Below are positions 1 to 64,000 of a DNA stretch of 64,000 nucleotides, one piece after another. The stretch is from Flavobacteriaceae bacterium. GTDB taxonomy: Bacteria; Bacteroidota; Bacteroidia; Flavobacteriales; Flavobacteriaceae. Where the stretch lies: assembly GCA_029238515.1 (NCBI GenBank), contig JAQWFW010000020.1, forward strand, positions 1 to 64,000, written 5' to 3'. Made by a program: the position numbers and the translations under genes. Each line of letters begins with the position of its first letter. Within the stretch, counting starts at the first letter, position 1. Under the pieces are notes generated by a model, which was given only the letters and a program-made list of their open reading frames with translations, was not told the origin of the DNA and did not search any database.

Positions 1-314
1 TTAAGCTTTCTTTGAAAAAGTCTACAATTATTTGGTCTTGAAAAGCATAAATTATATCTTGAAGTATTGGATGATATTTATCCATTTGATAGGCCACATA
101 TTTGAACTCTCTCAAACTTTTTTTGAGTACAGCATCTTTCACATATGGAAAATTCTGATAAATATCTAACACTAATTCTTTTGGGAGTAAATCGTCAATA
201 AAAAAATAGCCAATAGAATGCTCAGAATCCATATAAGATGCTAGAATTTCCTTTTTGTTTGATTTTAATTGAGCTAAAATCAAGTCTGCTATTTCTGACT
301 TGTTATAATCCATT
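1..314 (-). CDS. 2OG-Fe(II) oxygenase-like protein, 3' part outside window
   Basis: An open frame runs from an ATG at 314 to the window edge with no stop, giving the first 104 residues; the C-terminus lies outside. The segments FFIDDLLPKELVLDIYQNFP and KKSLREFKYVAYQMDKY, followed by IYAFQD, resemble the N-terminal part of SM-20/prolyl-4-hydroxylase-like 2OG-Fe(II) oxygenases that are common in Bacteroidota polysaccharide loci. The HxD...H iron ligands would be in the missing part, so catalytic competence cannot be judged. It is divergent from the glycosyltransferase at 403. It may hydroxylate a sugar or lipid intermediate, but this is inferred only from family and neighbours. Confidence 0.65.
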
Positions 315-402
315 TTTCATTGTTGGAAGTGAATGATTTAAATTTAAGACTTTTGATTCAATAAAAAAATAAAAATTGTATTTTGTGGCTAATATTTCGT
401 TT

Positions 403-1296
403 ATGATTTCAGTATTAATTCCTGTACACAATTATTTGATTACACCATTGGTCCAAAGTTTGCACAAACAATTGACAGCAGAAAAAATCGCCTTTGAAAT
501 CATTTGTTTGGATGATGCTTCAACTGATAGAAAATTTACAAAAATTAATAAAAAAATCTGTGAATTAGAAGGTGTAAAATATAATCTTCTGAAAACCAAC
601 ATTGGCCGAAGTGCTATTAGAAATAAGCTTGCAAAAATAGCCCAATACGAATGGCTACTCTTTTTAGATGCTGATGTTCTCCCAAAATCAGAACTTTTTG
701 TCAGAAATTATCTTGACGCAATAGATTCAAATTCAGAAGTTACCGTTGGTGGTTTAGATTATGTCAATGAGGAACCTGAAAGTGACAACTATTTAAGATG
801 GAAATATGGGAGGAAACGAGAAATCAAAAGCAAAGAACAACGTCAACTACGTCCGTACATTAATCTTTTGGGGTGCAATTTTTTTATTCAGAAAAAAATT
901 TTCAACACAATCCAATTCAATACATCGATACCAAAAAAGGCCAATGAAGACACCTTATTTTCTTATAATCTAAAAACCAACAATATTTCTATAACTCACA
1001 TTGAAAATCCAGTTTATCATGATATTTCGGAAAGTAATTCCGTATTTTTAAAAAAATCTTTGGGTTATGCCGCCTCTTCCATTGGGTTTGTTCAGGAAAA
1101 CTTGATGAGTGAAGATTATATGAAAATTTCGCGTCTGTATTTCAAACTGAAGCGACTAAAAATTGATTTTCTGTTTGCGTTTAACTACAAAATATTTGGT
1201 GAATTTTTAAATCAGTGTTTACAGTCCAAAAAACCATCTTTGCTTATTTTTGACTTATACAAAATAAGTTACATTTGTTATATTTTCAGAAATTAA
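403..1296 (+). CDS. Family 2 glycosyltransferase
   Basis: This 297-residue GT-A fold glycosyltransferase should transfer a nucleotide-activated sugar to a growing surface polysaccharide at the cytoplasmic face. The N-terminus ISVLIPVHNY, the DDAST segment and FLDADVLP (the DxD-type metal and nucleotide site) are the family hallmarks. The frame opens at a TTG at 376, but the ATG at 403 places the ISVLIPVHN beta-strand at the very N-terminus, as is usual, so I use 403. Its stop TAA shares a base with the ATG of the next glycosyltransferase (TAATG at 1294-1298), implying translational coupling. The donor and acceptor sugars cannot be read from sequence. Confidence 0.85.
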   Translation: MISVLIPVHNYLITPLVQSLHKQLTAEKIAFEIICLDDASTDRKFTKINKKICELEGVKYNLLKTNIGRSAIRNKLAKIAQYEWLLFLDADVLPKSELFVRNYLDAIDSNSEVTVGGLDYVNEEPESDNYLRWKYGRKREIKSKEQRQLRPYINLLGCNFFIQKKIFNTIQFNTSIPKKANEDTLFSYNLKTNNISITHIENPVYHDISESNSVFLKKSLGYAASSIGFVQENLMSEDYMKISRLYFKLKRLKIDFLFAFNYKIFGEFLNQCLQSKKPSLLIFDLYKISYICYIFRN

Positions 1297-2234
1297 TGCC
1301 ATTTTTTTCAGTTGTCATACCGCTTTATAACAAAGAAAACTACATTCAAAATACCATTGAAAGTGCTCTAAATCAAACCTTTACAGATTTTGAAATTATT
1401 GTCGTTAATGATGGGTCAACGGATGAGGGTTTAAAGGTTGCAGAGCAAATAGAAGACTCTCGAATTAAAATATTTTCAACAATTAATGGGGGGGTTTCTA
1501 GGGCAAGAAATTATGGAGTTGAAAAAGCACAATCGGATTATATTGTGTTTTTGGATGCTGATGATTATTGGTATACACAACATCTAGAAAAATTAAATGT
1601 ATTAACGTCTACTTTTCCAAATCATAGTTGGTTTGCTTCGGCTTATGAAAAAAGATATAGTTCAAATTTAATTAAATCTATAAACTCACCTATTTTAAAT
1701 AAAGGGAAGGAATGGTTTGGCGAAGTTTCTGATTTTTTTATGCACAGTTTCATAGACTGCCTTACTTCTTCTTCTTCGGTTGCGATGAAAAAAGAATTTT
1801 TTATTTCGCTAGAAGGTTTCGATACTAAAATTTCTCATGGCGAAGATACTGACCTTTGGGTTAGAGCTGGTCTCAAAGAAAACTTGATTTTTTCTAATAA
1901 AGTCACTGTCCAATATAACTTAACGAGTAATAATCGTTCCTCAATAATTAATATAAGGGATCGTAAAAACCTAAATTTCAATAAGTTTTCCAAAGAAGAA
2001 AAAAACAATAAATATTTAAAAAAATATCTAGACCTCAATAGGTACTCATTGGCTTTGCAATATAAAATGGCAAAAAGCAACAAAATGTATAATGATTTGT
2101 GTGAAACTATAGATTTTGGAAATCTGAACAACAAACAACTTTTCTTATTAAAAACACCTACATTTTTATTAATCTCATTACTTAAAATTAAAAACAGTCT
2201 TGAATACCTTGGAGTTAAACTAAGCGCCTTTTAG
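1296..2234 (+). CDS. Family 2 glycosyltransferase
   Basis: A 312-residue GT2 enzyme starting FFSVVIPLYNKENYI, with VVNDGSTD and FLDADDYW as the nucleotide and DxD motifs in the first 110 residues. HGEDTDLW about halfway matches the ED motif of the catalytic base region. The ATG at 1296 overlaps the previous stop by one base, so the longer in-frame start at 1275 is unlikely. It forms a two-gene unit with the upstream glycosyltransferase. Its 3' end runs 15 bases into the convergent ketoisomerase gene. It probably extends the repeat unit of a surface glycan. Confidence 0.87.
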   Translation: MPFFSVVIPLYNKENYIQNTIESALNQTFTDFEIIVVNDGSTDEGLKVAEQIEDSRIKIFSTINGGVSRARNYGVEKAQSDYIVFLDADDYWYTQHLEKLNVLTSTFPNHSWFASAYEKRYSSNLIKSINSPILNKGKEWFGEVSDFFMHSFIDCLTSSSSVAMKKEFFISLEGFDTKISHGEDTDLWVRAGLKENLIFSNKVTVQYNLTSNNRSSIINIRDRKNLNFNKFSKEEKNNKYLKKYLDLNRYSLALQYKMAKSNKMYNDLCETIDFGNLNNKQLFLLKTPTFLLISLLKIKNSLEYLGVKLSAF

Positions 2235-2639
2235 AGTTTTAAATTCATTATATTCTCTAATATAATCATCTTCTGAAAACTCTCCTGAAGATAGCACTAA
2301 ACAAACTGCTCCAGATGAAAAATCTTCTAATTCACGCCATATCCAAGTTGGTACCAATAAACCCTTGTTTGGATTATTTAAAAAAAAATTTTTTTTTGAA
2401 AAACCATCGTCTAAAATCACATTAAAGCTACCGCTTAATGCAACCAAGAATGCCGATTGCTCTTTGTGAGCATGTCCGCCACGGTAAGAATTACTTGGGA
2501 CATCAAATAGATAATATACCCTTTTAATTTTATAAGGAATCGTTTCCTTTTCAATGATGGCTAGATTCCCTCTTACGTCTGTTATTGTTGGAATTTCTAT
2601 TAAATTAATATCATCTAAAGTTATGGTTTTGTTATTCAT
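2220..2639 (-). CDS. fdtA: FdtA/QdtA-like dTDP-4-keto-6-deoxyhexose 3,4-ketoisomerase
   Basis: A 139-residue single-domain cupin of normal family length. It has the DVRGNL, KRVYY and RGGHAHK (53-59) motifs of sugar 3,4-ketoisomerases. The histidines of the HAH segment are the expected active-site residues. These enzymes convert dTDP-4-keto-6-deoxyglucose to the 3-keto isomer, the substrate for a 3-aminotransferase. The matching aminotransferase (5920-7023) is 3.3 kb away on the same strand, separated by an oppositely oriented glycosyltransferase gene. The ATG overlaps the upstream glycosyltransferase stop (ATGA). Fuc3N-type and Qui3N-type products cannot be told apart from sequence. Confidence 0.82.
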   Translation of the reverse strand: MNNKTITLDDINLIEIPTITDVRGNLAIIEKETIPYKIKRVYYLFDVPSNSYRGGHAHKEQSAFLVALSGSFNVILDDGFSKKNFFLNNPNKGLLVPTWIWRELEDFSSGAVCLVLSSGEFSEDDYIREYNEFKTLKGA

Positions 2640-3451
2640 TTCATATATGATTTATAATTATGAATTCCTTTGAATCCAATTTTAATTTTACTTGTAACTT
2701 CTTCTAATGAAATATAATTTTTTCTTAACAAGAAAAATACAAATTTTAATACTAAAAAATACGCTAGGTTATTATATTTGTAAGAATTTATTGCTCCTGT
2801 TGCGTATAAAATTCGTTCGCTTGCTACTTTATCGCTTGACGAAAAGGGTTTGTGTAGAGAAATTGACTTATTAACAAACCACATTTTTAGTTGTTTTTTT
2901 TTGGCTTCTGTAAGGAAAATATAATTTTCCCCATCTTCAAAATTAGCACCTAGTCCAAATCGTTCATCATATATTAATTCATCTAAAAAATCTTTTTTTA
3001 AAGTCATTTCAACTGATAGAGTTTGGCGAAACATATACTCATTTAACTGTCTAGATGATTTTGGATACTTCCAGTAAAGTTTATTTTCTGTAGTCGTTGT
3101 TTGAAATGTGATTATAGGTTGTTTATTATTTTGATGAGCTTCAATAATAATTTTTTCGAATCCCTCTAAAAAAATTACATCGTCATCAGCGATTAAACAT
3201 ATTGGCTTTATTGCATTTTTAAGCGCTAGATTCCTGCTTTTGGAGAGTCCTTTTTCAAAAGAGTTTATAACTCGTATTGTGCTATGGTCAGAGATTAGTA
3301 GTTTGTTCTCTGTTGTCTGATTTATTATTAAAATACTAAAATCTAAAAAATTACACTTCGAAAACATCTTTTTTAAAAAATCTAAAGATGTTCTGTTCAT
3401 TGTTGAAATTAAAATCTCTAATTCTGTATTTTTATCTTTAACTTTAGTCAT
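2636..3451 (-). CDS. Glycosyltransferase, GT2-like
   Basis: A 271-residue protein with a GT-A-like N-terminus (ELEILISTMNRTSLDFL), a KGLSKSRNLAL segment and an IADDDVIF acidic motif typical of the donor-binding site. FGLGANFEDGENYIFL in the second half resembles the acceptor-side ED motif of GT2 enzymes from Bacteroidota polysaccharide loci. It overlaps the downstream ketoisomerase by four bases (ATGA), so the two are almost certainly co-translated. It is divergent from the GT4 gene at 3488 across a 36-base gap. Substrate unknown. Confidence 0.72.
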   Translation of the reverse strand: MTKVKDKNTELEILISTMNRTSLDFLKKMFSKCNFLDFSILIINQTTENKLLISDHSTIRVINSFEKGLSKSRNLALKNAIKPICLIADDDVIFLEGFEKIIIEAHQNNKQPIITFQTTTTENKLYWKYPKSSRQLNEYMFRQTLSVEMTLKKDFLDELIYDERFGLGANFEDGENYIFLTEAKKKQLKMWFVNKSISLHKPFSSSDKVASERILYATGAINSYKYNNLAYFLVLKFVFFLLRKNYISLEEVTSKIKIGFKGIHNYKSYMK

Positions 3452-3487
3452 TCAAATTCGATATTACAACAAATGTATAAAATATAG

Positions 3488-4636
3488 ATGAGGATTTTAC
3501 TAATTGGTGAATACAGTAGACTTCACAATTCTTTAAAAAAAGGATTATCGGAACTTGGCCATGAGGTTTTACTTGTTGGTACAGGTGATTTGTTTAAACA
3601 TTATCCTGTAGATATATCAATAAAACCTAAATTTTTATCAAATAAGCCATTTCCTCACTTTATAAGAAAACTATTTTTTAGATTAATAAAAAAAGACCTT
3701 GCGCATTGGGAAATAGGATATCGTTTCGAAAAATTACTGCCTCAATTAAAAGACTACGATGTAGTTCAACTGATCAATTCGCATAGTATAGGAGCTTTTC
3801 CAAAAAAAGAAAAAAAATTATTAAAAGTACTTTTTGCCCAAAATAAAAATATTTTTTTGATGGCTTGCGGCGATGACTATCCCGTAATTAAGCACTACTT
3901 AGAGGGTAATGAACGTTATAATATTCTAACTCCTTATTTGGAAAGCAAAGGGAAAAATTATGCTGATTTTTCATTAAAATATATATCCCCTAAATTTAAA
4001 TCCTTATTTGATTTTGTATATCAACATGCAAAAGCTGTTATTCCAAGTGACATTGACTATAAGCTTCCATGGGCAAATTGGAAAAAAATTATGCCTGTAA
4101 TTCCTAATCCCGTTTTAATTCCTCAAATATACAGTCCTATAAATTGCATGAACAGAAAAGTGATTGTTTTCCTAGGTATCAATACGCTTAATTATTCAAA
4201 AAAAGGATATAAATATTTTGAAAAAGCATTAGAAAAATTACAAAAAAATTATGCAAATAAAGTAGAAATTAGACTGACGAAAAACTTGCCATTTGATGAG
4301 TATATAATACATTTAGAATCCTGTGATATCCTTTTGGATGCCATTTTTTATTACGATCAAGGTTACAATGCCTTGGAAGCAATGGCAAGAGGAAAAGTTG
4401 TATTTACAGGAGCTGAAATTGAATTTATGGAACACTACAATTTGAAGCACCGGGTGTGCATTAATGCTTTACCTGATACTGATCAAATTTATTCAGAGCT
4501 AGAAAATTTAATTTTAAATCCTGAAAAAATAAATAAGATTGGTGAAAAAGCGCGCGAATTTATCGAAAAAGAACACCATCACAAAACAGTTGCAAGTAAA
4601 TATATTCAGGTTTGGAGAGATTATGTAGTAATTTGA
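3488..4636 (+). CDS. Family 4-type (GT-B fold) glycosyltransferase
   Basis: A 382-residue protein with the Rossmann N-terminus MRILLIGEYSRLHNSL and GHEVLLVGTG of GT-B glycosyltransferases. In the C-terminal half it has YDQGYNALEAMARGKVVFTG, where the E of NALEAMA is the usual nucleotide-sugar contact of GT4 enzymes. It is a lone plus-strand gene between minus-strand genes. It ends immediately before the stop codon of the convergent flippase gene, with no base between them. It probably adds one sugar of the surface glycan. Confidence 0.78.
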   Translation: MRILLIGEYSRLHNSLKKGLSELGHEVLLVGTGDLFKHYPVDISIKPKFLSNKPFPHFIRKLFFRLIKKDLAHWEIGYRFEKLLPQLKDYDVVQLINSHSIGAFPKKEKKLLKVLFAQNKNIFLMACGDDYPVIKHYLEGNERYNILTPYLESKGKNYADFSLKYISPKFKSLFDFVYQHAKAVIPSDIDYKLPWANWKKIMPVIPNPVLIPQIYSPINCMNRKVIVFLGINTLNYSKKGYKYFEKALEKLQKNYANKVEIRLTKNLPFDEYIIHLESCDILLDAIFYYDQGYNALEAMARGKVVFTGAEIEFMEHYNLKHRVCINALPDTDQIYSELENLILNPEKINKIGEKAREFIEKEHHHKTVASKYIQVWRDYVVI

Positions 4637-5923
4637 TTAGTTATTTTGATTTTCAAATCTAAAATATCGAAATACTAAAAAGACGACAACTAGTAAATAA
4701 ATTATATATCGAAATAAATGCCCCATCACAACACCTTCAACACCATAGATACCGCTCAAATAGTTTGCAAAAACATAAAATAGAACAAGCGATAGAATTT
4801 CAGTGAAAATAAAATTTCTTGCTAATTTTTTAGCAAAAAATTGATGCGCTAAAACTATTGAAATTAATTTAATAAAATCTGCTGTTAATTGCCATTTGAA
4901 TAGTGGTTTCATTCCTTTATAATCCAAAAAAATATAATCGATAAACAATTGACGGCCTAGAAATATAACAAACATGCCGGCTGCGAATAGAGGCAATAAC
5001 GTTTTGTATATATTAACTACTTCTGTTACAAAATCTTTTTTGCTGTAGATTCCTGAAAATTTCGGAATCACATATAGCGTAAAGATAGCACCAGAAAAAA
5101 CCATATAATTACTTGATAATGTTGTCATAGCTGTCCAGACGTCAGCGTCATTAGCACCAATTTTATCTTCTATCATTATGCGAATATCTGCCTCTACAAA
5201 GTTTAATAGTATTGTAGAAATAAATGACATCAATGAAAATGCAAGCAAACTTTTGAATAGAGACGTTCTAAATTGAATTTTTGAAAACTGAACATATTCC
5301 TTCAATACCTTCACAAAAACAAACATCATTACAATAACTTGAATGATTGGAATACTTGCTATGGCTAATAATACTCCTGATAAATTGAATTGATACAAAA
5401 ACCAAATGATTAGGGTTGAAGAAATTATATAGCTTACTAATTCGATTTTTGCAAAATATTTATACTCCGATAAACCATTAATCACACCATTAAAAACACG
5501 CTGAATTGCTATAAATGGAGCTATGACTGCTATTACTTTTACGATGTAACTATAGTCTGATGAGAAAAAAAAATAAGTACTAATTGCTTCTGAAAAAAAA
5601 TAGAGAATGACAAATGTCATTATGCTACCTATAACTGTAAAAACAAATGCGGTTGAAAATAATTTTTGTAGATACTGTTTATTTTCTTTGTATTCAGCCA
5701 CATATTTAACTATGCCATTAAAAATTCCTAATGATGTGAATGATGATAAGATTTGCATTAAGTTGCGAAGCGATCCAACTTTGGCATATCCCCCACTCAC
5801 AAGGTTTTGTGTAAGTTCTCTTTGAATAAAGAAACCTATAAAAAGTCTCACGAAAATAACTCCAGCATTTAATGAAGTTATTTTTAATAATAAATTTTCT
5901 CTTATAAATTTTGGAAGCTTCAA
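4637..5923 (-). CDS. Wzx/MATE-type polysaccharide flippase (O-antigen translocase)
   Basis: A 428-residue, very hydrophobic protein with about 12 predicted membrane helices. Its N-terminal pattern ([20 protein letters not shown]) is typical of WzxE-like O-antigen translocases, which flip lipid-linked repeat units to the periplasmic side. The start is a TTG at 5923 overlapping the aminotransferase stop (TTGA); no in-frame ATG occurs early enough, so a non-ATG start with translational coupling is likely. Operon order GNAT, aminotransferase, flippase supports export of an amino-sugar glycan. It lacks features that would separate Wzx from other MOP-superfamily exporters. Confidence 0.82.
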
Positions 5924-7023
5924 TGATATGAATTTAAAACTGATATGATAAAGTTAACATCTTTTTCTGAAAGTACTGGGCTAATAGGAATACTTACTAG
6001 CTGTTTTTGGATTTTCTCTGTAACTGGAAAATGTAAATCTGAATATTCCAAAAGAGCCTTTTGTTGATGGGGTGCAATTGGATAGTGAATTAAAGTTCCT
6101 ATTTCATGTGCTTCAAAATGAGTTAAAAACTTATCTCTATCCTCGACACGAATTACAAAAAGATGAAAAACATGATCATTCTTATATCTAAATGAAGGTA
6201 ATTTAATGTGTTTATTATTAACATACTTCAAATATTTTTTTGCAATCTCTATCCTCATTAGATTGTCTTGATCAAGAGAAGGTAGTTTTTTCCTTAATAT
6301 TGCTGCTTGCAATTCATCCAAACGGGAATTTATACCAACATACTCATTCACGTATTTAGAAGATGTTCCATAGTTTCTTAGCTTTTTAATTACATCTGCG
6401 AGTTGCTCATTGTTTGTGGTTACTGCTCCTGCATCTCCTAGTGCTCCAAGATTTTTTGAAGGATAGAAACTAAACCCTGCTGCATCTGCTAATGCGCCAG
6501 CTTTTGTGCCATTTTCATTTGTAGCGCCATGAGCTTGTGCTGCATCTTCAATTACCAATAAGTTTTTCGACTTTGCTAACGCTAAAATTTTACTCATTGG
6601 AGAGAGCTGACCATACAAATGTACAGGCAAAATTGCCTTTGTTTTTTCTGATATTAAAGACGCTAATTCTTCTAAATTAAAATTATGAGTTACCGATTCT
6701 GATTCTACAAGTTTTGGAACTAAACCAACCTGTTTGATAGCGAGTATTGTTGCGATATAAGTATTTGAAGCAACTAAAACCTCATCTCCTTTTTTTAGGT
6801 GACCTAAAATAATATAACCCTCTAAAATTAAACGCAAAGCATCCAATCCATTCCCTACACCTACACAATGAGAAACCCCACAATAAGATGCAAATTCTTC
6901 TTCAAAGGCCTTTACATGAGATCCTAAAATATAATAGCCAGAATCTAAAAATGAATTAAAGACAGATTTAAACTCATTTTCAAAACGTTTATTGATTTTT
7001 GAAAGATCTAAAAACGGTATCAT
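5920..7023 (-). CDS. fdtB: DegT/DnrJ/EryC1 sugar aminotransferase, FdtB-like
   Basis: A 367-residue PLP enzyme of the DegT/DnrJ/EryC1 family. [10 protein letters not shown] (with D160) and [19 protein letters not shown] with the Schiff-base lysine K190 are clear. This family transaminates 3- or 4-keto-6-deoxy nucleotide sugars. The FdtA-like isomerase in the same locus points to the 3-keto sugar and thus a dTDP-3-amino-3,6-dideoxyhexose. The GNAT gene upstream overlaps it by four bases, and the flippase downstream overlaps by four, so the three form one unit. A role in 4-amino sugar synthesis is the main alternative. Confidence 0.83.
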
Positions 7024-7958
7024 AAAAACAAATCATTTAGTAGCACATGATTTTTTGTGCTAATTTCATAAAATTCATGCACAATACTTCGCGCACCAAA
7101 ACTTTCTTTCCAAGATAACAAGCCCTGATTTACATGACGACCTTGATTTTCTGTTGAAATACCAAAATCAAAATATTTTTTGTGTTTATATTTTTCATTT
7201 ATTAAATAATTAAACAAAACGTCCAAACCACCTTGTTGTTGACGATCTTTATTTGCCGAAATATATTGTACATGCGCTACTGTGTCTGTTTCAAAAATAG
7301 TGGCACCGGCTACAATTTTATTTTCATGAAAAACACTATACTGTTTAATATGATTTGGAAATTTATTTCTGAGCTTACTAATTTCCGAAACTGTATGTAC
7401 CGGCAAAACATTATGACTCTCTTTTAGGTTTGGAATCAATATCTCGTTCCAAAAAGCAGATAAGTCAGTCTCTTCCTTTATGGTTAAATTATTCTTAATT
7501 CCTTTTTTAATTCCCCTCTTTCGATTTGAAGAATCAATTTGTAGCTGATGTGAATATTCAATTACAGAAGAAATATCTTTCCGCACCAAAGATGCTTCTG
7601 TCTTGAACAACAAATAAGAAATCTCATCGCTTGGTAGTTTAGTATAAATCTCAGGTAATAATTTTAAATGAAGTTTATAAATATTATATTGCTCTAAATA
7701 TTTTAAAAGTGAATAATAAATATAAAAAATATCATCAAATTTCGTTTTAGAACTTAAAAGAACTCCACCGTAGCTCAAGCCTTGATGAGAATATATTTCA
7801 TCTCCAACACGATTTGCAGGCAATAAACCCACAAGGAGCTCATCCTTGAAAAATAGCAACGAATGATCCTGAAATCTGTCTTTATGATATTCTAAAAAAT
7901 CTCTTTTAAAAAGAAAAGTAGCGTTTTTGGAACCGTCTATAAAACGATTCCAAATCAT
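7020..7958 (-). CDS. FemAB/GNAT-fold acyl- or aminoacyltransferase
   Basis: A 312-residue protein resembling the FemAB-like GNAT proteins of Bacteroidota sugar loci. It begins with a [20 protein letters not shown] segment, then HQGLSYGG, and ends with the [22 protein letters not shown] pattern seen in double-GNAT FemAB relatives. It overlaps fdtB by four bases. Because no FdtC-type hexapeptide acetyltransferase is present in the window, this protein is a candidate to N-acylate the 3-amino sugar. That assignment is inference; FemAB relatives can also transfer amino acids to other acceptors. Confidence 0.7.
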
Positions 7959-8054
7959 TTGGTCTTCTACTTTATATTTTTTTACTTTATAAATAATCTA
8001 ATGTTTAAAAACCATTCTAAAATAAAATATATGGCGATAGTACTAAATAAATGG

Positions 8055-9533
8055 TTATTTTTCAATAAATACAAATTCTCCTTTATCATTTACAACTTGA
8101 TATACTGAATTATAAAAGTAATTCTTTATATGAATATTGTAGCTTGAATCATCTTCCATATTGTCAAGGTACTGCTTATTTTCACTTAACACTGAAAATA
8201 ATACACGAAATAGGTTTACATTTGATACTAAGTCTGTATCGTATCCTTTGGGATCTACACCATTCCATTTAATTGCAGCAAGTGTAGAAAAAATTGATTC
8301 AATTTTTGCTTGATCCTGAGTTTGAAACATTTCATTGTAATTTACCATACCTACCCAACCTCCATGATCGGCTAAAACAATAATAATAGCTTCATTGTCT
8401 ACTTCTGAAATATATGAAATAGTTTCTTTTAGCCAAACATTCACCTCTTCTATTTTTTGAATATATAACTTACGTTCAGTTTCTACTCTGTCATCTGGGG
8501 CTGAAAAACGCACATGATGAGGCATCAACTTTTCGATAAAATAAAAATTAGAAAAAGAATTTTTATTAATTACATCCAACAGATCTTCAAAAACTACTTT
8601 TTTGATTTTATTTCCATCTGTAAACAATGGGATTTCCTCGTTTATAATATTTGAATAATCATATTTCATTTCAGAATAGTTCTGTTGAAAATAATCATCT
8701 TGAACAATAAAATGGGTTTTATAATTATTGTTTGTTAAAATTGTATTTACGGGATTATCTCCACAAATTATTTCTCTTGCATTGGGCATTTCTATGGATG
8801 GAAATATCGTTTTCCCAAATAAGTGTTGCTTCATCAAAAACATTGAAGAATTTGATGTTAAACTCGCAGGATAATTACTCCTAAAGCGATCATATATCGT
8901 AAACTCATTTTTTCGCAACCAACCATATAAATCACTTTCGTGTTGATATATATTACTTTTCATCATACTTTGAGCAACATATCCATCGGGTTGTATCAAA
9001 TAAATATTAGGTGTTTTTTTTAGTTTTGTATTTAAAATTTCAAAATCATTAAAATTATATCGTCCATTGACTATACTTTCTATTAAATGGTTAGAGACTT
9101 TAAAAATTGGTATTATGGTCATTAAAATAATTAGGACTACAATTTTTTTATATTCTCTAAAAAGTTTTAAGGATAACAAAAAACTAATTATTAATATACA
9201 TAGTAATATTTTTTTTTTAATGACGAGAAACATTACATACGTTAATAGTACAGCAGTACAAAAGATCAAAGAAACGAACAATACATGCTTTTTGCATTTC
9301 AAAAACTTTGGATTGAATTCAAAAAATATTTGTAAGAGAACAAAATAAAGTATTGGGATTCCCAAAAATAAACTTCCAATGGAAGTAAGGTGATTCAAGG
9401 AGTTTATTGCAAAAAAATTGTTGGAAAAGTAAAACACTAAAGGAAAAAAGCCACAAATAAAACCTAAAAAAAAAGGATTATCAGAGTCATTTTCATAATA
9501 GCCATCAAGCATTCCCTTTAATGTCTTTAGCAT
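8055..9533 (-). CDS. Membrane protein with sulfatase/alkaline-phosphatase-fold domain
   Basis: A 492-residue protein with about five N-terminal membrane helices (residues about 20-160), then an extracytoplasmic alkaline-phosphatase-superfamily domain. PNIYLIQPDGY carries the first metal-binding Asp and VLADHGGW carries the Asp-His metal ligands. The nucleophile region (YPASLTSNSSM) has Ser/Thr and no CxPxR, so it is not a formylglycine sulfatase. It is more like LtaS/EptA-type transferases that move phosphoglycerol or phosphoethanolamine. It lies four bases after the methyltransferase gene, in a cassette next to the polysaccharide locus, so modification of a surface glycan or lipid is plausible. 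Confidence 0.72.
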   Translation of the reverse strand: MLKTLKGMLDGYYENDSDNPFFLGFICGFFPLVFYFSNNFFAINSLNHLTSIGSLFLGIPILYFVLLQIFFEFNPKFLKCKKHVLFVSLIFCTAVLLTYVMFLVIKKKILLCILIISFLLSLKLFREYKKIVVLIILMTIIPIFKVSNHLIESIVNGRYNFNDFEILNTKLKKTPNIYLIQPDGYVAQSMMKSNIYQHESDLYGWLRKNEFTIYDRFRSNYPASLTSNSSMFLMKQHLFGKTIFPSIEMPNAREIICGDNPVNTILTNNNYKTHFIVQDDYFQQNYSEMKYDYSNIINEEIPLFTDGNKIKKVVFEDLLDVINKNSFSNFYFIEKLMPHHVRFSAPDDRVETERKLYIQKIEEVNVWLKETISYISEVDNEAIIIVLADHGGWVGMVNYNEMFQTQDQAKIESIFSTLAAIKWNGVDPKGYDTDLVSNVNLFRVLFSVLSENKQYLDNMEDDSSYNIHIKNYFYNSVYQVVNDKGEFVFIEK

Positions 9534-9536
9534 ACC

Positions 9537-10919
9537 TTATTTTTTCTTATAAAGATACATAATTCGGTGTGTACCTTCAATTTTTACCTTATGGACTAAA
9601 ATAAAATAAATCCCAAATTTAGCTTCAAAATTATCTTGATCATAAAAATCAAAATGATTTATAAACTCTCGCTTTCTAATCAATAAAGACTTAACCCATG
9701 AGTCTTCTCTTTTTGGAAATTCAATAATCAAATTTTTAGAAAAAGAGGCAAAAAATGCTGCAGACTTTTCAAAAGGAACATTACCAGACAATGTTAAATG
9801 GTGGATAAGCGCCAAGGCAAGAGTCACATCAGGCGAAAAATTAATTAATCTTTTAATTAACGACTCTCGCTCTGTATTACAAAAACCTATTCCTGCAGGA
9901 GGTTGCAAGATATCGCAAACAAAAGGAAGTAAATTTACTTCGTCATTTTCCCTAACCTTATTATAACACAAGTCGATTGCATTGCTGTCAATATCTGTGA
10001 CTAAAATATTTGCAACATCTTTAATGACTGTTCTTGCAAAAGTTCCATCATTTCCACCTATATCTATTAAAGAATTTGTTTTCAATTGCAATACCCAATC
10101 TTTGACTAACTTTTTCTTGTTTAAAAAAGCCTTTGAATTGTAATTGGTTTTGGAATAATAATCACCCCATTCTGATCGATTATTTTGTTTTAATTTTGAA
10201 ATATAGTCATATAAACTAGTTAAGATATTTTCGTGTGCTTTTTTTGATAAATTTCCTGATTTAGCCTCGTTTTTATAATCATCACTATACTTGCGTTCCA
10301 TCTTTGCTAGAAGATGAATATTTGGATAAAGTATTGAATTAAGTCGAGTTTTTGAAGGCAACAAAGATGATATTAATTGTATCGGTAATCCATCAATATG
10401 GGTTTGCATCATTTTAAGCATTTCAGCACCATGATACTTTGCCAAAACCAAAGGCCCTAGGAAATGTGTGATAAATTGTTTGTAAGCCCTCCAAGGTGTA
10501 TCTTCCCTATAAAAATCAAAAGACAATGTATCAATAAAAGTAGGTTTTCCCATATGAAATGTTACATTGTATGCAGACGCATCTTTCAAAATAAACCCTT
10601 TGGATAGTGCATAGTTTTGAATTTTTAAAGTTAAAAGTGCGGCCTGTTTATATTGCTCGAAACTCCACTCGTAGGGGTTGGTCACAAAAGGAATCTTTTC
10701 TGGAGTGATAATGATTTCTTCATCTGAAATTGAAGTTTCTGTGTGGGGAATTAATAGTTTTTTTTGGATTAAACTATCAAAGAAACCTCTTTCTTTTAAT
10801 GCTGCATATTGAGGAAAATAAATTGGTTGTATTGATCTACGTAAAACAGCTTGATCGTAAAACAAATAGCCCGATGGATCCCTAAAGGAAGCCTCATGAG
10901 TATTCTTTTTAATCATCAT
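9537..10919 (-). CDS. NoeA-like SAM-dependent methyltransferase
   Basis: A 461-residue protein: an N-terminal half with FRDPSGYLFY and KDASAYNVTF segments known from NoeA-like nodulation and polysaccharide proteins, and a C-terminal class I methyltransferase domain with SLIDIGGNDGTFA as the SAM-binding glycine loop. ATGs at 10940, 10919 and 10916 and a TTG at 10943 are possible starts. I choose 10919 because it keeps the overlap with the upstream small gene to 11 bases. The N-terminal DASAYN segment resembles a kinase-like phosphate-binding region, but function is unproven. It probably methylates a sugar or lipid carrier in surface-glycan synthesis. Confidence 0.72.
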   Translation of the reverse strand: MMIKKNTHEASFRDPSGYLFYDQAVLRRSIQPIYFPQYAALKERGFFDSLIQKKLLIPHTETSISDEEIIITPEKIPFVTNPYEWSFEQYKQAALLTLKIQNYALSKGFILKDASAYNVTFHMGKPTFIDTLSFDFYREDTPWRAYKQFITHFLGPLVLAKYHGAEMLKMMQTHIDGLPIQLISSLLPSKTRLNSILYPNIHLLAKMERKYSDDYKNEAKSGNLSKKAHENILTSLYDYISKLKQNNRSEWGDYYSKTNYNSKAFLNKKKLVKDWVLQLKTNSLIDIGGNDGTFARTVIKDVANILVTDIDSNAIDLCYNKVRENDEVNLLPFVCDILQPPAGIGFCNTERESLIKRLINFSPDVTLALALIHHLTLSGNVPFEKSAAFFASFSKNLIIEFPKREDSWVKSLLIRKREFINHFDFYDQDNFEAKFGIYFILVHKVKIEGTHRIMYLYKKK

Positions 10920-11103
10920 TTGATGCACTATTGTTGTCATCAATATCTATTGAATCAGTCTTATTCTCTTTATCTATTATACCAAAAATTATCTTTAACT
11001 TGTAAACTATATTTTTAGTAAAAAGCAAAACACCTGCCACAGCTGCAACTATAGCTTGTACAATCATTGCGCCCAAGCCTGGATCAAAATATAAAAATTG
11101 CAT
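10909..11103 (-). CDS. Small DPGxG membrane protein
   Basis: A 64-residue protein starting MQFLYFDPGLGAM, then one membrane helix (about residues 13-30), a short basic stretch and an acidic tail rich in Asp, Asn and Ser. The DPGxG N-terminus followed by a single helix is recognisable in small proteins found beside sulfatase-fold and NoeA-like methyltransferase genes. It overlaps the methyltransferase gene and so is likely co-translated with it. Its role is unknown; a membrane anchor or assembly factor for the other two products is possible. Confidence 0.62.
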   Translation of the reverse strand: MQFLYFDPGLGAMIVQAIVAAVAGVLLFTKNIVYKLKIIFGIIDKENKTDSIDIDDNNSASNDD

Positions 11104-11146
11104 AATAATTTATGGTAATATTGTTAAAAATTTGATTTATTGCAAT

Positions 11147-11380
11147 TTACTGATTTTTCTTCAAAAACAGGTAATAGATATTAATCCCAAAAATTGCGGC
11201 ATTGGAAATAATAATAGGCCATGCATTGGAAAGCAAAACTCCATATGCGACAAACAACAAACAGGCAACAGAATTAACCATTCTAAGCGCACGCAGATGT
11301 GGCATAGCAAAGGAAATAAGCAGTACCACAGTTGCGGCATAGCCAATCCATTCGGCAGTAGAAATCCCTGAAAAATCCAT
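11147..11380 (-). CDS. YgjV-family small inner membrane protein
   Basis: A 77-residue protein with three hydrophobic segments. The pattern EWIGYAATVVLLISFAMP, then LRMVNSVACLLFVAYG and a final helix resembles the bacterial inner membrane protein YgjV family. Function is unknown. The ATG at 11380 is one base from the typA stop, so it is probably transcribed with typA as a downstream gene. Length is at the short end of the family, which is usual in Flavobacteriaceae. Confidence 0.68.
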   Translation of the reverse strand: MDFSGISTAEWIGYAATVVLLISFAMPHLRALRMVNSVACLLFVAYGVLLSNAWPIIISNAAIFGINIYYLFLKKNQ

Positions 11381-11381
11381 T

Positions 11382-13181
11382 TTATAGTGCTTTATTTCGC
11401 TTTCGATCTACTTCTTTAAGGAAGATTTTTCGTAGTCTAAGACTATTTGGAGTAACTTCTACATACTCATCCTTTTGAATGTATTCTAAAGCTTCTTCTA
11501 ATGAAAACTTAATAGCAGGAACAATTTTTGCTTTGTCATCGGCTCCAGAACTACGAACATTACTCAATTTTTTTGTTTTGGTAACATTCACGACCATGTC
11601 ATCGCCACGAGAATTTTCTCCAATAACTTGACCTTCATAAATCGATTCACCGGGGTCTACAAAGAATTTTCCACGATCTTGAAGTTTATCAATAGAATAA
11701 GGAATTGCTGAACCGTTTTCCATAGAAACTAAAGAACCATTTTGACGCTCAGGAATACCCCCTTTCAAAGGTTGATATTCTTTAAATCGATGTGCCATAA
11801 TGGCCTCTCCAGCAGTGGCTGTAAGCAATTGATTCCGCAAACCAATGATTCCTCTTGAAGGTATAATAAATTGGCAAACCATACGCTGACCTTTGACTTC
11901 CATGCTCAAAAGCTCTCCTTTACGCATCGTAACCATTTCTACGGCTTTGCCCGATATGCTTTCCGGTAAATCAATAGTCATTTCTTCAACAGGTTCACAT
12001 TTGACCCCATCAATTTCTTTTAAAATGACTTGTGGCTGACCAATTTGAAGTTCGTATCCTTCTCTACGCATGGTTTCGATAAGGACTGATAAGTGTAGTA
12101 CACCACGGCCAAAAACCATGAATTTGTCGGCACTATCCGTTGCTTCTACACGGAGTGCTAAATTCTTTTCTAACTCTTTTTCTAAACGCTCTTTCAAATG
12201 GCGTGAAGTCACAAATTTTCCCTCTTTACCAAAAAATGGAGAATCATTTATGGTAAAAAGCATACTCATAGTGGGTTCGTCTATTGCAATAGTTTCTAAA
12301 GCTTCAGGGGCTTCAATATCGGCGATGGTATCGCCAATCTCAAATCCATCTAACCCAACAAGTGCACAAATTTCTCCTGCATTTATTTTTTCGACTTTCT
12401 TTCTGCCCAATCCTTCAAAAACATGAAGTTCTTTAATTTTTGATTTTATGGTTGAACCATCTCTTTTAATCAATGCAACAGCTTGATTTGTTTCGAGTGT
12501 TCCACGTTGCAAACGACCAATGGCTATTCGTCCTGTAAAAGATGAATAATCCAAAGAAGTAATCAACATCTGCGTATTGCCTTCATCAAATTTTGGCGAT
12601 GGAATATGATCGATAACCATATCCAACAATGGCGCAATTGAGTCTGTTTTGTCATTCCAATCATCACTCATCCAATTGAATTTTGCTGAACCGTAAACTG
12701 TTGGAAAATCCAACTGCCACTCTTCAGCTTCAAGCTCAAACATAAGGTCAAATACCGCCTCATGCACTTCATCAGGAGTGCAATTTTCTTTATCAACTTT
12801 GTTGACAACAACACAAGGTTTTAGACCCAAACTGATGGCTTTTTGTAATACAAATCGTGTTTGAGGCATCGGCCCTTCAAATGCATCTACAAGCAACAAA
12901 ACACCATCGGCCATATTAAGTACGCGCTCTACTTCTCCACCAAAATCGGCGTGACCAGGGGTATCGATAATGTTAATTTTGGTGTCTTTGTATACTACCG
13001 AAACGTTTTTGGAGGTTATTGTAATGCCTCGCTCACGCTCCAAATCGTTGTTGTCTAAAATCAAATCCCCTTTGTTTTCGTTTTCACGAAACAATTGACA
13101 GTGGTATAAAATTTTGTCAACTAAAGTTGTTTTCCCATGATCGACATGAGCAATGATGGCAATATTTTTAATTGTGTTCAT
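11382..13181 (-). CDS. typA: Translational GTPase TypA/BipA
   Basis: A 599-residue ribosome-binding GTPase that aids 50S assembly and translation under stress. G1 is AHVDHGKTT (11-19), the switch region follows at RGITITSK (51-58), G3 is DTPGH (73-77) and G4 is NKVD (127-130). The EF-G-like domains II, III and V and the TypA-specific C-terminal domain are present, and length matches the family. A TACCTTTG element on the minus strand at 13204-13211 would place transcription start about 16 bases before the ATG. It is divergent from kdsA. Confidence 0.97.
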   Translation of the reverse strand: MNTIKNIAIIAHVDHGKTTLVDKILYHCQLFRENENKGDLILDNNDLERERGITITSKNVSVVYKDTKINIIDTPGHADFGGEVERVLNMADGVLLLVDAFEGPMPQTRFVLQKAISLGLKPCVVVNKVDKENCTPDEVHEAVFDLMFELEAEEWQLDFPTVYGSAKFNWMSDDWNDKTDSIAPLLDMVIDHIPSPKFDEGNTQMLITSLDYSSFTGRIAIGRLQRGTLETNQAVALIKRDGSTIKSKIKELHVFEGLGRKKVEKINAGEICALVGLDGFEIGDTIADIEAPEALETIAIDEPTMSMLFTINDSPFFGKEGKFVTSRHLKERLEKELEKNLALRVEATDSADKFMVFGRGVLHLSVLIETMRREGYELQIGQPQVILKEIDGVKCEPVEEMTIDLPESISGKAVEMVTMRKGELLSMEVKGQRMVCQFIIPSRGIIGLRNQLLTATAGEAIMAHRFKEYQPLKGGIPERQNGSLVSMENGSAIPYSIDKLQDRGKFFVDPGESIYEGQVIGENSRGDDMVVNVTKTKKLSNVRSSGADDKAKIVPAIKFSLEEALEYIQKDEYVEVTPNSLRLRKIFLKEVDRKRNKAL

Positions 13182-13203
13182 AGCGTACCCTATTTAGAGC
13201 GAG

Positions 13204-13211
13204 CAAAGGTA
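13204..13211 (-). promoter_or_regulatory. Putative -7 element of typA
   Basis: TACCTTTG on the minus strand matches the Bacteroidota -7 consensus TAnnTTTG, 22 bases before the typA ATG. No clear TTG -33 element is seen at the usual 17-23 base spacing. Confidence 0.45.
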
Positions 13212-13270
13212 CGCTTAATTTTTAGGACTATTCTGATTTATAAAAACAATCATGAGGTTTTTAATTTGTT

Positions 13271-13278
13271 TATATTTG
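13271..13278 (+). promoter_or_regulatory. Putative -7 element of kdsA
   Basis: TATATTTG matches TAnnTTTG exactly, 19 bases before the kdsA ATG. The -33 TTG is not obvious at standard spacing. Confidence 0.45.
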
Positions 13279-13297
13279 CATTTTAAATATATTTTTG

Positions 13298-14116
13298 ATG
13301 GAACTTCATAATATTCCAAAGTTAAAACATACCGATTCTAATCAATTTTTCTTGCTAGCTGGCCCTTGTGCTATTGAAGGAGAAACAATGGCTCTACGTA
13401 TTGCGGAACGCGTTTGCGAACTCACAGACAAACTTAAAATTCCATATATTTTCAAGGGAAGTTTTAAAAAAGCAAACCGTAGCAGAATCGATAGTTTTAC
13501 AGGAATTGGTGACGAAAAAGCACTAAAAATTCTACGTAAAGTTTCCGAAACTTTTGATATACCAACTGTTACAGACATTCACGAAGTTAGCGACGCTACA
13601 ATGGCTGCTGCTTATGTAGATGTACTACAGATTCCCGCATTTCTTGTACGGCAAACCGATCTTGTTGTTGCCGCCGCAAAAACTGCTAAGGTTGTAAACC
13701 TAAAGAAAGGGCAATTCATGAGTCCAGAAGCTATGAAACACGCTGTTCAAAAAGTAAAAGACGCTGGTAACGAAAAGGTTTGGATTACTGATCGTGGGAC
13801 AATGTTTGGCTATCAGGACATGATTGTAGATTTTAGAGGAATACCTACCATGCGCCAATTTGCACCAACCGTTTTGGATGTGACCCATTCACTACAACAA
13901 CCAAATCAAACAAGTGGCGTCACAGGTGGTCGCCCAGAAATGATTGAGACAATTGCCAGAGCTGGTGTAGTCAATAATATTGATGGTTTATTTATAGAAA
14001 CCCATTTCGATCCTGCTAATGCCAAAAGTGATGGTGCTAATATGCTGGATTTGAATCATTTAGAAAAACTTTTGACCAATCTAGCAGCCATTAGAACTAC
14101 GGTAAAAAAACTATAA
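13298..14116 (+). CDS. kdsA: 3-deoxy-8-phosphooctulonate (KDO-8-P) synthase
   Basis: A 272-residue TIM-barrel enzyme that condenses arabinose-5-phosphate with PEP to give KDO-8-P for the lipopolysaccharide core. Motifs include LLAGPCAIEGE, FKGSFKKANRSR, the VWITDRGTMFGY segment and GVTGGRPEMI, all typical of KdsA. The frame opens with a TTG at 13295 directly before the ATG at 13298; the ATG is the better start. With lpxB and the polysaccharide locus it shows a KDO-containing outer membrane. It stands alone, divergent from typA and convergent with the M28 peptidase. Confidence 0.96.
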   Translation: MELHNIPKLKHTDSNQFFLLAGPCAIEGETMALRIAERVCELTDKLKIPYIFKGSFKKANRSRIDSFTGIGDEKALKILRKVSETFDIPTVTDIHEVSDATMAAAYVDVLQIPAFLVRQTDLVVAAAKTAKVVNLKKGQFMSPEAMKHAVQKVKDAGNEKVWITDRGTMFGYQDMIVDFRGIPTMRQFAPTVLDVTHSLQQPNQTSGVTGGRPEMIETIARAGVVNNIDGLFIETHFDPANAKSDGANMLDLNHLEKLLTNLAAIRTTVKKL

Positions 14117-14132
14117 ATAAACTAGTATTAAG

Positions 14133-15536
14133 CTAATCTTTGATTTTACTTTGATGCTGAATATCGTTGAAACCGTATTTATCAATAAGATAAATAAGCG
14201 ATGTCATTGTTGCTGCACCCAATTCTAACTCACGTTTGTTTACGGCATCAAAAGTGTCGTTCGCAGCATGATGATGATCAAAATAGCGCTGAGAATCTGG
14301 GCGTAACCCAGCCAAAACAAGATTATCATTTTTTAGTGGACCGATATCAGCACCGCTTCCTCCTTTTTTGAAATAATGAATAAGATAGGGTTCAAAAAGT
14401 GGTTTCCAATTTAAAATTTGATTGATCTTATAATCCGGACCATCAAAAGAAAAACCTCTTGGCGTAAAACCACCAGAATCACTTTCTAAAGCAAAAATGT
14501 GTTTTTCTCCTTTCTTCTTGGCAACCTCAGCATACTTTCGGCCACCGCGAAGTCCATTTTCTTCATTCATAAAAAGCACTACACGTATGGTTCGCTTTGG
14601 ACGAACTCCAGTTTCCTTCAACAGACGTAATACATCCATCGATTGTACACAACCTGCGCCATCGTCGTGGGAACCATCGCCTAAATCCCAAGAATCCAAA
14701 TGTCCACCAACAATAATGATTTCGTTGGGGTATTGACTACCTGTAATTTCGCCAATGACGTTGTAGGACTGAACATCTTTCAGTTGTTTGCAATTTTGCT
14801 TGAAATAAAATTTTATTTTTGGTTCAATTTTTAAAATACCGCTTAAGCGTTCGGCATCATTGGTACTGATGGCTGCGGAGGGAATTCTTTCGTGTACAGG
14901 AGTGTTGCCATAGGACATGGCACCAGTGTGTGGCAAATCGTCTAGACGTAGATTCATGGAGCGTACAATGGTACCCACAGCACCCAATTTGGCAGCTTCT
15001 TTTGCACCATCGTATCGCTGATCGACACATCCACCATAGGCCTCAAAAGTTGAAATCAAATCGGCTTGCATAGGTCTATTGAAAAATACAATTTTGCCTT
15101 CAACATCAGCGCGATTCTTGGTGTTCAGATCCTCAATTCCTTGTACTTCTATGAGTTCGGCCTTTAGTCCTTGCAACGGGGTGGAAACAGACCCCCCTAA
15201 GGCACAAAGATTGACAGGGATTGTTTTACCCGGTTCAGTTTCTATATACGCAAATTCGGGGTTGCCACGCACCCATTTTGGCACCATTACGAGTTGGAGC
15301 CAAACTTTATCTAAACCTAACTGTTCCAACTCATTTTTGGTGTATTCTACAGCCAATTCTGCATTGAGTGATCCCGATAGACGACCTCCTATTTCATTAG
15401 ATAGATACCTTAGCCACTCATAGCTTTTACCATTGGTTAGTGAAGTACTGTATATGTTTTTTATTTGTGCGGTATCATCTTGAGCATGAACAAAAAAAGT
15501 TAATGATAAAAAGATAATGACGATTTTACTGTTCAT
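14133..15536 (-). CDS. Secreted M28-family metallopeptidase (carboxypeptidase Q-like)
   Basis: A 467-residue protein with a signal peptide (cleavage likely after HA at 17-18). A PA-type insert lies at about 110-250, and an M28 zinc peptidase domain follows. GGHLDSWD gives H279, HDDGAG gives D291, and NEENGLRGG gives the catalytic E325 and the metal-binding E326. A late HHHAANDTFD segment provides the last His ligand. It should release N-terminal or C-terminal residues from peptides in the periplasm or outside. It lies 17 bases after the sigma-54 regulator stop on the same strand, so it may share that transcript. Confidence 0.88.
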   Translation of the reverse strand: MNSKIVIIFLSLTFFVHAQDDTAQIKNIYSTSLTNGKSYEWLRYLSNEIGGRLSGSLNAELAVEYTKNELEQLGLDKVWLQLVMVPKWVRGNPEFAYIETEPGKTIPVNLCALGGSVSTPLQGLKAELIEVQGIEDLNTKNRADVEGKIVFFNRPMQADLISTFEAYGGCVDQRYDGAKEAAKLGAVGTIVRSMNLRLDDLPHTGAMSYGNTPVHERIPSAAISTNDAERLSGILKIEPKIKFYFKQNCKQLKDVQSYNVIGEITGSQYPNEIIIVGGHLDSWDLGDGSHDDGAGCVQSMDVLRLLKETGVRPKRTIRVVLFMNEENGLRGGRKYAEVAKKKGEKHIFALESDSGGFTPRGFSFDGPDYKINQILNWKPLFEPYLIHYFKKGGSGADIGPLKNDNLVLAGLRPDSQRYFDHHHAANDTFDAVNKRELELGAATMTSLIYLIDKYGFNDIQHQSKIKD

Positions 15537-15553
15537 TGGGGAAAGATTTAGAT

Positions 15554-16720
15554 TTAAGATTTACTAGCAAAAGTACGAACGTCTTTATCCGTAATTTCAT
15601 CGGAACCAAGTATGATAAGGCGTTCTATAACATTTCTCAATTCTCGAATGTTACCGGTCCAATTGTAACTTTTCAAAAGCTCCATAGCTGAAGTCGAAAA
15701 TTGTTTTGTTGCTGTGCCTTGCTCAGATGCAATTTTCGCACTAAAAAAATTGACAAGCAATGGAATATCATCTCTGCGGTCGTTTAGGGCAGGAACTTCG
15801 ATAAGAATAACAGCCAATCTATGATATAAATCTTCACGAAAACGGCCTTCTTGTATTTCTTTCTTTAGGTCTTTGTTTGTCGCAGCAACAACACGAACAT
15901 CGACTTTAATGCTTTTATCACTTCCTACCCTTTGGATGCGATTTTCTTGAAGGGCGCGTAATACTTTGGCCTGAGCTGACAAACTCATATCACCTATTTC
16001 ATCCAAAAACAAAGTACCTTTATTGGCGGCTTCAAATTTCCCTGCACGATCTTTATGGGCACTTGTAAAAGCGCCTTTGATATGACCAAAAAGCTCACTT
16101 TCTATGAGTTCACTTGGAATTGCAGCACAATTGACTTCTACCATTGGCCCTTTGGATCGGTTACTTTTTTGGTGCAACCAATGCGCTACTAATTCTTTCC
16201 CAGTCCCATTGGGCCCAGTGACCAGCACTCGAGCTTCTGTGGGGGCAACTTTTTCGATAATGGTTTTGATGTTTGTAATTGGGGCACTTTCGCCAATCAT
16301 CTCATAGTTCTGACTGATTTTTCGTTTTAAACGTTTGTTTTCGACAACCAACTCTTTTCGGTCGAGCGCATTTCTGATGGTATTTAAAAGCCGATTTAAA
16401 TCTGGTGGTTTGGAAATATAATCATAAGCACCCAAACGCATAGTACTTACTGCAGTGTCGAGATCTCCGTGACCAGAAATCATAACGATTGGTATTTCGG
16501 GTTTTATTTTTTTGGCGGCTTCTAATACCTCAACACCGTCCATTTTTGGCATTTTAATGTCACATAAAATCAAGTCAAAATCATCTTTTTTAAAAGCTTC
16601 AACCCCAGCAAGTCCGTCACTAGCTTCAAATACTTGATAGTCTTTACTCTCTTCGGTCAAAATTTTGACTAAAACTCGGCGAATGGCCTCTTCGTCTTCA
16701 ATGATTAATATTTTTGACAT
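15554..16720 (-). CDS. NtrC-like sigma-54 response regulator without DNA-binding domain
   Basis: A 388-residue protein: receiver domain (1-120, phospho-acceptor D54 in LILCDIKMPKMDG, K104), then a sigma-54 AAA+ domain (about 140-375). Walker A is GPNGTGKE (169-176) and Walker B is GTLFLDEIGDM (235-245). The sigma-54 contact loop reads GAFTSA (216-221) instead of GAFTGA. The protein ends at ELRNVIERLIILGSDEITDKD plus a short tail, so the usual Fis-type helix-turn-helix is missing. It may act without specific DNA binding. No sensor kinase gene is adjacent. A putative TATATTTG -7 element lies at 16741-16748. Confidence 0.9.
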   Translation of the reverse strand: MSKILIIEDEEAIRRVLVKILTEESKDYQVFEASDGLAGVEAFKKDDFDLILCDIKMPKMDGVEVLEAAKKIKPEIPIVMISGHGDLDTAVSTMRLGAYDYISKPPDLNRLLNTIRNALDRKELVVENKRLKRKISQNYEMIGESAPITNIKTIIEKVAPTEARVLVTGPNGTGKELVAHWLHQKSNRSKGPMVEVNCAAIPSELIESELFGHIKGAFTSAHKDRAGKFEAANKGTLFLDEIGDMSLSAQAKVLRALQENRIQRVGSDKSIKVDVRVVAATNKDLKKEIQEGRFREDLYHRLAVILIEVPALNDRRDDIPLLVNFFSAKIASEQGTATKQFSTSAMELLKSYNWTGNIRELRNVIERLIILGSDEITDKDVRTFASKS

Positions 16721-16740
16721 ATATTATAAGTGAAATTATA

Positions 16741-16748
16741 CAAATATA
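16741..16748 (-). promoter_or_regulatory. Putative -7 element of the NtrC-like gene
   Basis: TATATTTG on the minus strand, 20 bases before the ATG at 16720; matches the TAnnTTTG consensus. No good -33 TTG is visible. Confidence 0.42.
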
Positions 16749-16751
16749 GAT

Positions 16752-18062
16752 TTAATATTTTAACCACTTTAAAAGCTCTTTATAAGTCGGTTTTTTTCCA
16801 TGCATCAAAATACCTACACGGTAAATTTTGGCAGCAATCCAAACGGTGATAACAAAAGATAAAACCAAAATCAGTAAGGATAAAATTTGTTCCCACAAAG
16901 GAACGCCAAAAGGGATCCGCATCAGCATCACTACGGGTGAGGTAAATGGGATGTATGAAAACAGTGTTGATATACTTCCATGTGGATCTTCGACCACGGT
17001 GAAAGCACCAATATAAACGGCCAACATCAATGGCATAATAACAGGCAACATAAACTGTTGAGTGTCAGTTTCGTTGTCCACAGCAGCACCAATGGCGGCA
17101 TAGAGTGAACTGTACAATAAATAGCCTCCTATAAAAAATAAGACAAATGCAATGACTAAATTCCACATGGGTAAAGAATGAAATTCTAAAATTAATTCTT
17201 GAAAATCAGAGTTGACTTGCGGATTGGACATGGCTTCCACAACCTCTGCTTGATGCGATGTTTGAGCAGCAGATAAATCTACACCAAAAACAAAAGAAGC
17301 AACTAAAGACAATACAAAACACAAAACAACCCACATTGCAAATTGTGTAATCCCAGCCAATGATGTGCCAAAAATCTTTCCAAGCATCAATTGTATGGGT
17401 TTTACAGAAGATATTATAACTTCTATGATTCTACTGGTTTTTTCTTCAATGACACTACGCATGATTGAATTTCCATAGACGATAATAAAAATAAACAGCA
17501 AATAACCCGCAACAGCGCCAAAAAGTAGTTTAAGGAAACTTCCTGCTTTTGAGGTCTTTACGCCTTCAAAACTTTCTTGATTTACATCGACATAGGTTTT
17601 TGCGGCTTCTATTTTTGAAAGATCAACTCCATATTGGATTAATTTTAGTTCGCCAAGATGCTTTTCAATTTTGGATTCGAGAGATGAAATAAAACTCAAA
17701 GAAGGTGATTCTTTGGAATAAAATTTAATTTGATCAGAAACTTTATCCAACTCCACATTTGGAACATGCAGTAAGCCGTAAGAGCCATTACTGCTCGAGA
17801 GCTGCTTGGCATCCTCCAAATCCATGTCTTCCAAATTTTGATAGATGGTATAATCTGTGGATACCAATACTTTTTGTAAAAGGTCTGAAGGGTCAAGAAC
17901 AGAAACTGTACGTACTTTATCATTGTTGACACTCGTCAAATAGGCAATCAATGAAAGAACACCTACAATAATGATTGGACTCAAAAACGTCATTATAATG
18001 AATGACTTATTCTTCACTTTTGCAAAAAATTCTCTTTTGATTATTAAAGGTAAGTGGTTCAT
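16752..18062 (-). CDS. ABC-2 type exporter permease (NatB-like)
   Basis: A 436-residue membrane protein: one N-terminal helix (about 20-40), a long periplasmic segment (about 45-175), then five or six helices. SIMRSVIEEKTSRIIEVIISSVKP is the characteristic ABC-2/NatB cytoplasmic motif. The frame opens at a TTG at 18068, but the ATG at 18062, two bases after the ATPase stop, is the better start. With the ATPase upstream it forms a complete exporter; the substrate (sodium, drug or lipid) cannot be predicted. Confidence 0.87.
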   Translation of the reverse strand: MNHLPLIIKREFFAKVKNKSFIIMTFLSPIIIVGVLSLIAYLTSVNNDKVRTVSVLDPSDLLQKVLVSTDYTIYQNLEDMDLEDAKQLSSSNGSYGLLHVPNVELDKVSDQIKFYSKESPSLSFISSLESKIEKHLGELKLIQYGVDLSKIEAAKTYVDVNQESFEGVKTSKAGSFLKLLFGAVAGYLLFIFIIVYGNSIMRSVIEEKTSRIIEVIISSVKPIQLMLGKIFGTSLAGITQFAMWVVLCFVLSLVASFVFGVDLSAAQTSHQAEVVEAMSNPQVNSDFQELILEFHSLPMWNLVIAFVLFFIGGYLLYSSLYAAIGAAVDNETDTQQFMLPVIMPLMLAVYIGAFTVVEDPHGSISTLFSYIPFTSPVVMLMRIPFGVPLWEQILSLLILVLSFVITVWIAAKIYRVGILMHGKKPTYKELLKWLKY

Positions 18063-18064
18063 TA

Positions 18065-18991
18065 TCAATTATTATTTACGGTTTGAATAAAAATATCATT
18101 TGCATTAGGAATGACCTCTACAAAGTGATTGATTTGCGCATTTTCATTTAAAAATGCTAACAAATCTCTAGGGGTGTCTTTTGCGCCCAACTGAATGTTT
18201 AATTTCAAATCATCTTCCAAAGATCTGAAATCCGCTTTTGAAAATTTAAAACGACTTGCAATTTCACTTTTCAATTGCACTAAATCATTTGCGGATAAAC
18301 CAACTTCAAAGGTGTTTGTTTTATGTGTTCTTTTTATGTCGTTAAGTTTTCCTTCTAAGATTTTTTTGGACTGATGGATAAGTGCAATATGATCACATAA
18401 TTCTTCTACAGATTCCATTCGATGTGTCGAAAAGATTACGGTAGCACCTTCATCTCTCAAATACAAAATTTCATCTTTTATAATGTTAGCATTTATTGGA
18501 TCAAATCCAGAAAAAGGTTCATCAAAAATAAGTAGCTTTGGCTGATGTAAAACCGTTACAATAAATTGAATTTTTTGGGCCATTCCTTTTGACAATTCTT
18601 GAATTTTTTTTTCCCACCAATGTGCTATTTCAAATTTTTCAAACCAATAATTTAATCGTTTTTTGGCTTGTGCATAGGAGAGCCCTTTGAGTTGAGCCAA
18701 ATATAGTGCTTGCTCACCAACTTTCATGGACTTGTACAGCCCCCGTTCTTCTGGCAAGTAGCCAATATATTGTACATGTTCTGGTGTTAATGGTTCGCCA
18801 TCTAAAATCACTTGACCTGCATCAGGCATTGTAATTTGATTGATGATGCGTATCAGTGTTGTTTTGCCAGCACCATTTGGACCTAAAAGCCCAAAAATAC
18901 TACGTTTTGGCACTTGTATAGAAACATCAGAAAGTGCTTGAAAATCAGCAAAGTTTTTTGAAATATTGTTTGCTTCGAGAAGAATGCTCAT
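18065..18991 (-). CDS. ABC exporter ATP-binding protein (NatA-like)
   Basis: A 308-residue ATPase with Walker A GPNGAGKT (37-44), signature LSKGM (133-137), Walker B LLIFDE (153-158) and a switch His in FSTHRME. The signature is LSKGMAQK, not LSGGQ, as in the NatA/CcmA-like exporter group. A C-terminal extension of about 90 residues is normal for that group. It powers the permease encoded directly downstream. It starts 87 bases after the dnaJ stop on the same strand, so it could be read through from grpE-dnaJ. Confidence 0.92.
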   Translation of the reverse strand: MSILLEANNISKNFADFQALSDVSIQVPKRSIFGLLGPNGAGKTTLIRIINQITMPDAGQVILDGEPLTPEHVQYIGYLPEERGLYKSMKVGEQALYLAQLKGLSYAQAKKRLNYWFEKFEIAHWWEKKIQELSKGMAQKIQFIVTVLHQPKLLIFDEPFSGFDPINANIIKDEILYLRDEGATVIFSTHRMESVEELCDHIALIHQSKKILEGKLNDIKRTHKTNTFEVGLSANDLVQLKSEIASRFKFSKADFRSLEDDLKLNIQLGAKDTPRDLLAFLNENAQINHFVEVIPNANDIFIQTVNNN

Positions 18992-19078
18992 ATGTTTTTC
19001 GATTTACTGTAGGTCGTGTAAAGAGGGTATTCGTTACACTGTAAATCTAAAAAAAATGTCAAACATAGAACTTCAATA

Positions 19079-20185
19079 TCAAGAAAACATGTCCTTTACC
19101 TTTTCAAAAAAAGATTTGTCTGAATGTTCAGGTTTGGGTTCAAAGTGCTCATTTGTACGCATTTTTTCAAAAAATGCTTTTTGTTCTTTGTCTAAAGTTT
19201 TTGGTGTCCACACATTGATATGAACTAACAAATCCCCTTTGTTGTAGCCATTGATGTTTGGTATGCCTTTTCCGCGTAAACGAAGTATTTTGCCTGATTG
19301 TACACCAGCTTCAATTTTGAGGCGGACTTTCCCTGTTACAGTATCAATTTCGACGGAAGAACCTAAAACAGCATCTGGAAGACTCACATACAAATCATAA
19401 TGCAAATTGTCACCCTCACGTTGCAATTTTGGATGCGCTTCTTCTGAAATTGCAACCAATAGATCTCCAGAAATTCCATTACCAGGCGCAGCATTTCCTT
19501 TACCCGAAACTTTAAGTTGCATCCCATCTTGTACGCCAGCAGGGATTTTGATAGAAACGGTTTCTTCTTCTACAACAAAACCATTGGCGTCGGCATTGGC
19601 TGGACGATGGTCGATCGTCTGTCCAGATCCACCACAAGCTGTACATGGCGAAGCTGTTTGCATTCGTCCCAAAATGGTATTTGTGATGCGTGTTACTTGT
19701 CCAGATCCATTACATGTTCCGCAAGTTTTATACGTAACACCCTTGGCCTGTTTTTTTCGTTTTACCTTAACTTTTTTCTCTACACCATTGGCAATTTCTT
19801 CAAGTGTAAGCTTGACACGAATTCTTAGATTACTTCCTCTAACGGATCGTTGGCGTTGACCACCAAATCCACCACCGCCAAAAGCACCGCCAAAAATATC
19901 ACCAAACTGACTGAAAATATCGTCCATATTCATGGAACCACCACCAAAACCACCTGCACCATCAAAGGCCTGATGTCCAAATTGATCGTAACGCGCCTTT
20001 TTGTCTGGATTACTTAAAACTTCATAGGCCTCTGCTGCAACTTTAAATTTTTCTTCAGCCGATTTATCATCTGGATTTTTATCTGGATGATATTTTATGG
20101 CCATTTTTCGGTAGGCCTTTTTTATTTCTGCTGCAGAGGCATTTTTGTTTACCCCTAATACTTCGTAATAATCCTGCTTTGCCAT
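19079..20185 (-). CDS. dnaJ: Chaperone DnaJ with two-motif zinc region
   Basis: A 368-residue Hsp40 co-chaperone that stimulates DnaK ATPase. The J domain has HPD at 33-35, followed by a G/F-rich region (about 76-112) and then the substrate-binding domains. The zinc region contains only two CxxCxGxG repeats, CGTCNGSG (155-162) and CTACGGSG (181-188), where classical DnaJ has four. This gives one zinc site and resembles the flavobacterial type. grpE lies 19 bases upstream and is likely co-transcribed; dnaK is not in the window. Confidence 0.95.
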
Positions 20186-20204
20186 GTATGGATGGTTTAT
20201 TTTA

Positions 20205-20720
20205 TTATTGTCCGATGACTACTTTTGGGAAACGAATCACCTTTTCTCCTAGTTTGTAGCCCTGTTCTATCACATCAATTACTTTTCCTTTTAAGTCTTC
20301 AGTTGGTGCAGGAATTTGAGTGACTGCCTCATGATCATCAGCGTTAAAGTCGTCGCCTTTTTGAACTTCAATAATGCTAAGCCCTTTTTGCTGCAAGGTA
20401 TTATTGAGCTTATTTTGAATCAACTCCACTCCTTTAGATAGTTCTGATTCTTTATGTTTTGAAATTTCTAACATGGCACGGTCAAAATCGTCCAAAACAG
20501 GCAGAAGTGCCTGAATGACATCTTGACTTGCTGTAGAAAACAATTCTACACGCTCTTTTGAAGTACGGCGCTTATAATTTTCAAATTCTGCAAACAAACG
20601 TAAAAACTTATCTTTTTCTTGCACTAATTCTGCCTTAAGTTGATCTTCAATAGAAATTTCAACTTCTGGTGTCTTTACATCCTCTTCTTTTGCCTTTTGC
20701 TGTTTTGCCTTTTTGGTCAT
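20205..20720 (-). CDS. grpE: Nucleotide exchange factor GrpE
   Basis: A 171-residue GrpE: an acidic and lysine-rich N-terminus, a long coiled-coil helix (about 25-75, with [15 protein letters not shown]), then the beta-domain ending [17 protein letters not shown]. It releases ADP from DnaK. It heads the grpE-dnaJ unit. A TACTTTTG -7 element (20755-20762) with a TGACAT repeat 17 bases further upstream suggests its own, perhaps heat-responsive, promoter. Confidence 0.95.
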
Positions 20721-20754
20721 CCTAAAAGAAATTAATTATTTTTTTAATTGATGG

Positions 20755-20793
20755 CAAAAGTACTGCCATTCTGCATAAAATGTCATAATGTCA
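20755..20793 (-). promoter_or_regulatory. Putative grpE-dnaJ promoter with TGACAT repeat
   Basis: On the minus strand, two TGACAT-type half-sites (20780-20785 and 20788-20793, two bases apart) are followed after 17 bases by TACTTTTG (20755-20762), which fits TAnnTTTG. The repeat replaces the usual -33 TTG, so it could be an alternative -33 or a regulator site. A heat-shock role is inferred only from the genes controlled. Confidence 0.4.
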
Positions 20794-20835
20794 CGAAAAA
20801 AAATTAAAAAAGTTGTTAGAGATTGTGTGCAAACT

Positions 20836-21750
20836 CTAATTCAAAAGGTTTTTGAGTGCTGCTGACAATTCGTGGTAATTAAATTTAAACCCTGTATTTT
20901 GGATTTTTTTGGAACAAACACGTTGACTTTCAAGAACTATAGCACTCATTTCTCCTAGCAAAAGTTTGAGTGCAAATTCGGGTACGTTTGGGAGAAACAC
21001 TGGCCTTTTAAGTACCTGTGCAATAGATTTTGTTAGTTCTGCTTGCTGTACAGGGTTTGGCGCTACAGCGTTGTACACTCCTTCTAATTTGAGTTCCAAA
21101 GTATGTGTAAATAGAGCCACCAAATCATCGATATGAATCCAAGATTGCCATTGTTCTCCAGATGCCAAAACCGCACCGCAATACTTTTCAATAGGCGCCA
21201 TGATTTTTGGCAACGCACCATCTTTAGCATCCAAAACAATTCCAATTCTCAGAATTGTCGTTTTGATGCCCATTTCTTGAAACTGAGTTGTTGCAGACTC
21301 CCATGCTCGAACTACAGATCTTAAAAATGATGAATCTTCAGCAGATACATATTCTTCCTCGTAATAGTTTGTTTTTGAATCCGAATATATACCAATAGCA
21401 CTAGCAGAGATTAATTGATTTATGGGGAAATTGCCTTCTTTTATGGCTTTTGATAAAACATGTAAGGATTGTATTCGGCTGTTGAGTATAGATGTTTTGG
21501 CGGATTTGGTCCAACGTTGTGCAATCGAAGACCCAGCAAGATTAATCACCGCTTCAACACCATCAAAACAAGAGGTGTCAATTTCATTTACTTGAGGATT
21601 CCAGTAAAAATATTGAAGTTTTTTATCTGAACCCAATAATGTTTTTTGAGTGGTCAAGATATGAATAGCGTAACCTTTATGTAAAAGGTGTTTTGTGAGT
21701 GCTTTACCCACTAAACCCGTTGCCCCTGTGATCAAAATTGTCGCCGCCAT
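20836..21750 (-). CDS. SDR epimerase-family protein, TIGR01777/YfcH type
   Basis: A 304-residue NAD(P)-binding protein. ILITGATGLVGKALTKHLL is the Rossmann glycine motif, and VINLAGSSIAQRWTKSAK and SASAIGIYSDS are typical of the YfcH/SDR39U family. A DUF1731-like C-terminus (RPVFLPNVPEFALKLLLGEM) is present. Function in bacteria is undefined; plant and human relatives act as plastid division or cofactor-linked proteins. It sits alone between grpE and mnmD on the same strand, with gaps of about 100 bases on both sides. Confidence 0.88.
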   Translation of the reverse strand: MAATILITGATGLVGKALTKHLLHKGYAIHILTTQKTLLGSDKKLQYFYWNPQVNEIDTSCFDGVEAVINLAGSSIAQRWTKSAKTSILNSRIQSLHVLSKAIKEGNFPINQLISASAIGIYSDSKTNYYEEEYVSAEDSSFLRSVVRAWESATTQFQEMGIKTTILRIGIVLDAKDGALPKIMAPIEKYCGAVLASGEQWQSWIHIDDLVALFTHTLELKLEGVYNAVAPNPVQQAELTKSIAQVLKRPVFLPNVPEFALKLLLGEMSAIVLESQRVCSKKIQNTGFKFNYHELSAALKNLLN

Positions 21751-21853
21751 TAGCCAAAATTATTGAATCCTATCGCTCTGATGTGTTAAAAAAAGGGGTT
21801 TAACAATTATTTATGCTTATTTCATGTAAAAAACAGGTGAAAATTAACGAAAA

Positions 21854-22528
21854 TTAGCTAAGTTTTGTAGCGCGTAACATTTCTCTCTTTCCAGGTGGAC
21901 CTGGTAAACGTTCGACCTCAAATCCGACCTGCTGTAAAGCACGACGGACACTGCCTTTGGCAGAATACGTGACTAAAATTCCTTGAGTGTTCATGGCTTT
22001 AAAAATAAGTTCAAAAATAGCGGTTGTCCAAAGCTCTGGCTGAACGCGGGGACCAAAAGCATCAAAATATACCACATCAAAAACATCCAAATCGTTCAGA
22101 TCAGCAAAATATTCTTTACGCTTTTTGAGGGTGAAAAAAGGGGTCAATTTATGAACAGTATTCCACGATACTTTATGGAGTTCATCAAAAATAAAACTGT
22201 TTGAAGAAAGCAATGCAGTATAATTAAGTGCTTGCAATTCCTCATTGGAGACAGGATAGGCCTCAATACCATGATAAGTGATTAATTTTTGTTTTGTTGA
22301 TTCATTTGTGGCTGTTAGCATTGCATTTAGACCAGTACCAAAACCTATTTCTAAAATAGTGAGTTGTTTTTGTTGTGGATGCCGTTGAACAAAAGCACCT
22401 AAACCCATTTCGATATAGACGTGTTTGGCCTCTTGAAAAGCGCCATGTATGGAATGGTATTGTTCGTTCCAGTGCTCTATTTGGATGGTCTTAGATCCGT
22501 CTGCCGTAGTAATTATGGAGCGTTTCAA
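21854..22528 (-). CDS. mnmD: tRNA mnm5s2U34 methyltransferase MnmD
   Basis: A 224-residue stand-alone MnmD that methylates nm5s2U34 of tRNA to mnm5s2U. It has LEIGFGTGLNAML (SAM loop), DVVYFDAFGPRVQPELWT (the family DAFxPxxxPELW motif) and a C-terminal GFEVERLPGPPGKREMLRA. No MnmC2/FAD oxidase domain is fused. The start is a TTG at 22528: the family N-terminus KRSIITTADGSKT begins right there and no in-frame ATG lies upstream before a stop. The gene is seven bases after the DUF4920 stop and likely shares its transcript. Confidence 0.9.
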   Translation of the reverse strand: MKRSIITTADGSKTIQIEHWNEQYHSIHGAFQEAKHVYIEMGLGAFVQRHPQQKQLTILEIGFGTGLNAMLTATNESTKQKLITYHGIEAYPVSNEELQALNYTALLSSNSFIFDELHKVSWNTVHKLTPFFTLKKRKEYFADLNDLDVFDVVYFDAFGPRVQPELWTTAIFELIFKAMNTQGILVTYSAKGSVRRALQQVGFEVERLPGPPGKREMLRATKLS

Positions 22529-22535
22529 CTTGTGT

Positions 22536-23024
22536 TTATTGCATAATTAGAACACCATCAGCTTCAAAATTATAAGAAACTTTTGAGGTTGTTATTCGCT
22601 CAATTTCTTCTTTGGATGCACCAGCATCTTCAGCATAATGACGTAAGTCCTCAACTGATGTTTCAGAAATAAATGCTTTTCCATTGATGAGTACCTCACC
22701 CTGCGCATCCAGTGGAACAAAAAAGCCATAATCTTTGAACCGTACCATCAAATCGTTATCGTCAGGCATAGACAGCGTCATCCAACACCCTTTTTTGGCA
22801 CACACTTCTTTTATGGTTCCGCTCAGGGTCAATTGGAGTGTGTCTTCTTTGTTCTGTACACGTCTGGACATTTCACTTAAGGTTGCTATTGAGTCGGTTT
22901 GAAATGCAGTACCATATAAATTGTAGGTTTTTGATTGGACCTGAACAGGAACTCGACGCTGTTGTTTTTCTTTACAATTGATAAAGAAAAGAAATGCTAA
23001 TAGGAGTAAAAAATAGTTTCTCAT
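22536..23024 (-). CDS. DUF4920 lipoprotein
   Basis: A 162-residue lipoprotein: a signal peptide ending LLLAFLFFINC with Cys17 as the lipidation site, then a DUF4920 domain (YGTAFQTDS, LSGTIKEVCAKKGCWMTLSM, VRFKDYGFFVPLD). The CAKKGCWM segment has two cysteines that could bind metal or form a disulfide. DUF4920 proteins are periplasmic and of unknown function. It is divergent from ilvE and upstream of mnmD. Confidence 0.83.
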   Translation of the reverse strand: MRNYFLLLLAFLFFINCKEKQQRRVPVQVQSKTYNLYGTAFQTDSIATLSEMSRRVQNKEDTLQLTLSGTIKEVCAKKGCWMTLSMPDDNDLMVRFKDYGFFVPLDAQGEVLINGKAFISETSVEDLRHYAEDAGASKEEIERITTSKVSYNFEADGVLIMQ

Positions 23025-23108
23025 GTTGAAAAAATTTCAATAAAAACTTAAAGATAATAACTTTTGGTAATGTATGTAACTATAGCTGTTATTTTAGTAA
23101 TTTTGTTT

Positions 23109-23116
23109 TAACTTTG
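23109..23116 (+). promoter_or_regulatory. Putative -7 element of ilvE
   Basis: TAACTTTG fits TAnnTTTG 18 bases before the ilvE ATG. A second match, TAATTTTG at 23098-23105, lies just upstream. No clear -33 TTG at standard spacing. Confidence 0.38.
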
Positions 23117-23134
23117 AATAGAAATACAAAAAAA

Positions 23135-24187
23135 ATGGACCCAATAAAGACCACAAAGATTGCGCAATCAAAACTTAGTAAGGTTGATTTTAATAATTTA
23201 GGATTTGGCAATGTGTTTTCCGATCATATGCTTGTTTGCGACTTTAAAAATGGTGGTTGGGGTCAACCTGAAATCATTCCATTTCAAGAGATCTCGCTGA
23301 TGCCATCTGCAAAGATTTTCCATTATGGTCAATCTATTTTTGAAGGTATGAAGGCCTACAAAGACGAAGATGCCACAACTTGGTTGTTTCGTCCAGAAGA
23401 AAATTTTAAGCGATTGAACAAATCGGCCAAACGATTGGCAATTCCTGAGTTACCAGAATCTGTATTTTTTGAAGGACTAAAAGCGCTTCTTAAGGTTGAT
23501 AACGACTGGATTCCAACAACAGCAGGAAGTTCACTTTATATTAGACCTATTATTTTTGCGACTGGTGAAGGTTTTCATGCTTCACCAGCTGATGGCTATC
23601 GCTTTTTGGTTGCTACTGCACCGTCTGGACCGTATTTTTCTGGAAAAGTAAGTGTCCTTATTGAGGAGAAATATTCGAGGTCAGCCAATGGTGGTGTTGG
23701 ATTTGCAAAAGCTGGGGGAAATTATGCAGGCCAATTTTATCCTACACAACTAGCCATTGAAAAGGGGTACAATCAAGTGATTTGGACCGACGATAATACT
23801 CATGAATATATTGAAGAAGCTGGTGCAATGAATATTTTTATTCGCATCAATGACACTCTCATTACAGGTCCAACAAGCGACCGTATTTTGGATGGTGTAA
23901 CGCGCAAAAGTATTATTGAAATTGCAAAAGCTGAAGGTATTCCTGTCGAAGTGCGCAAGTTTACAGTTTCAGAAGTCATCAATGCTTCTAAAAATGGACA
24001 ATTAAAAGAAATGTTTGGTGCAGGTACTGCGGCAGTCATCTCTCCTATTTCTTCGTTTGGATTTAGAGAGCAAGACTACGACCTTCCAGAACTTGAAACT
24101 TCATATGCTGCACGTCTGAAAGATCAAATTACCTCAATTCAAACCAATATTGCACCTGATCCTTTTGGGTGGCGCTACAAGGTTTAA
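23135..24187 (+). CDS. ilvE: Branched-chain amino acid aminotransferase (type II)
   Basis: A 350-residue fold-type IV PLP enzyme that interconverts Val, Leu and Ile with their 2-keto acids. FHYGQSIFEGMKAY, FRPEENFKRL, the PLP lysine K192 in GFAKAGGNYA, and the GTAAVISPI phosphate-binding loop are present. The frame opens with a TTG at 23114, but the ATG at 23135 fits family length and lies downstream of the -7 motif. It converges with the MazG-like gene two bases away. Confidence 0.95.
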   Translation: MDPIKTTKIAQSKLSKVDFNNLGFGNVFSDHMLVCDFKNGGWGQPEIIPFQEISLMPSAKIFHYGQSIFEGMKAYKDEDATTWLFRPEENFKRLNKSAKRLAIPELPESVFFEGLKALLKVDNDWIPTTAGSSLYIRPIIFATGEGFHASPADGYRFLVATAPSGPYFSGKVSVLIEEKYSRSANGGVGFAKAGGNYAGQFYPTQLAIEKGYNQVIWTDDNTHEYIEEAGAMNIFIRINDTLITGPTSDRILDGVTRKSIIEIAKAEGIPVEVRKFTVSEVINASKNGQLKEMFGAGTAAVISPISSFGFREQDYDLPELETSYAARLKDQITSIQTNIAPDPFGWRYKV

Positions 24188-24189
24188 TG

Positions 24190-24576
24190 CTATTGATTTA
24201 GGATAGCTTCAATATTGGGCTTGAAATAATTTGGCCCTTTCAATACCTTACCGTCTTCTCTGTAAATGGGTTGCTCATCTGGACCAAGTTTACTCATATT
24301 ACTGCGCTGAATTTCATCAAAAACGGCTTCAATTTTGTGTTGCATACCATGCTCAATGATGGTACCACATAAGATGTATAACATATCGCCTAAAGCATCG
24401 GCGACCTCAACTAAGTCATTGTTTTGTGCCGCTTCAAAATATTCTTCGTTTTCTTCCTTCATCAAGTCAAATCGGAGTTGGTTTTTTGCAGCGCCTAAAT
24501 CTGCCTTTGGTGATGTTCTGTAGCCAATTTTAAAGGCCTCATGAAAACGTTGCACCGCTTTTATTTTGTTTTTCAT
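24190..24576 (-). CDS. MazG-like nucleoside triphosphate pyrophosphohydrolase
   Basis: A 128-residue all-alpha NTP pyrophosphohydrolase (PRA-PH/MazG-like). KEENEEYFEAA and VEVADALGDMLYIL carry the EExxE and ExxD metal motifs. It may clean non-canonical dNTPs; it is too short for full MazG. A HisE role is unlikely as no his genes are nearby. It lies divergent from the small membrane protein gene at 24633. Confidence 0.8.
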   Translation of the reverse strand: MKNKIKAVQRFHEAFKIGYRTSPKADLGAAKNQLRFDLMKEENEEYFEAAQNNDLVEVADALGDMLYILCGTIIEHGMQHKIEAVFDEIQRSNMSKLGPDEQPIYREDGKVLKGPNYFKPNIEAILNQ

Positions 24577-24594
24577 CTATCTATATTTTTTTTG

Positions 24595-24602
24595 TAATTT
24601 TG
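24595..24602 (+). promoter_or_regulatory. Putative -7 element of the 62-residue membrane protein gene
   Basis: TAATTTTG matches TAnnTTTG, 30 bases before the ATG at 24633. The upstream region is T-rich and no -33 can be fixed. Confidence 0.33.
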
Positions 24603-24632
24603 AAAAGAATTCAAATTTAAAAATACAGAAAT

Positions 24633-24821
24633 ATGTTCAGTCAAGGACAACTAATTTTCGGAATTCTTTTTGCTGTAGTATTTGCGGTGATTCTTTTTGG
24701 AGCGTATAGAAAAGATGCAGCGCTGAATAAGAAATACTACAGAGGTAGTATTTGGGTACTCCTTATTTTTATTGGCTTTATTTTAGGTATTGCTGCCATT
24801 AAATTTCTTCTAGGGTACTAA
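24633..24821 (+). CDS. Small two-helix membrane protein
   Basis: A 62-residue protein with hydrophobic segments at about 6-23 and 42-60, separated by a basic, Lys/Arg/Tyr-rich loop (YRKDAALNKKYYRGS). It has its own -7 motif and ends in a strong terminator, so it is a monocistronic gene with good signs of being real. Function unknown. Conserved small proteins of this shape are known from Flavobacteriaceae. Confidence 0.62.
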   Translation: MFSQGQLIFGILFAVVFAVILFGAYRKDAALNKKYYRGSIWVLLIFIGFILGIAAIKFLLGY

Positions 24822-24854
24822 AAAAACCACTCATAAAATATACAAGTGGTTTTT
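24822..24854. terminator. Bidirectional hairpin terminator
   Basis: A 10-base perfect stem, AAAAACCACT (24822-24831) and AGTGGTTTTT (24845-24854), with a 13-base loop. A-run and T-run flanks serve both the plus-strand small gene and the convergent DPP III gene. Confidence 0.85.
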
Positions 24855-24876
24855 GTTTAAAAATTTAAAACTGTTT

Positions 24877-26925
24877 TTAATTCACATTAGGCAAAAAGTT
24901 GTAGTGCTTTGCATAGTACAACATTTGACTGGCAAAATCTTTTGCATAATTTATATTTATAGCTGTAATGGCACCGCTCTCATCAGTTACGGGCTCCAAT
25001 ACAGGGTTGACAAAACCACCGTAAGGTGCAGATTTAAACTGTTTGTTACGTTCCAAGACCTCTGCATGAATTGCTTGATCAACCTTTACTCCGTAGCCCT
25101 CAACAAGCGCTTGAACTGCTTCAAAATCACCTTCGGATTTGATGCGTTGTGTTTCTCTCAATAATTCACCGAATAAGCTGTGTAGCTTATCATAATCGTT
25201 GATATTAAAATAGGTTTTACCATCTCTATTTACTTTTTCAATAACATTATCTTTTTGACCTTTTTCAAAAACCCAAGCACTCACCCATTGTCTATTGCGC
25301 ATATGGGCTTCTTCGACATCATCGCCAAGTTCCAATCTAATGAGTTGTGTCATAAGTCCATTACGAATATATCCGTCAAAAGCAGCCATACCAACAGCTT
25401 TCCAATCTTCCACGAGACCAAGTTCTTGAAGTTTTGAATCATATAAGTAATATAATCCTACCAAGTCAGCGCGTCCTTCTTCTAATGTTGATGCGTAGTT
25501 TTTTAGAGTTTCTTTTGTTTCGCCTACTCCAGGATTCAATTGCCCTGAAGCATGACCTACGACTTCATGGAGTGCTGTATGGAGTTTATCGGCTAATTGC
25601 CCATGCTTTTTCTCAAGTTCATATTCTTCTTCATCATGGACAAATTCTTTTAATCGACCAGAACTTCCAGAGTTGTTATACGCATTGATGATATTTCCTA
25701 ATGAAACAGACTTACTACCAACTTCGGCACGAATCCAGTTTGCATTGGGTAAATTGACGCCTATTGGCGTCGATGGAGAAGCATCTCCTGCTTCGCCAGC
25801 AACATTTACGGTTTTGTAACTTACACCAACAACATTTTTCTTTTTATGCTCTGGCATTAAGGGCGAATTGTCTTCAAACCACTGTGCATTTTCTGAAAGT
25901 ACAGCCATTTTTGCAGACATATCGAAATCTTTTATTTGAACTATGGTTTCGTACGAACCTCTATAGCCCAAAGGATCGTTATATACTTCTATAAAACTAT
26001 TGATGTAATCGATATTACCTTCTGTTGCTGCAGTCCAAGCCACGTTATAATCGTCCCAAGTTTGTAAATCTCCAGAGTTGTAATATTCGATAAGCAAAGC
26101 AAGTGCATCGCCTTGTGCTTTGTTTTCGGCTACGCCTTTGGCGAGTTCTAACCATTTGACAATTTCGTCAATAGCTGCTCCGTAAAGTCCTCCTGATTTG
26201 TATATACGTTCTTTAAGTACTCCGTTTTCTTTGACAAGTTGAGAATTTAAACCAAATGATAGCGGTTTATCTGGATTTGGCGAAGTTTTGGCGGCATAAA
26301 ATGTTTCTACATCTTGGTTCGTTACATTGGGGCCATAAAAATTAACAGCAGACGCTAAAACATTGTCAACCCCTTTGGCTTGATTTACTTTTTTTGCATC
26401 CTTGTCATTGAAAATAACATCAAAAGCTTCCCCTTCTAGTGTTGCAGAGGTTGCATCGAGTAAGGATTGAAGATAATCTGCCGAGAAAGCTGGTTTGAGT
26501 TTTGCATTACTGTAGTGGTGGTGAATTCCATTGCTAAACCATACACGTTTAAGATAAGTTTCAAAAGCATTCCAATCCTCGTTGGATTTATCGCTATCAT
26601 AAGTGGTGTAAATGGTTTGCAAAGCTTCTCGAATGGTCAGATTATGGCGGTAATTTTGATCCCACATGATGTCTCGTCCAGAAAGACCGGCTTGTGTCAA
26701 GTAATAAACTAATTTTTGTTCGTTCAAAGAAAGATTTTCCCACCCAGGTAGTTGGTAACGTAAAATTTTAAGATCGGCAAATTGCTCGACCATGTACGGA
26801 AAACTTTCTGTATCTACGGCAATGTATAAATCGTCGTTATTTGAAGATGAATGGTCTGTTTGGCATGAAAAAAACAGTTGAGTACATGCCAAAAAAATAA
26901 GCATGAATTTGTAGCTAGAGTTCAT
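24877..26925 (-). CDS. Dipeptidyl peptidase III-like M49 lipoprotein
   Basis: A 682-residue zinc peptidase that should remove dipeptides from the N-terminus of short peptides. HEVVGH (453-458) matches the M49 HExxxH motif and LEEGRAD (481-487) provides the third zinc ligand. The N-terminal signal ends FFSC with Cys21 as lipidation site, so it is probably anchored in the outer or inner membrane, unlike cytosolic eukaryotic DPP III. An 18-base perfect palindrome lies 25 bases upstream of the ATG. It ends at the shared terminator. Confidence 0.92.
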   Translation of the reverse strand: MNSSYKFMLIFLACTQLFFSCQTDHSSSNNDDLYIAVDTESFPYMVEQFADLKILRYQLPGWENLSLNEQKLVYYLTQAGLSGRDIMWDQNYRHNLTIREALQTIYTTYDSDKSNEDWNAFETYLKRVWFSNGIHHHYSNAKLKPAFSADYLQSLLDATSATLEGEAFDVIFNDKDAKKVNQAKGVDNVLASAVNFYGPNVTNQDVETFYAAKTSPNPDKPLSFGLNSQLVKENGVLKERIYKSGGLYGAAIDEIVKWLELAKGVAENKAQGDALALLIEYYNSGDLQTWDDYNVAWTAATEGNIDYINSFIEVYNDPLGYRGSYETIVQIKDFDMSAKMAVLSENAQWFEDNSPLMPEHKKKNVVGVSYKTVNVAGEAGDASPSTPIGVNLPNANWIRAEVGSKSVSLGNIINAYNNSGSSGRLKEFVHDEEEYELEKKHGQLADKLHTALHEVVGHASGQLNPGVGETKETLKNYASTLEEGRADLVGLYYLYDSKLQELGLVEDWKAVGMAAFDGYIRNGLMTQLIRLELGDDVEEAHMRNRQWVSAWVFEKGQKDNVIEKVNRDGKTYFNINDYDKLHSLFGELLRETQRIKSEGDFEAVQALVEGYGVKVDQAIHAEVLERNKQFKSAPYGGFVNPVLEPVTDESGAITAININYAKDFASQMLYYAKHYNFLPNVN

Positions 26926-26949
26926 AGTATATGGTATTTATAATGATTG

Positions 26950-26967
26950 ACTTTGAATATTCAAAGT
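26950..26967. promoter_or_regulatory. 18-base perfect palindrome upstream of the DPP III gene
   Basis: ACTTTGAATATTCAAAGT reads the same on both strands and lies between the divergent DPP III and SRPBCC genes. It could be a dimeric regulator site, although one such AT-rich palindrome is expected by chance in a window this size. Confidence 0.3.
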
Positions 26968-27068
26968 TTACGAATATAGCTTTTTCTAAAAAAAATAAAA
27001 AATTAATTTGTTTCGTATAGATTTCATAGAAATTTATAAATTAGTAAAAACAACAACCCTAAAATCTT

Positions 27069-28090
27069 ATGAAAGCACTCAAATTTATTTTATTTCTACT
27101 GTTATTTTTTGTTTTGGCTGGAAGCACCTATGTTGCAGTTCAGCCCAACACTTATGATTTTTTTCGTACACGAACAATTTCAGCACCAGTGGATGTCATT
27201 TATAATACCGTAAATGATTATCATAATTGGGAATCGTGGTCACCATGGAAAGAAAAAGACCCTTCACTGACTTTCGAATATCCAGAGCTCACCAAAGGTA
27301 TTGGTGGTGCTTATTCATGGAGTGGTAAGGACGGAAAAGGCACAATGAAAACCCTTGCTGCATCACCAAACGACTCTTTACTTCAAGAGCTAAAGTTTGA
27401 ACAATTTCCTGCATCGAAAGTTTATTGGAATTTTGAATACAAAGAACCAAATGTTACAGAAGTTACATGGGGCATGAAAAGTGATGATGTTCCTTTTATG
27501 CTTAAATTTTTTGCACTCATTAATGGGGGAATGGAAAAAATGGTGGCTCCAGATTATGAAAAAGGACTGGCAAATCTTGATGCATATGTGCATGAACAAA
27601 TGGCCGTATACAGCATTGAAAATAAGGGAATTACGGAGTATGGAGGTGGATTTTATTTGTACATTACCTCAAGTACAACACCAGAGAACATCAGTATGAC
27701 CATGGAAAAAAACTATGCTGTATTGTACAATTATATGGCGCCAATAACATAAGAGGCAATGGTGCTCCTATGAGTATTTATCAATATCGAAACCCTGAAG
27801 ATGGATCGATGATTCTCAGCTGCGGAATACCTGTTAATCAGTACTACAGAATAAAAGACGCCAGTGGTGTTTTGTGTGGATATATGCCGCGAACAAAAGT
27901 ACTCAAAACAACGCTTAAAGGGGATTATAAAAATCTTGAAGAAGCATGGACCAAAAGCTATCAAAACATGAATAAAATGAACTTAAATCCTTCGAAATTG
28001 AAACCATTTGAGTTATATTTGACCTATCCTCAAGAAAATACCAATCCAGCAGATTGGATTACAGAGCTTTTTATTCCTATTGCTAATTAA
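27069..28090 (+). pseudogene. SRPBCC/GyrI-like protein split by a frameshift
   Basis: The first frame (27069-27752) encodes a signal or membrane segment (1-22) and an SRPBCC/polyketide-cyclase domain with SAPVDVIYNTVNDYHNWESW. It then enters a GyrI-like effector-binding domain (GGGFYLYITSS) and stops early. The second frame (ATG at 27770, stop 28090) continues the same domain with TVLKGDYKNLEEAW-like and NPADWITELFIPI segments. Reading the second frame backward from 27770 gives ANNIRGNGAP, joining the first frame near the ATG codon at 27735. One missing base at about 27738-27740 therefore explains the break. The repaired product would be about 340 residues, the family's normal length. Confidence 0.85.
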
Positions 28091-28109
28091 TTTTAAAAGA
28101 TAAAACGTT

Positions 28110-28481
28110 ATGAAATATGCTTTACTAGTATTCTTGGGGGGTGGTATTGGTAGCGTATTGCGCTATTTGGTTGGAAAGCTGTTTCAAGGGCCACTTGGGA
28201 CATTCCCTACGGGAACCATGACGGTCAATGTTATTGGTAGTCTGCTTATCGGTATTCTTGTGGGCTATGGCCTAAAAAATGGAGGACTCTCTGAGCCACA
28301 AACACTCCTTTTGGTCACAGGTTTTTGTGGGGGATTTACCACATTTTCTACATTTGCTTTAGAAAATCAAACGTTTTTAAAAACTGGAGATTATACTTCA
28401 TTCGTAATATATACTTTTGGGTCTTTATTTTTAGGAATTTCAGCTGTGATTTTAGGATTGTTTCTGTCGAAAAATTTCTAA
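28110..28481 (+). CDS. crcB: Fluoride exporter CrcB/Fluc
   Basis: A 123-residue protein with four membrane helices. GGGIGSVLRYLVGK, TMTVNVIGSLLIGIL and GFCGGFTTFSTFALE are the Fluc signature segments, including the Asn and Phe that line the fluoride pore. Dual-topology dimers export fluoride. It follows the broken gene after 19 bases and so may depend on its promoter; there is no room for a fluoride riboswitch. It converges with the DUF1684 gene one base away. Confidence 0.94.
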   Translation: MKYALLVFLGGGIGSVLRYLVGKLFQGPLGTFPTGTMTVNVIGSLLIGILVGYGLKNGGLSEPQTLLLVTGFCGGFTTFSTFALENQTFLKTGDYTSFVIYTFGSLFLGISAVILGLFLSKNF

Positions 28482-28482
28482 A

Positions 28483-29088
28483 TCACTTAAAGTTTTTCAC
28501 ACCAGCATTTACACCCAATGGAATGTAATTTTGTCGAGGCACAATTGGGCAAGAATACAACTCATTGTATACGCAATAGGGATTGTAGGCCGTATTGAAA
28601 TCTAACCAAATACTATCCGATTTAGGTACAGTTAAATCCATGTAACGTCCTCCACCGTAAGTAGATAAACCATTTGTATCGTCCAAAAACGGAAGAAAAA
28701 GGTAATTTGGTTGTTCTTCTTTGGTGTCCATAGCTTGATAGACATTCAACTCAACGCTTTGGCCTAATAAGCTAAAAGATAAAACACCAAAAATACGCTC
28801 TTTAGAAACGCGTTCTGTTGTGGTTTTCATATCAAAATATTCGGAATTTGGGGTTGGTGTCAATTTGGCTTTGACCACAAAACTAGAATCAATTGGGAAA
28901 AACGAAAGCGAAGAAAATGTTTTTAAATCCTTGGGCTTTAAGGGTGATTTGGAGGCGTCTTTAAACAATTCATTCATTTTCTTTTGAAATGCAGACGCAT
29001 ACTGAACTTTTACTTTGTGCTCTGTACATGACAATACGAGAAAAACTAAAAGACAGAAAAGAAAAAGAGATTTTAAGGAATTTGACAT
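28483..29088 (-). CDS. DUF1684 lipoprotein
   Basis: A 201-residue protein from the ATG at 29088; a TTG at 29106 would overlap the Lrp gene. A signal peptide with lipobox FLVLSC gives a lipidated Cys at about 20. The DUF1684 hallmark DFNTAYNPYCVYNELYSCPI lies near the C-terminus, along with GGGRYMDLTVP. Function unknown; the domain is common in Bacteroidota and Actinobacteria. It follows the Lrp gene by four bases and is probably co-transcribed with it. Confidence 0.82.
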   Translation of the reverse strand: MSNSLKSLFLFCLLVFLVLSCTEHKVKVQYASAFQKKMNELFKDASKSPLKPKDLKTFSSLSFFPIDSSFVVKAKLTPTPNSEYFDMKTTTERVSKERIFGVLSFSLLGQSVELNVYQAMDTKEEQPNYLFLPFLDDTNGLSTYGGGRYMDLTVPKSDSIWLDFNTAYNPYCVYNELYSCPIVPRQNYIPLGVNAGVKNFK

Positions 29089-29092
29089 AACT

Positions 29093-29533
29093 CTACACTT
29101 TATCAATTGGATTGTGTGCTACCACATTGGATAGAATAATCTGGGTTTTTGTTTCGCCATAAGAAATCAACTCATCAATAAATTTTTCTAAATGTTGTTG
29201 ATTCTCAAACACCACTTCCATCACAATATTTTCATTACCAGTAATTCTGTAACAATTTATCACTTCTTTATAAAATTTAATTTGATGTAAAAAAGGTTTT
29301 AATCGCCCCATAAAAGCACGTACAGTAATAAGCGCTCGAAGTCCATAACCCAACGCATTATGATCAACTTTGGTGAGATAATCAGAAATAATTCCTAAGT
29401 CTTCCATCTTTTTGATACGCTCGGCAACAGCAGGGGATGATATACCAACTTGTCTAGCAATTTCAGTATTCGAAATGCGTGCATTTTTCTGTAATAAATT
29501 TAGAATCTTAGAATGAATCGTATCTAGTTTCAT
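29093..29533 (-). CDS. Lrp/AsnC family transcription regulator
   Basis: A 146-residue regulator: an N-terminal winged helix-turn-helix (LQKNARISNTEIARQVGISS) and a C-terminal RAM ligand-binding domain with the GNENIVMEVVF segment. It probably binds an amino acid and controls its own or neighbouring genes. It is divergent from the unknown gene at 29669 across a 135-base, extremely AT-rich gap, a usual Lrp binding context. DUF1684 lies directly downstream. Confidence 0.9.
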   Translation of the reverse strand: MKLDTIHSKILNLLQKNARISNTEIARQVGISSPAVAERIKKMEDLGIISDYLTKVDHNALGYGLRALITVRAFMGRLKPFLHQIKFYKEVINCYRITGNENIVMEVVFENQQHLEKFIDELISYGETKTQIILSNVVAHNPIDKV

Positions 29534-29668
29534 TTTTAAATATATTTTAATAAAAATAATAAAAAATTAAATATAAAAATATATTAAACATTAATATTTA
29601 AATAAAAATACATTTATTATCCACTAATTTTACAGTGGTAAGTTTACTCTAATCAGATAAACAGCGAA

Positions 29669-30049
29669 ATGTATTTAAATTTTAATTCGGCATTCTACAA
29701 CAAAGCGCTAGAAATTGGAAGTCTATCCAAAAAGATTTCAGATTATCTAAATGCAGATCTTGCACCCCTTTCCGAAACTGGTAAAGAAAACCCCGATATT
29801 TACTTCTCTGGTGATATCATTCAACATTCTATGTCTTTGTCTACAGAAATTTTAAAGGCAGAACAAACTACGCAATCAGAAAAAAAATATTACCACGCTC
29901 ACACACTAAAATGGCTTACCTACAGATTGAATCAAAACTGCAGGAGATTGGAACAATGTAGTAGTAATGGCAAAGATTTCATGATGATCTTAAAAAAAGA
30001 GTTGAAAAAGTTCAAAAAACTTCAAAAGCAGTGGATGCTTAGCTTGTAA
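29669..30049 (+). CDS. Uncharacterised 126-residue protein
   Basis: I do not recognise a family. The protein has no signal or membrane segment. It is mostly predicted helical, with a Lys-rich C-terminus (LKKELKKFKKLQKQW) and two cysteines at about 100-106. The gene is preceded by the AT-rich Lrp intergenic region and is separated from the OmpA gene by a 200-base non-coding stretch. Codon use looks native. Divergent placement suggests control by the Lrp protein. Confidence 0.55.
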   Translation: MYLNFNSAFYNKALEIGSLSKKISDYLNADLAPLSETGKENPDIYFSGDIIQHSMSLSTEILKAEQTTQSEKKYYHAHTLKWLTYRLNQNCRRLEQCSSNGKDFMMILKKELKKFKKLQKQWMLSL

Positions 30050-30249
30050 GCAAAAAAAAGAAATTAAACTCCACAACTAACAGCTTGAAAATCAGCTAAA
30101 AACACCCAATATTTTTGTTTTTTAAATTAATTTAAAAAAAAGTTCAAAAAAAATGTGACTTTTTAATAAATCTTGTGTCTAAACTAATAGGGAGTTCTAA
30201 AATGCTCTTCAAAAAATTAAATTTAATTAACAACCTACAAAATTTTATC
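30050..30249 (+). other. Non-coding leader upstream of the OmpA-family gene
   Basis: This 200-base AT-rich region has no credible ORF. It holds T and A runs and, near 30151-30180, a GTGAC...GTGTC arrangement that could be an ECF-type promoter, but this is weak. The AATTTAATTAACAACC leader just before the ATG is usual for flavobacterial envelope genes. Confidence 0.35.
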
Positions 30250-31359
30250 ATGATGAAAAAATTATCACTCTATGCTTGTTTATTGCTGCTAATAAGCACA
30301 ACAGTTGTAACAGCGCAAAATTTACCAACAAATCCAGATCCTGGAAAATGTTATGTAAAATGTATCACTAAAGATGTTTTTGACACAGTAACAGAAACCG
30401 TTCAGGTGCAGCCTGCTTATCAAACACTCTCTGTAGTACCTGCTACTTACAAAACAGTTGAAGAACGTGTACTCGTGAAAGAAGCCACTAAACGCTACTC
30501 ATTTGTTCCCGCAGTCTAGGAAACTGTAGATGTATCTTACACCACTGGAGGCGGTGCAGAAGAATTAACTGTTATTCCAGCAACTTTTGGTACTTCAACA
30601 CAGTCTTTTGAAGTCTATCCAAAAACATCAGGGTGGGAATACAAACAACTCGAAGATTGTCAATCTTTAAACAAAGAGGATTGTGTTGCTGCTTGTTATG
30701 TTGAGCGTCCGGCACAGTTTCGGGATGTTACCATAACAACTATTACAAGAGAAGCTTCAACGAGTAGAGGTCCTGCGGCCGCAGCAAAAACAAAAACCTA
30801 CAAAAAGCAAGTGATAAAAACACCTGCTCAAGTAAATGAAGAAGTCATACCAGCAGTCTATAAAACAATAAAAAAGCAAGTTGTAGATCAGCCAGCGAGA
30901 ACTGTAAGCCAAACTGTTCCAGCCAAAACACAAACTATTACGAGAACAATATTAAAATCTAAAGGAGGAATCACAACATGGGAAGAAATTGATTGTAAAC
31001 TATTGGATCCTAATGTACTGCCAATCTTTTATGAACTTGCAAGTGCACGCTTAACTTCCGAGTCTAAAGGAATTATAGACAATACTTTGATGCCTATTCT
31101 TAATTCTAAAAATGTGAACATTGAAATCATGTCCCACACAGATTCAAGAGGAAACGATGCATACAATATGTCATTGTCACAACAACGTGCCAATGCTGTT
31201 GTAAACTATTTGGTTTCTAAAGGAATTTCTAGAAGCAGATTATCTGCAAGAGGATTTGGTGAAACTCGATTGGTAAATCGTTGTTCTAATGGTGTTCAAT
31301 GTTCAGAAACAGAACATAAACGCAACAGAAGAACAGAATTTAGAGTACTAAATAACTAA
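30250..31359 (+). pseudogene. OmpA-family protein interrupted by an in-frame amber codon
   Basis: Signal peptide MMKKLSLYACLLLLISTTVVTAQ, then a C-rich N-terminus (PGKCYVKC). A region of degenerate PAxYxTV repeats follows, then a C-terminal OmpA peptidoglycan-binding domain (IEIMSHTDSRGNDAYN, RANAVVNYLVSKGIS). Codon 90 (30517-30519) is TAG in the phrase PAV-stop-ETV; repeats elsewhere read PAVYKTI, so a Tyr codon is expected. The frame is otherwise open, with no stops, from 30250 to 31359 (369 sense codons). A GTG at 30811 could start only the distal part, which would lack a signal peptide. A rho-independent terminator follows. Confidence 0.85.
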
Positions 31360-31390
31360 GAGCGACGATAAAGTTGCCTCTAAACCCCAG

Positions 31391-31418
31391 AAAAAGAGCA
31401 CCTAATGGTGCTCTTTTT
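31391..31418. terminator. Strong hairpin terminator
   Basis: A 12-base perfect stem, AAAAAGAGCACC (31391-31402) and GGTGCTCTTTTT (31407-31418), with a TAAT loop and a T run. It ends the OmpA transcript and can also serve the convergent thioredoxin-like gene. Confidence 0.92.
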
Positions 31419-31425
31419 TTTCGTT

Positions 31426-32559
31426 CTATTTCTTTTCTATAGAATAAAAAGAAACATCTCGCTTAGCTTTTTGTACCTCAATTCCGAAATTAAATAGAAG
31501 ATCATCAACCATCAAATCATAAAATTTGTAATGAAGCTGCCAATCAAATTTTTGGTGCTCATCTTCAATATAAAGTTCGACAATCACCGGAGTTTTTAAG
31601 AGTGTTGAAAGCTTGTGTTTAAAATCACTAAGTGAACTGTTATCTGCTGAGAACTGAATATCATCCACCAAAAACTGAGGACTATCGCTACCCCAATCGA
31701 TTTGATTTTGAGGCCAAAATTTGTCTTCACAGTCTGTACAATTGAGCACAAGTGCATTTACTTTTTTCTGCGATGTTTTAAGCTTTAAACCCAAAACTTT
31801 CAATACTTTCTTAGCGACACTCAAAAATTCTTTTTTGTATTGAAGCTCCAAAACATACATTTTGTTATGCTCCCCTTCAAGCTCTATTTGCTCTGGAGAA
31901 GTTTTTAGCATATAACTTAAAATATATTTTAAGCTCCCTTCCATTTTTATAAAATTTGGGGTGCGGAAAACTGTAATTCCAGGACTTAAATCTGACTCAA
32001 ATTCTGAGAGTTTATAAGTCCCATCTAAGGTTTTTGGTGTATCGCTTTCCAATTCATAAGGCACCAAATCGATAAATGTACGAGGATCAAAACGAACCGA
32101 CGAGCTTTGTATATATTGTTTTAAATCATAAGCTGTCAAATTCGCTGGATTACCTTGCCAAATGGGTGTAGCATTTGCATCAAGTAGTACAGCATAAGGT
32201 AAATCTCTGACGCTATATTTTTTAAATGTTTGCCCATCATAGTCAATTGCAGTCGCAAAACGCGAAGGGCGTTTGGTTAAAAATTTCTGTACGGTTGCTG
32301 ACGTTTCTTCTGAGAGTGAAATGATGAATAAATCATCTTTGTACTGCTCCTGAAGGACATCTAAATAATCTGAAACCGTAATACATGGACCACACCAAGT
32401 GGCCCAAAATTCAATCATGAATAGCTTTTGTTTGGAGGTTGGTGTGTGGTAATCTGAAGCTTGTAAAAGTTCAGAAATTTTGACTTGAGCAAAAGCTTGA
32501 TTTGAAAAAATAAAAACACCCAAAAAAAGGGCAATTTTAAAAGGTTTTAAAGACATCAT
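31426..32559 (-). CDS. Secreted thioredoxin-like protein with a long extra domain
   Basis: A 377-residue protein: signal peptide (cleavage near QAFAQ, residue 25), a TlpA/thioredoxin domain with the WCGPC redox motif and a DLPYAVLLD cis-Pro segment, then about 200 residues without a recognised domain. The extension includes CTDCEDKFW, a second CxxC-like pair. A similar C-terminal architecture occurs in Bacteroidota TlpA relatives (TIGR03435-like soil-type domains), but I cannot confirm it. Likely a periplasmic disulfide reductase. It is 33 bases upstream of nothing co-directional except a terminator. Confidence 0.78.
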   Translation of the reverse strand: MMSLKPFKIALFLGVFIFSNQAFAQVKISELLQASDYHTPTSKQKLFMIEFWATWCGPCITVSDYLDVLQEQYKDDLFIISLSEETSATVQKFLTKRPSRFATAIDYDGQTFKKYSVRDLPYAVLLDANATPIWQGNPANLTAYDLKQYIQSSSVRFDPRTFIDLVPYELESDTPKTLDGTYKLSEFESDLSPGITVFRTPNFIKMEGSLKYILSYMLKTSPEQIELEGEHNKMYVLELQYKKEFLSVAKKVLKVLGLKLKTSQKKVNALVLNCTDCEDKFWPQNQIDWGSDSPQFLVDDIQFSADNSSLSDFKHKLSTLLKTPVIVELYIEDEHQKFDWQLHYKFYDLMVDDLLFNFGIEVQKAKRDVSFYSIEKK

Positions 32560-32592
32560 TTTTTATTTGTTAAAAACGTAACAAATATCATG

Positions 32593-33429
32593 CTAAATTA
32601 AATTGGCGTTTAATTTTTTAGACAAAATGGCTTTCATTTGCTGTTGCAAATTTTCAGCTTTTTGTGCAGCTTGTTCGGCAAAATCTGTTGCATTAGATGC
32701 ATAAATAATCCCTCTTGATGAATTGACCAATAGTCCAACATCAGAATTTAATCCATAGGCACATACATCTTCTAAACTACCTCCTTGTGCACCAACACCT
32801 GGTACCAACAAAAAGCTATTTGGAACAATGGCTCTAATGGCTTTAAAATACTCTGCTTTTGTAGCACCAACGACATACATCAAATTTTTAGAATTTTTCC
32901 ATGATTTTGAAGTTTGCAAAACCGATTGATAAAGCGGTTTTTCTTTGGACTTAATAGTTTGAAAATCAAAAGCACCAGGATTAGAGGTTAATGCCAACAA
33001 GATGGTGTGCTTGTTTTCAAATTCTAAAAAGGGTTCTATTGAATCCTTGCCCATATATGGCGCTGTAGTAATGCTATCGAATCCTAAATCTTCAAAAAAT
33101 GCTTTAGCATACATACGGCTAGTATTGCCAATATCTCCTCGTTTCGCATCAGCAATAGTGAAAATTTCAGGGTAATTTGAGTTCAAATAATCTATCGTTA
33201 ATTTCAAAGCATCCCAACCCTCTTGACCATAGGCCTCATAAAAAGCAATATTGGGCTTATAGGCCACACACAAATGATGTGTTGCATCAATAATTGCTTT
33301 GTTAAATTCAAAGATTGGCGAAGCCAATTTTAATAGATGTGTAGGAATTTTAGACAAATCAACATCCAATCCAATACACAAAAAAGACTGCTTTCTTTTT
33401 ATTTCTGATATGAGTTTTTCTGTATGCAT
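32593..33429 (-). CDS. pyrF: Orotidine 5'-phosphate decarboxylase (type 2)
   Basis: A 278-residue TIM-barrel enzyme that converts OMP to [16 protein letters not shown] (92-104) carries the catalytic Lys-Asp pair, followed by the [10 protein letters not shown] and GVGAQGG segments of the long type 2 group. It follows prfA by five bases on the same strand, in the usual Bacteroidota order purM-prfA-pyrF. Confidence 0.96.
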
Positions 33430-33434
33430 TCGTA

Positions 33435-34511
33435 TTAAATTTGATTTGAATCTGCCTTCAACTTTTCGGTATTTTCAGCGAGCATCAACTCGTCAATAAT
33501 TTTTTGAACATCGCCATTGATGATGTTCGATAAATCGTACAAAGTCAATCCAATTCTGTGGTCTGTAACCCTGCCTTGTGGATAATTATATGTTCTGATT
33601 TTTGCACTTCGATCACCAGATGAAACCATACTTTTTCGTTTCTCAGAATCCGCAGCTTGTTTTTTGGCCAACTCCATTTCGTACAGTCGAGAACGAAGGA
33701 CTTTTAATGCTTTTTCTAAATTTTTGTGAGATGATTTTTGATCTTGACAACTGACAATCATACCCGTTGGCTCGTGATGTAGTTTGATGGCAGAATAGGT
33801 TGTATTGACCGACTGACCTCCTGGCCCTGTAGAAGTTGTACGCTCAATTCGAACCTCAGTCATGTCGAGCTCAACATCAAATTCTTCGGCTTCTGGAAGA
33901 ACAATCACAGAGGCAGCACTGGTGTGTACACGGCCTTGCGTTTCTGTTTGTGGCACCCGTTGAACACGGTGAACTCCAGCTTCAAATTTCATGGTGCCAT
34001 AAACATCAGCGCCAGAGACTTCAAAAATAATTTCTTTGTAGCCCCCTGAGGTTCCTTCGTTAAAATCTACAACATCGACCTTCCAGCCCTTAGATTCACA
34101 ATATTTGGTGTACATCCTATGGAGATCTCCTGCAAAAATACTTGCCTCGTCACCACCAGTACCTGCACGAACTTCAACAACTACATTTTTGGCATCTTCT
34201 GGATCTTGGGGAATGAGTAGAAATTTTATTTCTTCTTCGATTTCAGGTAATTTTGTTTTGGCTTCATCGAGTTGCATTTTGGCCATTTCCACCATTTCTG
34301 CATCACTCCCATCTGCTATAATTTCCTGCGCTTCTTCGATGTTGGATACTAATTCTTTATAGATTTCCCCTCGATCCAAAATTTTCTTTAAATCTTTATA
34401 TTCCTTGTTGATTTGAACATAGCGCTTTTGATCAGAAATTATTTCTGGTTGGATGATAAGATCGCTCACCTCATCGAAGCGTTGTTTTATAATTTGAATT
34501 CTTTCTAACAT
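33435..34511 (-). CDS. prfA: Peptide chain release factor 1
   Basis: A 358-residue class I release factor for UAA and UAG. GGQ at 231-233 (TGPGGQSVN) triggers peptidyl-tRNA hydrolysis, and PQT at 187-189 is the stop-codon-reading PxT motif of RF1. A TATTTTTG -7 match on the minus strand (34529-34536) suggests an internal promoter in the purM-prfA-pyrF unit. Its presence fits normal use of TAG as a stop, relevant to the amber codon in the OmpA gene. Confidence 0.97.
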
Positions 34512-34528
34512 GGATTATAAATATTGAG

Positions 34529-34536
34529 AGCAAAAA
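34529..34536 (-). promoter_or_regulatory. Putative -7 element of prfA
   Basis: TATTTTTG on the minus strand fits TAnnTTTG, 17 bases before the prfA ATG; possibly a second promoter within the purM-prfA-pyrF unit. Confidence 0.35.
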
Positions 34537-34567
34537 TAGTACTTTAAGACGAAATTGGCCTTAAAAT

Positions 34568-35746
34568 CTAATACTCAAACGTACCATAGTCACTTTTGAT
34601 GGTCAATTTCTTGGTTGCTGAAGCTTCAACGCGACCAATTATTTGGGCATCTACATCAAATGTTGAGGCGATTTCTATTATGTGTTCTGCAATTTCTGGC
34701 TGTACATACAATTCCATACGATGACCACAATTGAACACTTGATACATTTCCTTCCAATCCGTTTTGGATTGTTCTTGAATCAATTTAAACAAAGGTGGAA
34801 TTGGAAACATATTGTCTTTTATAATGTGGTGTTCATCAACAAAATGAAGGATTTTAGTTTGCGCACCACCACTACAATGCACCATCCCGTGAATGTTTTT
34901 TATGGCGCAAGAGTCCAAAATAGCTTTTATGATGGGTGCATAGGTACGTGTGGGTGAAAGGACCAATTTTCCTGCGTCAATTGGTACATTTTCTACGACA
35001 TCTGTGAGTTGAACTTGACCTGAATAGACTAATTCTCGGGGAACTGCCGCATCAAAAGTTTCTGGATATTTTTTGGCAACATCTTTATGAAAAACATCGT
35101 GTCTTGCAGAAGTGAGTCCATTGCTGCCCATACCACCATTGTACTGCGCTTCATATGTAGCTTTTCCAAAAGAGGCCAAACCAACTATAACATCGCCTGG
35201 ACGAATATTAGCATTATCAATAACCGCACTGCGCTTCATTCGGGCTGTAACCGTAGAATCTACAATAATCGTACGCACCAAATCACCTACATCTGCAGTC
35301 TCTCCTCCAGTTGAATGTATGGTAACTCCATAGTTTTTTAAATCGGTAATCAATTCTTCAGTTCCATTAATAATCGCTGAAATTACTTCACCGGGAATCA
35401 AATTTTTGTTTCGACCAATGGTTGAAGACAACATAATATCATCTGTTGCACCAACGCACAACAAATCATCAATATTCATGATGAGTGCATCTTGTGCAAT
35501 ACCTTTCCAAACTGAAAGGTCTCCAGTTTCTTTCCAATACGCATAGGCAAGAGAACTTTTGGTTCCTGCACCATCTGCATGCATAACCAGACAGTAATCT
35601 TCATCATGGGTCAAGTGATCTGGAACAATTTTGCAAAATGCTTTTGGAAATAATCCTTTGTCGATGTTTTTTATGGCATTGTGCACATCTGTTTTTGATG
35701 CTGAAACACCTCGTTGTGCATACCGTTGACTTACTTCGTTTCCCAT
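34568..35746 (-). CDS. purM: Phosphoribosylformylglycinamidine cyclo-ligase
   Basis: A 392-residue AIR synthetase of the PurM ATP-grasp-like (PurM/HypE) fold. The N-terminus RYAQRGVSASK, the HADGAGTKSSLAY phosphate loop, MNIDDLLCVGA and GGETADVGDLV match the Bacteroidota PurM type, which is longer than the E. coli enzyme. It catalyses ring closure to AIR in purine synthesis. It heads the purM-prfA-pyrF set, with a TACATTTG -7 element 16 bases upstream. Confidence 0.93.
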   Translation of the reverse strand: MGNEVSQRYAQRGVSASKTDVHNAIKNIDKGLFPKAFCKIVPDHLTHDEDYCLVMHADGAGTKSSLAYAYWKETGDLSVWKGIAQDALIMNIDDLLCVGATDDIMLSSTIGRNKNLIPGEVISAIINGTEELITDLKNYGVTIHSTGGETADVGDLVRTIIVDSTVTARMKRSAVIDNANIRPGDVIVGLASFGKATYEAQYNGGMGSNGLTSARHDVFHKDVAKKYPETFDAAVPRELVYSGQVQLTDVVENVPIDAGKLVLSPTRTYAPIIKAILDSCAIKNIHGMVHCSGGAQTKILHFVDEHHIIKDNMFPIPPLFKLIQEQSKTDWKEMYQVFNCGHRMELYVQPEIAEHIIEIASTFDVDAQIIGRVEASATKKLTIKSDYGTFEY

Positions 35747-35762
35747 AAATTATTGTGAACTA

Positions 35763-35770
35763 CAAATGTA
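35763..35770 (-). promoter_or_regulatory. Putative -7 element of purM
   Basis: TACATTTG on the minus strand matches TAnnTTTG, 16 bases before the ATG at 35746. Confidence 0.42.
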
Positions 35771-35820
35771 ATACAGTATTTGATGTTTTGGAATAAAAAA
35801 CGCTTAAAAATTTTCAATAA

Positions 35821-38007
35821 TTACCTAGTAAAGAGTAGTTCTCTGTATTTTGGTAATGGCCAAAGTTCGTCGTCTATAAGCAATTCTAACTTATCACAAT
35901 TGTAACGAATTTCATCAAAAAGTGGTCTCACTTTGTTGCAATAGGTTTCGGCTTTTTTGATGGATTCTGAAATGACATTGGCTTTCTTACGTTCATTAAT
36001 CATAGCTGTTACACCTGAATTAATGGATTCGATATAATTGGAAATATCTTTGATTAAAACCAATTGTTCGCTGGCATATTTTTTAAAATCATTGCCATAA
36101 ATGTCTTTTAGTCCACGTACGTTATTGATGAGTATGTTTTGGTATTTTACGGCCGTTGGAATAATGTGATTTCGTGCTACATCGCCAAGAACCCGTCCTT
36201 CAATTTGTATTCGGTTTATGTAGTCTTCTACTTCAATTTCGTAACGAGCTTCAATTTCAGTTTTATTCATTACTCCTAAGCTTTCGTAAAGTGCCACAGT
36301 TTTAGGCGCGATTTTAACTTTTAATGCCTCTGGTGTATTTTTATTGTTACTCAAACCGCGTTTTTTAGCTTCTTTTTGCCATTCCTCCCCATATCCATTA
36401 CCTTCAAAAAGTATCGCTTTTGATGTTTTGATATATTCTCTCAATACATTAAAAATAGCTTCATCTTTTTTGAGGCCTTTTTTATCAATCAAAACATCTG
36501 CTTCAACTTTAAAATCAATCAATTGTTTAGCAACAATAGTGTTGAGTACTGTCATTGGATTGGCGCAATTTGCTGTAGAACCTACAGCGCGGAATTCGAA
36601 TTTATTACCAGTAAAAGCAAATGGTGAGGTTCGATTTCTATCGGTATTATCAAGAAGAATTTCAGGGATTTTACCCACAACATTGAGTTTCAAATCGGTT
36701 TTTTCTTTTGGTGATAATTTTCCTTTGGTTACTCCTTCAAGTTCACTCAAAACTTTGGTGAGTTGGGCACCTATAAAAACAGACATGATTGCCGGCGGTG
36801 CTTCATTGGCTCCCAAACGATGATCATTGCTTGCCGATGCTATAGAAGCACGCAACAACTCTTCATTGTCACATACTGCTTTTATGGTATTGATGAAAAA
36901 AGTCAAAAATTGAAGATTACTCATAGGAGTTTTCCCTGGAGCCAAAAGATTAACTCCTGTATCGGTACTCAAACTCCAGTTGTTGTGCTTTCCTGAACCA
37001 TTGACCCCTGCAAAAGGTTTTTCATGAAAAAGCACTTTAAAATGGTGGCGTTCTGCCACTTTTTTCATGAGGTCCATTACAAGTGAATTATGGTCTACAG
37101 CTAAGTTGGCTTCTTCATAAATGGGTGCCAATTCAAATTGATTTGGCGCTACTTCATTATGTCTTGTTTTTACAGGGATTCCCAATAAAATGGACTCCTT
37201 TTCTAAATCTCGCATGAAGTTCAAAGCGCGATTGGGTATGGTTCCAAAGTAATGATCATCAAGTTGTTGACCTTTAGCAGAAGAATGCCCCAACAAAGTA
37301 CGTCCAGTTAATTCTAAATCAGGTCGAGCTACCGCTAAAGATTTATCAATTAAAAAATACTCTTGCTCCCATCCCAGTGAGGCAGAAACTTTTTTGACAT
37401 TCTTGTCAAAATAACGTGCAACAGAAGTTGCAGCATCATCTATTGTGTGTAATGCACGCAATAATGGTGTTTTGTAATCTAGTGCTTCACCTGTGTAAGC
37501 AACAAAAACAGTCGGAATACAAAGCGTTGTACCAAAAATAAATGCAGGTGATGTAGGATCCCATGCCGTGTAGCCACGGGCTTCAAAAGTATTTCGTATT
37601 CCTCCATTTGGAAAAGAAGATGCATCAGGTTCTTGTTGTACCAATTGATTGCCCTCAAACTGTTCTATTGCTTCTCCAGGCCCAAGGGTTTCAAAAAATG
37701 CGTCATGCTTTTCGGCTGTGGCACCAGTAAGGGGTTGAAACCAGTGGGTATAGTGTGTAACGCCCTTGGCCATAGCCCATTCTTTCATGGCTGTCGCAAT
37801 CTGGTCGGCCATGTCGCGATTTATAGTTTGATTTTTTTCTATTGCAGCAGATAAATTTTTGAATGTAGCTTTGGGCAAAGAACTGCGCATGGCTGCAATG
37901 CCGAAGACATTGGAACCATAAACTTCGGATCGTTTTGGGTTTTCTTGAACAGAAACTGCCGCTCTGTTCATTGACGTTTTTAGTGCATGAAAGCGTAGCG
38001 TTGACAT
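35821..38007 (-). CDS. glnN: Glutamine synthetase type III
   Basis: A 728-residue GSIII, the large class frequent in Bacteroidota and cyanobacteria, which makes glutamine from glutamate, ammonia and ATP. The GWEQEYFLID glutamate/metal site, FAGVNGSGKHNNWSL, RHNEVAPNQFE and NRTSPFAFTGNKFEFR are conserved. The C-terminal region is helical, as in GSIII dodecamers. It is divergent from the GSII-type gene across a 250-base control region. Confidence 0.95.
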   Translation of the reverse strand: MSTLRFHALKTSMNRAAVSVQENPKRSEVYGSNVFGIAAMRSSLPKATFKNLSAAIEKNQTINRDMADQIATAMKEWAMAKGVTHYTHWFQPLTGATAEKHDAFFETLGPGEAIEQFEGNQLVQQEPDASSFPNGGIRNTFEARGYTAWDPTSPAFIFGTTLCIPTVFVAYTGEALDYKTPLLRALHTIDDAATSVARYFDKNVKKVSASLGWEQEYFLIDKSLAVARPDLELTGRTLLGHSSAKGQQLDDHYFGTIPNRALNFMRDLEKESILLGIPVKTRHNEVAPNQFELAPIYEEANLAVDHNSLVMDLMKKVAERHHFKVLFHEKPFAGVNGSGKHNNWSLSTDTGVNLLAPGKTPMSNLQFLTFFINTIKAVCDNEELLRASIASASNDHRLGANEAPPAIMSVFIGAQLTKVLSELEGVTKGKLSPKEKTDLKLNVVGKIPEILLDNTDRNRTSPFAFTGNKFEFRAVGSTANCANPMTVLNTIVAKQLIDFKVEADVLIDKKGLKKDEAIFNVLREYIKTSKAILFEGNGYGEEWQKEAKKRGLSNNKNTPEALKVKIAPKTVALYESLGVMNKTEIEARYEIEVEDYINRIQIEGRVLGDVARNHIIPTAVKYQNILINNVRGLKDIYGNDFKKYASEQLVLIKDISNYIESINSGVTAMINERKKANVISESIKKAETYCNKVRPLFDEIRYNCDKLELLIDDELWPLPKYRELLFTR

Positions 38008-38126
38008 AATAATAGGATTAAAATTCTACACAAAATTAAAGGTATTGTAGCAAAAAAATGAAATGCAAATAATTTTTTATTAACAATTTGAACAATAAAA
38101 GAACTAAAAATTATTAATCTTTTGGT

Positions 38127-38186
38127 TATACCCCAAAAAAAATAGGGTATACATAAAAAAAGCATATATGTTAATAATTTATACCC
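38127..38186. promoter_or_regulatory. TATACCC elements between the two glutamine synthetase genes
   Basis: An inverted pair, TATACCC (38127-38133) and GGGTATA (38145-38151), is separated by 11 bases, and a third TATACCC lies at 38180-38186. The third copy sits about 30 bases before the putative -7 element of the GSII gene. The arrangement suggests a shared regulator of both nitrogen-assimilation genes. No such site is known to me; chance remains possible in AT-rich DNA. Confidence 0.4.
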
Positions 38187-38216
38187 TTGTTTTTCATGAC
38201 CAATATAGCTAATTTA

Positions 38217-38224
38217 TATATTTG
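38217..38224 (+). promoter_or_regulatory. Putative -7 element of the GSII gene
   Basis: TATATTTG fits TAnnTTTG, 33 bases before the ATG at 38258. A TTG at 38187-38189 is 27 bases upstream, longer than the usual -33 spacing. Confidence 0.42.
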
Positions 38225-38257
38225 TTGCAGAATTTTTTAATCAAAATTAAACGCATT

Positions 38258-39274
38258 ATGTCAAAATCAAAATTAGAATACATTTGGTTGGATGGGTACT
38301 ACCCAACTCAAAATATGAGAAGCAAAACCAAAGTTGAAGAAAATTTTAGTGGAAAACTAGAAGATTGCCCAATATGGTCTTTCGATGGATCTTCTACAAG
38401 ACAAGCTGAAGGAAATTCTTCAGACTGCTTGTTGAAACCTGTTGCAATTTACCCAGACCCTGCAAGACGCGATGGTTATTTAGTAATGACTGAAGTTCTA
38501 AATGCCGATGGAACTCCTCACGAATCCAATGGACGTGCTACTATTGAAGATGAAGATAACGATTTCTGGTTTGGTTTTGAACAAGAGTATTTCATCATGG
38601 ACACAAAAACTCAGCTTCCTCTTGGATTTCCAGTAGGAGGTTATCCTGCACCACAGGGAATGTATTACTGTTCAGTAGGTGGAAAAAACACACATGGTAG
38701 AGATCTTGTTGAAGAACATGCAGATTTATGTATTGATGCTGGACTTAACTTCGAAGGAATTAATCAAGAAGTTGCCTCTGGACAATGGGAATTCCAATTG
38801 TTTGCCAAAGGTGCACAAAAAGCAGGTGACGAGATTTGGGTTGCACGATACCTCCTCGACCGTTTGACTGAAAAATATGGATATTATATTGACTACCACC
38901 CAAAACCACTTGGAAAAGACATGGATTGGAATGGTTCTGGAATGCATGCCAATTTCTCTAACACAACCCTTAGAACTTGTGGTTCTCAAGAAGTTTATGA
39001 GAAAATTTGTGAATCATTCAGACCTGTAGTAAAAGAGCATATCGAGGTTTATGGAGAGTTCAACGATCAGCGTTTGACTGGATTGCATGAAACTGCTTCA
39101 ATCAATGATTTCTCTTACGGAATTTCTGACCGTGGAGCTTCCATCAGAATTCCGATTATTACTGTAGAAAAAGGATGGAAAGGATGGCTAGAAGATAGAC
39201 GTCCAGCTTCTAATGGAGATCCATACAAAATTGCTGCACGTATTATCAAAACAGTAAAATCTGCAAAGGTTTAA
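38258..39274 (+). CDS. glnA: Glutamine synthetase type II-like (beta-grasp)
   Basis: A 338-residue GS of the eukaryotic type II form that occurs in Flavobacteriia. WSFDGSSTRQAEG, FGFEQEYFIMD, the PLGKDMDWNGSGMHANFS segment and GISDRGASIRIP cover the ATP and glutamate sites. The short length and lack of the bacterial adenylylation Tyr loop separate it from GSI. The frame opens with a TTG at 38222, but the ATG at 38258 fits the family N-terminus. It ends in a strong terminator. The cell thus has two dissimilar synthetases for the same reaction. Confidence 0.94.
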   Translation: MSKSKLEYIWLDGYYPTQNMRSKTKVEENFSGKLEDCPIWSFDGSSTRQAEGNSSDCLLKPVAIYPDPARRDGYLVMTEVLNADGTPHESNGRATIEDEDNDFWFGFEQEYFIMDTKTQLPLGFPVGGYPAPQGMYYCSVGGKNTHGRDLVEEHADLCIDAGLNFEGINQEVASGQWEFQLFAKGAQKAGDEIWVARYLLDRLTEKYGYYIDYHPKPLGKDMDWNGSGMHANFSNTTLRTCGSQEVYEKICESFRPVVKEHIEVYGEFNDQRLTGLHETASINDFSYGISDRGASIRIPIITVEKGWKGWLEDRRPASNGDPYKIAARIIKTVKSAKV

Positions 39275-39297
39275 TGTAAACTGTTTCATAATTTTAT

Positions 39298-39329
39298 AAA
39301 GCGGTTGCACCAAGCAACCGCTTTTTTTT
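39298..39329. terminator. Hairpin terminator after the GSII gene
   Basis: GCGGTTGC (39301-39308) and GCAACCGC (39314-39321) form a GC-rich stem with an ACCAA loop, extended by AAA/TTT and followed by a T run. Confidence 0.92.
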
Positions 39330-39493
39330 ATATATTTGAATAAGAATAGACCCCCAAGTCTAATCTTCATAACCAAGAAAACGCATAATTTAGGTATTTA
39401 AATTTCGACATTTTACCCATCACATTGAATTTTGATTGGGATTTAAAAACGTTAAATGCTTAACCTAATATTATAAAACAAGACCTCAACAAG

Positions 39494-40039
39494 TTGTTAT
39501 GCCTCGATTTATTTTTGTCAGGCACAAAAGACAATTCTGAAATCATCAATGAGCACCAATCCCATGAAGATGCCACTAGAGTACTCCCATTGATCAGTTG
39601 GGATGTGTTTAGCGAAAGCTATTTCAAGCAACTCAATGCATCAAAAAAAGCTTTGGATTTGAAAAAAATAAAGGCATACGCCAAAAGGCATTGCTGGAAA
39701 AATGACATTGAAGCCATTTTTGATGCAAATGATTTTGAGGCCATTATTCTTACCGATAAGAATCAAAATATCATCTGGGTAAATGAAGGCTTTACCACAA
39801 TGACGGGCTATTCCAAAAAGGAAGTAATAGATAGAACGCCGGGCTTTTTACAAGGCAAAAAAACGTCAAAAAAAACAACGGCTGAAATCAAGTTTCGATT
39901 AAAGGAAGATAAACCTTTCAGCACTAATTTAGTGAATTACCGTAAAAATAAATCGACCTATAATTGTGAGGTGCACATTTTTCCTCTTTATAATACAAAA
40001 ACTACGCATTTTATAGCATTGGAACGAGAGGTGATGTAA
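39494..40039 (+). CDS. PAS-domain protein, LOV-like but without the flavin cysteine
   Basis: About 181 residues. The C-terminal half is a PAS domain (about 80-178): AIILTDKNQNIIWVNEGF, MTGYSKKEVIDRTPGFLQG. The DRTPGFLQG string aligns with the LOV core GRNCRFLQG, but the photoactive Cys is replaced by Pro116, so a flavin adduct is not expected. The N-terminal 75 residues resemble other flavobacterial PAS proteins. No ATG occurs in frame before residue 103; TTG at 39494 is the nearest plausible start, and the frame stays open back to a stop at 39461. The start may be non-standard or damaged. Confidence 0.68.
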   Translation: MLCLDLFLSGTKDNSEIINEHQSHEDATRVLPLISWDVFSESYFKQLNASKKALDLKKIKAYAKRHCWKNDIEAIFDANDFEAIILTDKNQNIIWVNEGFTTMTGYSKKEVIDRTPGFLQGKKTSKKTTAEIKFRLKEDKPFSTNLVNYRKNKSTYNCEVHIFPLYNTKTTHFIALEREVM

Positions 40040-40042
40040 AGA

Positions 40043-40075
40043 CCAAAAAATAAATATTAGGTTATAATTTTTTGG
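40043..40075. terminator. Weak AT-rich hairpin between convergent genes
   Basis: CCAAAAAAT (40043-40051) and ATTTTTTGG (40067-40075) are perfect 9-base arms around a 15-base loop, between the PAS and hemL genes and overlapping the hemL 3' end. The stem is AT-rich, so it may be a weak terminator or chance. Confidence 0.3.
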
Positions 40076-41348
40076 CAACTGTCGCAACTGCCGCAATAGT
40101 AGCATCTAAATCTTCATAAGACAAAGCATCAGTAATAAACCAACTTTCAAAAGCACTTGGTGCAATGTATACACCTGCATCGAGCATACCGTGGAAAAAT
40201 TGTTTGAAGCGGTCATTGTTGCCGTGGGCCGCTGTTTCAAAATCGACTACAGGGGTTTCGGAAAAATGTACAGAAATCATAGACCCTACTCTATTGATGC
40301 TATGCTCTATATTGTTAGCTACCAACGCTTTAGAGATACCTTCGTGCAAATAAGCGGTTTTTTGGGCTAAGCGATCATAAACCTCAGCATCATTGTTTAA
40401 TGCATTTAAAAGTGCATACCCAGCTGCCATAGCCAACGGATTTCCGCTTAAAGTTCCTGCCTGATACACAGGCCCTTCAGGAGCCAAATGTTGCATGATT
40501 TCTTTCCGTGCCGCAAAAGCGCCTACAGGCAAACCACCACCAATCACTTTACCAAAGCATACAAGATCTGCTTTGATGCCATAAAGCTCTTGAACTCCGC
40601 CTTTTGCCAAGCGAAATCCAGTCATCACCTCATCAAAAATAAGTACAGCTTTGTGTTGGTCGCACAACACACGTAGCCCTTCCAAAAATCCTTCTACTGG
40701 TGGAATACAACCCATATTCCCTGCTACAGGTTCAACAATAATAGCCGCAATTTCATTTTGATTGGCCTCAAAAATACGCGCTACAGCTGCCAAATTATTA
40801 TAAGGTGCCAACAAAGTGTCTTTGGCTGTTCCTTGAGTTACACCTGGACTGTTGGGACTACCAAAGGTTACAGCACCACTACCTGCCTGAATCAAAAAAG
40901 AGTCGGAATGTCCGTGGTAGCACCCTGAAAATTTAATAATTTTTTCTTTACCTGTGTATCCTCTTGCCAAACGCACTGCACTCATACATGCCTCTGTGCC
41001 AGAATTTACAAATCGGATTTTATCAATATTCGGAACCATTGAAATGGCTAATGCTGCAATTTGCGTTTCAATTTCGGTGGGCATTCCAAATGAAGTTCCT
41101 TTTTTGGCTTTATCCACTACAGCATCTACAACTGGTTTGTAGGCATGCCCTAAAATCATTGGGCCCCAAGAATTAATATAATCGATTAAACGATTATCAT
41201 CTTCATCATAAAGGTATGGGCCTTCTGCTTTTTTGACAAAAATTGGTGTGCCACCCACAGCTTTAAATGCACGAACTGGGGAATTGACTCCACCAGGAAT
41301 TACCGCACTGGCTTCTTTAAATAATTGACTGCTGCGTTGGTATTTCAT
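40062..41348 (-). CDS. hemL: Glutamate-1-semialdehyde 2,1-aminomutase
   Basis: A 428-residue PLP enzyme that makes 5-aminolevulinate in the C5 heme pathway. Motifs: [50 protein letters not shown] and the PLP lysine in [15 protein letters not shown]. Length is normal. It is five bases upstream of nothing but the glucosaminidase gene, which precedes it on the same strand with a gap of five bases. hemA is not in the window. Confidence 0.96.
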
Positions 41349-41353
41349 AAGGT

Positions 41354-42124
41354 TTAATTTGGTCTAATGATGAGTGTTTGTCCAATGCTTAATTCGTTGG
41401 AATTGAGTTTATTAGCAGATTTTATACGTTCCACAGTAGTGTTGTAGCTTTTTGCAATGGAGTACAGGGTATCCCCTTTTTGGACGATATGTGTTTCTGC
41501 AATTTGTTGTTGAGCATTTTTATTTTTGGCTTTTTTGTCAAAAATATCGTAGCGGTATAATTTGTATCGCTCGATAAGACTAATAAGTTTTTTAGGGTAT
41601 TTCGGATCGGTGGCATAACCTGCTTTTTTTAGTCCTTTTGCCCATGCTTTATAATTGGTAGACTTATACTTAAATAAACCTGAATAACGTTTCCTTTTGG
41701 CCAAAAATAGGGAATGATCTCTGTAGGATTGATTAGGGTCATTGTATTTTCTAAAACACTCTTGAGCACGATCATCATCGTGATAAATTCGAGGACCTGA
41801 CCAATCATGACACTTGATGCCAAAGTGATTGTTGGCTTCTCTAGCCAAACGTCCCTTTCCAGAGCCAGATTCCAAAATACCTTGCGCAAGAGTAATACTG
41901 GCAGGAATACCATAAAGTTTCATTTCATGAATAGCCACTGCTCTAAAGAAAGTAATATAATCTTCGGTGGAATTGTAGGTTGGCGAAATGACTACTGAAG
42001 GGGTTTCAGGTAGTTGAGTGGGGTTTATCTTTACATCAACTCGCTTTTTTTGGTTTGTTCTTTTTCGAGCGCCACAGCTCGACAAAACTACACCTACCAA
42101 AATCAAAATTACAATGCGCCTCAT
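41354..42124 (-). CDS. Lipoprotein glucosaminidase with LysM
   Basis: A 256-residue peptidoglycan hydrolase. A lipoprotein signal ends VLSSC (Cys17). A GH73-like glucosaminidase domain follows (about 55-205: [19 protein letters not shown], with the catalytic Glu in ILES, and NNHFGIKC). A LysM repeat sits at about 213-255 ([17 protein letters not shown]). It cleaves the glycan strand of the cell wall, anchored by its lipid. It overlaps the PLP deaminase gene by four bases (ATGA). Confidence 0.9.
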
Positions 42125-43014
42125 GCGATCAACTCTAAATTATGTTTACTCAAATAATGATTCATCCCTTCAATGCCCTGCAATCCACCAGTATGAATGG
42201 CCAAAATTTTTGCAGATTTTGAAAAAAATCCGTTTTGAATTAAATCAAAAATGCCATACATCATTTTCCCAGTATAAATTGGATCTAAAGAGAGTTTAAA
42301 TTCTTGTTTAAACTTATTGATAAATTGTATCAACTCCAAATTCACTTTGGCGTACCCTCCAAAATGGTATTCATGGCATAAATCCCAATTAGATTGTTGC
42401 GCAAATTTACAAATATCTTCCCTTATAAATGCGCCTTTTAGGGCTGGAAATCCAATTATTTTTTGATGAGGTAGACTAGAATTAATCAAACCCGAAATGG
42501 TACCTCCAGTTCCAACTGCACAACAAATAACATCAAATTCATGATCAGCTTCAGTCAAAATTTCTTTACAGCCAGCTATGGCCAATGCATTGGTGCCACC
42601 TTCTGGAAGGATATAAAAATTGGGGTGTTTTTTTTGTAAGTCTTGAAGAAATAAATCCTCAGTTTTTTGACGATATGCGGCACGACTTATAAATTCTAAA
42701 TGCATTCCACATGCTTTCGCATACGAAAGTGTTGGATTAGAGTCCAGATTGTCAACCAATTCCTCTCCTCGAATAATTCCAACAGTAGGAATGTTTAGGT
42801 CTTTTCCTGCAGCTGCAGTCGCAGCGATATGATTCGAAAATGCTCCTCCAAAAGTCAAAATCCCTTCAAAATGCCCATCGATTACAGCTTGAATATTATA
42901 TTTCAATTTTCTGAATTTATTTCCAGAAACCGTAGGGTGAATTCTAAATTCTGGTTTCAAAGAAAGTTGAGGTGTTAATGTAATATTTTCTATAGGTCGT
43001 ATGTCGAGCATCAT
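42121..43014 (-). CDS. PLP-dependent ACC deaminase / D-cysteine desulfhydrase family protein
   Basis: A 297-residue fold-type II PLP enzyme. The PLP Lys is in TVSGNKFRKLKYN (about 30-42), and the SNH segment (LTFGGAFSNHIAA) and a GTGGTISGL phosphate loop are present. Family members cleave 1-aminocyclopropane-1-carboxylate or D-cysteine to ammonia and a keto acid; sequence alone does not separate them, and D-cysteine desulfhydrase is more usual in marine bacteria. Start is the ATG at 43014, with a second ATG right after. Confidence 0.85.
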   Translation of the reverse strand: MMLDIRPIENITLTPQLSLKPEFRIHPTVSGNKFRKLKYNIQAVIDGHFEGILTFGGAFSNHIAATAAAGKDLNIPTVGIIRGEELVDNLDSNPTLSYAKACGMHLEFISRAAYRQKTEDLFLQDLQKKHPNFYILPEGGTNALAIAGCKEILTEADHEFDVICCAVGTGGTISGLINSSLPHQKIIGFPALKGAFIREDICKFAQQSNWDLCHEYHFGGYAKVNLELIQFINKFKQEFKLSLDPIYTGKMMYGIFDLIQNGFFSKSAKILAIHTGGLQGIEGMNHYLSKHNLELIA

Positions 43015-43124
43015 ATAACTAAAGTGCTAAAACGTAAAAATACAAATCTTTAGAGCATTTGAACCCAGCTTAAAATCTATTTTTTGACAAAAAAAGACAG
43101 ATCGATGTTCTTTGAAATTTACAC

Positions 43125-43132
43125 TATATTTG
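43125..43132 (+). promoter_or_regulatory. Putative -7 element of the DUF5522 gene
   Basis: TATATTTG, a perfect TAnnTTTG match, ends only six bases before the ATG at 43139, so the transcript may be almost leaderless. Confidence 0.4.
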
Positions 43133-43138
43133 TTAGAA

Positions 43139-43291
43139 ATGAACAAAAGAATACCCATAGAAGAAGGTGATTTTTATTGGACTCCGGAAGGATACCGTTG
43201 TTTTACAGAACAATATCATTTGAAGCGCGGATATTGTTGTGAAAGTAATTGTAGACATTGTCCTTATGGTTTTAACACCTCCAAAAAATAA
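43139..43291 (+). CDS. Small cysteine-rich DUF5522 protein
   Basis: A 50-residue protein, too short for most ORF cut-offs. It has an EGDFYWTPEGYRCFTEQYH segment and a tight cysteine cluster GYCCESNCRHCPYG with four Cys in CCxxxCxxC spacing, plus a first Cys at 21. This fits DUF5522, whose members may bind metal. The stop lies seven bases before the hutU ATG on the same strand, so the two are probably co-transcribed. The protein's job is unknown. Confidence 0.8.
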   Translation: MNKRIPIEEGDFYWTPEGYRCFTEQYHLKRGYCCESNCRHCPYGFNTSKK

Positions 43292-43298
43292 AAAATTG

Positions 43299-45305
43299 AT
43301 GCCCATGACGCCAAAATCAAATACTTTTAAAGACGAGATTATAGAAGGAATTCCCAAAGAATTACCTCCACTAAAACCCTTTAACCCTACTTACAATCAT
43401 GCGCCAAAGCGCAAAGCTATCTTGAATGCTAAAGAACAAAAACTAGCACTTAGAAATGCGTTGCGTTATTTTGATAAAAAATTTCATCCTGTTCTCATTA
43501 AAGAATTTAAAAATGAGTTGGACGCATATGGACGAATTTACATGTACCGTTTTCGTCCTCATCACAAAATTTATGCCCGCCCTATAGACGAGTATCCTGC
43601 CCAAAGTAAACAAGCGGCAGCCATCATGTTGATGATTCAAAACAACTTGGACGATGCTGTAGCTCAACACCCCCATGAATTGATTACCTATGGAGGAAAT
43701 GGTGGGGTTTTTTCAAATTGGGCACAGTATCGATTGACCATGAAATACTTGTCCGAAATGAACGACGAACAAACCTTAGTCATGTATTCTGGTCATCCTA
43801 TGGGACTCTTCCCATCACATAAAAATGCACCAAGAGTAGTGGTCACCAACGGAATGATGATTCCAAATTATTCTCAGCCCGACGATTGGGAAAAATTCAA
43901 TGCATTAGGTGTTACTCAATTTGGTCAAATGACTGCAGGGAGTTATATGTACATTGGTCCACAAGGCATTGTTCATGGCACAACCATCACCGTATTGAAT
44001 GCCTTTAGAAAAATAAAAAAAAGCCCTAGCGGACATCTCTTCCTCACTGCTGGATTGGGCGGTATGAGTGGTGCACAACCAAAAGCAGGAAATATTGCTG
44101 GATGCATCACCATTTGTGCCGAAGTAAACCCCAAAGCAACGCAAACAAGGCACGAACAAGGTTGGGTCGACGAAGTAATCTATAAAATAGATGAACTTGT
44201 AAAACGAGTCCAGCGAGCAAAAGATAAAAAAGAAGTGGTTTCCATTGCCTACCAAGGCAACGTAATCGATGTTTGGGAAGCTTTTTATGAAGCTGATATT
44301 TTCGTTGAACTTGGCAGCGATCAAACTTCATTGCATAATCCGTGGGCAGGTGGTTACTACCCTGTAGAATTAAGCTTTGAAGAAGCCAATGATATGATGC
44401 GAAACCACCCTAAAGAATTTAAAAAAGCCGTACAAAAAAGCTTAATTCGTCATGCTGAAATTATCAAAAAACACACCAAAAAAGGAACCTATTTTTTTGA
44501 TTATGGAAATGCCTTTCTACTTGAAGCATCACGCGCTGGTGCTGATATTTTAGAAACCAATGGCGAAGATTTCATCTACCCAAGCTATGTTCAAGACATC
44601 ATGGGACCTATGTGTTTTGACTATGGTTTTGGTCCTTTCCGTTGGGTTTGTGCTCGTGGATTAGAAGAAGATTTAGCCAAAACGGATGCCATTGCCTGTA
44701 AGGTTCTTGAAGAAATAGAAGCTACTGCACCTTCGGAAATTCAGCAACAAATGAAGGATAATATTCAATGGATCAAAGGGGCTCAAAAAAACAATCTTGT
44801 GGTTGGATCGCAAGCCCGTATTTTATATGCCGATGCTGAAGGCAGAATGAAAATTGCAGCGGCATTTAACTCTGCGATAGCTGAAGGTAAAATTGGACCC
44901 ATTATTCTTGGACGTGATCACCACGACGTTTCTGGTACCGATTCTCCTTATAGAGAAACAAGCAATATTTATGATGGCTCAAAATTTACAGCCGATATGG
45001 CCATCCACAACGTCATTGGTGACAGCTTTAGAGGTGCTACATGGGTGAGTATTCACAACGGTGGCGGAGTTGGATGGGGTGAAGTCATTAATGGTGGGTT
45101 TGGTATGGTTCTTGATGGTTCTAAAGAAGCTGAAAAACGTTTAAAATCGATGTTATTTTGGGACGTTAATAATGGCATTGCTAGACGGAATTGGGCGCGA
45201 AATAAAGGCGCTACTTTTGCCATTAAAAGGGCTATGGAACAAGAGCCAAACCTGAAAGTCACCTTACCAAACAACGTAGATGACATGCTTTTTGATCAGA
45301 TTTAA
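43299..45305 (+). CDS. hutU: Urocanate hydratase
   Basis: A 668-residue NAD+-dependent enzyme that hydrates urocanate in histidine breakdown. YGGNGGVFSNWAQYRLTMKY, the LTAGLGGMSGAQPKAGNIAG NAD site and IHNGGGVGWGEVINGGFGM are characteristic. Length is about 110 residues longer than the E. coli-type enzyme, as in the Bacteroidota subgroup. ATGs at 43299 and 43305 are alternative starts; the frame opens at 43239 but that would overlap DUF5522. No hutH, hutI or hutG is nearby. Confidence 0.93.
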   Translation: MPMTPKSNTFKDEIIEGIPKELPPLKPFNPTYNHAPKRKAILNAKEQKLALRNALRYFDKKFHPVLIKEFKNELDAYGRIYMYRFRPHHKIYARPIDEYPAQSKQAAAIMLMIQNNLDDAVAQHPHELITYGGNGGVFSNWAQYRLTMKYLSEMNDEQTLVMYSGHPMGLFPSHKNAPRVVVTNGMMIPNYSQPDDWEKFNALGVTQFGQMTAGSYMYIGPQGIVHGTTITVLNAFRKIKKSPSGHLFLTAGLGGMSGAQPKAGNIAGCITICAEVNPKATQTRHEQGWVDEVIYKIDELVKRVQRAKDKKEVVSIAYQGNVIDVWEAFYEADIFVELGSDQTSLHNPWAGGYYPVELSFEEANDMMRNHPKEFKKAVQKSLIRHAEIIKKHTKKGTYFFDYGNAFLLEASRAGADILETNGEDFIYPSYVQDIMGPMCFDYGFGPFRWVCARGLEEDLAKTDAIACKVLEEIEATAPSEIQQQMKDNIQWIKGAQKNNLVVGSQARILYADAEGRMKIAAAFNSAIAEGKIGPIILGRDHHDVSGTDSPYRETSNIYDGSKFTADMAIHNVIGDSFRGATWVSIHNGGGVGWGEVINGGFGMVLDGSKEAEKRLKSMLFWDVNNGIARRNWARNKGATFAIKRAMEQEPNLKVTLPNNVDDMLFDQI

Positions 45306-45324
45306 CAGATTAAATTACACCATT

Positions 45325-45864
45325 ATGAAAAAACACATTTTATCTCTTACTTTTCTATTGTTTACACTAATTTCTTGTGATTCTGTGCGTGTTGCTGCAG
45401 ATTATGACCGTTCTGCTAACTTTGAAACGTACAAAACTTTTGCCTTTTTTAAAGATGGCATAGACAAAGCAAAAATTAGCGATTTGGATAAGCGTCGAAT
45501 CTTACGCGCCATAGAATCGGAACTCTTGGCAAAGGGTTTTACAAAATCCAAAACACCTGATTTATTGGTAAATATTTTTACCAAAGAACGCCAAGAAGTG
45601 AATGTATACAATAGAAGTTTTGGCATGTACGGCTGGGGTTGGGGCTGGGGATGGAATCCAATGATGGGATGGAATCAGACTAGTGTTTCTAATTCTACTC
45701 GAGGTACACTTTTTATTGATTTGATTGATGCACAAAAAAAAGAATTGGTTTGGCAAGGCGTAGGTCATGGATATTTGAGTACAAATATGGAGCGTAAAGC
45801 TGAACGGATCAAAAAATTTGTATCATCAGTTTTATCAAAATATCCACCAGAATCAAAAAATTAG
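45325..45864 (+). CDS. DUF4136 lipoprotein with WG-rich loop
   Basis: A 179-residue lipoprotein: signal peptide MKKHILSLTFLLFTLISC with Cys18, then DUF4136 (VAADYDRSANFETYKTFAFF, and ERKAERIKKFVSSVLSKYP at the end). The middle contains a repeated WG stretch (YGWGWGWGWNPMMGWNQ). The start at 45325 makes the signal peptide begin at the ATG; an upstream in-frame start at 45280 overlaps hutU. Function unknown, envelope-located. It converges with the OppC-type gene two bases away. Confidence 0.85.
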   Translation: MKKHILSLTFLLFTLISCDSVRVAADYDRSANFETYKTFAFFKDGIDKAKISDLDKRRILRAIESELLAKGFTKSKTPDLLVNIFTKERQEVNVYNRSFGMYGWGWGWGWNPMMGWNQTSVSNSTRGTLFIDLIDAQKKELVWQGVGHGYLSTNMERKAERIKKFVSSVLSKYPPESKN

Positions 45865-45866
45865 GA

Positions 45867-46940
45867 CTATGCCTTGACGTCCAATGCTTCACGTAAAGTA
45901 TTGCCCATTAACATAAAAGCCATCACTAGACTCATGATACACAGCCCTGGAATAATGGCCAGATGGGGTTGACCCAAAATTATAGCATTATAGTGCGTCT
46001 TGATCATGGCACCCCAACTCGCCATTGGCGGTTGTGCACCAATACCCAAAAAACTCAGACCACTTTCTATAAGAATCGCAGCAGCAAAATTGGCTGCTGA
46101 GATAACAATTACAGGCGCCATAATATTGGGCATTATATGCTTGGAAATTATTCTAAAATTTGTGTATCCCAATGCACGAGCTGCGGTAATGTATTGTTGT
46201 TCTTTTACACTCATGACCTCGCCACGAACTACGCGAGCCACCTCTACCCACATCGTAAGTCCTACAGCAATAAAAACTTGCCAATACCCTTTTCCTAATG
46301 CCAAAGTAATAGCAATAACCAACAACAAGGTAGGAATAGACCAAGTCACATTGATTAAGAACATGACCAAATCATCAATTTTTCCTCCAAAATACCCTGA
46401 AATACTTCCCAAAAAAATACCTATGACTAAAGAAATAAAAACTGCTACAAATCCAATAAAAAAGGATATCCGTGTACCCACCAAAATCCGACTCAAAACA
46501 TCTCTTCCATAGTTGTCTGTACCCAAATGAAATGTTTTTGAAACAACATATGGTTTTGGAGATTTAGCATAATCTACAAACTGCTCTAATCCTTCTAAAT
46601 CTTGAGCTTCATAAGGGGTGTAAATCATTTTATCATTTTCTATTCTGTAAGAAGATATAGGCAACTCTGTATCGGGAAATTTAGAGCCAAAAAGAATCTG
46701 ATTGAATGCACTTTGATCGCCTTGTTTATCATTGTTGGGTAACACCAACATTTGCACGGTAAAACCTGGTGATTTTGAATGGATACTCACATGCATTTGA
46801 TTGGCATACTGAGTATTATCTGGCGCCAAAACGTAAGCGAAAATAGATATTAAACCAATACATAAAATAAAAACTACACTGGCTACCCCCAAATAACTCT
46901 GTTTAAATTTTTGGAGCGCCAATGCTGTTAATCCCTGCAT
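45867..46940 (-). CDS. Lone OppC/DppC-type ABC permease
   Basis: A 357-residue permease with an N-terminal helix (about 18-38), a periplasmic segment and five C-terminal helices. HLGTDNYGRDVLSRIL and the EAA-like loop ALGYTNFRIISKHIMPNI are typical of the DppC/OppC subfamily. Its partner permease, ATPases and binding protein are not in the window. It follows the tail-specific protease by twelve bases, so it may share its transcript. Peptide import is the family role; the real substrate is open. Confidence 0.87.
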   Translation of the reverse strand: MQGLTALALQKFKQSYLGVASVVFILCIGLISIFAYVLAPDNTQYANQMHVSIHSKSPGFTVQMLVLPNNDKQGDQSAFNQILFGSKFPDTELPISSYRIENDKMIYTPYEAQDLEGLEQFVDYAKSPKPYVVSKTFHLGTDNYGRDVLSRILVGTRISFFIGFVAVFISLVIGIFLGSISGYFGGKIDDLVMFLINVTWSIPTLLLVIAITLALGKGYWQVFIAVGLTMWVEVARVVRGEVMSVKEQQYITAARALGYTNFRIISKHIMPNIMAPVIVISAANFAAAILIESGLSFLGIGAQPPMASWGAMIKTHYNAIILGQPHLAIIPGLCIMSLVMAFMLMGNTLREALDVKA

Positions 46941-46952
46941 AGTTTTTTAAAC

Positions 46953-49067
46953 TTAATTTTTAAGCGCAGATAACTTGTTTACTTTGAACATCTTATTCAA
47001 ATCGGTCAATACATTAAGGGCTTCGTCCATATAGATATCTTTACTGAGTGATTCATGCCAGCGCTCACGTTTTATTCTAAAAATAGAATCGGCCTCCATG
47101 ATTGGTTTTTCATAGGGTAAAGATTCGAAAGATAAATTTGTAGTGTAATCAGAAAGTGCATCAAAGCGCTCAGATTCTTTTTCATTTTTCTTCAAATTTG
47201 CATCATAATCACTGTACTTTAGACTGTAAATATCTTTTGAACGTACTTTTTTAATCCACTGCGCATTTTCATCAATAAGTTTTATTTCTGGACTGTTGTC
47301 CATACGTTCTTTACTTCTTCTGACTGTAGTTTCGTAATCAATAGAACTTTCCCAAAGCTTATATGAAGCAGGTTGAATCTCATCCCATGACAATGGATTG
47401 TCTTGATCTTTTTCACCCAAATCTATATAACTGTAACGGTCTGGAACGACAACATCACTTTTGACGCCTTCAAGCTGCGTTGAACCCCCATTGATACGGT
47501 AATATTTTTGCGTTGTAAATTTAAAGGCACCCATATCGCCACTAGTGTTGTTGCGAATCATTCGGTTAAGGTCTATGACATTTTGAACCGTTCCTTTTCC
47601 ATAGGTTTGTTTGCTACCAATAACAATTGCACGCTTATAATCCTGCATGGCTGCAGCCAAAATTTCTGAAGCCGATGCAGAAAATTCATTGACCAATATC
47701 ACTAATGGACCATCCCAAGTGACGCTTGGGTCTCTATCTTTTAAAACCTGTCGATCTTCACCGGTAGACCGCACTTGTACAATCGGTCCTTCTTTAATGA
47801 ATAATCCTCCAATTTCAACAGCTGTTTTGAGGGAACCTCCCCCATTGTTACGCAAATCCAAAACCAAACCTTCCATTCCTTCTGACTTTAGTCGCTCAAT
47901 TTCTCTTTTGACATCAGTGGTGGAATTTCTACTGTTTACATCTTGAAAATCAATATAAAATTTAGGTAAATTGATGATGCCAAATTTGTAACTGTCTTTC
48001 TCAACAATACTTGATTTTGCATAGGTTTCTTCCAACTCAATTTCGTCTCTTGGAATAGTCAAATCTTCAATGGTTCCATCAACTCTTTTAAGGGTCAAAA
48101 TAACATTTGTTCCTTTTGGTCCTTTGATGAGTTTGACAGCATCATCCAGACGCATGCCCACAATACTTACTCCTTCTTCTTCATCTTCTTGACGCACTTT
48201 CAGAATGATGTCCCCAACTTGTAGTTTGTTTTGTCGCCAAGCAGAACCTCCAGAAATTAATTCAGTGATACTGATTTTGTCCATTTTTTTCTGAAGTCGT
48301 GCACCAATACCTTCATATTTTCCAGACATTTCAGCATCAAAACGATCCTTGGCTTGTGGCGCAAAATAATAGGTGTGTGGATCGAAAGATTCCGAAATGG
48401 CATTAATGTACATCGAAAGCCAATCATCGCGTCTCAAATCATCAAAATATACCGACACTTCTTGAAGGTTTTTAAGTGTAGCTTCTCGTGCTTCTTCTTC
48501 AAGATCGGATTTTGTTTTTTCTTGTTCGCTTTCATCTGATTCATTGTCGGACAACAAATCATGATAATTAGTTAGTGTGCTGAATTTTAATTGCTTACGC
48601 CAACGATCCATCATCTCTTTTTTGGAGGATACATAGTCCAATTGATCGGTATCAGATTGATAAGTTTCATCCAATTCATAATTAAAGGGCTGAGTTAAAA
48701 CATCGGTATATACCGCTTTAGACTCTTCTATTCTTTGCGTTAATCGTTGATAAACAAGGTTGAAAAACTGAACGTTGTAGTTTTTAATTTGATCATCTAA
48801 GTCAGTTTTGTAGGTTTCAAATTCTTTGAGGTCTGAACGATAAAAATAATGCTTGTAAGGATCAATTGTTTTCAAAAAACGCGTATACACTTCTTCTGAA
48901 AAATCATCATTAAAATCTTTGGGTTGAAAGTGCCCTTGTTCCAACAAATAGGTTACAAGCTGCATAAGGAGTTTATCCTTATCTGGGTTATCAAAGGTTT
49001 TGGTCGTAAAGCTACAAGAAGCGAATGCGACAAAAACAGACAAAAGAAAAATATTAAAATGTTTCAT
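46953..49067 (-). CDS. prc: Tail-specific (C-terminal processing) protease, S41 family
   Basis: A 704-residue Tsp/Prc-type protease. The N-terminal signal ends VAFASC (lipobox, Cys19), so it is probably a lipoprotein. A PDZ domain lies at about 245-325, and the S41 Ser-Lys dyad is in VNEFSASASEIL and GSKQTYGKGTVQ. A C-terminal DUF3340-type region follows. It trims periplasmic proteins at their C-termini. It is divergent from surE across 151 bases. Confidence 0.93.
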   Translation of the reverse strand: MKHFNIFLLSVFVAFASCSFTTKTFDNPDKDKLLMQLVTYLLEQGHFQPKDFNDDFSEEVYTRFLKTIDPYKHYFYRSDLKEFETYKTDLDDQIKNYNVQFFNLVYQRLTQRIEESKAVYTDVLTQPFNYELDETYQSDTDQLDYVSSKKEMMDRWRKQLKFSTLTNYHDLLSDNESDESEQEKTKSDLEEEAREATLKNLQEVSVYFDDLRRDDWLSMYINAISESFDPHTYYFAPQAKDRFDAEMSGKYEGIGARLQKKMDKISITELISGGSAWRQNKLQVGDIILKVRQEDEEEGVSIVGMRLDDAVKLIKGPKGTNVILTLKRVDGTIEDLTIPRDEIELEETYAKSSIVEKDSYKFGIINLPKFYIDFQDVNSRNSTTDVKREIERLKSEGMEGLVLDLRNNGGGSLKTAVEIGGLFIKEGPIVQVRSTGEDRQVLKDRDPSVTWDGPLVILVNEFSASASEILAAAMQDYKRAIVIGSKQTYGKGTVQNVIDLNRMIRNNTSGDMGAFKFTTQKYYRINGGSTQLEGVKSDVVVPDRYSYIDLGEKDQDNPLSWDEIQPASYKLWESSIDYETTVRRSKERMDNSPEIKLIDENAQWIKKVRSKDIYSLKYSDYDANLKKNEKESERFDALSDYTTNLSFESLPYEKPIMEADSIFRIKRERWHESLSKDIYMDEALNVLTDLNKMFKVNKLSALKN

Positions 49068-49190
49068 AGACTTGAGTGGTATTGATCAAAATTCGTTCCT
49101 AAAATAATGGAAAATTATAAAATTTAGTACTTGACAACGCATAATTTTTTGTTAAAGCGGTTAAAAGTCAGTAATCCCCAACAAAATACT

Positions 49191-49198
49191 TACTTTTG
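49191..49198 (+). promoter_or_regulatory. Putative -7 element of surE
   Basis: TACTTTTG fits TAnnTTTG, 20 bases before the surE ATG. Confidence 0.42.
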
Positions 49199-49218
49199 TA
49201 AAGGAAAACAAAGAAAAT

Positions 49219-49986
49219 ATGTCAAAAAAACCACTCATTCTGGTCACCAATGACGATGGAATTACTGCTCCAGGAATAAGAACTCTGATCAAAGTCATGA
49301 ACCGTATTGGTGATGTGGTGGTCGTTGCACCAGACAGTCCACAAAGTGGAATGGGGCACGCAATTACCATTGATGACACCTTGTACTGCAGAGAAGAACA
49401 TATCGACAATGGTCCTCAAAAAGAATACAGCACCTCTGGCACTCCTGCCGATTGTGTAAAACTTGCTGTTCACGAACTTCTGGATCGAAAACCAGATTTG
49501 TGTGTTTCGGGCATCAATCATGGATCCAACTCCTCCATTAACGTGATTTATTCAGGGACGATGAGTGCCGCCATAGAGGCTGGTATGGAAGGGATCCCTG
49601 CCATTGGATTTTCGTTGTTGAATTATAATTGGGATGCCGATTTTGGCCCCACTGAACAATACATTGAAACGATTTGCCAAAACGTTTTAGAAAACGGTCT
49701 ACAAAAAGGCATCATTCTAAACGTAAACTTCCCCAGCAAGGCGATAAAAGGAACTAAAATTTGCCGTCAAGCCAATGCCAATTGGGTTGAAAAATTTGAC
49801 AAACGTCGAAGTCCTATGGGACGTGATTATTATTGGCTCACTGGAGAATTTATCAATCAAGACAATGGGGAAGACACCGACGAATGGGCACTCGAGCAGG
49901 GCTATGTTTCCGTAGTTCCTGTACAATTCGACCTCACAGCACATTATTACATTCAAGAACTCAATAATTGGAATCTCAATGGATAA
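49219..49986 (+). CDS. surE: 5'/3'-nucleotidase SurE
   Basis: A 255-residue metal-dependent nucleotidase that removes phosphate from nucleoside 5'- and 3'-monophosphates. LVTNDDGITAPGI (metal-binding DD pair), SGTPADCVKLA and CVSGINHGSNSSINVIYSGT are hallmarks. It heads a surE, small membrane protein, lpxB, comEC run; its 3' end overlaps the next gene by eight bases. Confidence 0.96.
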   Translation: MSKKPLILVTNDDGITAPGIRTLIKVMNRIGDVVVVAPDSPQSGMGHAITIDDTLYCREEHIDNGPQKEYSTSGTPADCVKLAVHELLDRKPDLCVSGINHGSNSSINVIYSGTMSAAIEAGMEGIPAIGFSLLNYNWDADFGPTEQYIETICQNVLENGLQKGIILNVNFPSKAIKGTKICRQANANWVEKFDKRRSPMGRDYYWLTGEFINQDNGEDTDEWALEQGYVSVVPVQFDLTAHYYIQELNNWNLNG

Positions 49987-50272
49987 AATTCAAATACTTA
50001 AAGGATTCATTATTGGAATTTTGACCAATAGTTTAGGCCTTTTTCTTGTTGGAATCACTATGGCCAAATCGTCTGGACGTAGTGAAGGAGTTCTAACTGT
50101 TTTGGAGGCGGCGCATTCCGAAAATTTTCTTGGAAAACTCATCAGTCTGGGCGCACTTTTGAATCTGTTTTGTTTTTTTTACTTTATCCGAAAGAAAAAA
50201 GATGCCCATGCAGCTGGTGTATTGGTTGCTACGATTTTTATAGCCATTATTACATTTATCATTAAGCTCTAA
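49979..50272 (+). CDS. Small three-helix membrane protein between surE and lpxB
   Basis: A 97-residue protein with hydrophobic segments at about 9-28, 55-70 and 78-96, and a KKKDAHAAG positive loop. It overlaps surE by eight bases and ends two bases before lpxB, so all three are translated together. I recognise no family. Its place beside lpxB suggests a link to envelope or lipid A assembly, but that is inference. Confidence 0.72.
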   Translation: MDKIQILKGFIIGILTNSLGLFLVGITMAKSSGRSEGVLTVLEAAHSENFLGKLISLGALLNLFCFFYFIRKKKDAHAAGVLVATIFIAIITFIIKL

Positions 50273-50274
50273 AA

Positions 50275-51387
50275 ATGAAGTACTACATTATAGCAGGAGA
50301 AGCATCGGGCGATTTACATGGCGCCAACCTCATCAAAGCATTGCGTAAAGTAGACCGAAAAGCAGAATTTAGAGTTTGGGGTGGCGATTTGATGCAAGAT
50401 GCTGGAGGTGCTTTGGTAAAACATTACAAAGCTTTGGCGTTTATGGGCTTTTTGGAAGTGGTAATGAACTTGCGCACCATTTTTAAAAATATAAGCTTTT
50501 GCAAAAAAGATATTGAAGCTTTTCAACCTGATGTTCTGATTTTTATTGATTACCCTGGGTTTAATATGCGTATTGCAAAATGGGCTAAAATCAACAATTT
50601 TAAAACCCATTATTACATTTCACCTCAAATTTGGGCATGGAAAGAAAACCGCATTCATCAAATCAAGCGTGATATTGATCAAATGTATGTGATTTTACCT
50701 TTTGAAAAAGATTTTTACGAAGTTAAGCACCAAATGCCTGTTACCTTTGTTGGTCATCCCCTAATTGATGCGATTGCCAACCGCCCAAAATTAGAGGCAA
50801 ATGCTTTACGTAAAAAATACGGCCTAAGTGACCGACCCATTGTTGCCCTACTCCCCGGAAGTCGACAACAAGAAATTAAAAAAATGTTACGTGTGATGTT
50901 GTCTGTAATTGATGACTTTCCTGAGCACCAGTTTGTGATTGCTGGTGCTCCGAGTCAACCCAAAACGTTTTACCAAAAATTCATCAAAAACAGCAAAATT
51001 AAATTTGTGAGCAATGCCACCTACGACCTGCTCAGTATAGCCGATGCAGCTTTGGTGACTTCTGGAACGGCAACACTAGAAACCGCTTTGTTTAAAGTGC
51101 CTCAAGTGGTGTGCTACAAATCCAGTTGGTTGTCTTATCAGATTGGAAAACAAGTGGTGAAGTTAAAATTTATTTCTTTGGTGAACCTCATTATGAACCG
51201 CGAAGTGGTTTGCGAATTGATCCAAAATGACCTCAACACAAAACGCCTTATAGCAGAACTAAAACATATTTTAGCCCCCAAAACCCACAAAACCATGAAA
51301 GCCGAATTTGATGCCCTAGAACAAAAACTAGGTGGCCCTGGTGCCAGCCAAAAGGTGGCCAAAGCGGTGTTTGAAGATTTGGGGTAG
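50275..51387 (+). CDS. lpxB: Lipid-A-disaccharide synthase
   Basis: A 370-residue GT19 enzyme that joins lipid X with UDP-diacylglucosamine to form lipid A disaccharide-1-phosphate. YIIAGEASGDLHGANLIKAL, FIDYPGFNMRIAK, IWAWKENR and LLPGSRQQEI are diagnostic. With kdsA it shows a normal lipopolysaccharide pathway. The comEC frame opens inside its 3' end but its likely start is 41 bases further on. Confidence 0.96.
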   Translation: MKYYIIAGEASGDLHGANLIKALRKVDRKAEFRVWGGDLMQDAGGALVKHYKALAFMGFLEVVMNLRTIFKNISFCKKDIEAFQPDVLIFIDYPGFNMRIAKWAKINNFKTHYYISPQIWAWKENRIHQIKRDIDQMYVILPFEKDFYEVKHQMPVTFVGHPLIDAIANRPKLEANALRKKYGLSDRPIVALLPGSRQQEIKKMLRVMLSVIDDFPEHQFVIAGAPSQPKTFYQKFIKNSKIKFVSNATYDLLSIADAALVTSGTATLETALFKVPQVVCYKSSWLSYQIGKQVVKLKFISLVNLIMNREVVCELIQNDLNTKRLIAELKHILAPKTHKTMKAEFDALEQKLGGPGASQKVAKAVFEDLG

Positions 51388-51427
51388 AATTTTAATCCTA
51401 CACAAAACTTTTACCTACACCCAAAAA

Positions 51428-53458
51428 ATGCAGCTCTTCTACTACCCTATACCAAAACTCACACTTGGACTCATTGCAGGTATCTTTTTAAGCGATTATG
51501 TTGCACTAACACTAAGAACCATCAGTTTATGGACAGGAATTTTGGTTGTTCTCGTATTGTTGTTTCACTTCGAAACTTTTATGAAAAAATACAGCATGGG
51601 GTCTATATTTTTGATGCTGCTTTTTGTTGTTTTAGGGTTGCTCTGTGCAACACTACACCATCCCAAAACAAACAAAAACCACTACAGTCATCAACTGCAA
51701 GAAAAGGATGACACATCTTCCGTTTTGTTGTTAAAAATAAGTGCAGAACTAAACCCTACCCTGTATAACATCCGTTATGTGGCAAATGTATTGGAATTGA
51801 ATAACCAAAAATCAATGGGTAAACTTTTGATCAGCATCCCCAAAGACTCCACGATAGCCCCTTTGGCTATAGATGCGCTTTTGCACATCGAAACAAAACC
51901 AAAAACCATCAATTTGCCCAAAAATCCATATGCATTCAGCTACAAAAACTACTTGGCACGAAAAGGGATTTTTCATCAAATCAGTATAAATCCTCAAACT
52001 AAGTTTGCGCATATAAAAGGGAAAGAAAGCATAAAAGGTCGAGCAGCTAAAGCAAGGCACTATGTCGAACAAAAAATTGATGCACTGAACATCAACGCTA
52101 CATCAAGGGCCTTTCTAAAGGCATTTTATTTGGGGATAAGAAATGAAATTCCAGAAGACATCAAAACAAATTATAAAAACTCTGGCGTATTACATATTCT
52201 GGCACTCTCTGGTTTACATGTGGGCTTATTGCTGAGTATTTTAGAGTTGCTTCTAAGTCCATTGGTTCGTATAAGGCAGGGCAAAAAAATACGCAGCGGC
52301 ACCATCATTATCATTCTTTGGGGTTTTGCTTTTCTGACAGGGCTTAGTCCATCTATCATTCGTGCAGTAACAATGTTTAGTTGTTTTGCACTTGCCCGTG
52401 GATTAAATCGGCAATCAAACAGTATCAACACCCTTTTTATTTCGGCATTTGTGGTTTTGATGGTACATCCAAATTTTTGTTTTGATGTAGGGTTCCAGCT
52501 GAGTTACACTGCAGTTCTTGGAATTTTACTCATCAAACCCATTTTGGATCACTATTGGCAACCCAAACATCTTGTTTTAAAACCTGTAGTCACTTTATTA
52601 AATGTTTCGGTTGCTGCACAAATTGGAATTTTACCACTTAGTCTATTTTATTTTCATCAATTTCCATTACTTTTTTTTCTAACCAACTTATTGGTCATCC
52701 CAGTACTGATTTTGTGTTTATGGAGTGGATTTTTTATTGTGGTTTTTAGTGGAGTTGAAATCATAAATAAACCGCTCATCTTTGGATTTGAATTGCTTGT
52801 CGAACTAATGAATAAGAGTACAAAATGGGTTGCTGCATTTGATTTTTTAATCTTTAAAAACATCACTTTCAATGGGGTAATGCTGATTTTATCTTATTGT
52901 ATTATTACATTATTTTTTGTGTTTTTAACCAAAAAAAGCTTCAGAAAGTTTATCTATTTAGGAGCCACAATAGTTGGACTTCAAGTGTATATATTTTTTG
53001 CTTTTTTAAAGGATTCAAAACAAGAATTTATCGTTTTTCAAAAAGTAAAACATACTGTTTTAGGGTTTAAAAGCGGAACAACTTTCGAAATACACAAGAC
53101 AACCAAAGACAGTGTACAATTTGCTTTTGTTGAAGAATACAAATCAGCAGAGGGTATTCGCAGAAGTGAGACATCAGACCTGAAACGACTATACAGCATA
53201 GACGGTTATCAATTATTGCTTGTGGACAGTCTTGGGATTTATGAATTCAGGTCTGCAAAAATAGATTGGGTACTGCTTCGAAACAGTCCAAAAATACATC
53301 TAGAACAATTGATAAATGCACTAAATCCCAAACTGATCATTGCTGATGGAAGTAATTACAAAAGTTTTGTAAAACGTTGGGAAAACACTTGTGTAAAAAA
53401 AGGGGTAAAATTTTATGATACCCAAACAAACGGCGCGTATATCTATCGCTTAGATTAA
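51428..53458 (+). CDS. comEC: ComEC/Rec2-family DNA uptake channel
   Basis: A 676-residue inner-membrane protein: N-terminal helices with a DUF4131-type region, the Competence domain (about 240-500) with GVLHILALSGLHVGLLLSIL and FLTGLSPSIIRA. A short C-terminal domain lacks the metallo-beta-lactamase HxHxDH motif, as in many Flavobacteriaceae. It moves single-stranded DNA during transformation. The frame opens at 51332 inside lpxB; the ATG at 51428 begins MQLFYYPIPKLTLG and is preferred. Its stop overlaps the convergent thioredoxin gene by four bases. Confidence 0.9.
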   Translation: MQLFYYPIPKLTLGLIAGIFLSDYVALTLRTISLWTGILVVLVLLFHFETFMKKYSMGSIFLMLLFVVLGLLCATLHHPKTNKNHYSHQLQEKDDTSSVLLLKISAELNPTLYNIRYVANVLELNNQKSMGKLLISIPKDSTIAPLAIDALLHIETKPKTINLPKNPYAFSYKNYLARKGIFHQISINPQTKFAHIKGKESIKGRAAKARHYVEQKIDALNINATSRAFLKAFYLGIRNEIPEDIKTNYKNSGVLHILALSGLHVGLLLSILELLLSPLVRIRQGKKIRSGTIIIILWGFAFLTGLSPSIIRAVTMFSCFALARGLNRQSNSINTLFISAFVVLMVHPNFCFDVGFQLSYTAVLGILLIKPILDHYWQPKHLVLKPVVTLLNVSVAAQIGILPLSLFYFHQFPLLFFLTNLLVIPVLILCLWSGFFIVVFSGVEIINKPLIFGFELLVELMNKSTKWVAAFDFLIFKNITFNGVMLILSYCIITLFFVFLTKKSFRKFIYLGATIVGLQVYIFFAFLKDSKQEFIVFQKVKHTVLGFKSGTTFEIHKTTKDSVQFAFVEEYKSAEGIRRSETSDLKRLYSIDGYQLLLVDSLGIYEFRSAKIDWVLLRNSPKIHLEQLINALNPKLIIADGSNYKSFVKRWENTCVKKGVKFYDTQTNGAYIYRLD

Positions 53459-54006
53459 GGTGTAAAGGTGGGTTTAAAGGATTTGGCGTAATTGTTAAAG
53501 GACTCTTGGCTATTAATGGTTTTGTAGAGGTCTTCGGCAAAAAGTTTAAGGTAAAGTTCGAGTTGTGGTGCTGTTCTATACCCTGGAATTGGAGCCAAAA
53601 ATTCGGCATTTTCACCTAAAAATACAATAGTTGGATAGGCATTTACCCCAAAATATTGTGCAAGTTGGTGTTTGCTGTTGCGGCGTTTGGCTTTGGCCGG
53701 ATCATAGTTGGGGTTTGTGAGCGGTTGCCCATTAAAATCAACTTCCTCATTGCCTTCTGCATTAAATTTTACGGCATAAAAGTTAGCGTTCACATATTCG
53801 GCTAGCTGTGGATTAGAAAATGTATTTCGATCCAACATTTTGCATGGGCCACACCAAGTGGTGTACATATCCACCATGATTTTTTTGGGGTGTTCTTTTT
53901 GTTTGATTAAAGCTTCATTCATGCTTAACCAATTGATTTCTTGAGTATTTCCAAAAAATGGAACAAGTAAAATTAAGAGAATTAACTTATGGTTTAGTTT
54001 ATACAT
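53455..54006 (-). CDS. Secreted thioredoxin-family protein
   Basis: A 183-residue protein with a signal peptide (cleavage near FFGNTQ) and a DUF255-like thioredoxin domain. The redox site is MYTTWCGPCKMLD and the cis-Pro segment is AYPTIVFL. The insert NPNYDPAKAKRRNSKHQLA between them is unusual for plain thioredoxin. It is probably a periplasmic thiol reductase. It overlaps the 64-residue gene upstream by eight bases. Confidence 0.85.
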   Translation of the reverse strand: MYKLNHKLILLILLVPFFGNTQEINWLSMNEALIKQKEHPKKIMVDMYTTWCGPCKMLDRNTFSNPQLAEYVNANFYAVKFNAEGNEEVDFNGQPLTNPNYDPAKAKRRNSKHQLAQYFGVNAYPTIVFLGENAEFLAPIPGYRTAPQLELYLKLFAEDLYKTINSQESFNNYAKSFKPTFTP

Positions 54007-54193
54007 AATTATTGTTGTAATGTTCTGATCGTTGGTTGTTGTTCATTCCAGCAGTTTCATCTACAAATGAATTTCTTTCCTCACGAGTTTTAAATACCCA
54101 AATACACACAGAATCTTTGCTGTGGTAAATGGCTTTTAATTCATCATTTATTTGGCACAAATGCTCTGGTATTTCAGTTTTTATGCAAATCAT
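53999..54193 (-). CDS. Small uncharacterised protein
   Basis: A 64-residue soluble protein with no signal, two Cys near the N-terminus (ICIKTEIPEHLCQIND) and an Asn-rich C-terminus. It overlaps the thioredoxin gene by eight bases and lies ten bases after the POT transporter gene on the same strand... the POT gene lies further downstream on this strand at 54204, so this gene is its 3' neighbour. No family recognised; coding status rests on tight packing and an uninterrupted frame. Confidence 0.5.
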   Translation of the reverse strand: MICIKTEIPEHLCQINDELKAIYHSKDSVCIWVFKTREERNSFVDETAGMNNNQRSEHYNNNYV

Positions 54194-54203
54194 ATTTTGC
54201 GTT

Positions 54204-55952
54204 TTATCTTACCCCATGCATGAGTTTTTTGATGACAGGATAAAGCACTGCCGAAAGAACTCCCAGTCCTACAGCTACAGCTGTGAGGATCCAAAAGAAA
54301 TAACTCAAACCATATTCATTTGCTATACCTTCTGAGGCCTCCCCAAAAACACCAGCAAGTTTCATACCAATCGCAACTGCGAGGTACCAAATTCCAAACA
54401 TCATAGCGATCATGCGTCCTGGAACCAACTTACTTACATAAGATAAAGCCACAGGAGAAACACAAAGTTCACCCATCGTGTGAAAAAAGTAGACCAAAAT
54501 AAGCCACACCATACTCACTGATGCTGTTGCAGCACCAACTGGTATGTCAGAAGCACCAATAGCAACACACGCCATCCCGATACCTAAAAGCACCATACCA
54601 ATAGCGTATTTCATGTTGGCATTCGGATTGTATTTGCTTTCCCACCATTTAGAAAACAACGGAGCAAAAGCAATGATAAATAAAGAATTTAGGACACCAA
54701 ACCACGATGCTGGCACTTCTGCAATTTCCTTTTTAAATTCTGCATTAAGCATCCATATCGAAATTCCCCAAATGATGAGAAAACTCATAGCTAAAATAAT
54801 GTTTGATAATGCATATTTAGCAAATGTTTTTCTGAACAGTAAAATCAATACCCAAGTGATAATGCCAAGTGGAATAATGGTCATCAGGGAGTTGACGACT
54901 TTAAAAATATCGGCAGCATTGCCTTCCAAAATACGTTGGGTGTAATCTCTGGCAAATATGGTTAGACTACTCGGTGCTTGTTCAAAAATGGCCCAGAAGA
55001 AAATCGTAATAAATGCAAAAAACATTACGGCCAACATTCGATCTCTTGTAATTTTATCGTAACGAGGAATACGGATGACAAGCAATACCAAAAACAAAAG
55101 CAATGCAGTCAAAATAACAACATTGGATCCGTCTGTGCCAAACATTTGAAAATCGAATAAATTGTATGCACCCTCTGAGATTTTTGATACAGGATCATTA
55201 AGAATCCAAGAAAGCCCTAGAAGCGAAGCGACACCTATAATGGCCAACTGAAAATGAGTAAAGGGATTGAATTTTGGCTCGTTTTCAGAAACTTCTTTGT
55301 TCGCATCATTCGTTTTAGTGGGCTTTTTACCTATATCGCCAAAAATATTTTGGGCAAACCAGAATTGCAATAATCCAAAGAACATAAAAATTCCAGCAAG
55401 ACCGAAGCCCCATCTCCAACCTACTTTTTCACCTAAATAGCCACACAACAAAATACCTAAGAAAGCCCCTGCATTAACACCCATATAAAAAATGGTATAA
55501 GCACCGTCTTTCTTTTCGTCTTTTCCTTTGTACATTTCCGAAATAATGGAGGTCATATTGGGTTTAAAAAAACCACTTCCAAAAACCAAAAGTGTTAGCC
55601 CAGTATAAATAAAAAATGGCGTCTCTAGTGCCATTGCACCATGCCCCAAAGTCATGAGTAAAGCACCAACAGCTACAGCATAACGATATCCAATGATTTT
55701 ATCGGCAAAATAGCCCCCCAAAAGTGTTGAAAGATATACGAGAGAGGTGTAGGTTCCAAAAATAGCATAAGCGTATTCTCGTGGCCAGCCCCAACCTTCG
55801 TCCATTAGTGAAGCCGTAAAAAACATTACGAGTAGTGCCCGCATTCCATAGTACGAAAAACGCTCCCACATTTCCGTAAAAAATAATACAAACAGTCCTG
55901 CAGGGTGCCCTAATACTTTGTCTTTAAAGATTTGATCAATTGCTGTGCTCAT
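54204..55952 (-). CDS. POT-family proton-coupled peptide transporter
   Basis: A 582-residue MFS transporter of the PTR2/POT group. FFTEMWERFSYYGMRALLV carries the ExxERFxYY proton-coupling motif at helix 1; GYRYAVAVGALLMTLGHG and FYMGVNAGAFLG follow, and GELCVSPVALSYVSKLVP is a late POT signature. It should import di- and tripeptides. A second POT gene lies eleven bases upstream and a dipeptidyl peptidase precedes both, giving a peptide-use unit. Confidence 0.94.
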   Translation of the reverse strand: MSTAIDQIFKDKVLGHPAGLFVLFFTEMWERFSYYGMRALLVMFFTASLMDEGWGWPREYAYAIFGTYTSLVYLSTLLGGYFADKIIGYRYAVAVGALLMTLGHGAMALETPFFIYTGLTLLVFGSGFFKPNMTSIISEMYKGKDEKKDGAYTIFYMGVNAGAFLGILLCGYLGEKVGWRWGFGLAGIFMFFGLLQFWFAQNIFGDIGKKPTKTNDANKEVSENEPKFNPFTHFQLAIIGVASLLGLSWILNDPVSKISEGAYNLFDFQMFGTDGSNVVILTALLLFLVLLVIRIPRYDKITRDRMLAVMFFAFITIFFWAIFEQAPSSLTIFARDYTQRILEGNAADIFKVVNSLMTIIPLGIITWVLILLFRKTFAKYALSNIILAMSFLIIWGISIWMLNAEFKKEIAEVPASWFGVLNSLFIIAFAPLFSKWWESKYNPNANMKYAIGMVLLGIGMACVAIGASDIPVGAATASVSMVWLILVYFFHTMGELCVSPVALSYVSKLVPGRMIAMMFGIWYLAVAIGMKLAGVFGEASEGIANEYGLSYFFWILTAVAVGLGVLSAVLYPVIKKLMHGVR

Positions 55953-55963
55953 TTTGGTTGGTT

Positions 55964-57475
55964 TTAAGATTCTAATGAAATTTCTTCTGCACCGTGCGTA
56001 AGTCGCTTAAGAGGTTTGAGGATTGCAATAACCAAAATACCAAAAATTGTACAGAATATTGCTATCCCAGTAAAAATTGAAAATTCACCAAATTCAGAAG
56101 CAGATTCTCCAAGAAGTCCCGCAACTTTGTTGCCTAACCCTGTAGCTGCAAAATAGGCACCCATCATAAATGCCATCCAACGTTCAGGTGCTAATTTTGT
56201 GATAAATGAAAGAGCAACTGGTGAGGCACATAGTTCTCCTAATGTATGAAATAAATAAGCAAAAATTAGCCAGTACATTGCTGAGGATCCCGTGCCTTCA
56301 TATTCCATGGAAGCTGCCGACATAAAAAAGAATCCCCATCCCATGATAATAACTCCAATGGCCATTTTAAACAATGATGATGATTCTTTGTTTCTATTTT
56401 TCCACCAGACCCAAAAACTACCAACGATAGTAGCAAATATCAAGATAAAAATCGCATTTACAGATTGAAACCAGCTTGCAGGCACCATAAAGTCGCCTAA
56501 AGATAAATCTGTTTTTTGGTAGGTATAAACATTGAGTAACCCCCCCGCTTGTTCAAAAGCACCCCAAAATATTATGATAATTAAAAACGAAAGGTATGTT
56601 ACTAAAATTCTATCTTTTTCAACTTTGTTTCCGTCATTGTAAACTACAATTCCAACTCCGACTGCAAAGGCCAAGCCAATAACCAAAAGACCATAAGACC
56701 AGGATCCCACAATAAACCAAATGCCAAGTCCAGCTAGCACTGTAATAACAAATCCTGCCAATGAGTTAGAGTGTTTAAAAATGGCTATAAGTAAATTTTG
56801 ACTATCGCCTTTTTCTTCATTTGACCGCTCATCAACAACAAGATTTCCAACATGTTTTAAATGCTTTTGTCCATACCAATATGTGAGTTGACCTAATGCC
56901 ATTCCAATACCAGCCATTCCAAAACCATAGTGCCAACCGATATTTTCTCCAACATAACCAACAGCGAGTGCAGCAACTGCTGCCCCTAAATTTATACCCA
57001 TATAAAAGATATAAAAACCCATATCGCGTTTATTTTGTTCATTTTTTGGGTACAATCCACCAACCATTGTTGAAATATTTGGTTTAAGCATCCCAACACC
57101 CATTACTATTAGAGTTAATCCAGTATAAAAAGCCCACATTTGTTCAATAGCGAGTACGCTGTGTCCTGCAACAAGCAACAAACCTCCAACAAAAACAGAT
57201 TTTCTTTGGCCAAGAATTTTATCTGCTATAATTCCACCTGGAATAGATGCAACATAAACAAACATAGTATACCATCCATAAAGTGCAATAGCACTGTCAT
57301 TAGCCCAACCCAATCCTGGATTATCAGACGCCGTCTCTGCAACAAGGTAGAGCACTAAAATTGCGCGCATCCCATAATAAGAAAACCGTTCCCACATTTC
57401 TGTTAAAAAAAGAACATAGAGTCCGATAGGATGCCCAAAAAGTTGTTTTTGATGTTGAAGTTCTGTTGTCGACAT
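55964..57475 (-). CDS. POT-family proton-coupled peptide transporter
   Basis: A 503-residue POT transporter, shorter than its downstream neighbour. LFLTEMWERFSYYGMRAIL holds the ExxERFxYY motif, with FYIFYMGINLGAA and GELCASPVALSFITKLAP as further signatures. The two copies share motifs but differ in loop lengths, so they are diverged paralogues, not a recent duplication. Together with the DPP IV upstream they likely take up dipeptides released outside or in the periplasm. Confidence 0.94.
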   Translation of the reverse strand: MSTTELQHQKQLFGHPIGLYVLFLTEMWERFSYYGMRAILVLYLVAETASDNPGLGWANDSAIALYGWYTMFVYVASIPGGIIADKILGQRKSVFVGGLLLVAGHSVLAIEQMWAFYTGLTLIVMGVGMLKPNISTMVGGLYPKNEQNKRDMGFYIFYMGINLGAAVAALAVGYVGENIGWHYGFGMAGIGMALGQLTYWYGQKHLKHVGNLVVDERSNEEKGDSQNLLIAIFKHSNSLAGFVITVLAGLGIWFIVGSWSYGLLVIGLAFAVGVGIVVYNDGNKVEKDRILVTYLSFLIIIIFWGAFEQAGGLLNVYTYQKTDLSLGDFMVPASWFQSVNAIFILIFATIVGSFWVWWKNRNKESSSLFKMAIGVIIMGWGFFFMSAASMEYEGTGSSAMYWLIFAYLFHTLGELCASPVALSFITKLAPERWMAFMMGAYFAATGLGNKVAGLLGESASEFGEFSIFTGIAIFCTIFGILVIAILKPLKRLTHGAEEISLES

Positions 57476-57506
57476 AATAATTTTATTTATTTATTGATTG
57501 GTTCGT

Positions 57507-59741
57507 TTATCCTTTTATTTTTTTATGCTTTTCTGGATTTACTTTGGGTTGATTTTGAATTTTATCACCCAATGTTTTTCCAATAAAGTTGGTCATTTTT
57601 TTATAGAGGTGTAGTCTCGTATTACCACCATAAATGCCATGATTTTTGTCGGGGTAAATCCCCCATTCAAACTGTTTGTCGGCCTGAATGAGTGCCTCAA
57701 CCATACGCATAGTATGTTGCAAGTGTACGTTATCGTCTCCAGAACCATGAATCAGCAAATAATCTCCTTTAAGCATTTCCGGATAATTGAATGGCGAATT
57801 ATCATCATAACCATCAGGGTTTTCTTGAGGTGTACGCATATAACGCTCGGTATAAATTGTATCATAAAAACGCCAACTTGTAACCGGTGCTACCGCTATG
57901 GCCATCTTAAAAATTTCGCTGCCTTTAAGTAAACAATTGGTACTCATATGACCACCAAAACTCCAACCCCAAATCCCAATTCTATCTTCATCAATATAAG
58001 GTAATTTTGCCAATTTTTTGGCAGCAGCAATTTGATCTTCAGTTTCATATTTGACCAAATTCAAATAGGTTACTTTTTTAAAGTCAGCGCCTTTGAATCC
58101 TGTTCCACGGCCATCAACACAGACCACAAAATAACCCTTTTGTGCCAACATTTGATACCAATAATCATTGGCACTATTCCAAGTATTAGCCACTTTTTGA
58201 GATCCAGGACCAGAATACTGGTACATCAGCATAGGATATTCTTTGTTGGGATCAAAATCAACAGGTTTAATCATCCACATATTGAGGTCGTTTCCGTTGA
58301 TATTTATGGTGCTAAACTCCTTTTTAGAAGTGGTGTATTCGCCCAATTTTTGAGCAACTTTATCGTTGTCTTTTATACTTTTTAGAACTTTACCGTCTAA
58401 AGCTTTATTAAGCGTGTACTCTGGAGGTGTAGTTGCACTCGAGAAAGTATTGATATAATACGTAAAATCTGCACTAAAAGCAGCATCATTTGTTCCAACG
58501 TTATTGGATAATCTTTGTTTGTTTTTACCATTTAATCCAACCGCATATATATCCCTATTGATGGAACCATTTTCTACAGATTGATAAAATATTCTTTTTG
58601 ACTTTTCGTCATAACCATAATATGACGTGACCTCCCAATCTCCAGCAGTCACTTGATTGATGAGTTTGCCTTTTTTACTGTAATGATAAATATGGTTGTA
58701 TCCATCTTGCTCACTCGTCCAAATAAAGCTGTTATTGTTTAAAAATGTAAGATTATCTGTTACATCCACATACGCATTATCTGTTTCAGTTAGAAGGATT
58801 GACGATGAATTGGTTTTAGTATCAATGGCCCACAAATCCAATTCATTTTGATGGCGATTGATGTATTGAGCACTTAAAATATGAGCATCATTTGTCCATT
58901 TGATGCGTGGGATATAAAAATCGCTGTATGTCTTATCGACCTTAACCTCATTTGAGCTACTAGAGCTTAAATCATAAATATGTAAAGATACAATAGCATT
59001 TTTTTCGCCGGCCTTTGGGTATTTGAACACCTGTTGAGTTTGGTACAATGCTTGTCCGTAGATATCCATTGAAAATTCAGGAACTTCAGTTTCGTCAAAT
59101 TTTAAATACGCAATTTTATTGCCCTCAGTGTTCCATTCAAAAGCACGAACAAAAGCGAATTCTTCTTCATAAACCCAATCTGTTATGCCATTGATGATTT
59201 TATTTTTTTCACCATCAAAAGTAATTTGAGAGGTGGTATTTGTTTTTAAATTTTTGATAAAAATATTGTTTTGAAATCCATGCGCTACTTTGGTGCCATC
59301 TGGTGAAAATGTAGGTTCTTGAATTTTTTCTTGCGAAATTTTTTGCAGTGTTTTGGATGCAATATCATACACAAAAAAAACACCTAATGTAGAGTATCTA
59401 TAAACTTGAGAAACGTTTGTTGCTAAAATAATTTTTGATTCATCGCTACTGAATGTATAATTCGTAAAGTAAGGAATATCCTCAAGATCTTTTGAATCAA
59501 CCAAGGTAGATGTTTTGGATTGTGTTTCATAATCATAAACATCGATAGAAGTAGAACGCGTAGCGCGATTAAAATTTAAAACAGAATACTGTTGTCCATT
59601 GTTCATGGAGTGTAGGACCTCCATATTGTCGGTAGAAAAAGTGCCATCCCAAATCTCTTCCAGAGCTATTGTCTTGTTTTGAGCAAAAGAAAAAACAGAG
59701 GCGACAAAAAATAAAATTAAATGTAAATATTTGCGGAGCAT
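57507..59741 (-). CDS. Dipeptidyl peptidase IV (S9B)
   Basis: A 744-residue secreted serine peptidase that removes Xaa-Pro or Xaa-Ala dipeptides. The signal peptide ends FSFAQ (1-21), the beta-propeller covers about 30-480, with the EEEFAF double-Glu substrate-binding motif, and the alpha/beta-hydrolase follows. The triad is S594 in GWSFGG, Asp in GSGDDNVH (669-670) and H701 in KNHGI. It is upstream of the two POT transporter genes on the same strand. Confidence 0.94.
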   Translation of the reverse strand: MLRKYLHLILFFVASVFSFAQNKTIALEEIWDGTFSTDNMEVLHSMNNGQQYSVLNFNRATRSTSIDVYDYETQSKTSTLVDSKDLEDIPYFTNYTFSSDESKIILATNVSQVYRYSTLGVFFVYDIASKTLQKISQEKIQEPTFSPDGTKVAHGFQNNIFIKNLKTNTTSQITFDGEKNKIINGITDWVYEEEFAFVRAFEWNTEGNKIAYLKFDETEVPEFSMDIYGQALYQTQQVFKYPKAGEKNAIVSLHIYDLSSSSSNEVKVDKTYSDFYIPRIKWTNDAHILSAQYINRHQNELDLWAIDTKTNSSSILLTETDNAYVDVTDNLTFLNNNSFIWTSEQDGYNHIYHYSKKGKLINQVTAGDWEVTSYYGYDEKSKRIFYQSVENGSINRDIYAVGLNGKNKQRLSNNVGTNDAAFSADFTYYINTFSSATTPPEYTLNKALDGKVLKSIKDNDKVAQKLGEYTTSKKEFSTININGNDLNMWMIKPVDFDPNKEYPMLMYQYSGPGSQKVANTWNSANDYWYQMLAQKGYFVVCVDGRGTGFKGADFKKVTYLNLVKYETEDQIAAAKKLAKLPYIDEDRIGIWGWSFGGHMSTNCLLKGSEIFKMAIAVAPVTSWRFYDTIYTERYMRTPQENPDGYDDNSPFNYPEMLKGDYLLIHGSGDDNVHLQHTMRMVEALIQADKQFEWGIYPDKNHGIYGGNTRLHLYKKMTNFIGKTLGDKIQNQPKVNPEKHKKIKG

Positions 59742-59855
59742 AGATATATTTTATAAAATGTTACCAATTTTACTAAAAATAATTCAAAATTCCCCTATTC
59801 TAAGCCGATTAATCTTCAATTTAACAATTCGCTTTTCATATAATATATAGAATAG

Positions 59856-59863
59856 TATCTTTG
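59856..59863 (+). promoter_or_regulatory. Putative -7 element of the HMG-CoA reductase gene
   Basis: TATCTTTG fits TAnnTTTG, 17 bases before the ATG at 59881. Confidence 0.42.
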
Positions 59864-59880
59864 TTCATCAATACTCAACT

Positions 59881-61191
59881 ATGCAACAGCAAGTTTCTGG
59901 ATTTTCTAAATTCTCAAAAGCCGAAAAAATTAACTGGCTGATTACCAACTATTTCAATGGAAATACGCAGGCCAAAACCCTTTTGGAATCCTACTGGAAT
60001 GCCGATCGCAAACTGCAACAATTGCACGATGAATTTATTGAAAATACCATTTCCAATTTTTATATGCCCTTTGGAGTAGCACCCAATTTTTTAATCAACG
60101 GAAAAAACTACACCCTTCCCATGACCATTGAGGAGAGCTCAGTTGTCGCAGCAGCGAGCAATGCCGCTAAATTTTGGAGTACGCGTGGCGGATTCAAAAC
60201 AAGTGTTTTATCCACTACAAAAATTGGTCATGTCCATTTTATGTTTGAAGGAGATCAAAACACACTTCAATCTTATTTTGAAAACATCAAACCTCAACTT
60301 TTGGAAGCTACTAAACCGCTGACCAAAAACATGGAAAAGCGCGGTGGTGGAATATTGGACCTCAATCTTATTGATTGCACCTCAAAAATGAAGCATTACT
60401 ACCACTTAGAAGCAACATTTGAAACCAAAGATGCTATGGGTGCCAATTTTATCAATTCGTGTTTAGAGCAAATCGCTACAACCTTTGAGGCGTTAAGCCA
60501 AAATAGCCCAGAACTCCACGAACACGAACCTAAGGTGGTGATGAGTATTTTATCCAATTATGTCCCCAATTGTGTGGTACGCGCCGAAGTAACATGTAAG
60601 ATCGAAGAATTGACTTTAGAAGGTCATTTTACAGGTGCAGAATTTGCCGAAAAGTTTATTCAAGCGGTACGTATTGCCGAAGTAGAACCCTACCGTGCTG
60701 TAACCCACAACAAAGGGATTATGAATGGTGTCGATGCCGTGGTTATTGCTACAGGCAACGATTTTAGAGCTGTAGAAGCAGGCGTACATGCCTATGCCGC
60801 AAAAAATGGCCAATATACAAGTTTGTCCCATGCCAAAATAGAAAATGATACATTCACGTTTTGGATGGATTTACCTCTAGCTCTTGGTACTGTTGGTGGA
60901 CTAACCGGCTTACATCCTATGGTAAAAATAGCTTTAGAATTGTTAGGAAAACCATCGGCTAAAGAACTTATGGAAATAGTGGCTGTAGCGGGACTGGCAC
61001 AAAATTTTGCTGCCCTACGCTCACTCACTACTACAGGAATTCAAAAAGGACACATGAAAATGCATTTACTGAACATTTTAAATCAAATAGGCGCAACAGA
61101 TACTGAAAAAGAAGATTTGATTTTGCATTTTAAAACCAATAGTGTTTCGCACCGTGCGGTGGTGGAAGCCCTAAAAAACCTGCGTGACTGA
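59881..61191 (+). CDS. mvaA: Hydroxymethylglutaryl-CoA reductase, class II type
   Basis: A 436-residue enzyme interconverting HMG-CoA and mevalonate. ENTISNFYMPFGVAPNF (catalytic Glu region), TIEESSVVAAASNAAKFW, THNKGIMNGVDAVVIATGND (catalytic Lys) and a late VSHRAV His are present. Sequence is of the bacterial class II type, which in Bacteroidota works in mevalonate synthesis despite the degradative label. Its TGA overlaps the kinase ATG (TGATG at 61189-61193), so the two are coupled. Confidence 0.93.
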   Translation: MQQQVSGFSKFSKAEKINWLITNYFNGNTQAKTLLESYWNADRKLQQLHDEFIENTISNFYMPFGVAPNFLINGKNYTLPMTIEESSVVAAASNAAKFWSTRGGFKTSVLSTTKIGHVHFMFEGDQNTLQSYFENIKPQLLEATKPLTKNMEKRGGGILDLNLIDCTSKMKHYYHLEATFETKDAMGANFINSCLEQIATTFEALSQNSPELHEHEPKVVMSILSNYVPNCVVRAEVTCKIEELTLEGHFTGAEFAEKFIQAVRIAEVEPYRAVTHNKGIMNGVDAVVIATGNDFRAVEAGVHAYAAKNGQYTSLSHAKIENDTFTFWMDLPLALGTVGGLTGLHPMVKIALELLGKPSAKELMEIVAVAGLAQNFAALRSLTTTGIQKGHMKMHLLNILNQIGATDTEKEDLILHFKTNSVSHRAVVEALKNLRD

Positions 61192-62081
61192 TGCAAGAAT
61201 TTTATAGCCACGGCAAACTCCTCATCAGCTCAGAATATGCGGTATTGGACGGTGCAAAAGCATTGGCCGTTCCAACCAAATTGGGTCAATCCCTAAAAGT
61301 CAAATCCATTGAACAAGCTGAAATCCGATGGAAAAGTTTTGACCACCAAAATAACCTTTGGTTTGAAACAAATTTGACTATAAATAATTTTAATCCGAGT
61401 ACAAATATTGAAACTGCTCAACGGCTTGCTCAAATTTTTCGTGCTATCTTTGAATTGAATCCAAAAGTATTTGCATCTACTGGTCTAGAATTTTCTAGTC
61501 ATTTGGAATTTCCACAAAACTGGGGTCTAGGATCGTCTTCCACCCTCATAAACAATTTGGCGCAATGGGCAAAAATTGATGCATTTGCATTACTCAAAAA
61601 AACATTTGGTGGTAGTGGTTATGACATTGCTTGTGCGCAACACGCCCTCCCGATCGTATATCAACGCCAAAATAGTACACCACATATAAAAATTGTGGAT
61701 TTTGATCCGCCATTTAAAGATCAATTGTTTTTTGTACACCGCAACCAAAAACAAAACAGCCGTGAGGCCATCGCCCGCTACAACACCCTAAAAACAACAC
61801 AAACACTAGATTTTTCCGAACTGAATGCTCTAACCGATGCACTTTTGGTGGCTACTACTTTAGAAGAATTTGAAGTACTCATAAGCAAACATGAAACCTT
61901 AGTGGGTGAACTTATCCAACACCCCCCACTAAAAACCTCACATTTTGCAGACTACCCCGGAGCGATAAAAAGCTTGGGCGCATGGGGTGGTGATTTCTTT
62001 TTGGCAACAAGAACCAATACACAATATTTTAAGGATAAGGGGTACAATACTATTGTACCGTTCAACGATATGACAGTTTAA
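61191..62081 (+). CDS. GYDIA-family GHMP kinase (mevalonate pathway)
   Basis: A 296-residue GHMP kinase. Motif 1 is FYSHGKLLISSEYAVLDGAKAL, the ATP-binding motif 2 is NWGLGSSSTLINNLA, and GGSGYDIACAQ is the GYDIA signature. The family occurs next to HMG-CoA reductase in Flavobacteriaceae and is thought to act as a mevalonate-type kinase; the exact step is unproven. It ends in a hairpin terminator shared with the PpiD-like gene. Confidence 0.9.
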   Translation: MQEFYSHGKLLISSEYAVLDGAKALAVPTKLGQSLKVKSIEQAEIRWKSFDHQNNLWFETNLTINNFNPSTNIETAQRLAQIFRAIFELNPKVFASTGLEFSSHLEFPQNWGLGSSSTLINNLAQWAKIDAFALLKKTFGGSGYDIACAQHALPIVYQRQNSTPHIKIVDFDPPFKDQLFFVHRNQKQNSREAIARYNTLKTTQTLDFSELNALTDALLVATTLEEFEVLISKHETLVGELIQHPPLKTSHFADYPGAIKSLGAWGGDFFLATRTNTQYFKDKGYNTIVPFNDMTV

Positions 62082-62084
62082 AAA

Positions 62085-62110
62085 AAAAGGACTGAAAAAT
62101 CAGTCCTTTT
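62085..62110. terminator. Bidirectional hairpin terminator
   Basis: AAAAGGACTGA (62085-62095) and TCAGTCCTTTT (62100-62110) form an 11-base perfect stem with a four-base AAAA loop. It lies between the kinase and the convergent PpiD-like gene. Confidence 0.93.
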
Positions 62111-62132
62111 AAATTTCTATATAAATGTATTT

Positions 62133-64000
62133 TTAGTAAAATACAGCTCTGTTGTCTTCTATCTCAGCAGCATCTTTTAAGGCGTTATACAACTGAGTGT
62201 TTACTGCACTTTCCTTGGCTTGTCCAACTCTGTTGGCTGCAGCCTGATAACTGCTTAGCACAGGTGCTGGAGTAGTTTTTGTAACCTGAACAGCATATAC
62301 ACCGGTATTGCCTTCAATCAATTCAGAAGTTTCCCCTTCGTCCAATCCAAATGCTGTTCCAATGACTAATGGCTCACGACCTGCACCAGAAAGGGTTGGG
62401 TTTTTCATGTTTACTGCAAGTGCAGTTTTTACTGTTTGTCCTTCTGCAGCAGCAATATCTTCTAGAGTTGATGCAGTAATTCGGTCTATAATGTATGCCG
62501 CTTTCTTCTCTTTTCTAACCTCAGGAAGTGCAGTAACCGATCCATCTTGAACAGACATGAGTCCTGCTTCATTTACGCCTGTAAGCTTAACGACCACAAA
62601 ACCTCCAGCGGTAGTGCTGAAACTTTTAAAATCTCCTTCTTCAACGCCATCTTCAAAAGCCCAGCGTACAATCGCACGTTGCGCGCCAATACCAGGGATA
62701 TTTTCGTCTAATTCTTTAACGCTACTGACGTTGCGCACATCGTAATTATTCTCTTCTGCTACGGCCTCAAAATCGGCATCCGCAACAGCAATTTCAAATT
62801 TAGATTTGTTTTTAAATACCTCGTCTATAGTTTCAACTGAGGGCTCAATTTCTTGTGCAATTGTTGCTACTTTAAATGCATCCTGAGGTTTTCCTTGACT
62901 CAAAACTTCGATAACGTGGTATCCAAAATCGGTACGAACAACTCCTAAGCTTCCTTTTGGATTTTCGAATGAGTAGGCCTTGAATTCTGGAGCAAAACCA
63001 TCGTTGTAAGCAAATTCAATCACTCCTTCTTTTTCGTTGCTTACTTTGTCAGATGACAATGAGAGTAGCGATTTGAATTTTGAGCGATTTCTACGCAAAA
63101 CGTTATAAATACTATCAGCAGTTGCTTTGGCTTGGGCATCTGTTTTTGTCACTGTTGCATCAGCACGAGCACCACCCACAAAAGGAATCAAAATATGTCT
63201 TACTTTGGTAGAATCAGCGATGCCTTTTTTGGCCAGCATTTTGGTCAATTTAAAAAAGTTTCCTTCTTTGTAAGGTCCGTAAATTTCACCAGTTTTTAAG
63301 TCCGTAATATTATCGGCCTGTTCTGATGAAAAAGCAGATCTAAAAACGTAAGTATCATTATATTTTTGTGCAGAATTTGCATTCACAAATTCCTCGTTGT
63401 CTTTGGTGTTTTTAAATCCAACTACAGTTTCATTGGCTTTGGATACCTCGTTGTACTCCTCACGATCGGAAATAAGTGCTTTTAAATTGTCTTGAATGGC
63501 TTGTTCATCTTCTAGTGATGCTTCTTCCTTAAATTCGATATAAACTAAATTTCTTGACGCCTCAACCTCATATGTCTTTGGAAAACGTTTCATATAGGCC
63601 TCAATTTCGGATTTTTTTACGGTGATTAAACTGTCGGCAACACTAGCATATGGAATCTGAACGTATTTGAGATCGACCTTGTCATTTTCAAGTTGATAAT
63701 CCAATTCTCCCTCAGTAAGCGTTCCCGTAATTCCTGCTTTTACTAAATTGAAATAGGTTTGTTGTACGCCAGAAACTGCTACATTTTGCTCAAAAGTAGT
63801 CCACGATTGGTAGTTGATTGGTGTTCCTCCAAGTGTTGTTGTTTCTGGTGAAATGGCTTTCAAATTGGCAATAAATTCGTTGAGTTTGTCTTCATCAAAC
63901 AATCCTGCTTCATTTTTAAATTCTTCAAATGTAGTTAGGTTTTGTTTCAACAAATCACGCATGTAATCGCGTTCTACAGAGATGCCAATGGCATCATACT
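62133..64000 (-). CDS. PpiD/SurA-like peptidyl-prolyl isomerase, 5' end outside window
   Basis: At least 622 residues; the frame continues past the window edge (YDAIGISVERDY before the first Met at 63962), so that Met is not the start. It has a SurA_N-like chaperone region (about 1-130 of the visible part) and a parvulin domain with VRHILIPF and GYHVIEV segments. The missing N-terminus should hold the single membrane helix seen in PpiD. It assists folding of exported proteins in the periplasm. Catalytic residues of the parvulin domain are partly diverged, so chaperone activity may dominate. Confidence 0.85.
   Translation of the reverse strand, partial: YDAIGISVERDYMRDLLKQNLTTFEEFKNEAGLFDEDKLNEFIANLKAISPETTTLGGTPINYQSWTTFEQNVAVSGVQQTYFNLVKAGITGTLTEGELDYQLENDKVDLKYVQIPYASVADSLITVKKSEIEAYMKRFPKTYEVEASRNLVYIEFKEEASLEDEQAIQDNLKALISDREEYNEVSKANETVVGFKNTKDNEEFVNANSAQKYNDTYVFRSAFSSEQADNITDLKTGEIYGPYKEGNFFKLTKMLAKKGIADSTKVRHILIPFVGGARADATVTKTDAQAKATADSIYNVLRRNRSKFKSLLSLSSDKVSNEKEGVIEFAYNDGFAPEFKAYSFENPKGSLGVVRTDFGYHVIEVLSQGKPQDAFKVATIAQEIEPSVETIDEVFKNKSKFEIAVADADFEAVAEENNYDVRNVSSVKELDENIPGIGAQRAIVRWAFEDGVEEGDFKSFSTTAGGFVVVKLTGVNEAGLMSVQDGSVTALPEVRKEKKAAYIIDRITASTLEDIAAAEGQTVKTALAVNMKNPTLSGAGREPLVIGTAFGLDEGETSELIEGNTGVYAVQVTKTTPAPVLSSYQAAANRVGQAKESAVNTQLYNALKDAAEIEDNRAVFY

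Follow-up and report, generated by a model that had tools for sequence, protein, structure and literature searches.

A predicted dTDP-3-amino-sugar locus with a FemAB-type protein in a Flavobacteriaceae bacterium and its probable connection with type IX cargo anchoring

The sequence analyzed (the window) comprises positions 1 to 64,000 of contig JAQWFW010000020.1 from a Flavobacteriaceae bacterium whose genome (GCA_029238515.1) is 91% complete. The window begins at contig base 1, thus the sequence past its left-hand end is unreadable. Gene content, homology, synteny, co-occurrence and the predicted fold were established by computation. An earlier note on this DNA described an FdtA-like isomerase and an FdtB-like aminotransferase, and both open reading frames are present. 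The first (positions 2220–2639, minus strand) is predicted to encode an FdtA/QdtA-type dTDP-4-keto-6-deoxyglucose 3,4-ketoisomerase (PF05523, 171 bits) and is found in one copy in the genome. Its best structure match is PDB 2pa7 (E-value = 3e-30), the FdtA of Aneurinibacillus thermoaerophilus, and the alignment displays an intact HAH pair, which is altered in 2pae and 2pak. The match says nothing on stereochemistry, i.e. Fuc3N versus Qui3N. The second open reading frame (5920–7023, minus strand) encodes a DegT family sugar aminotransferase of the FdtB/QdtB type (PF01041, 319 bits). It is nearest to the structures 7n63 and 5u1z (371–374 bits) and QdtB 3frk (334 bits), with WbpE at 209 bits; the FdtB-type substrate is predicted from the sequence. 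A search of the 104-kb contig revealed no RmlB.

The FemAB-type protein is encoded at positions 7020–7958 of the minus strand, and its gene overlaps that of the aminotransferase by 4 nt (7020–7023). The earlier note called these two genes translationally coupled. Of 41 loci examined, 39 carry both, and in 38 of these the aminotransferase frame, measured from stop to stop, begins no later than the stop codon of FemAB. A second 4-nt overlap (5920–5923) joins the aminotransferase gene to that of a Wzx-type flippase (4637–5923, minus strand; PF01943, 47 bits; 166 bits with the WzxE model, which is below its cut-off). The pathway is indeed split, since the flippase and two glycosyltransferase genes lie between the aminotransferase and FdtA. 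One of these is a group 1-like glycosyltransferase on the plus strand (3488–4636; PF13524/PF00534, 27–28 bits) that is kept in the locus of relatives. The other is a family 2-like enzyme on the minus strand (2636–3451; PF00535, 24 bits, barely above the cut-off), which has a 4-nt overlap with FdtA. On the far side of FemAB the exchanged cassette also includes a conserved protein (8055–9533, minus strand), which has no Pfam or NCBIfam match and at most three copies in relatives, and a methyltransferase-like protein (9537–10943, minus strand) assigned from synteny and a weak PF08242 match below the cut-off. At the other border of the cassette are two plus-strand glycosyltransferases (376–1296 and 1275–2234; PF00535, 67 and 115 bits), and these are found at most loci of relatives with or without FemAB.

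The known FdtABC and QdtABC pathways, which produce dTDP-Fuc3NAc and dTDP-Qui3NAc, share the ketoisomerase and 3-aminotransferase families with this locus; however they have their own hexapeptide acetyltransferase where the locus has the FemAB-type protein. The absence of FdtC noted earlier holds for the locus and for the 13 hexapeptide matches of the genome at 91% completeness. These matches are at three places. Two were typed, as DapD (C13) and an alternative GlmU (C16), and the third is a C36 cluster that looks like Lpx genes; a genomic FdtC outside the locus was rejected on this basis. A crude motif scan of 19 kb from the nearest relative with the same cassette also revealed no hexapeptide-like sequence. 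A hexapeptide acyltransferase occupies the slot of FemAB in five of nine clusters that have FdtA and lack FemAB.

The FemAB-like protein has no Pfam match. It scores 44 bits with TIGR03019 (the pepcterm_femAB equivalog), and its relatives 22–57 bits, against a curated cut-off of 260 bits, thus formal membership in that family is rejected. A profile of 42 FemAB proteins gave significant PDB matches only to Sbb17 (E-value = 1.6e-7) and Sba18 (E-value = 6.4e-6), which are aminoacyl-tRNA-dependent enzymes that act on an amino-sugar compound. Only the C-terminal third aligns with these by sequence. Lys284 is invariant in all 42 sequences and aligns with the lysine of Sbb17/Sba18; it is a candidate counterpart of the catalytic Lys305 of FemX. 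The structure model, whose confidence is moderate (pLDDT 71), displays two GNAT domains arranged as in FemX. Over residues 27–303 it superimposes on Sba18 with a VIA Z of 18.4 (rmsd 5.0, 236 residues) and on FemX with a Z of 17.5 (rmsd 6.3, 250 residues). The Z values are 18.4 for Sbb17/Sba18, 17–17.5 for FemX/FemA and 14.1 for tandem acetyl-CoA GNATs (VipF). FemX, Sbb17/Sba18 and Orf11 of the BD-12 pathway, which uses Gly-tRNA on streptothrisamine (PMC12945691), share with the FemAB-type protein the double GNAT fold and probably a lysine in the same C-terminal motif; their acceptors however are peptidoglycan or an antibiotic, and the similarity falls below clear family membership.

FdtA is present in 43 of 45 relatives that have FemAB but in only 9 of the 104 that do not (149 relatives). 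FemAB is thus no stray neighbor of the pathway. All 45 FemAB-positive relatives have the PorU sortase; FemAB is found in 45 of the 110 relatives with PorU versus none of the 39 without a strong PorU match. FemAB is absent, however, from about a third of the PorU-positive genomes of the family (21 of 64). The genome under study has PorU itself (1343 bits, cut-off 420) and 18 matches to the TIGR04183 C-terminal domain. The Fisher test applied to co-occurrence ignores phylogeny. The counts leave out FemAB matches in G029 and G059 (E-value about 1e-4), weak PorU matches in G041, G056, G066 and G091, and FdtA matches with an E-value above 1e-30; PorU of G025 is included although it is under the cut-off and split across contigs. 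At the class level almost every genome has PorU (379 of 395), which deprives a comparison of FemAB with PorU of its power. FemAB and the aminotransferase are also found in the alphaproteobacteria Devosia and Ruegeria, in the latter together with FdtA. G505 has FemAB without PorU, and G292 has FemAB with a weak PorU match. Judging from Devosia, Ruegeria and G505, the cassette also exists apart from type IX secretion, and a role strictly confined to that system is contradicted.

In sister genomes, a CptA-like phosphoethanolamine transferase is at the same typA-kdsA locus in place of the FemAB cassette, which is exchanged in the manner of an O-antigen locus. The typA tree used here covers 44 of 59 loci, i.e. 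those with a typA match above 1000 bits. L114 and L115, which are 68% identical and located elsewhere, were dropped at that step, and L112 is in the tree but outside the two-label count.

FemAB is found in 353 of 398 Prevotella genomes. Among 20 sampled Prevotella stretches, 16 have FdtA, FemAB and the aminotransferase, and three have FemAB with no FdtA nearby. RmlB, FdtA, FemAB and the DegT aminotransferase are consecutive in a genome whose match to interpain A identifies it as that of Prevotella intermedia or of one of its sister species. The cargo linker of P. intermedia is an N-alanyl deoxyhexose, and the 2025 study states that no pathway of alanine transfer to the deoxyhexose is known to its authors, who allow for several such linker routes across the phylum (PMC11969387). 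The product class predicted for the present locus is the same; for P. intermedia only the sugar had been described, whereas for this locus only the genes are known.

In Porphyromonas gingivalis and Tannerella forsythia the linkers are seryl or glycyl amino-uronic sugars, and VimA sets the serine or glycine on the linking sugar (PMC7468200). As at this locus, a TIGR03019-matching protein is beside an amino-sugar pathway in a genome with type IX secretion; the likeness of FemAB to VimA is through the family model. The Wbp/Vim pathway leads to a 2,3-diamino uronic acid, whereas a 6-deoxy sugar made by the FdtA route is predicted here, and the locus proteins that were scanned against family models included no WbpA, WbpB, WbpD, WbpE or VimE. 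A literature search, with most subscription papers outside its range, found no work joining FdtA or FemAB to type IX linkers and no description of flavobacterial cargo linkers.

The gene order also resembles wecD-wecE-wzxE of the E. coli ECA cluster, i.e. a GNAT acyltransferase, a sugar aminotransferase and a WzxE-like flippase. WecD however is a single-GNAT acetyl-CoA enzyme that acts on a 4-amino sugar, and FdtA is absent from that cluster.

On balance, the product of the locus is probably a nucleotide-activated 3-(N-aminoacyl)amino-3,6-dideoxyhexose, which would most likely serve as the linking sugar for type IX cargo. RmlA and RmlB would supply dTDP-4-keto-6-deoxyglucose, FdtA would move the keto group to C3, and the aminotransferase would place an amine there. 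FemAB would then transfer an amino acid from aminoacyl-tRNA to the C3 amine in place of the acetyl group added by FdtC. The glycosyltransferases and Wzx would assemble and export the glycan, which would thereby bear a free primary alpha-amine from the amino acid. The most likely use of this amine is as the nucleophile to which PorU joins the new C-terminus of type IX cargo, modeled on the P. intermedia, P. gingivalis and T. forsythia linkers. The acyl donor, the amino acid, the acceptor and the PorU link are what we infer. The earlier note had suggested that FemAB adds an acyl "or even aminoacyl" group. Replacement of FdtC by FemAB in acylation of the 3-amino sugar is supported by the co-occurrence with FdtA, the shared slot, the profile and fold matches and the RmlB-FdtA-aminotransferase neighbors in Prevotella, and aminoacyl is better supported than other acyl groups. 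Cargo anchoring, the probable purpose of the cassette, goes beyond that note.

The same aminoacyl-sugar pathway may instead yield an ordinary O-antigen or surface-glycan component that anchors no cargo, which we regard as rather unlikely. The locus does hold Wzx and several glycosyltransferases, its exchange resembles that of an O-antigen locus, the cassette is found outside Bacteroidota and in G505, and N-acetylalanyl Qui3N is present in O-antigens of other phyla (PMC3210612). The restriction of FemAB to PorU-positive relatives argues for anchoring, as does the known linker chemistry of P. intermedia (PMC11969387), and its frequency in Prevotella is easier to reconcile with a core role than with a variable antigen.

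That FemAB is an acyl-CoA-dependent N-acyltransferase, i.e. an FdtC analogue of different fold that acetylates or otherwise acylates the sugar, appears improbable. Its slot is that of an acyltransferase, most GNAT folds use acyl-CoA, and tandem acetyl-CoA GNATs align with the model too; but aminoacyl-tRNA enzymes are the top profile and fold matches, VimA, which belongs to the same broad family, adds serine or glycine (PMC7468200), and the P. intermedia sugar bears alanine (PMC11969387). It is very improbable that FemAB acts elsewhere, on peptidoglycan or a different sugar, and that its place near the aminotransferase is an accident of operon history. Peptidoglycan precursors are the substrates of classical FemABX enzymes (PMC12945691), FdtA and FemAB are not adjacent in the window, and FdtA is missing near FemAB in the three Prevotella stretches. 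The near-perfect co-occurrence of FemAB with FdtA argues against such a role, as do the 16 stretches with all three genes and the hexapeptide acyltransferases that substitute elsewhere between FdtA and the aminotransferase.

Returning to the aminoacyl-sugar linker, the cassette may explain how the N-alanyl-deoxyhexose hook of P. intermedia is made. It is a concrete four-gene candidate and predicts that the nitrogen is at C3. A more tentative proposal, possible rather than probable, is that one Flavobacteriaceae glycan locus has two interchangeable amine modules, FdtA-aminotransferase-FemAB (the missing Prevotella pathway) or CptA-like. Each would place a free primary amine on the exported glycan, and PorU would accept either amine, so that recombination would exchange the anchoring chemistry among near relatives. 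The replacement by a phosphoethanolamine transferase hints at a general rule, i.e. that the sortase may require an exposed primary amine. With the FemAB cassette, VimA-like chemistry would be extended to 6-deoxy sugars and to flavobacteria.

The FdtA gene of the window (positions 2220–2639, minus strand) encodes a predicted dTDP-4-keto-6-deoxyglucose 3,4-ketoisomerase, and its identity, as judged from the sequence, is unambiguous. It matches PF05523 (171 bits) and PDB 2pa7 (E-value = 3e-30) and displays an intact HAH pair; the deposited variants 2pae and 2pak have this pair altered. A glycosyltransferase gene (2636–3451) overlaps FdtA by 4 nt. The Wzx flippase (4637–5923), the DegT aminotransferase (5920–7023) and the FemAB-type double-GNAT protein (7020–7958) are also on the minus strand, and the aminotransferase gene overlaps each of these two neighbors by 4 nt. 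The structures nearest to the aminotransferase are 7n63, 5u1z and QdtB (334–374 bits), with WbpE more distant (209 bits). The nearest named relative of FemAB is from an uncultured Flavobacteriaceae bacterium and is 90% identical to the window gene. No hexapeptide N-acyltransferase was found within the window locus. The window covers bases 1–64,000 of a contig 104 kb in length, and the genome is 1.7 Mb (91% complete); the 13 genome-wide hexapeptide matches are DapD, an alternative GlmU and one putative Lpx cluster (C36). The gene set described in the earlier note, i.e. FdtA-like and FdtB-like enzymes and a FemAB protein with FdtC missing, is thus confirmed. Beside FemAB, at 8055–9533, a conserved protein roughly 490 aa long is encoded that matches no known family; several relatives carry one to three tandem copies of it beside FemAB (L054:4467–8917; L069:5017–9563).

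A comparison of 149 relatives, the window's genome among them, gave FemAB matches at E ≤ 0.001 in 47 genomes; two of these, at about 1e-4, were left out, giving 45 FemAB-positive genomes. FdtA, counted as present at E < 1e-30, is found in 43 of the 45 but in only 9 of the 104 FemAB-negative relatives, and lies inside the fetched stretch in 37 of 41 FemAB loci (window counted). In 38 of the 39 loci with both genes, out of 41 examined, the aminotransferase frame starts at or before the FemAB stop codon. In five of the nine genomes with FdtA and no FemAB (L231, L234–L237), a hexapeptide acyltransferase lies exactly between FdtA and the aminotransferase. FemAB therefore sits in the N-acyltransferase slot and is, on the evidence of gene content and order, a member of the 3-amino-sugar pathway. 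The other four (L112, L232, L233 and L238) show no hexapeptide acyltransferase between these two genes. In an FdtA-pair cluster from another family (L233:5886–7866), this position is taken by a short-chain dehydrogenase and a protein resembling AMP-binding ligases, possibly another route to an N-acyl group.

A FemAB profile built from 42 proteins, 31%–90% identical to the window protein, was searched against 177,635 PDB sequences. It matches Sbb17 (E-value = 1.6e-7) and Sba18 (6.4e-6), and the sole further match is a ribosomal protein (1.2). The entries for Sbb17 and Sba18, solved with streptothrisamine, describe aminoacyl-tRNA-dependent peptide synthases. The alignment spans the C-terminal third of FemAB and pairs Lys284, invariant in all 42 proteins, with the lysine of Sbb17 and Sba18. 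Passages of a review (PMC12945691) state that in FemX no reactive residue other than Lys305 lies close to the substrate, and that Orf11 of the BD-12 pathway converts streptothrisamine using Gly-tRNA. The AlphaFold model of FemAB (pLDDT 71, pTM 0.76, 7 sequences) aligns best with Sba18/Sbb17 (Z 18.0–18.4, rmsd 5.0–5.6), followed by FemX/FemA (Z 17.0–17.5) and MprF/A-PGS (Z 13–15); the entries of all these proteins name an amino acid transferase or an enzyme of lipid aminoacylation. Alignments to tandem acetyl-CoA GNATs (VipF, Z 14.1, rmsd 9.2) are on a par with those to the MprF group. Aminoacyl transfer is favored, not proved. The suggestion that FemAB adds an acyl or aminoacyl group in place of FdtC is supported by the slot shared with hexapeptide acyltransferases and by the Sbb17/Sba18 profile and fold matches.

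A different module occupies the same locus in relatives that have the type IX sortase PorU and no FemAB. Twenty-one such genomes of the same family were chosen; two without a typA match and one at a contig end (G010) were left out, and the typA-adjacent stretch was read in 18. In fifteen (L098–L111, L113), the stretch encodes glycosyltransferases, Wzx and a protein about 540 aa long. All five of the 540 aa proteins scanned against Pfam have a PF00884 domain, and the two of these that were scanned against NCBIfam both match phosphoethanolamine transferase CptA (E-values 2e-85 and 4e-89, under the model cut-off); the other ten were assigned as CptA-like by similarity to the five. An example is L098:13498–15141, in place of FemAB-aminotransferase-FdtA. 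Three loci differ: L112 has FdtA and the aminotransferase but lacks FemAB, and in L114 and L115 typA is more distant. The CptA-like gene is thus at 15 of 18 FemAB-negative loci versus 1 of 41 FemAB-positive loci (L035). Both modules would leave a primary amine exposed.

When the FemAB/CptA labels are placed on a typA tree (44 rows), a minimum of seven changes is required, only two of them imposed by well-supported branches; the closest typA relatives of the window (up to 97% identical) carry CptA. Comparison of the DNA shows that the cassette has been exchanged. Against two relatives, G006 and G007, the typA side of the window is 84%–85% identical while most of the cassette (~1.6–11.1 kb) is without similarity; against a third, G009, the cassette is 85.5% and the typA-kdsA side 79.7% identical. 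A sharp break beside typA, at about 11,110–11,144, separates G009-like sequence to the left from G006/G007-like sequence on the typA side, a pattern resembling that left by recombination.

With respect to possible function, PorU and 18 matches to the cargo C-terminal domain are present in the genome of the window. Strong PorU is present in 110 of the 149 relatives (109 over cut-off, one split across contigs); these include all 45 FemAB-positive genomes, and FemAB is in none of the other 39 (Fisher p = 8e-8, phylogeny ignored). In P. gingivalis and T. forsythia, passages of PMC7468200 state, VimA sets serine or glycine on the linking sugar and matches TIGR03019. The window FemAB also hits this model, at 44 bits and below its cut-off, as do 9 of 10 FemAB-type proteins tested. 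However, FemAB occurs with the aminotransferase in Devosia and Ruegeria (in Ruegeria with FdtA too), without PorU in G505, and with only a weak PorU match in G292; these cases count against a strict link to type IX secretion. The cassettes of these two alphaproteobacteria, which are outside the type IX secretion bacteria, are on megaplasmids (Devosia, L096:8061–11249, also with a translocase; Ruegeria, L097:7953–11424). Distant FemAB-like proteins (family f37) are found in other glycan clusters of PorU-positive Bacteroidia (L146–L148), e.g. at L147:7590–8621, whose matches to TIGR03019 and to a FemX model are both under the cut-off; these clusters are possible further linker pathways.

A tblastn search of plasmid records located a FemAB of 40% identity in Prevotella sp. 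oral taxon 299, where the gene order is RmlB-like, ATP-grasp protein, FdtA, FemAB, DegT. FemAB is present in 353 of 398 Prevotella genomes (161 of 175 high-quality ones), and 20 sampled stretches show an RmlB-like gene in 19, FdtA in 17 and the aminotransferase in 16. In one genome, G623, the C10 protease domain is identical to interpain A, a P. intermedia enzyme, at 197 of 201 positions counted on the alignment; G623 thus belongs to P. intermedia or to a sister species. Its RmlB (TIGR01181, 446 bits, above cut-off), FdtA, FemAB and DegT genes lie in a row. A PurK-like ATP-grasp gene (L095:10272–11432) lies within this operon in many Prevotella stretches and is not in G623. Passages of PMC11969387 describe the P. 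intermedia linking sugar as an N-alanyl deoxyhexose, partly methylated and joined to HexNAc, give its N-position and biosynthesis as unknown, and list WbpB, WbpD, VimA and VimE as absent.

The observation in the earlier note is confirmed, and its mechanism is supported and sharpened, most probably to an aminoacyl sugar and most likely for cargo anchoring. That the genes form an N-aminoacyl-3-amino-3,6-dideoxyhexose pathway, whether or not it has an anchoring role, is held with good confidence; the full statement, that this pathway serves cargo anchoring, is put slightly above even. The RmlB-FdtA-FemAB-DegT operon, read in G623 rather than in the published strain, is a direct candidate pathway for the N-alanyl deoxyhexose linker, and in that role it predicts that the nitrogen is at C3.
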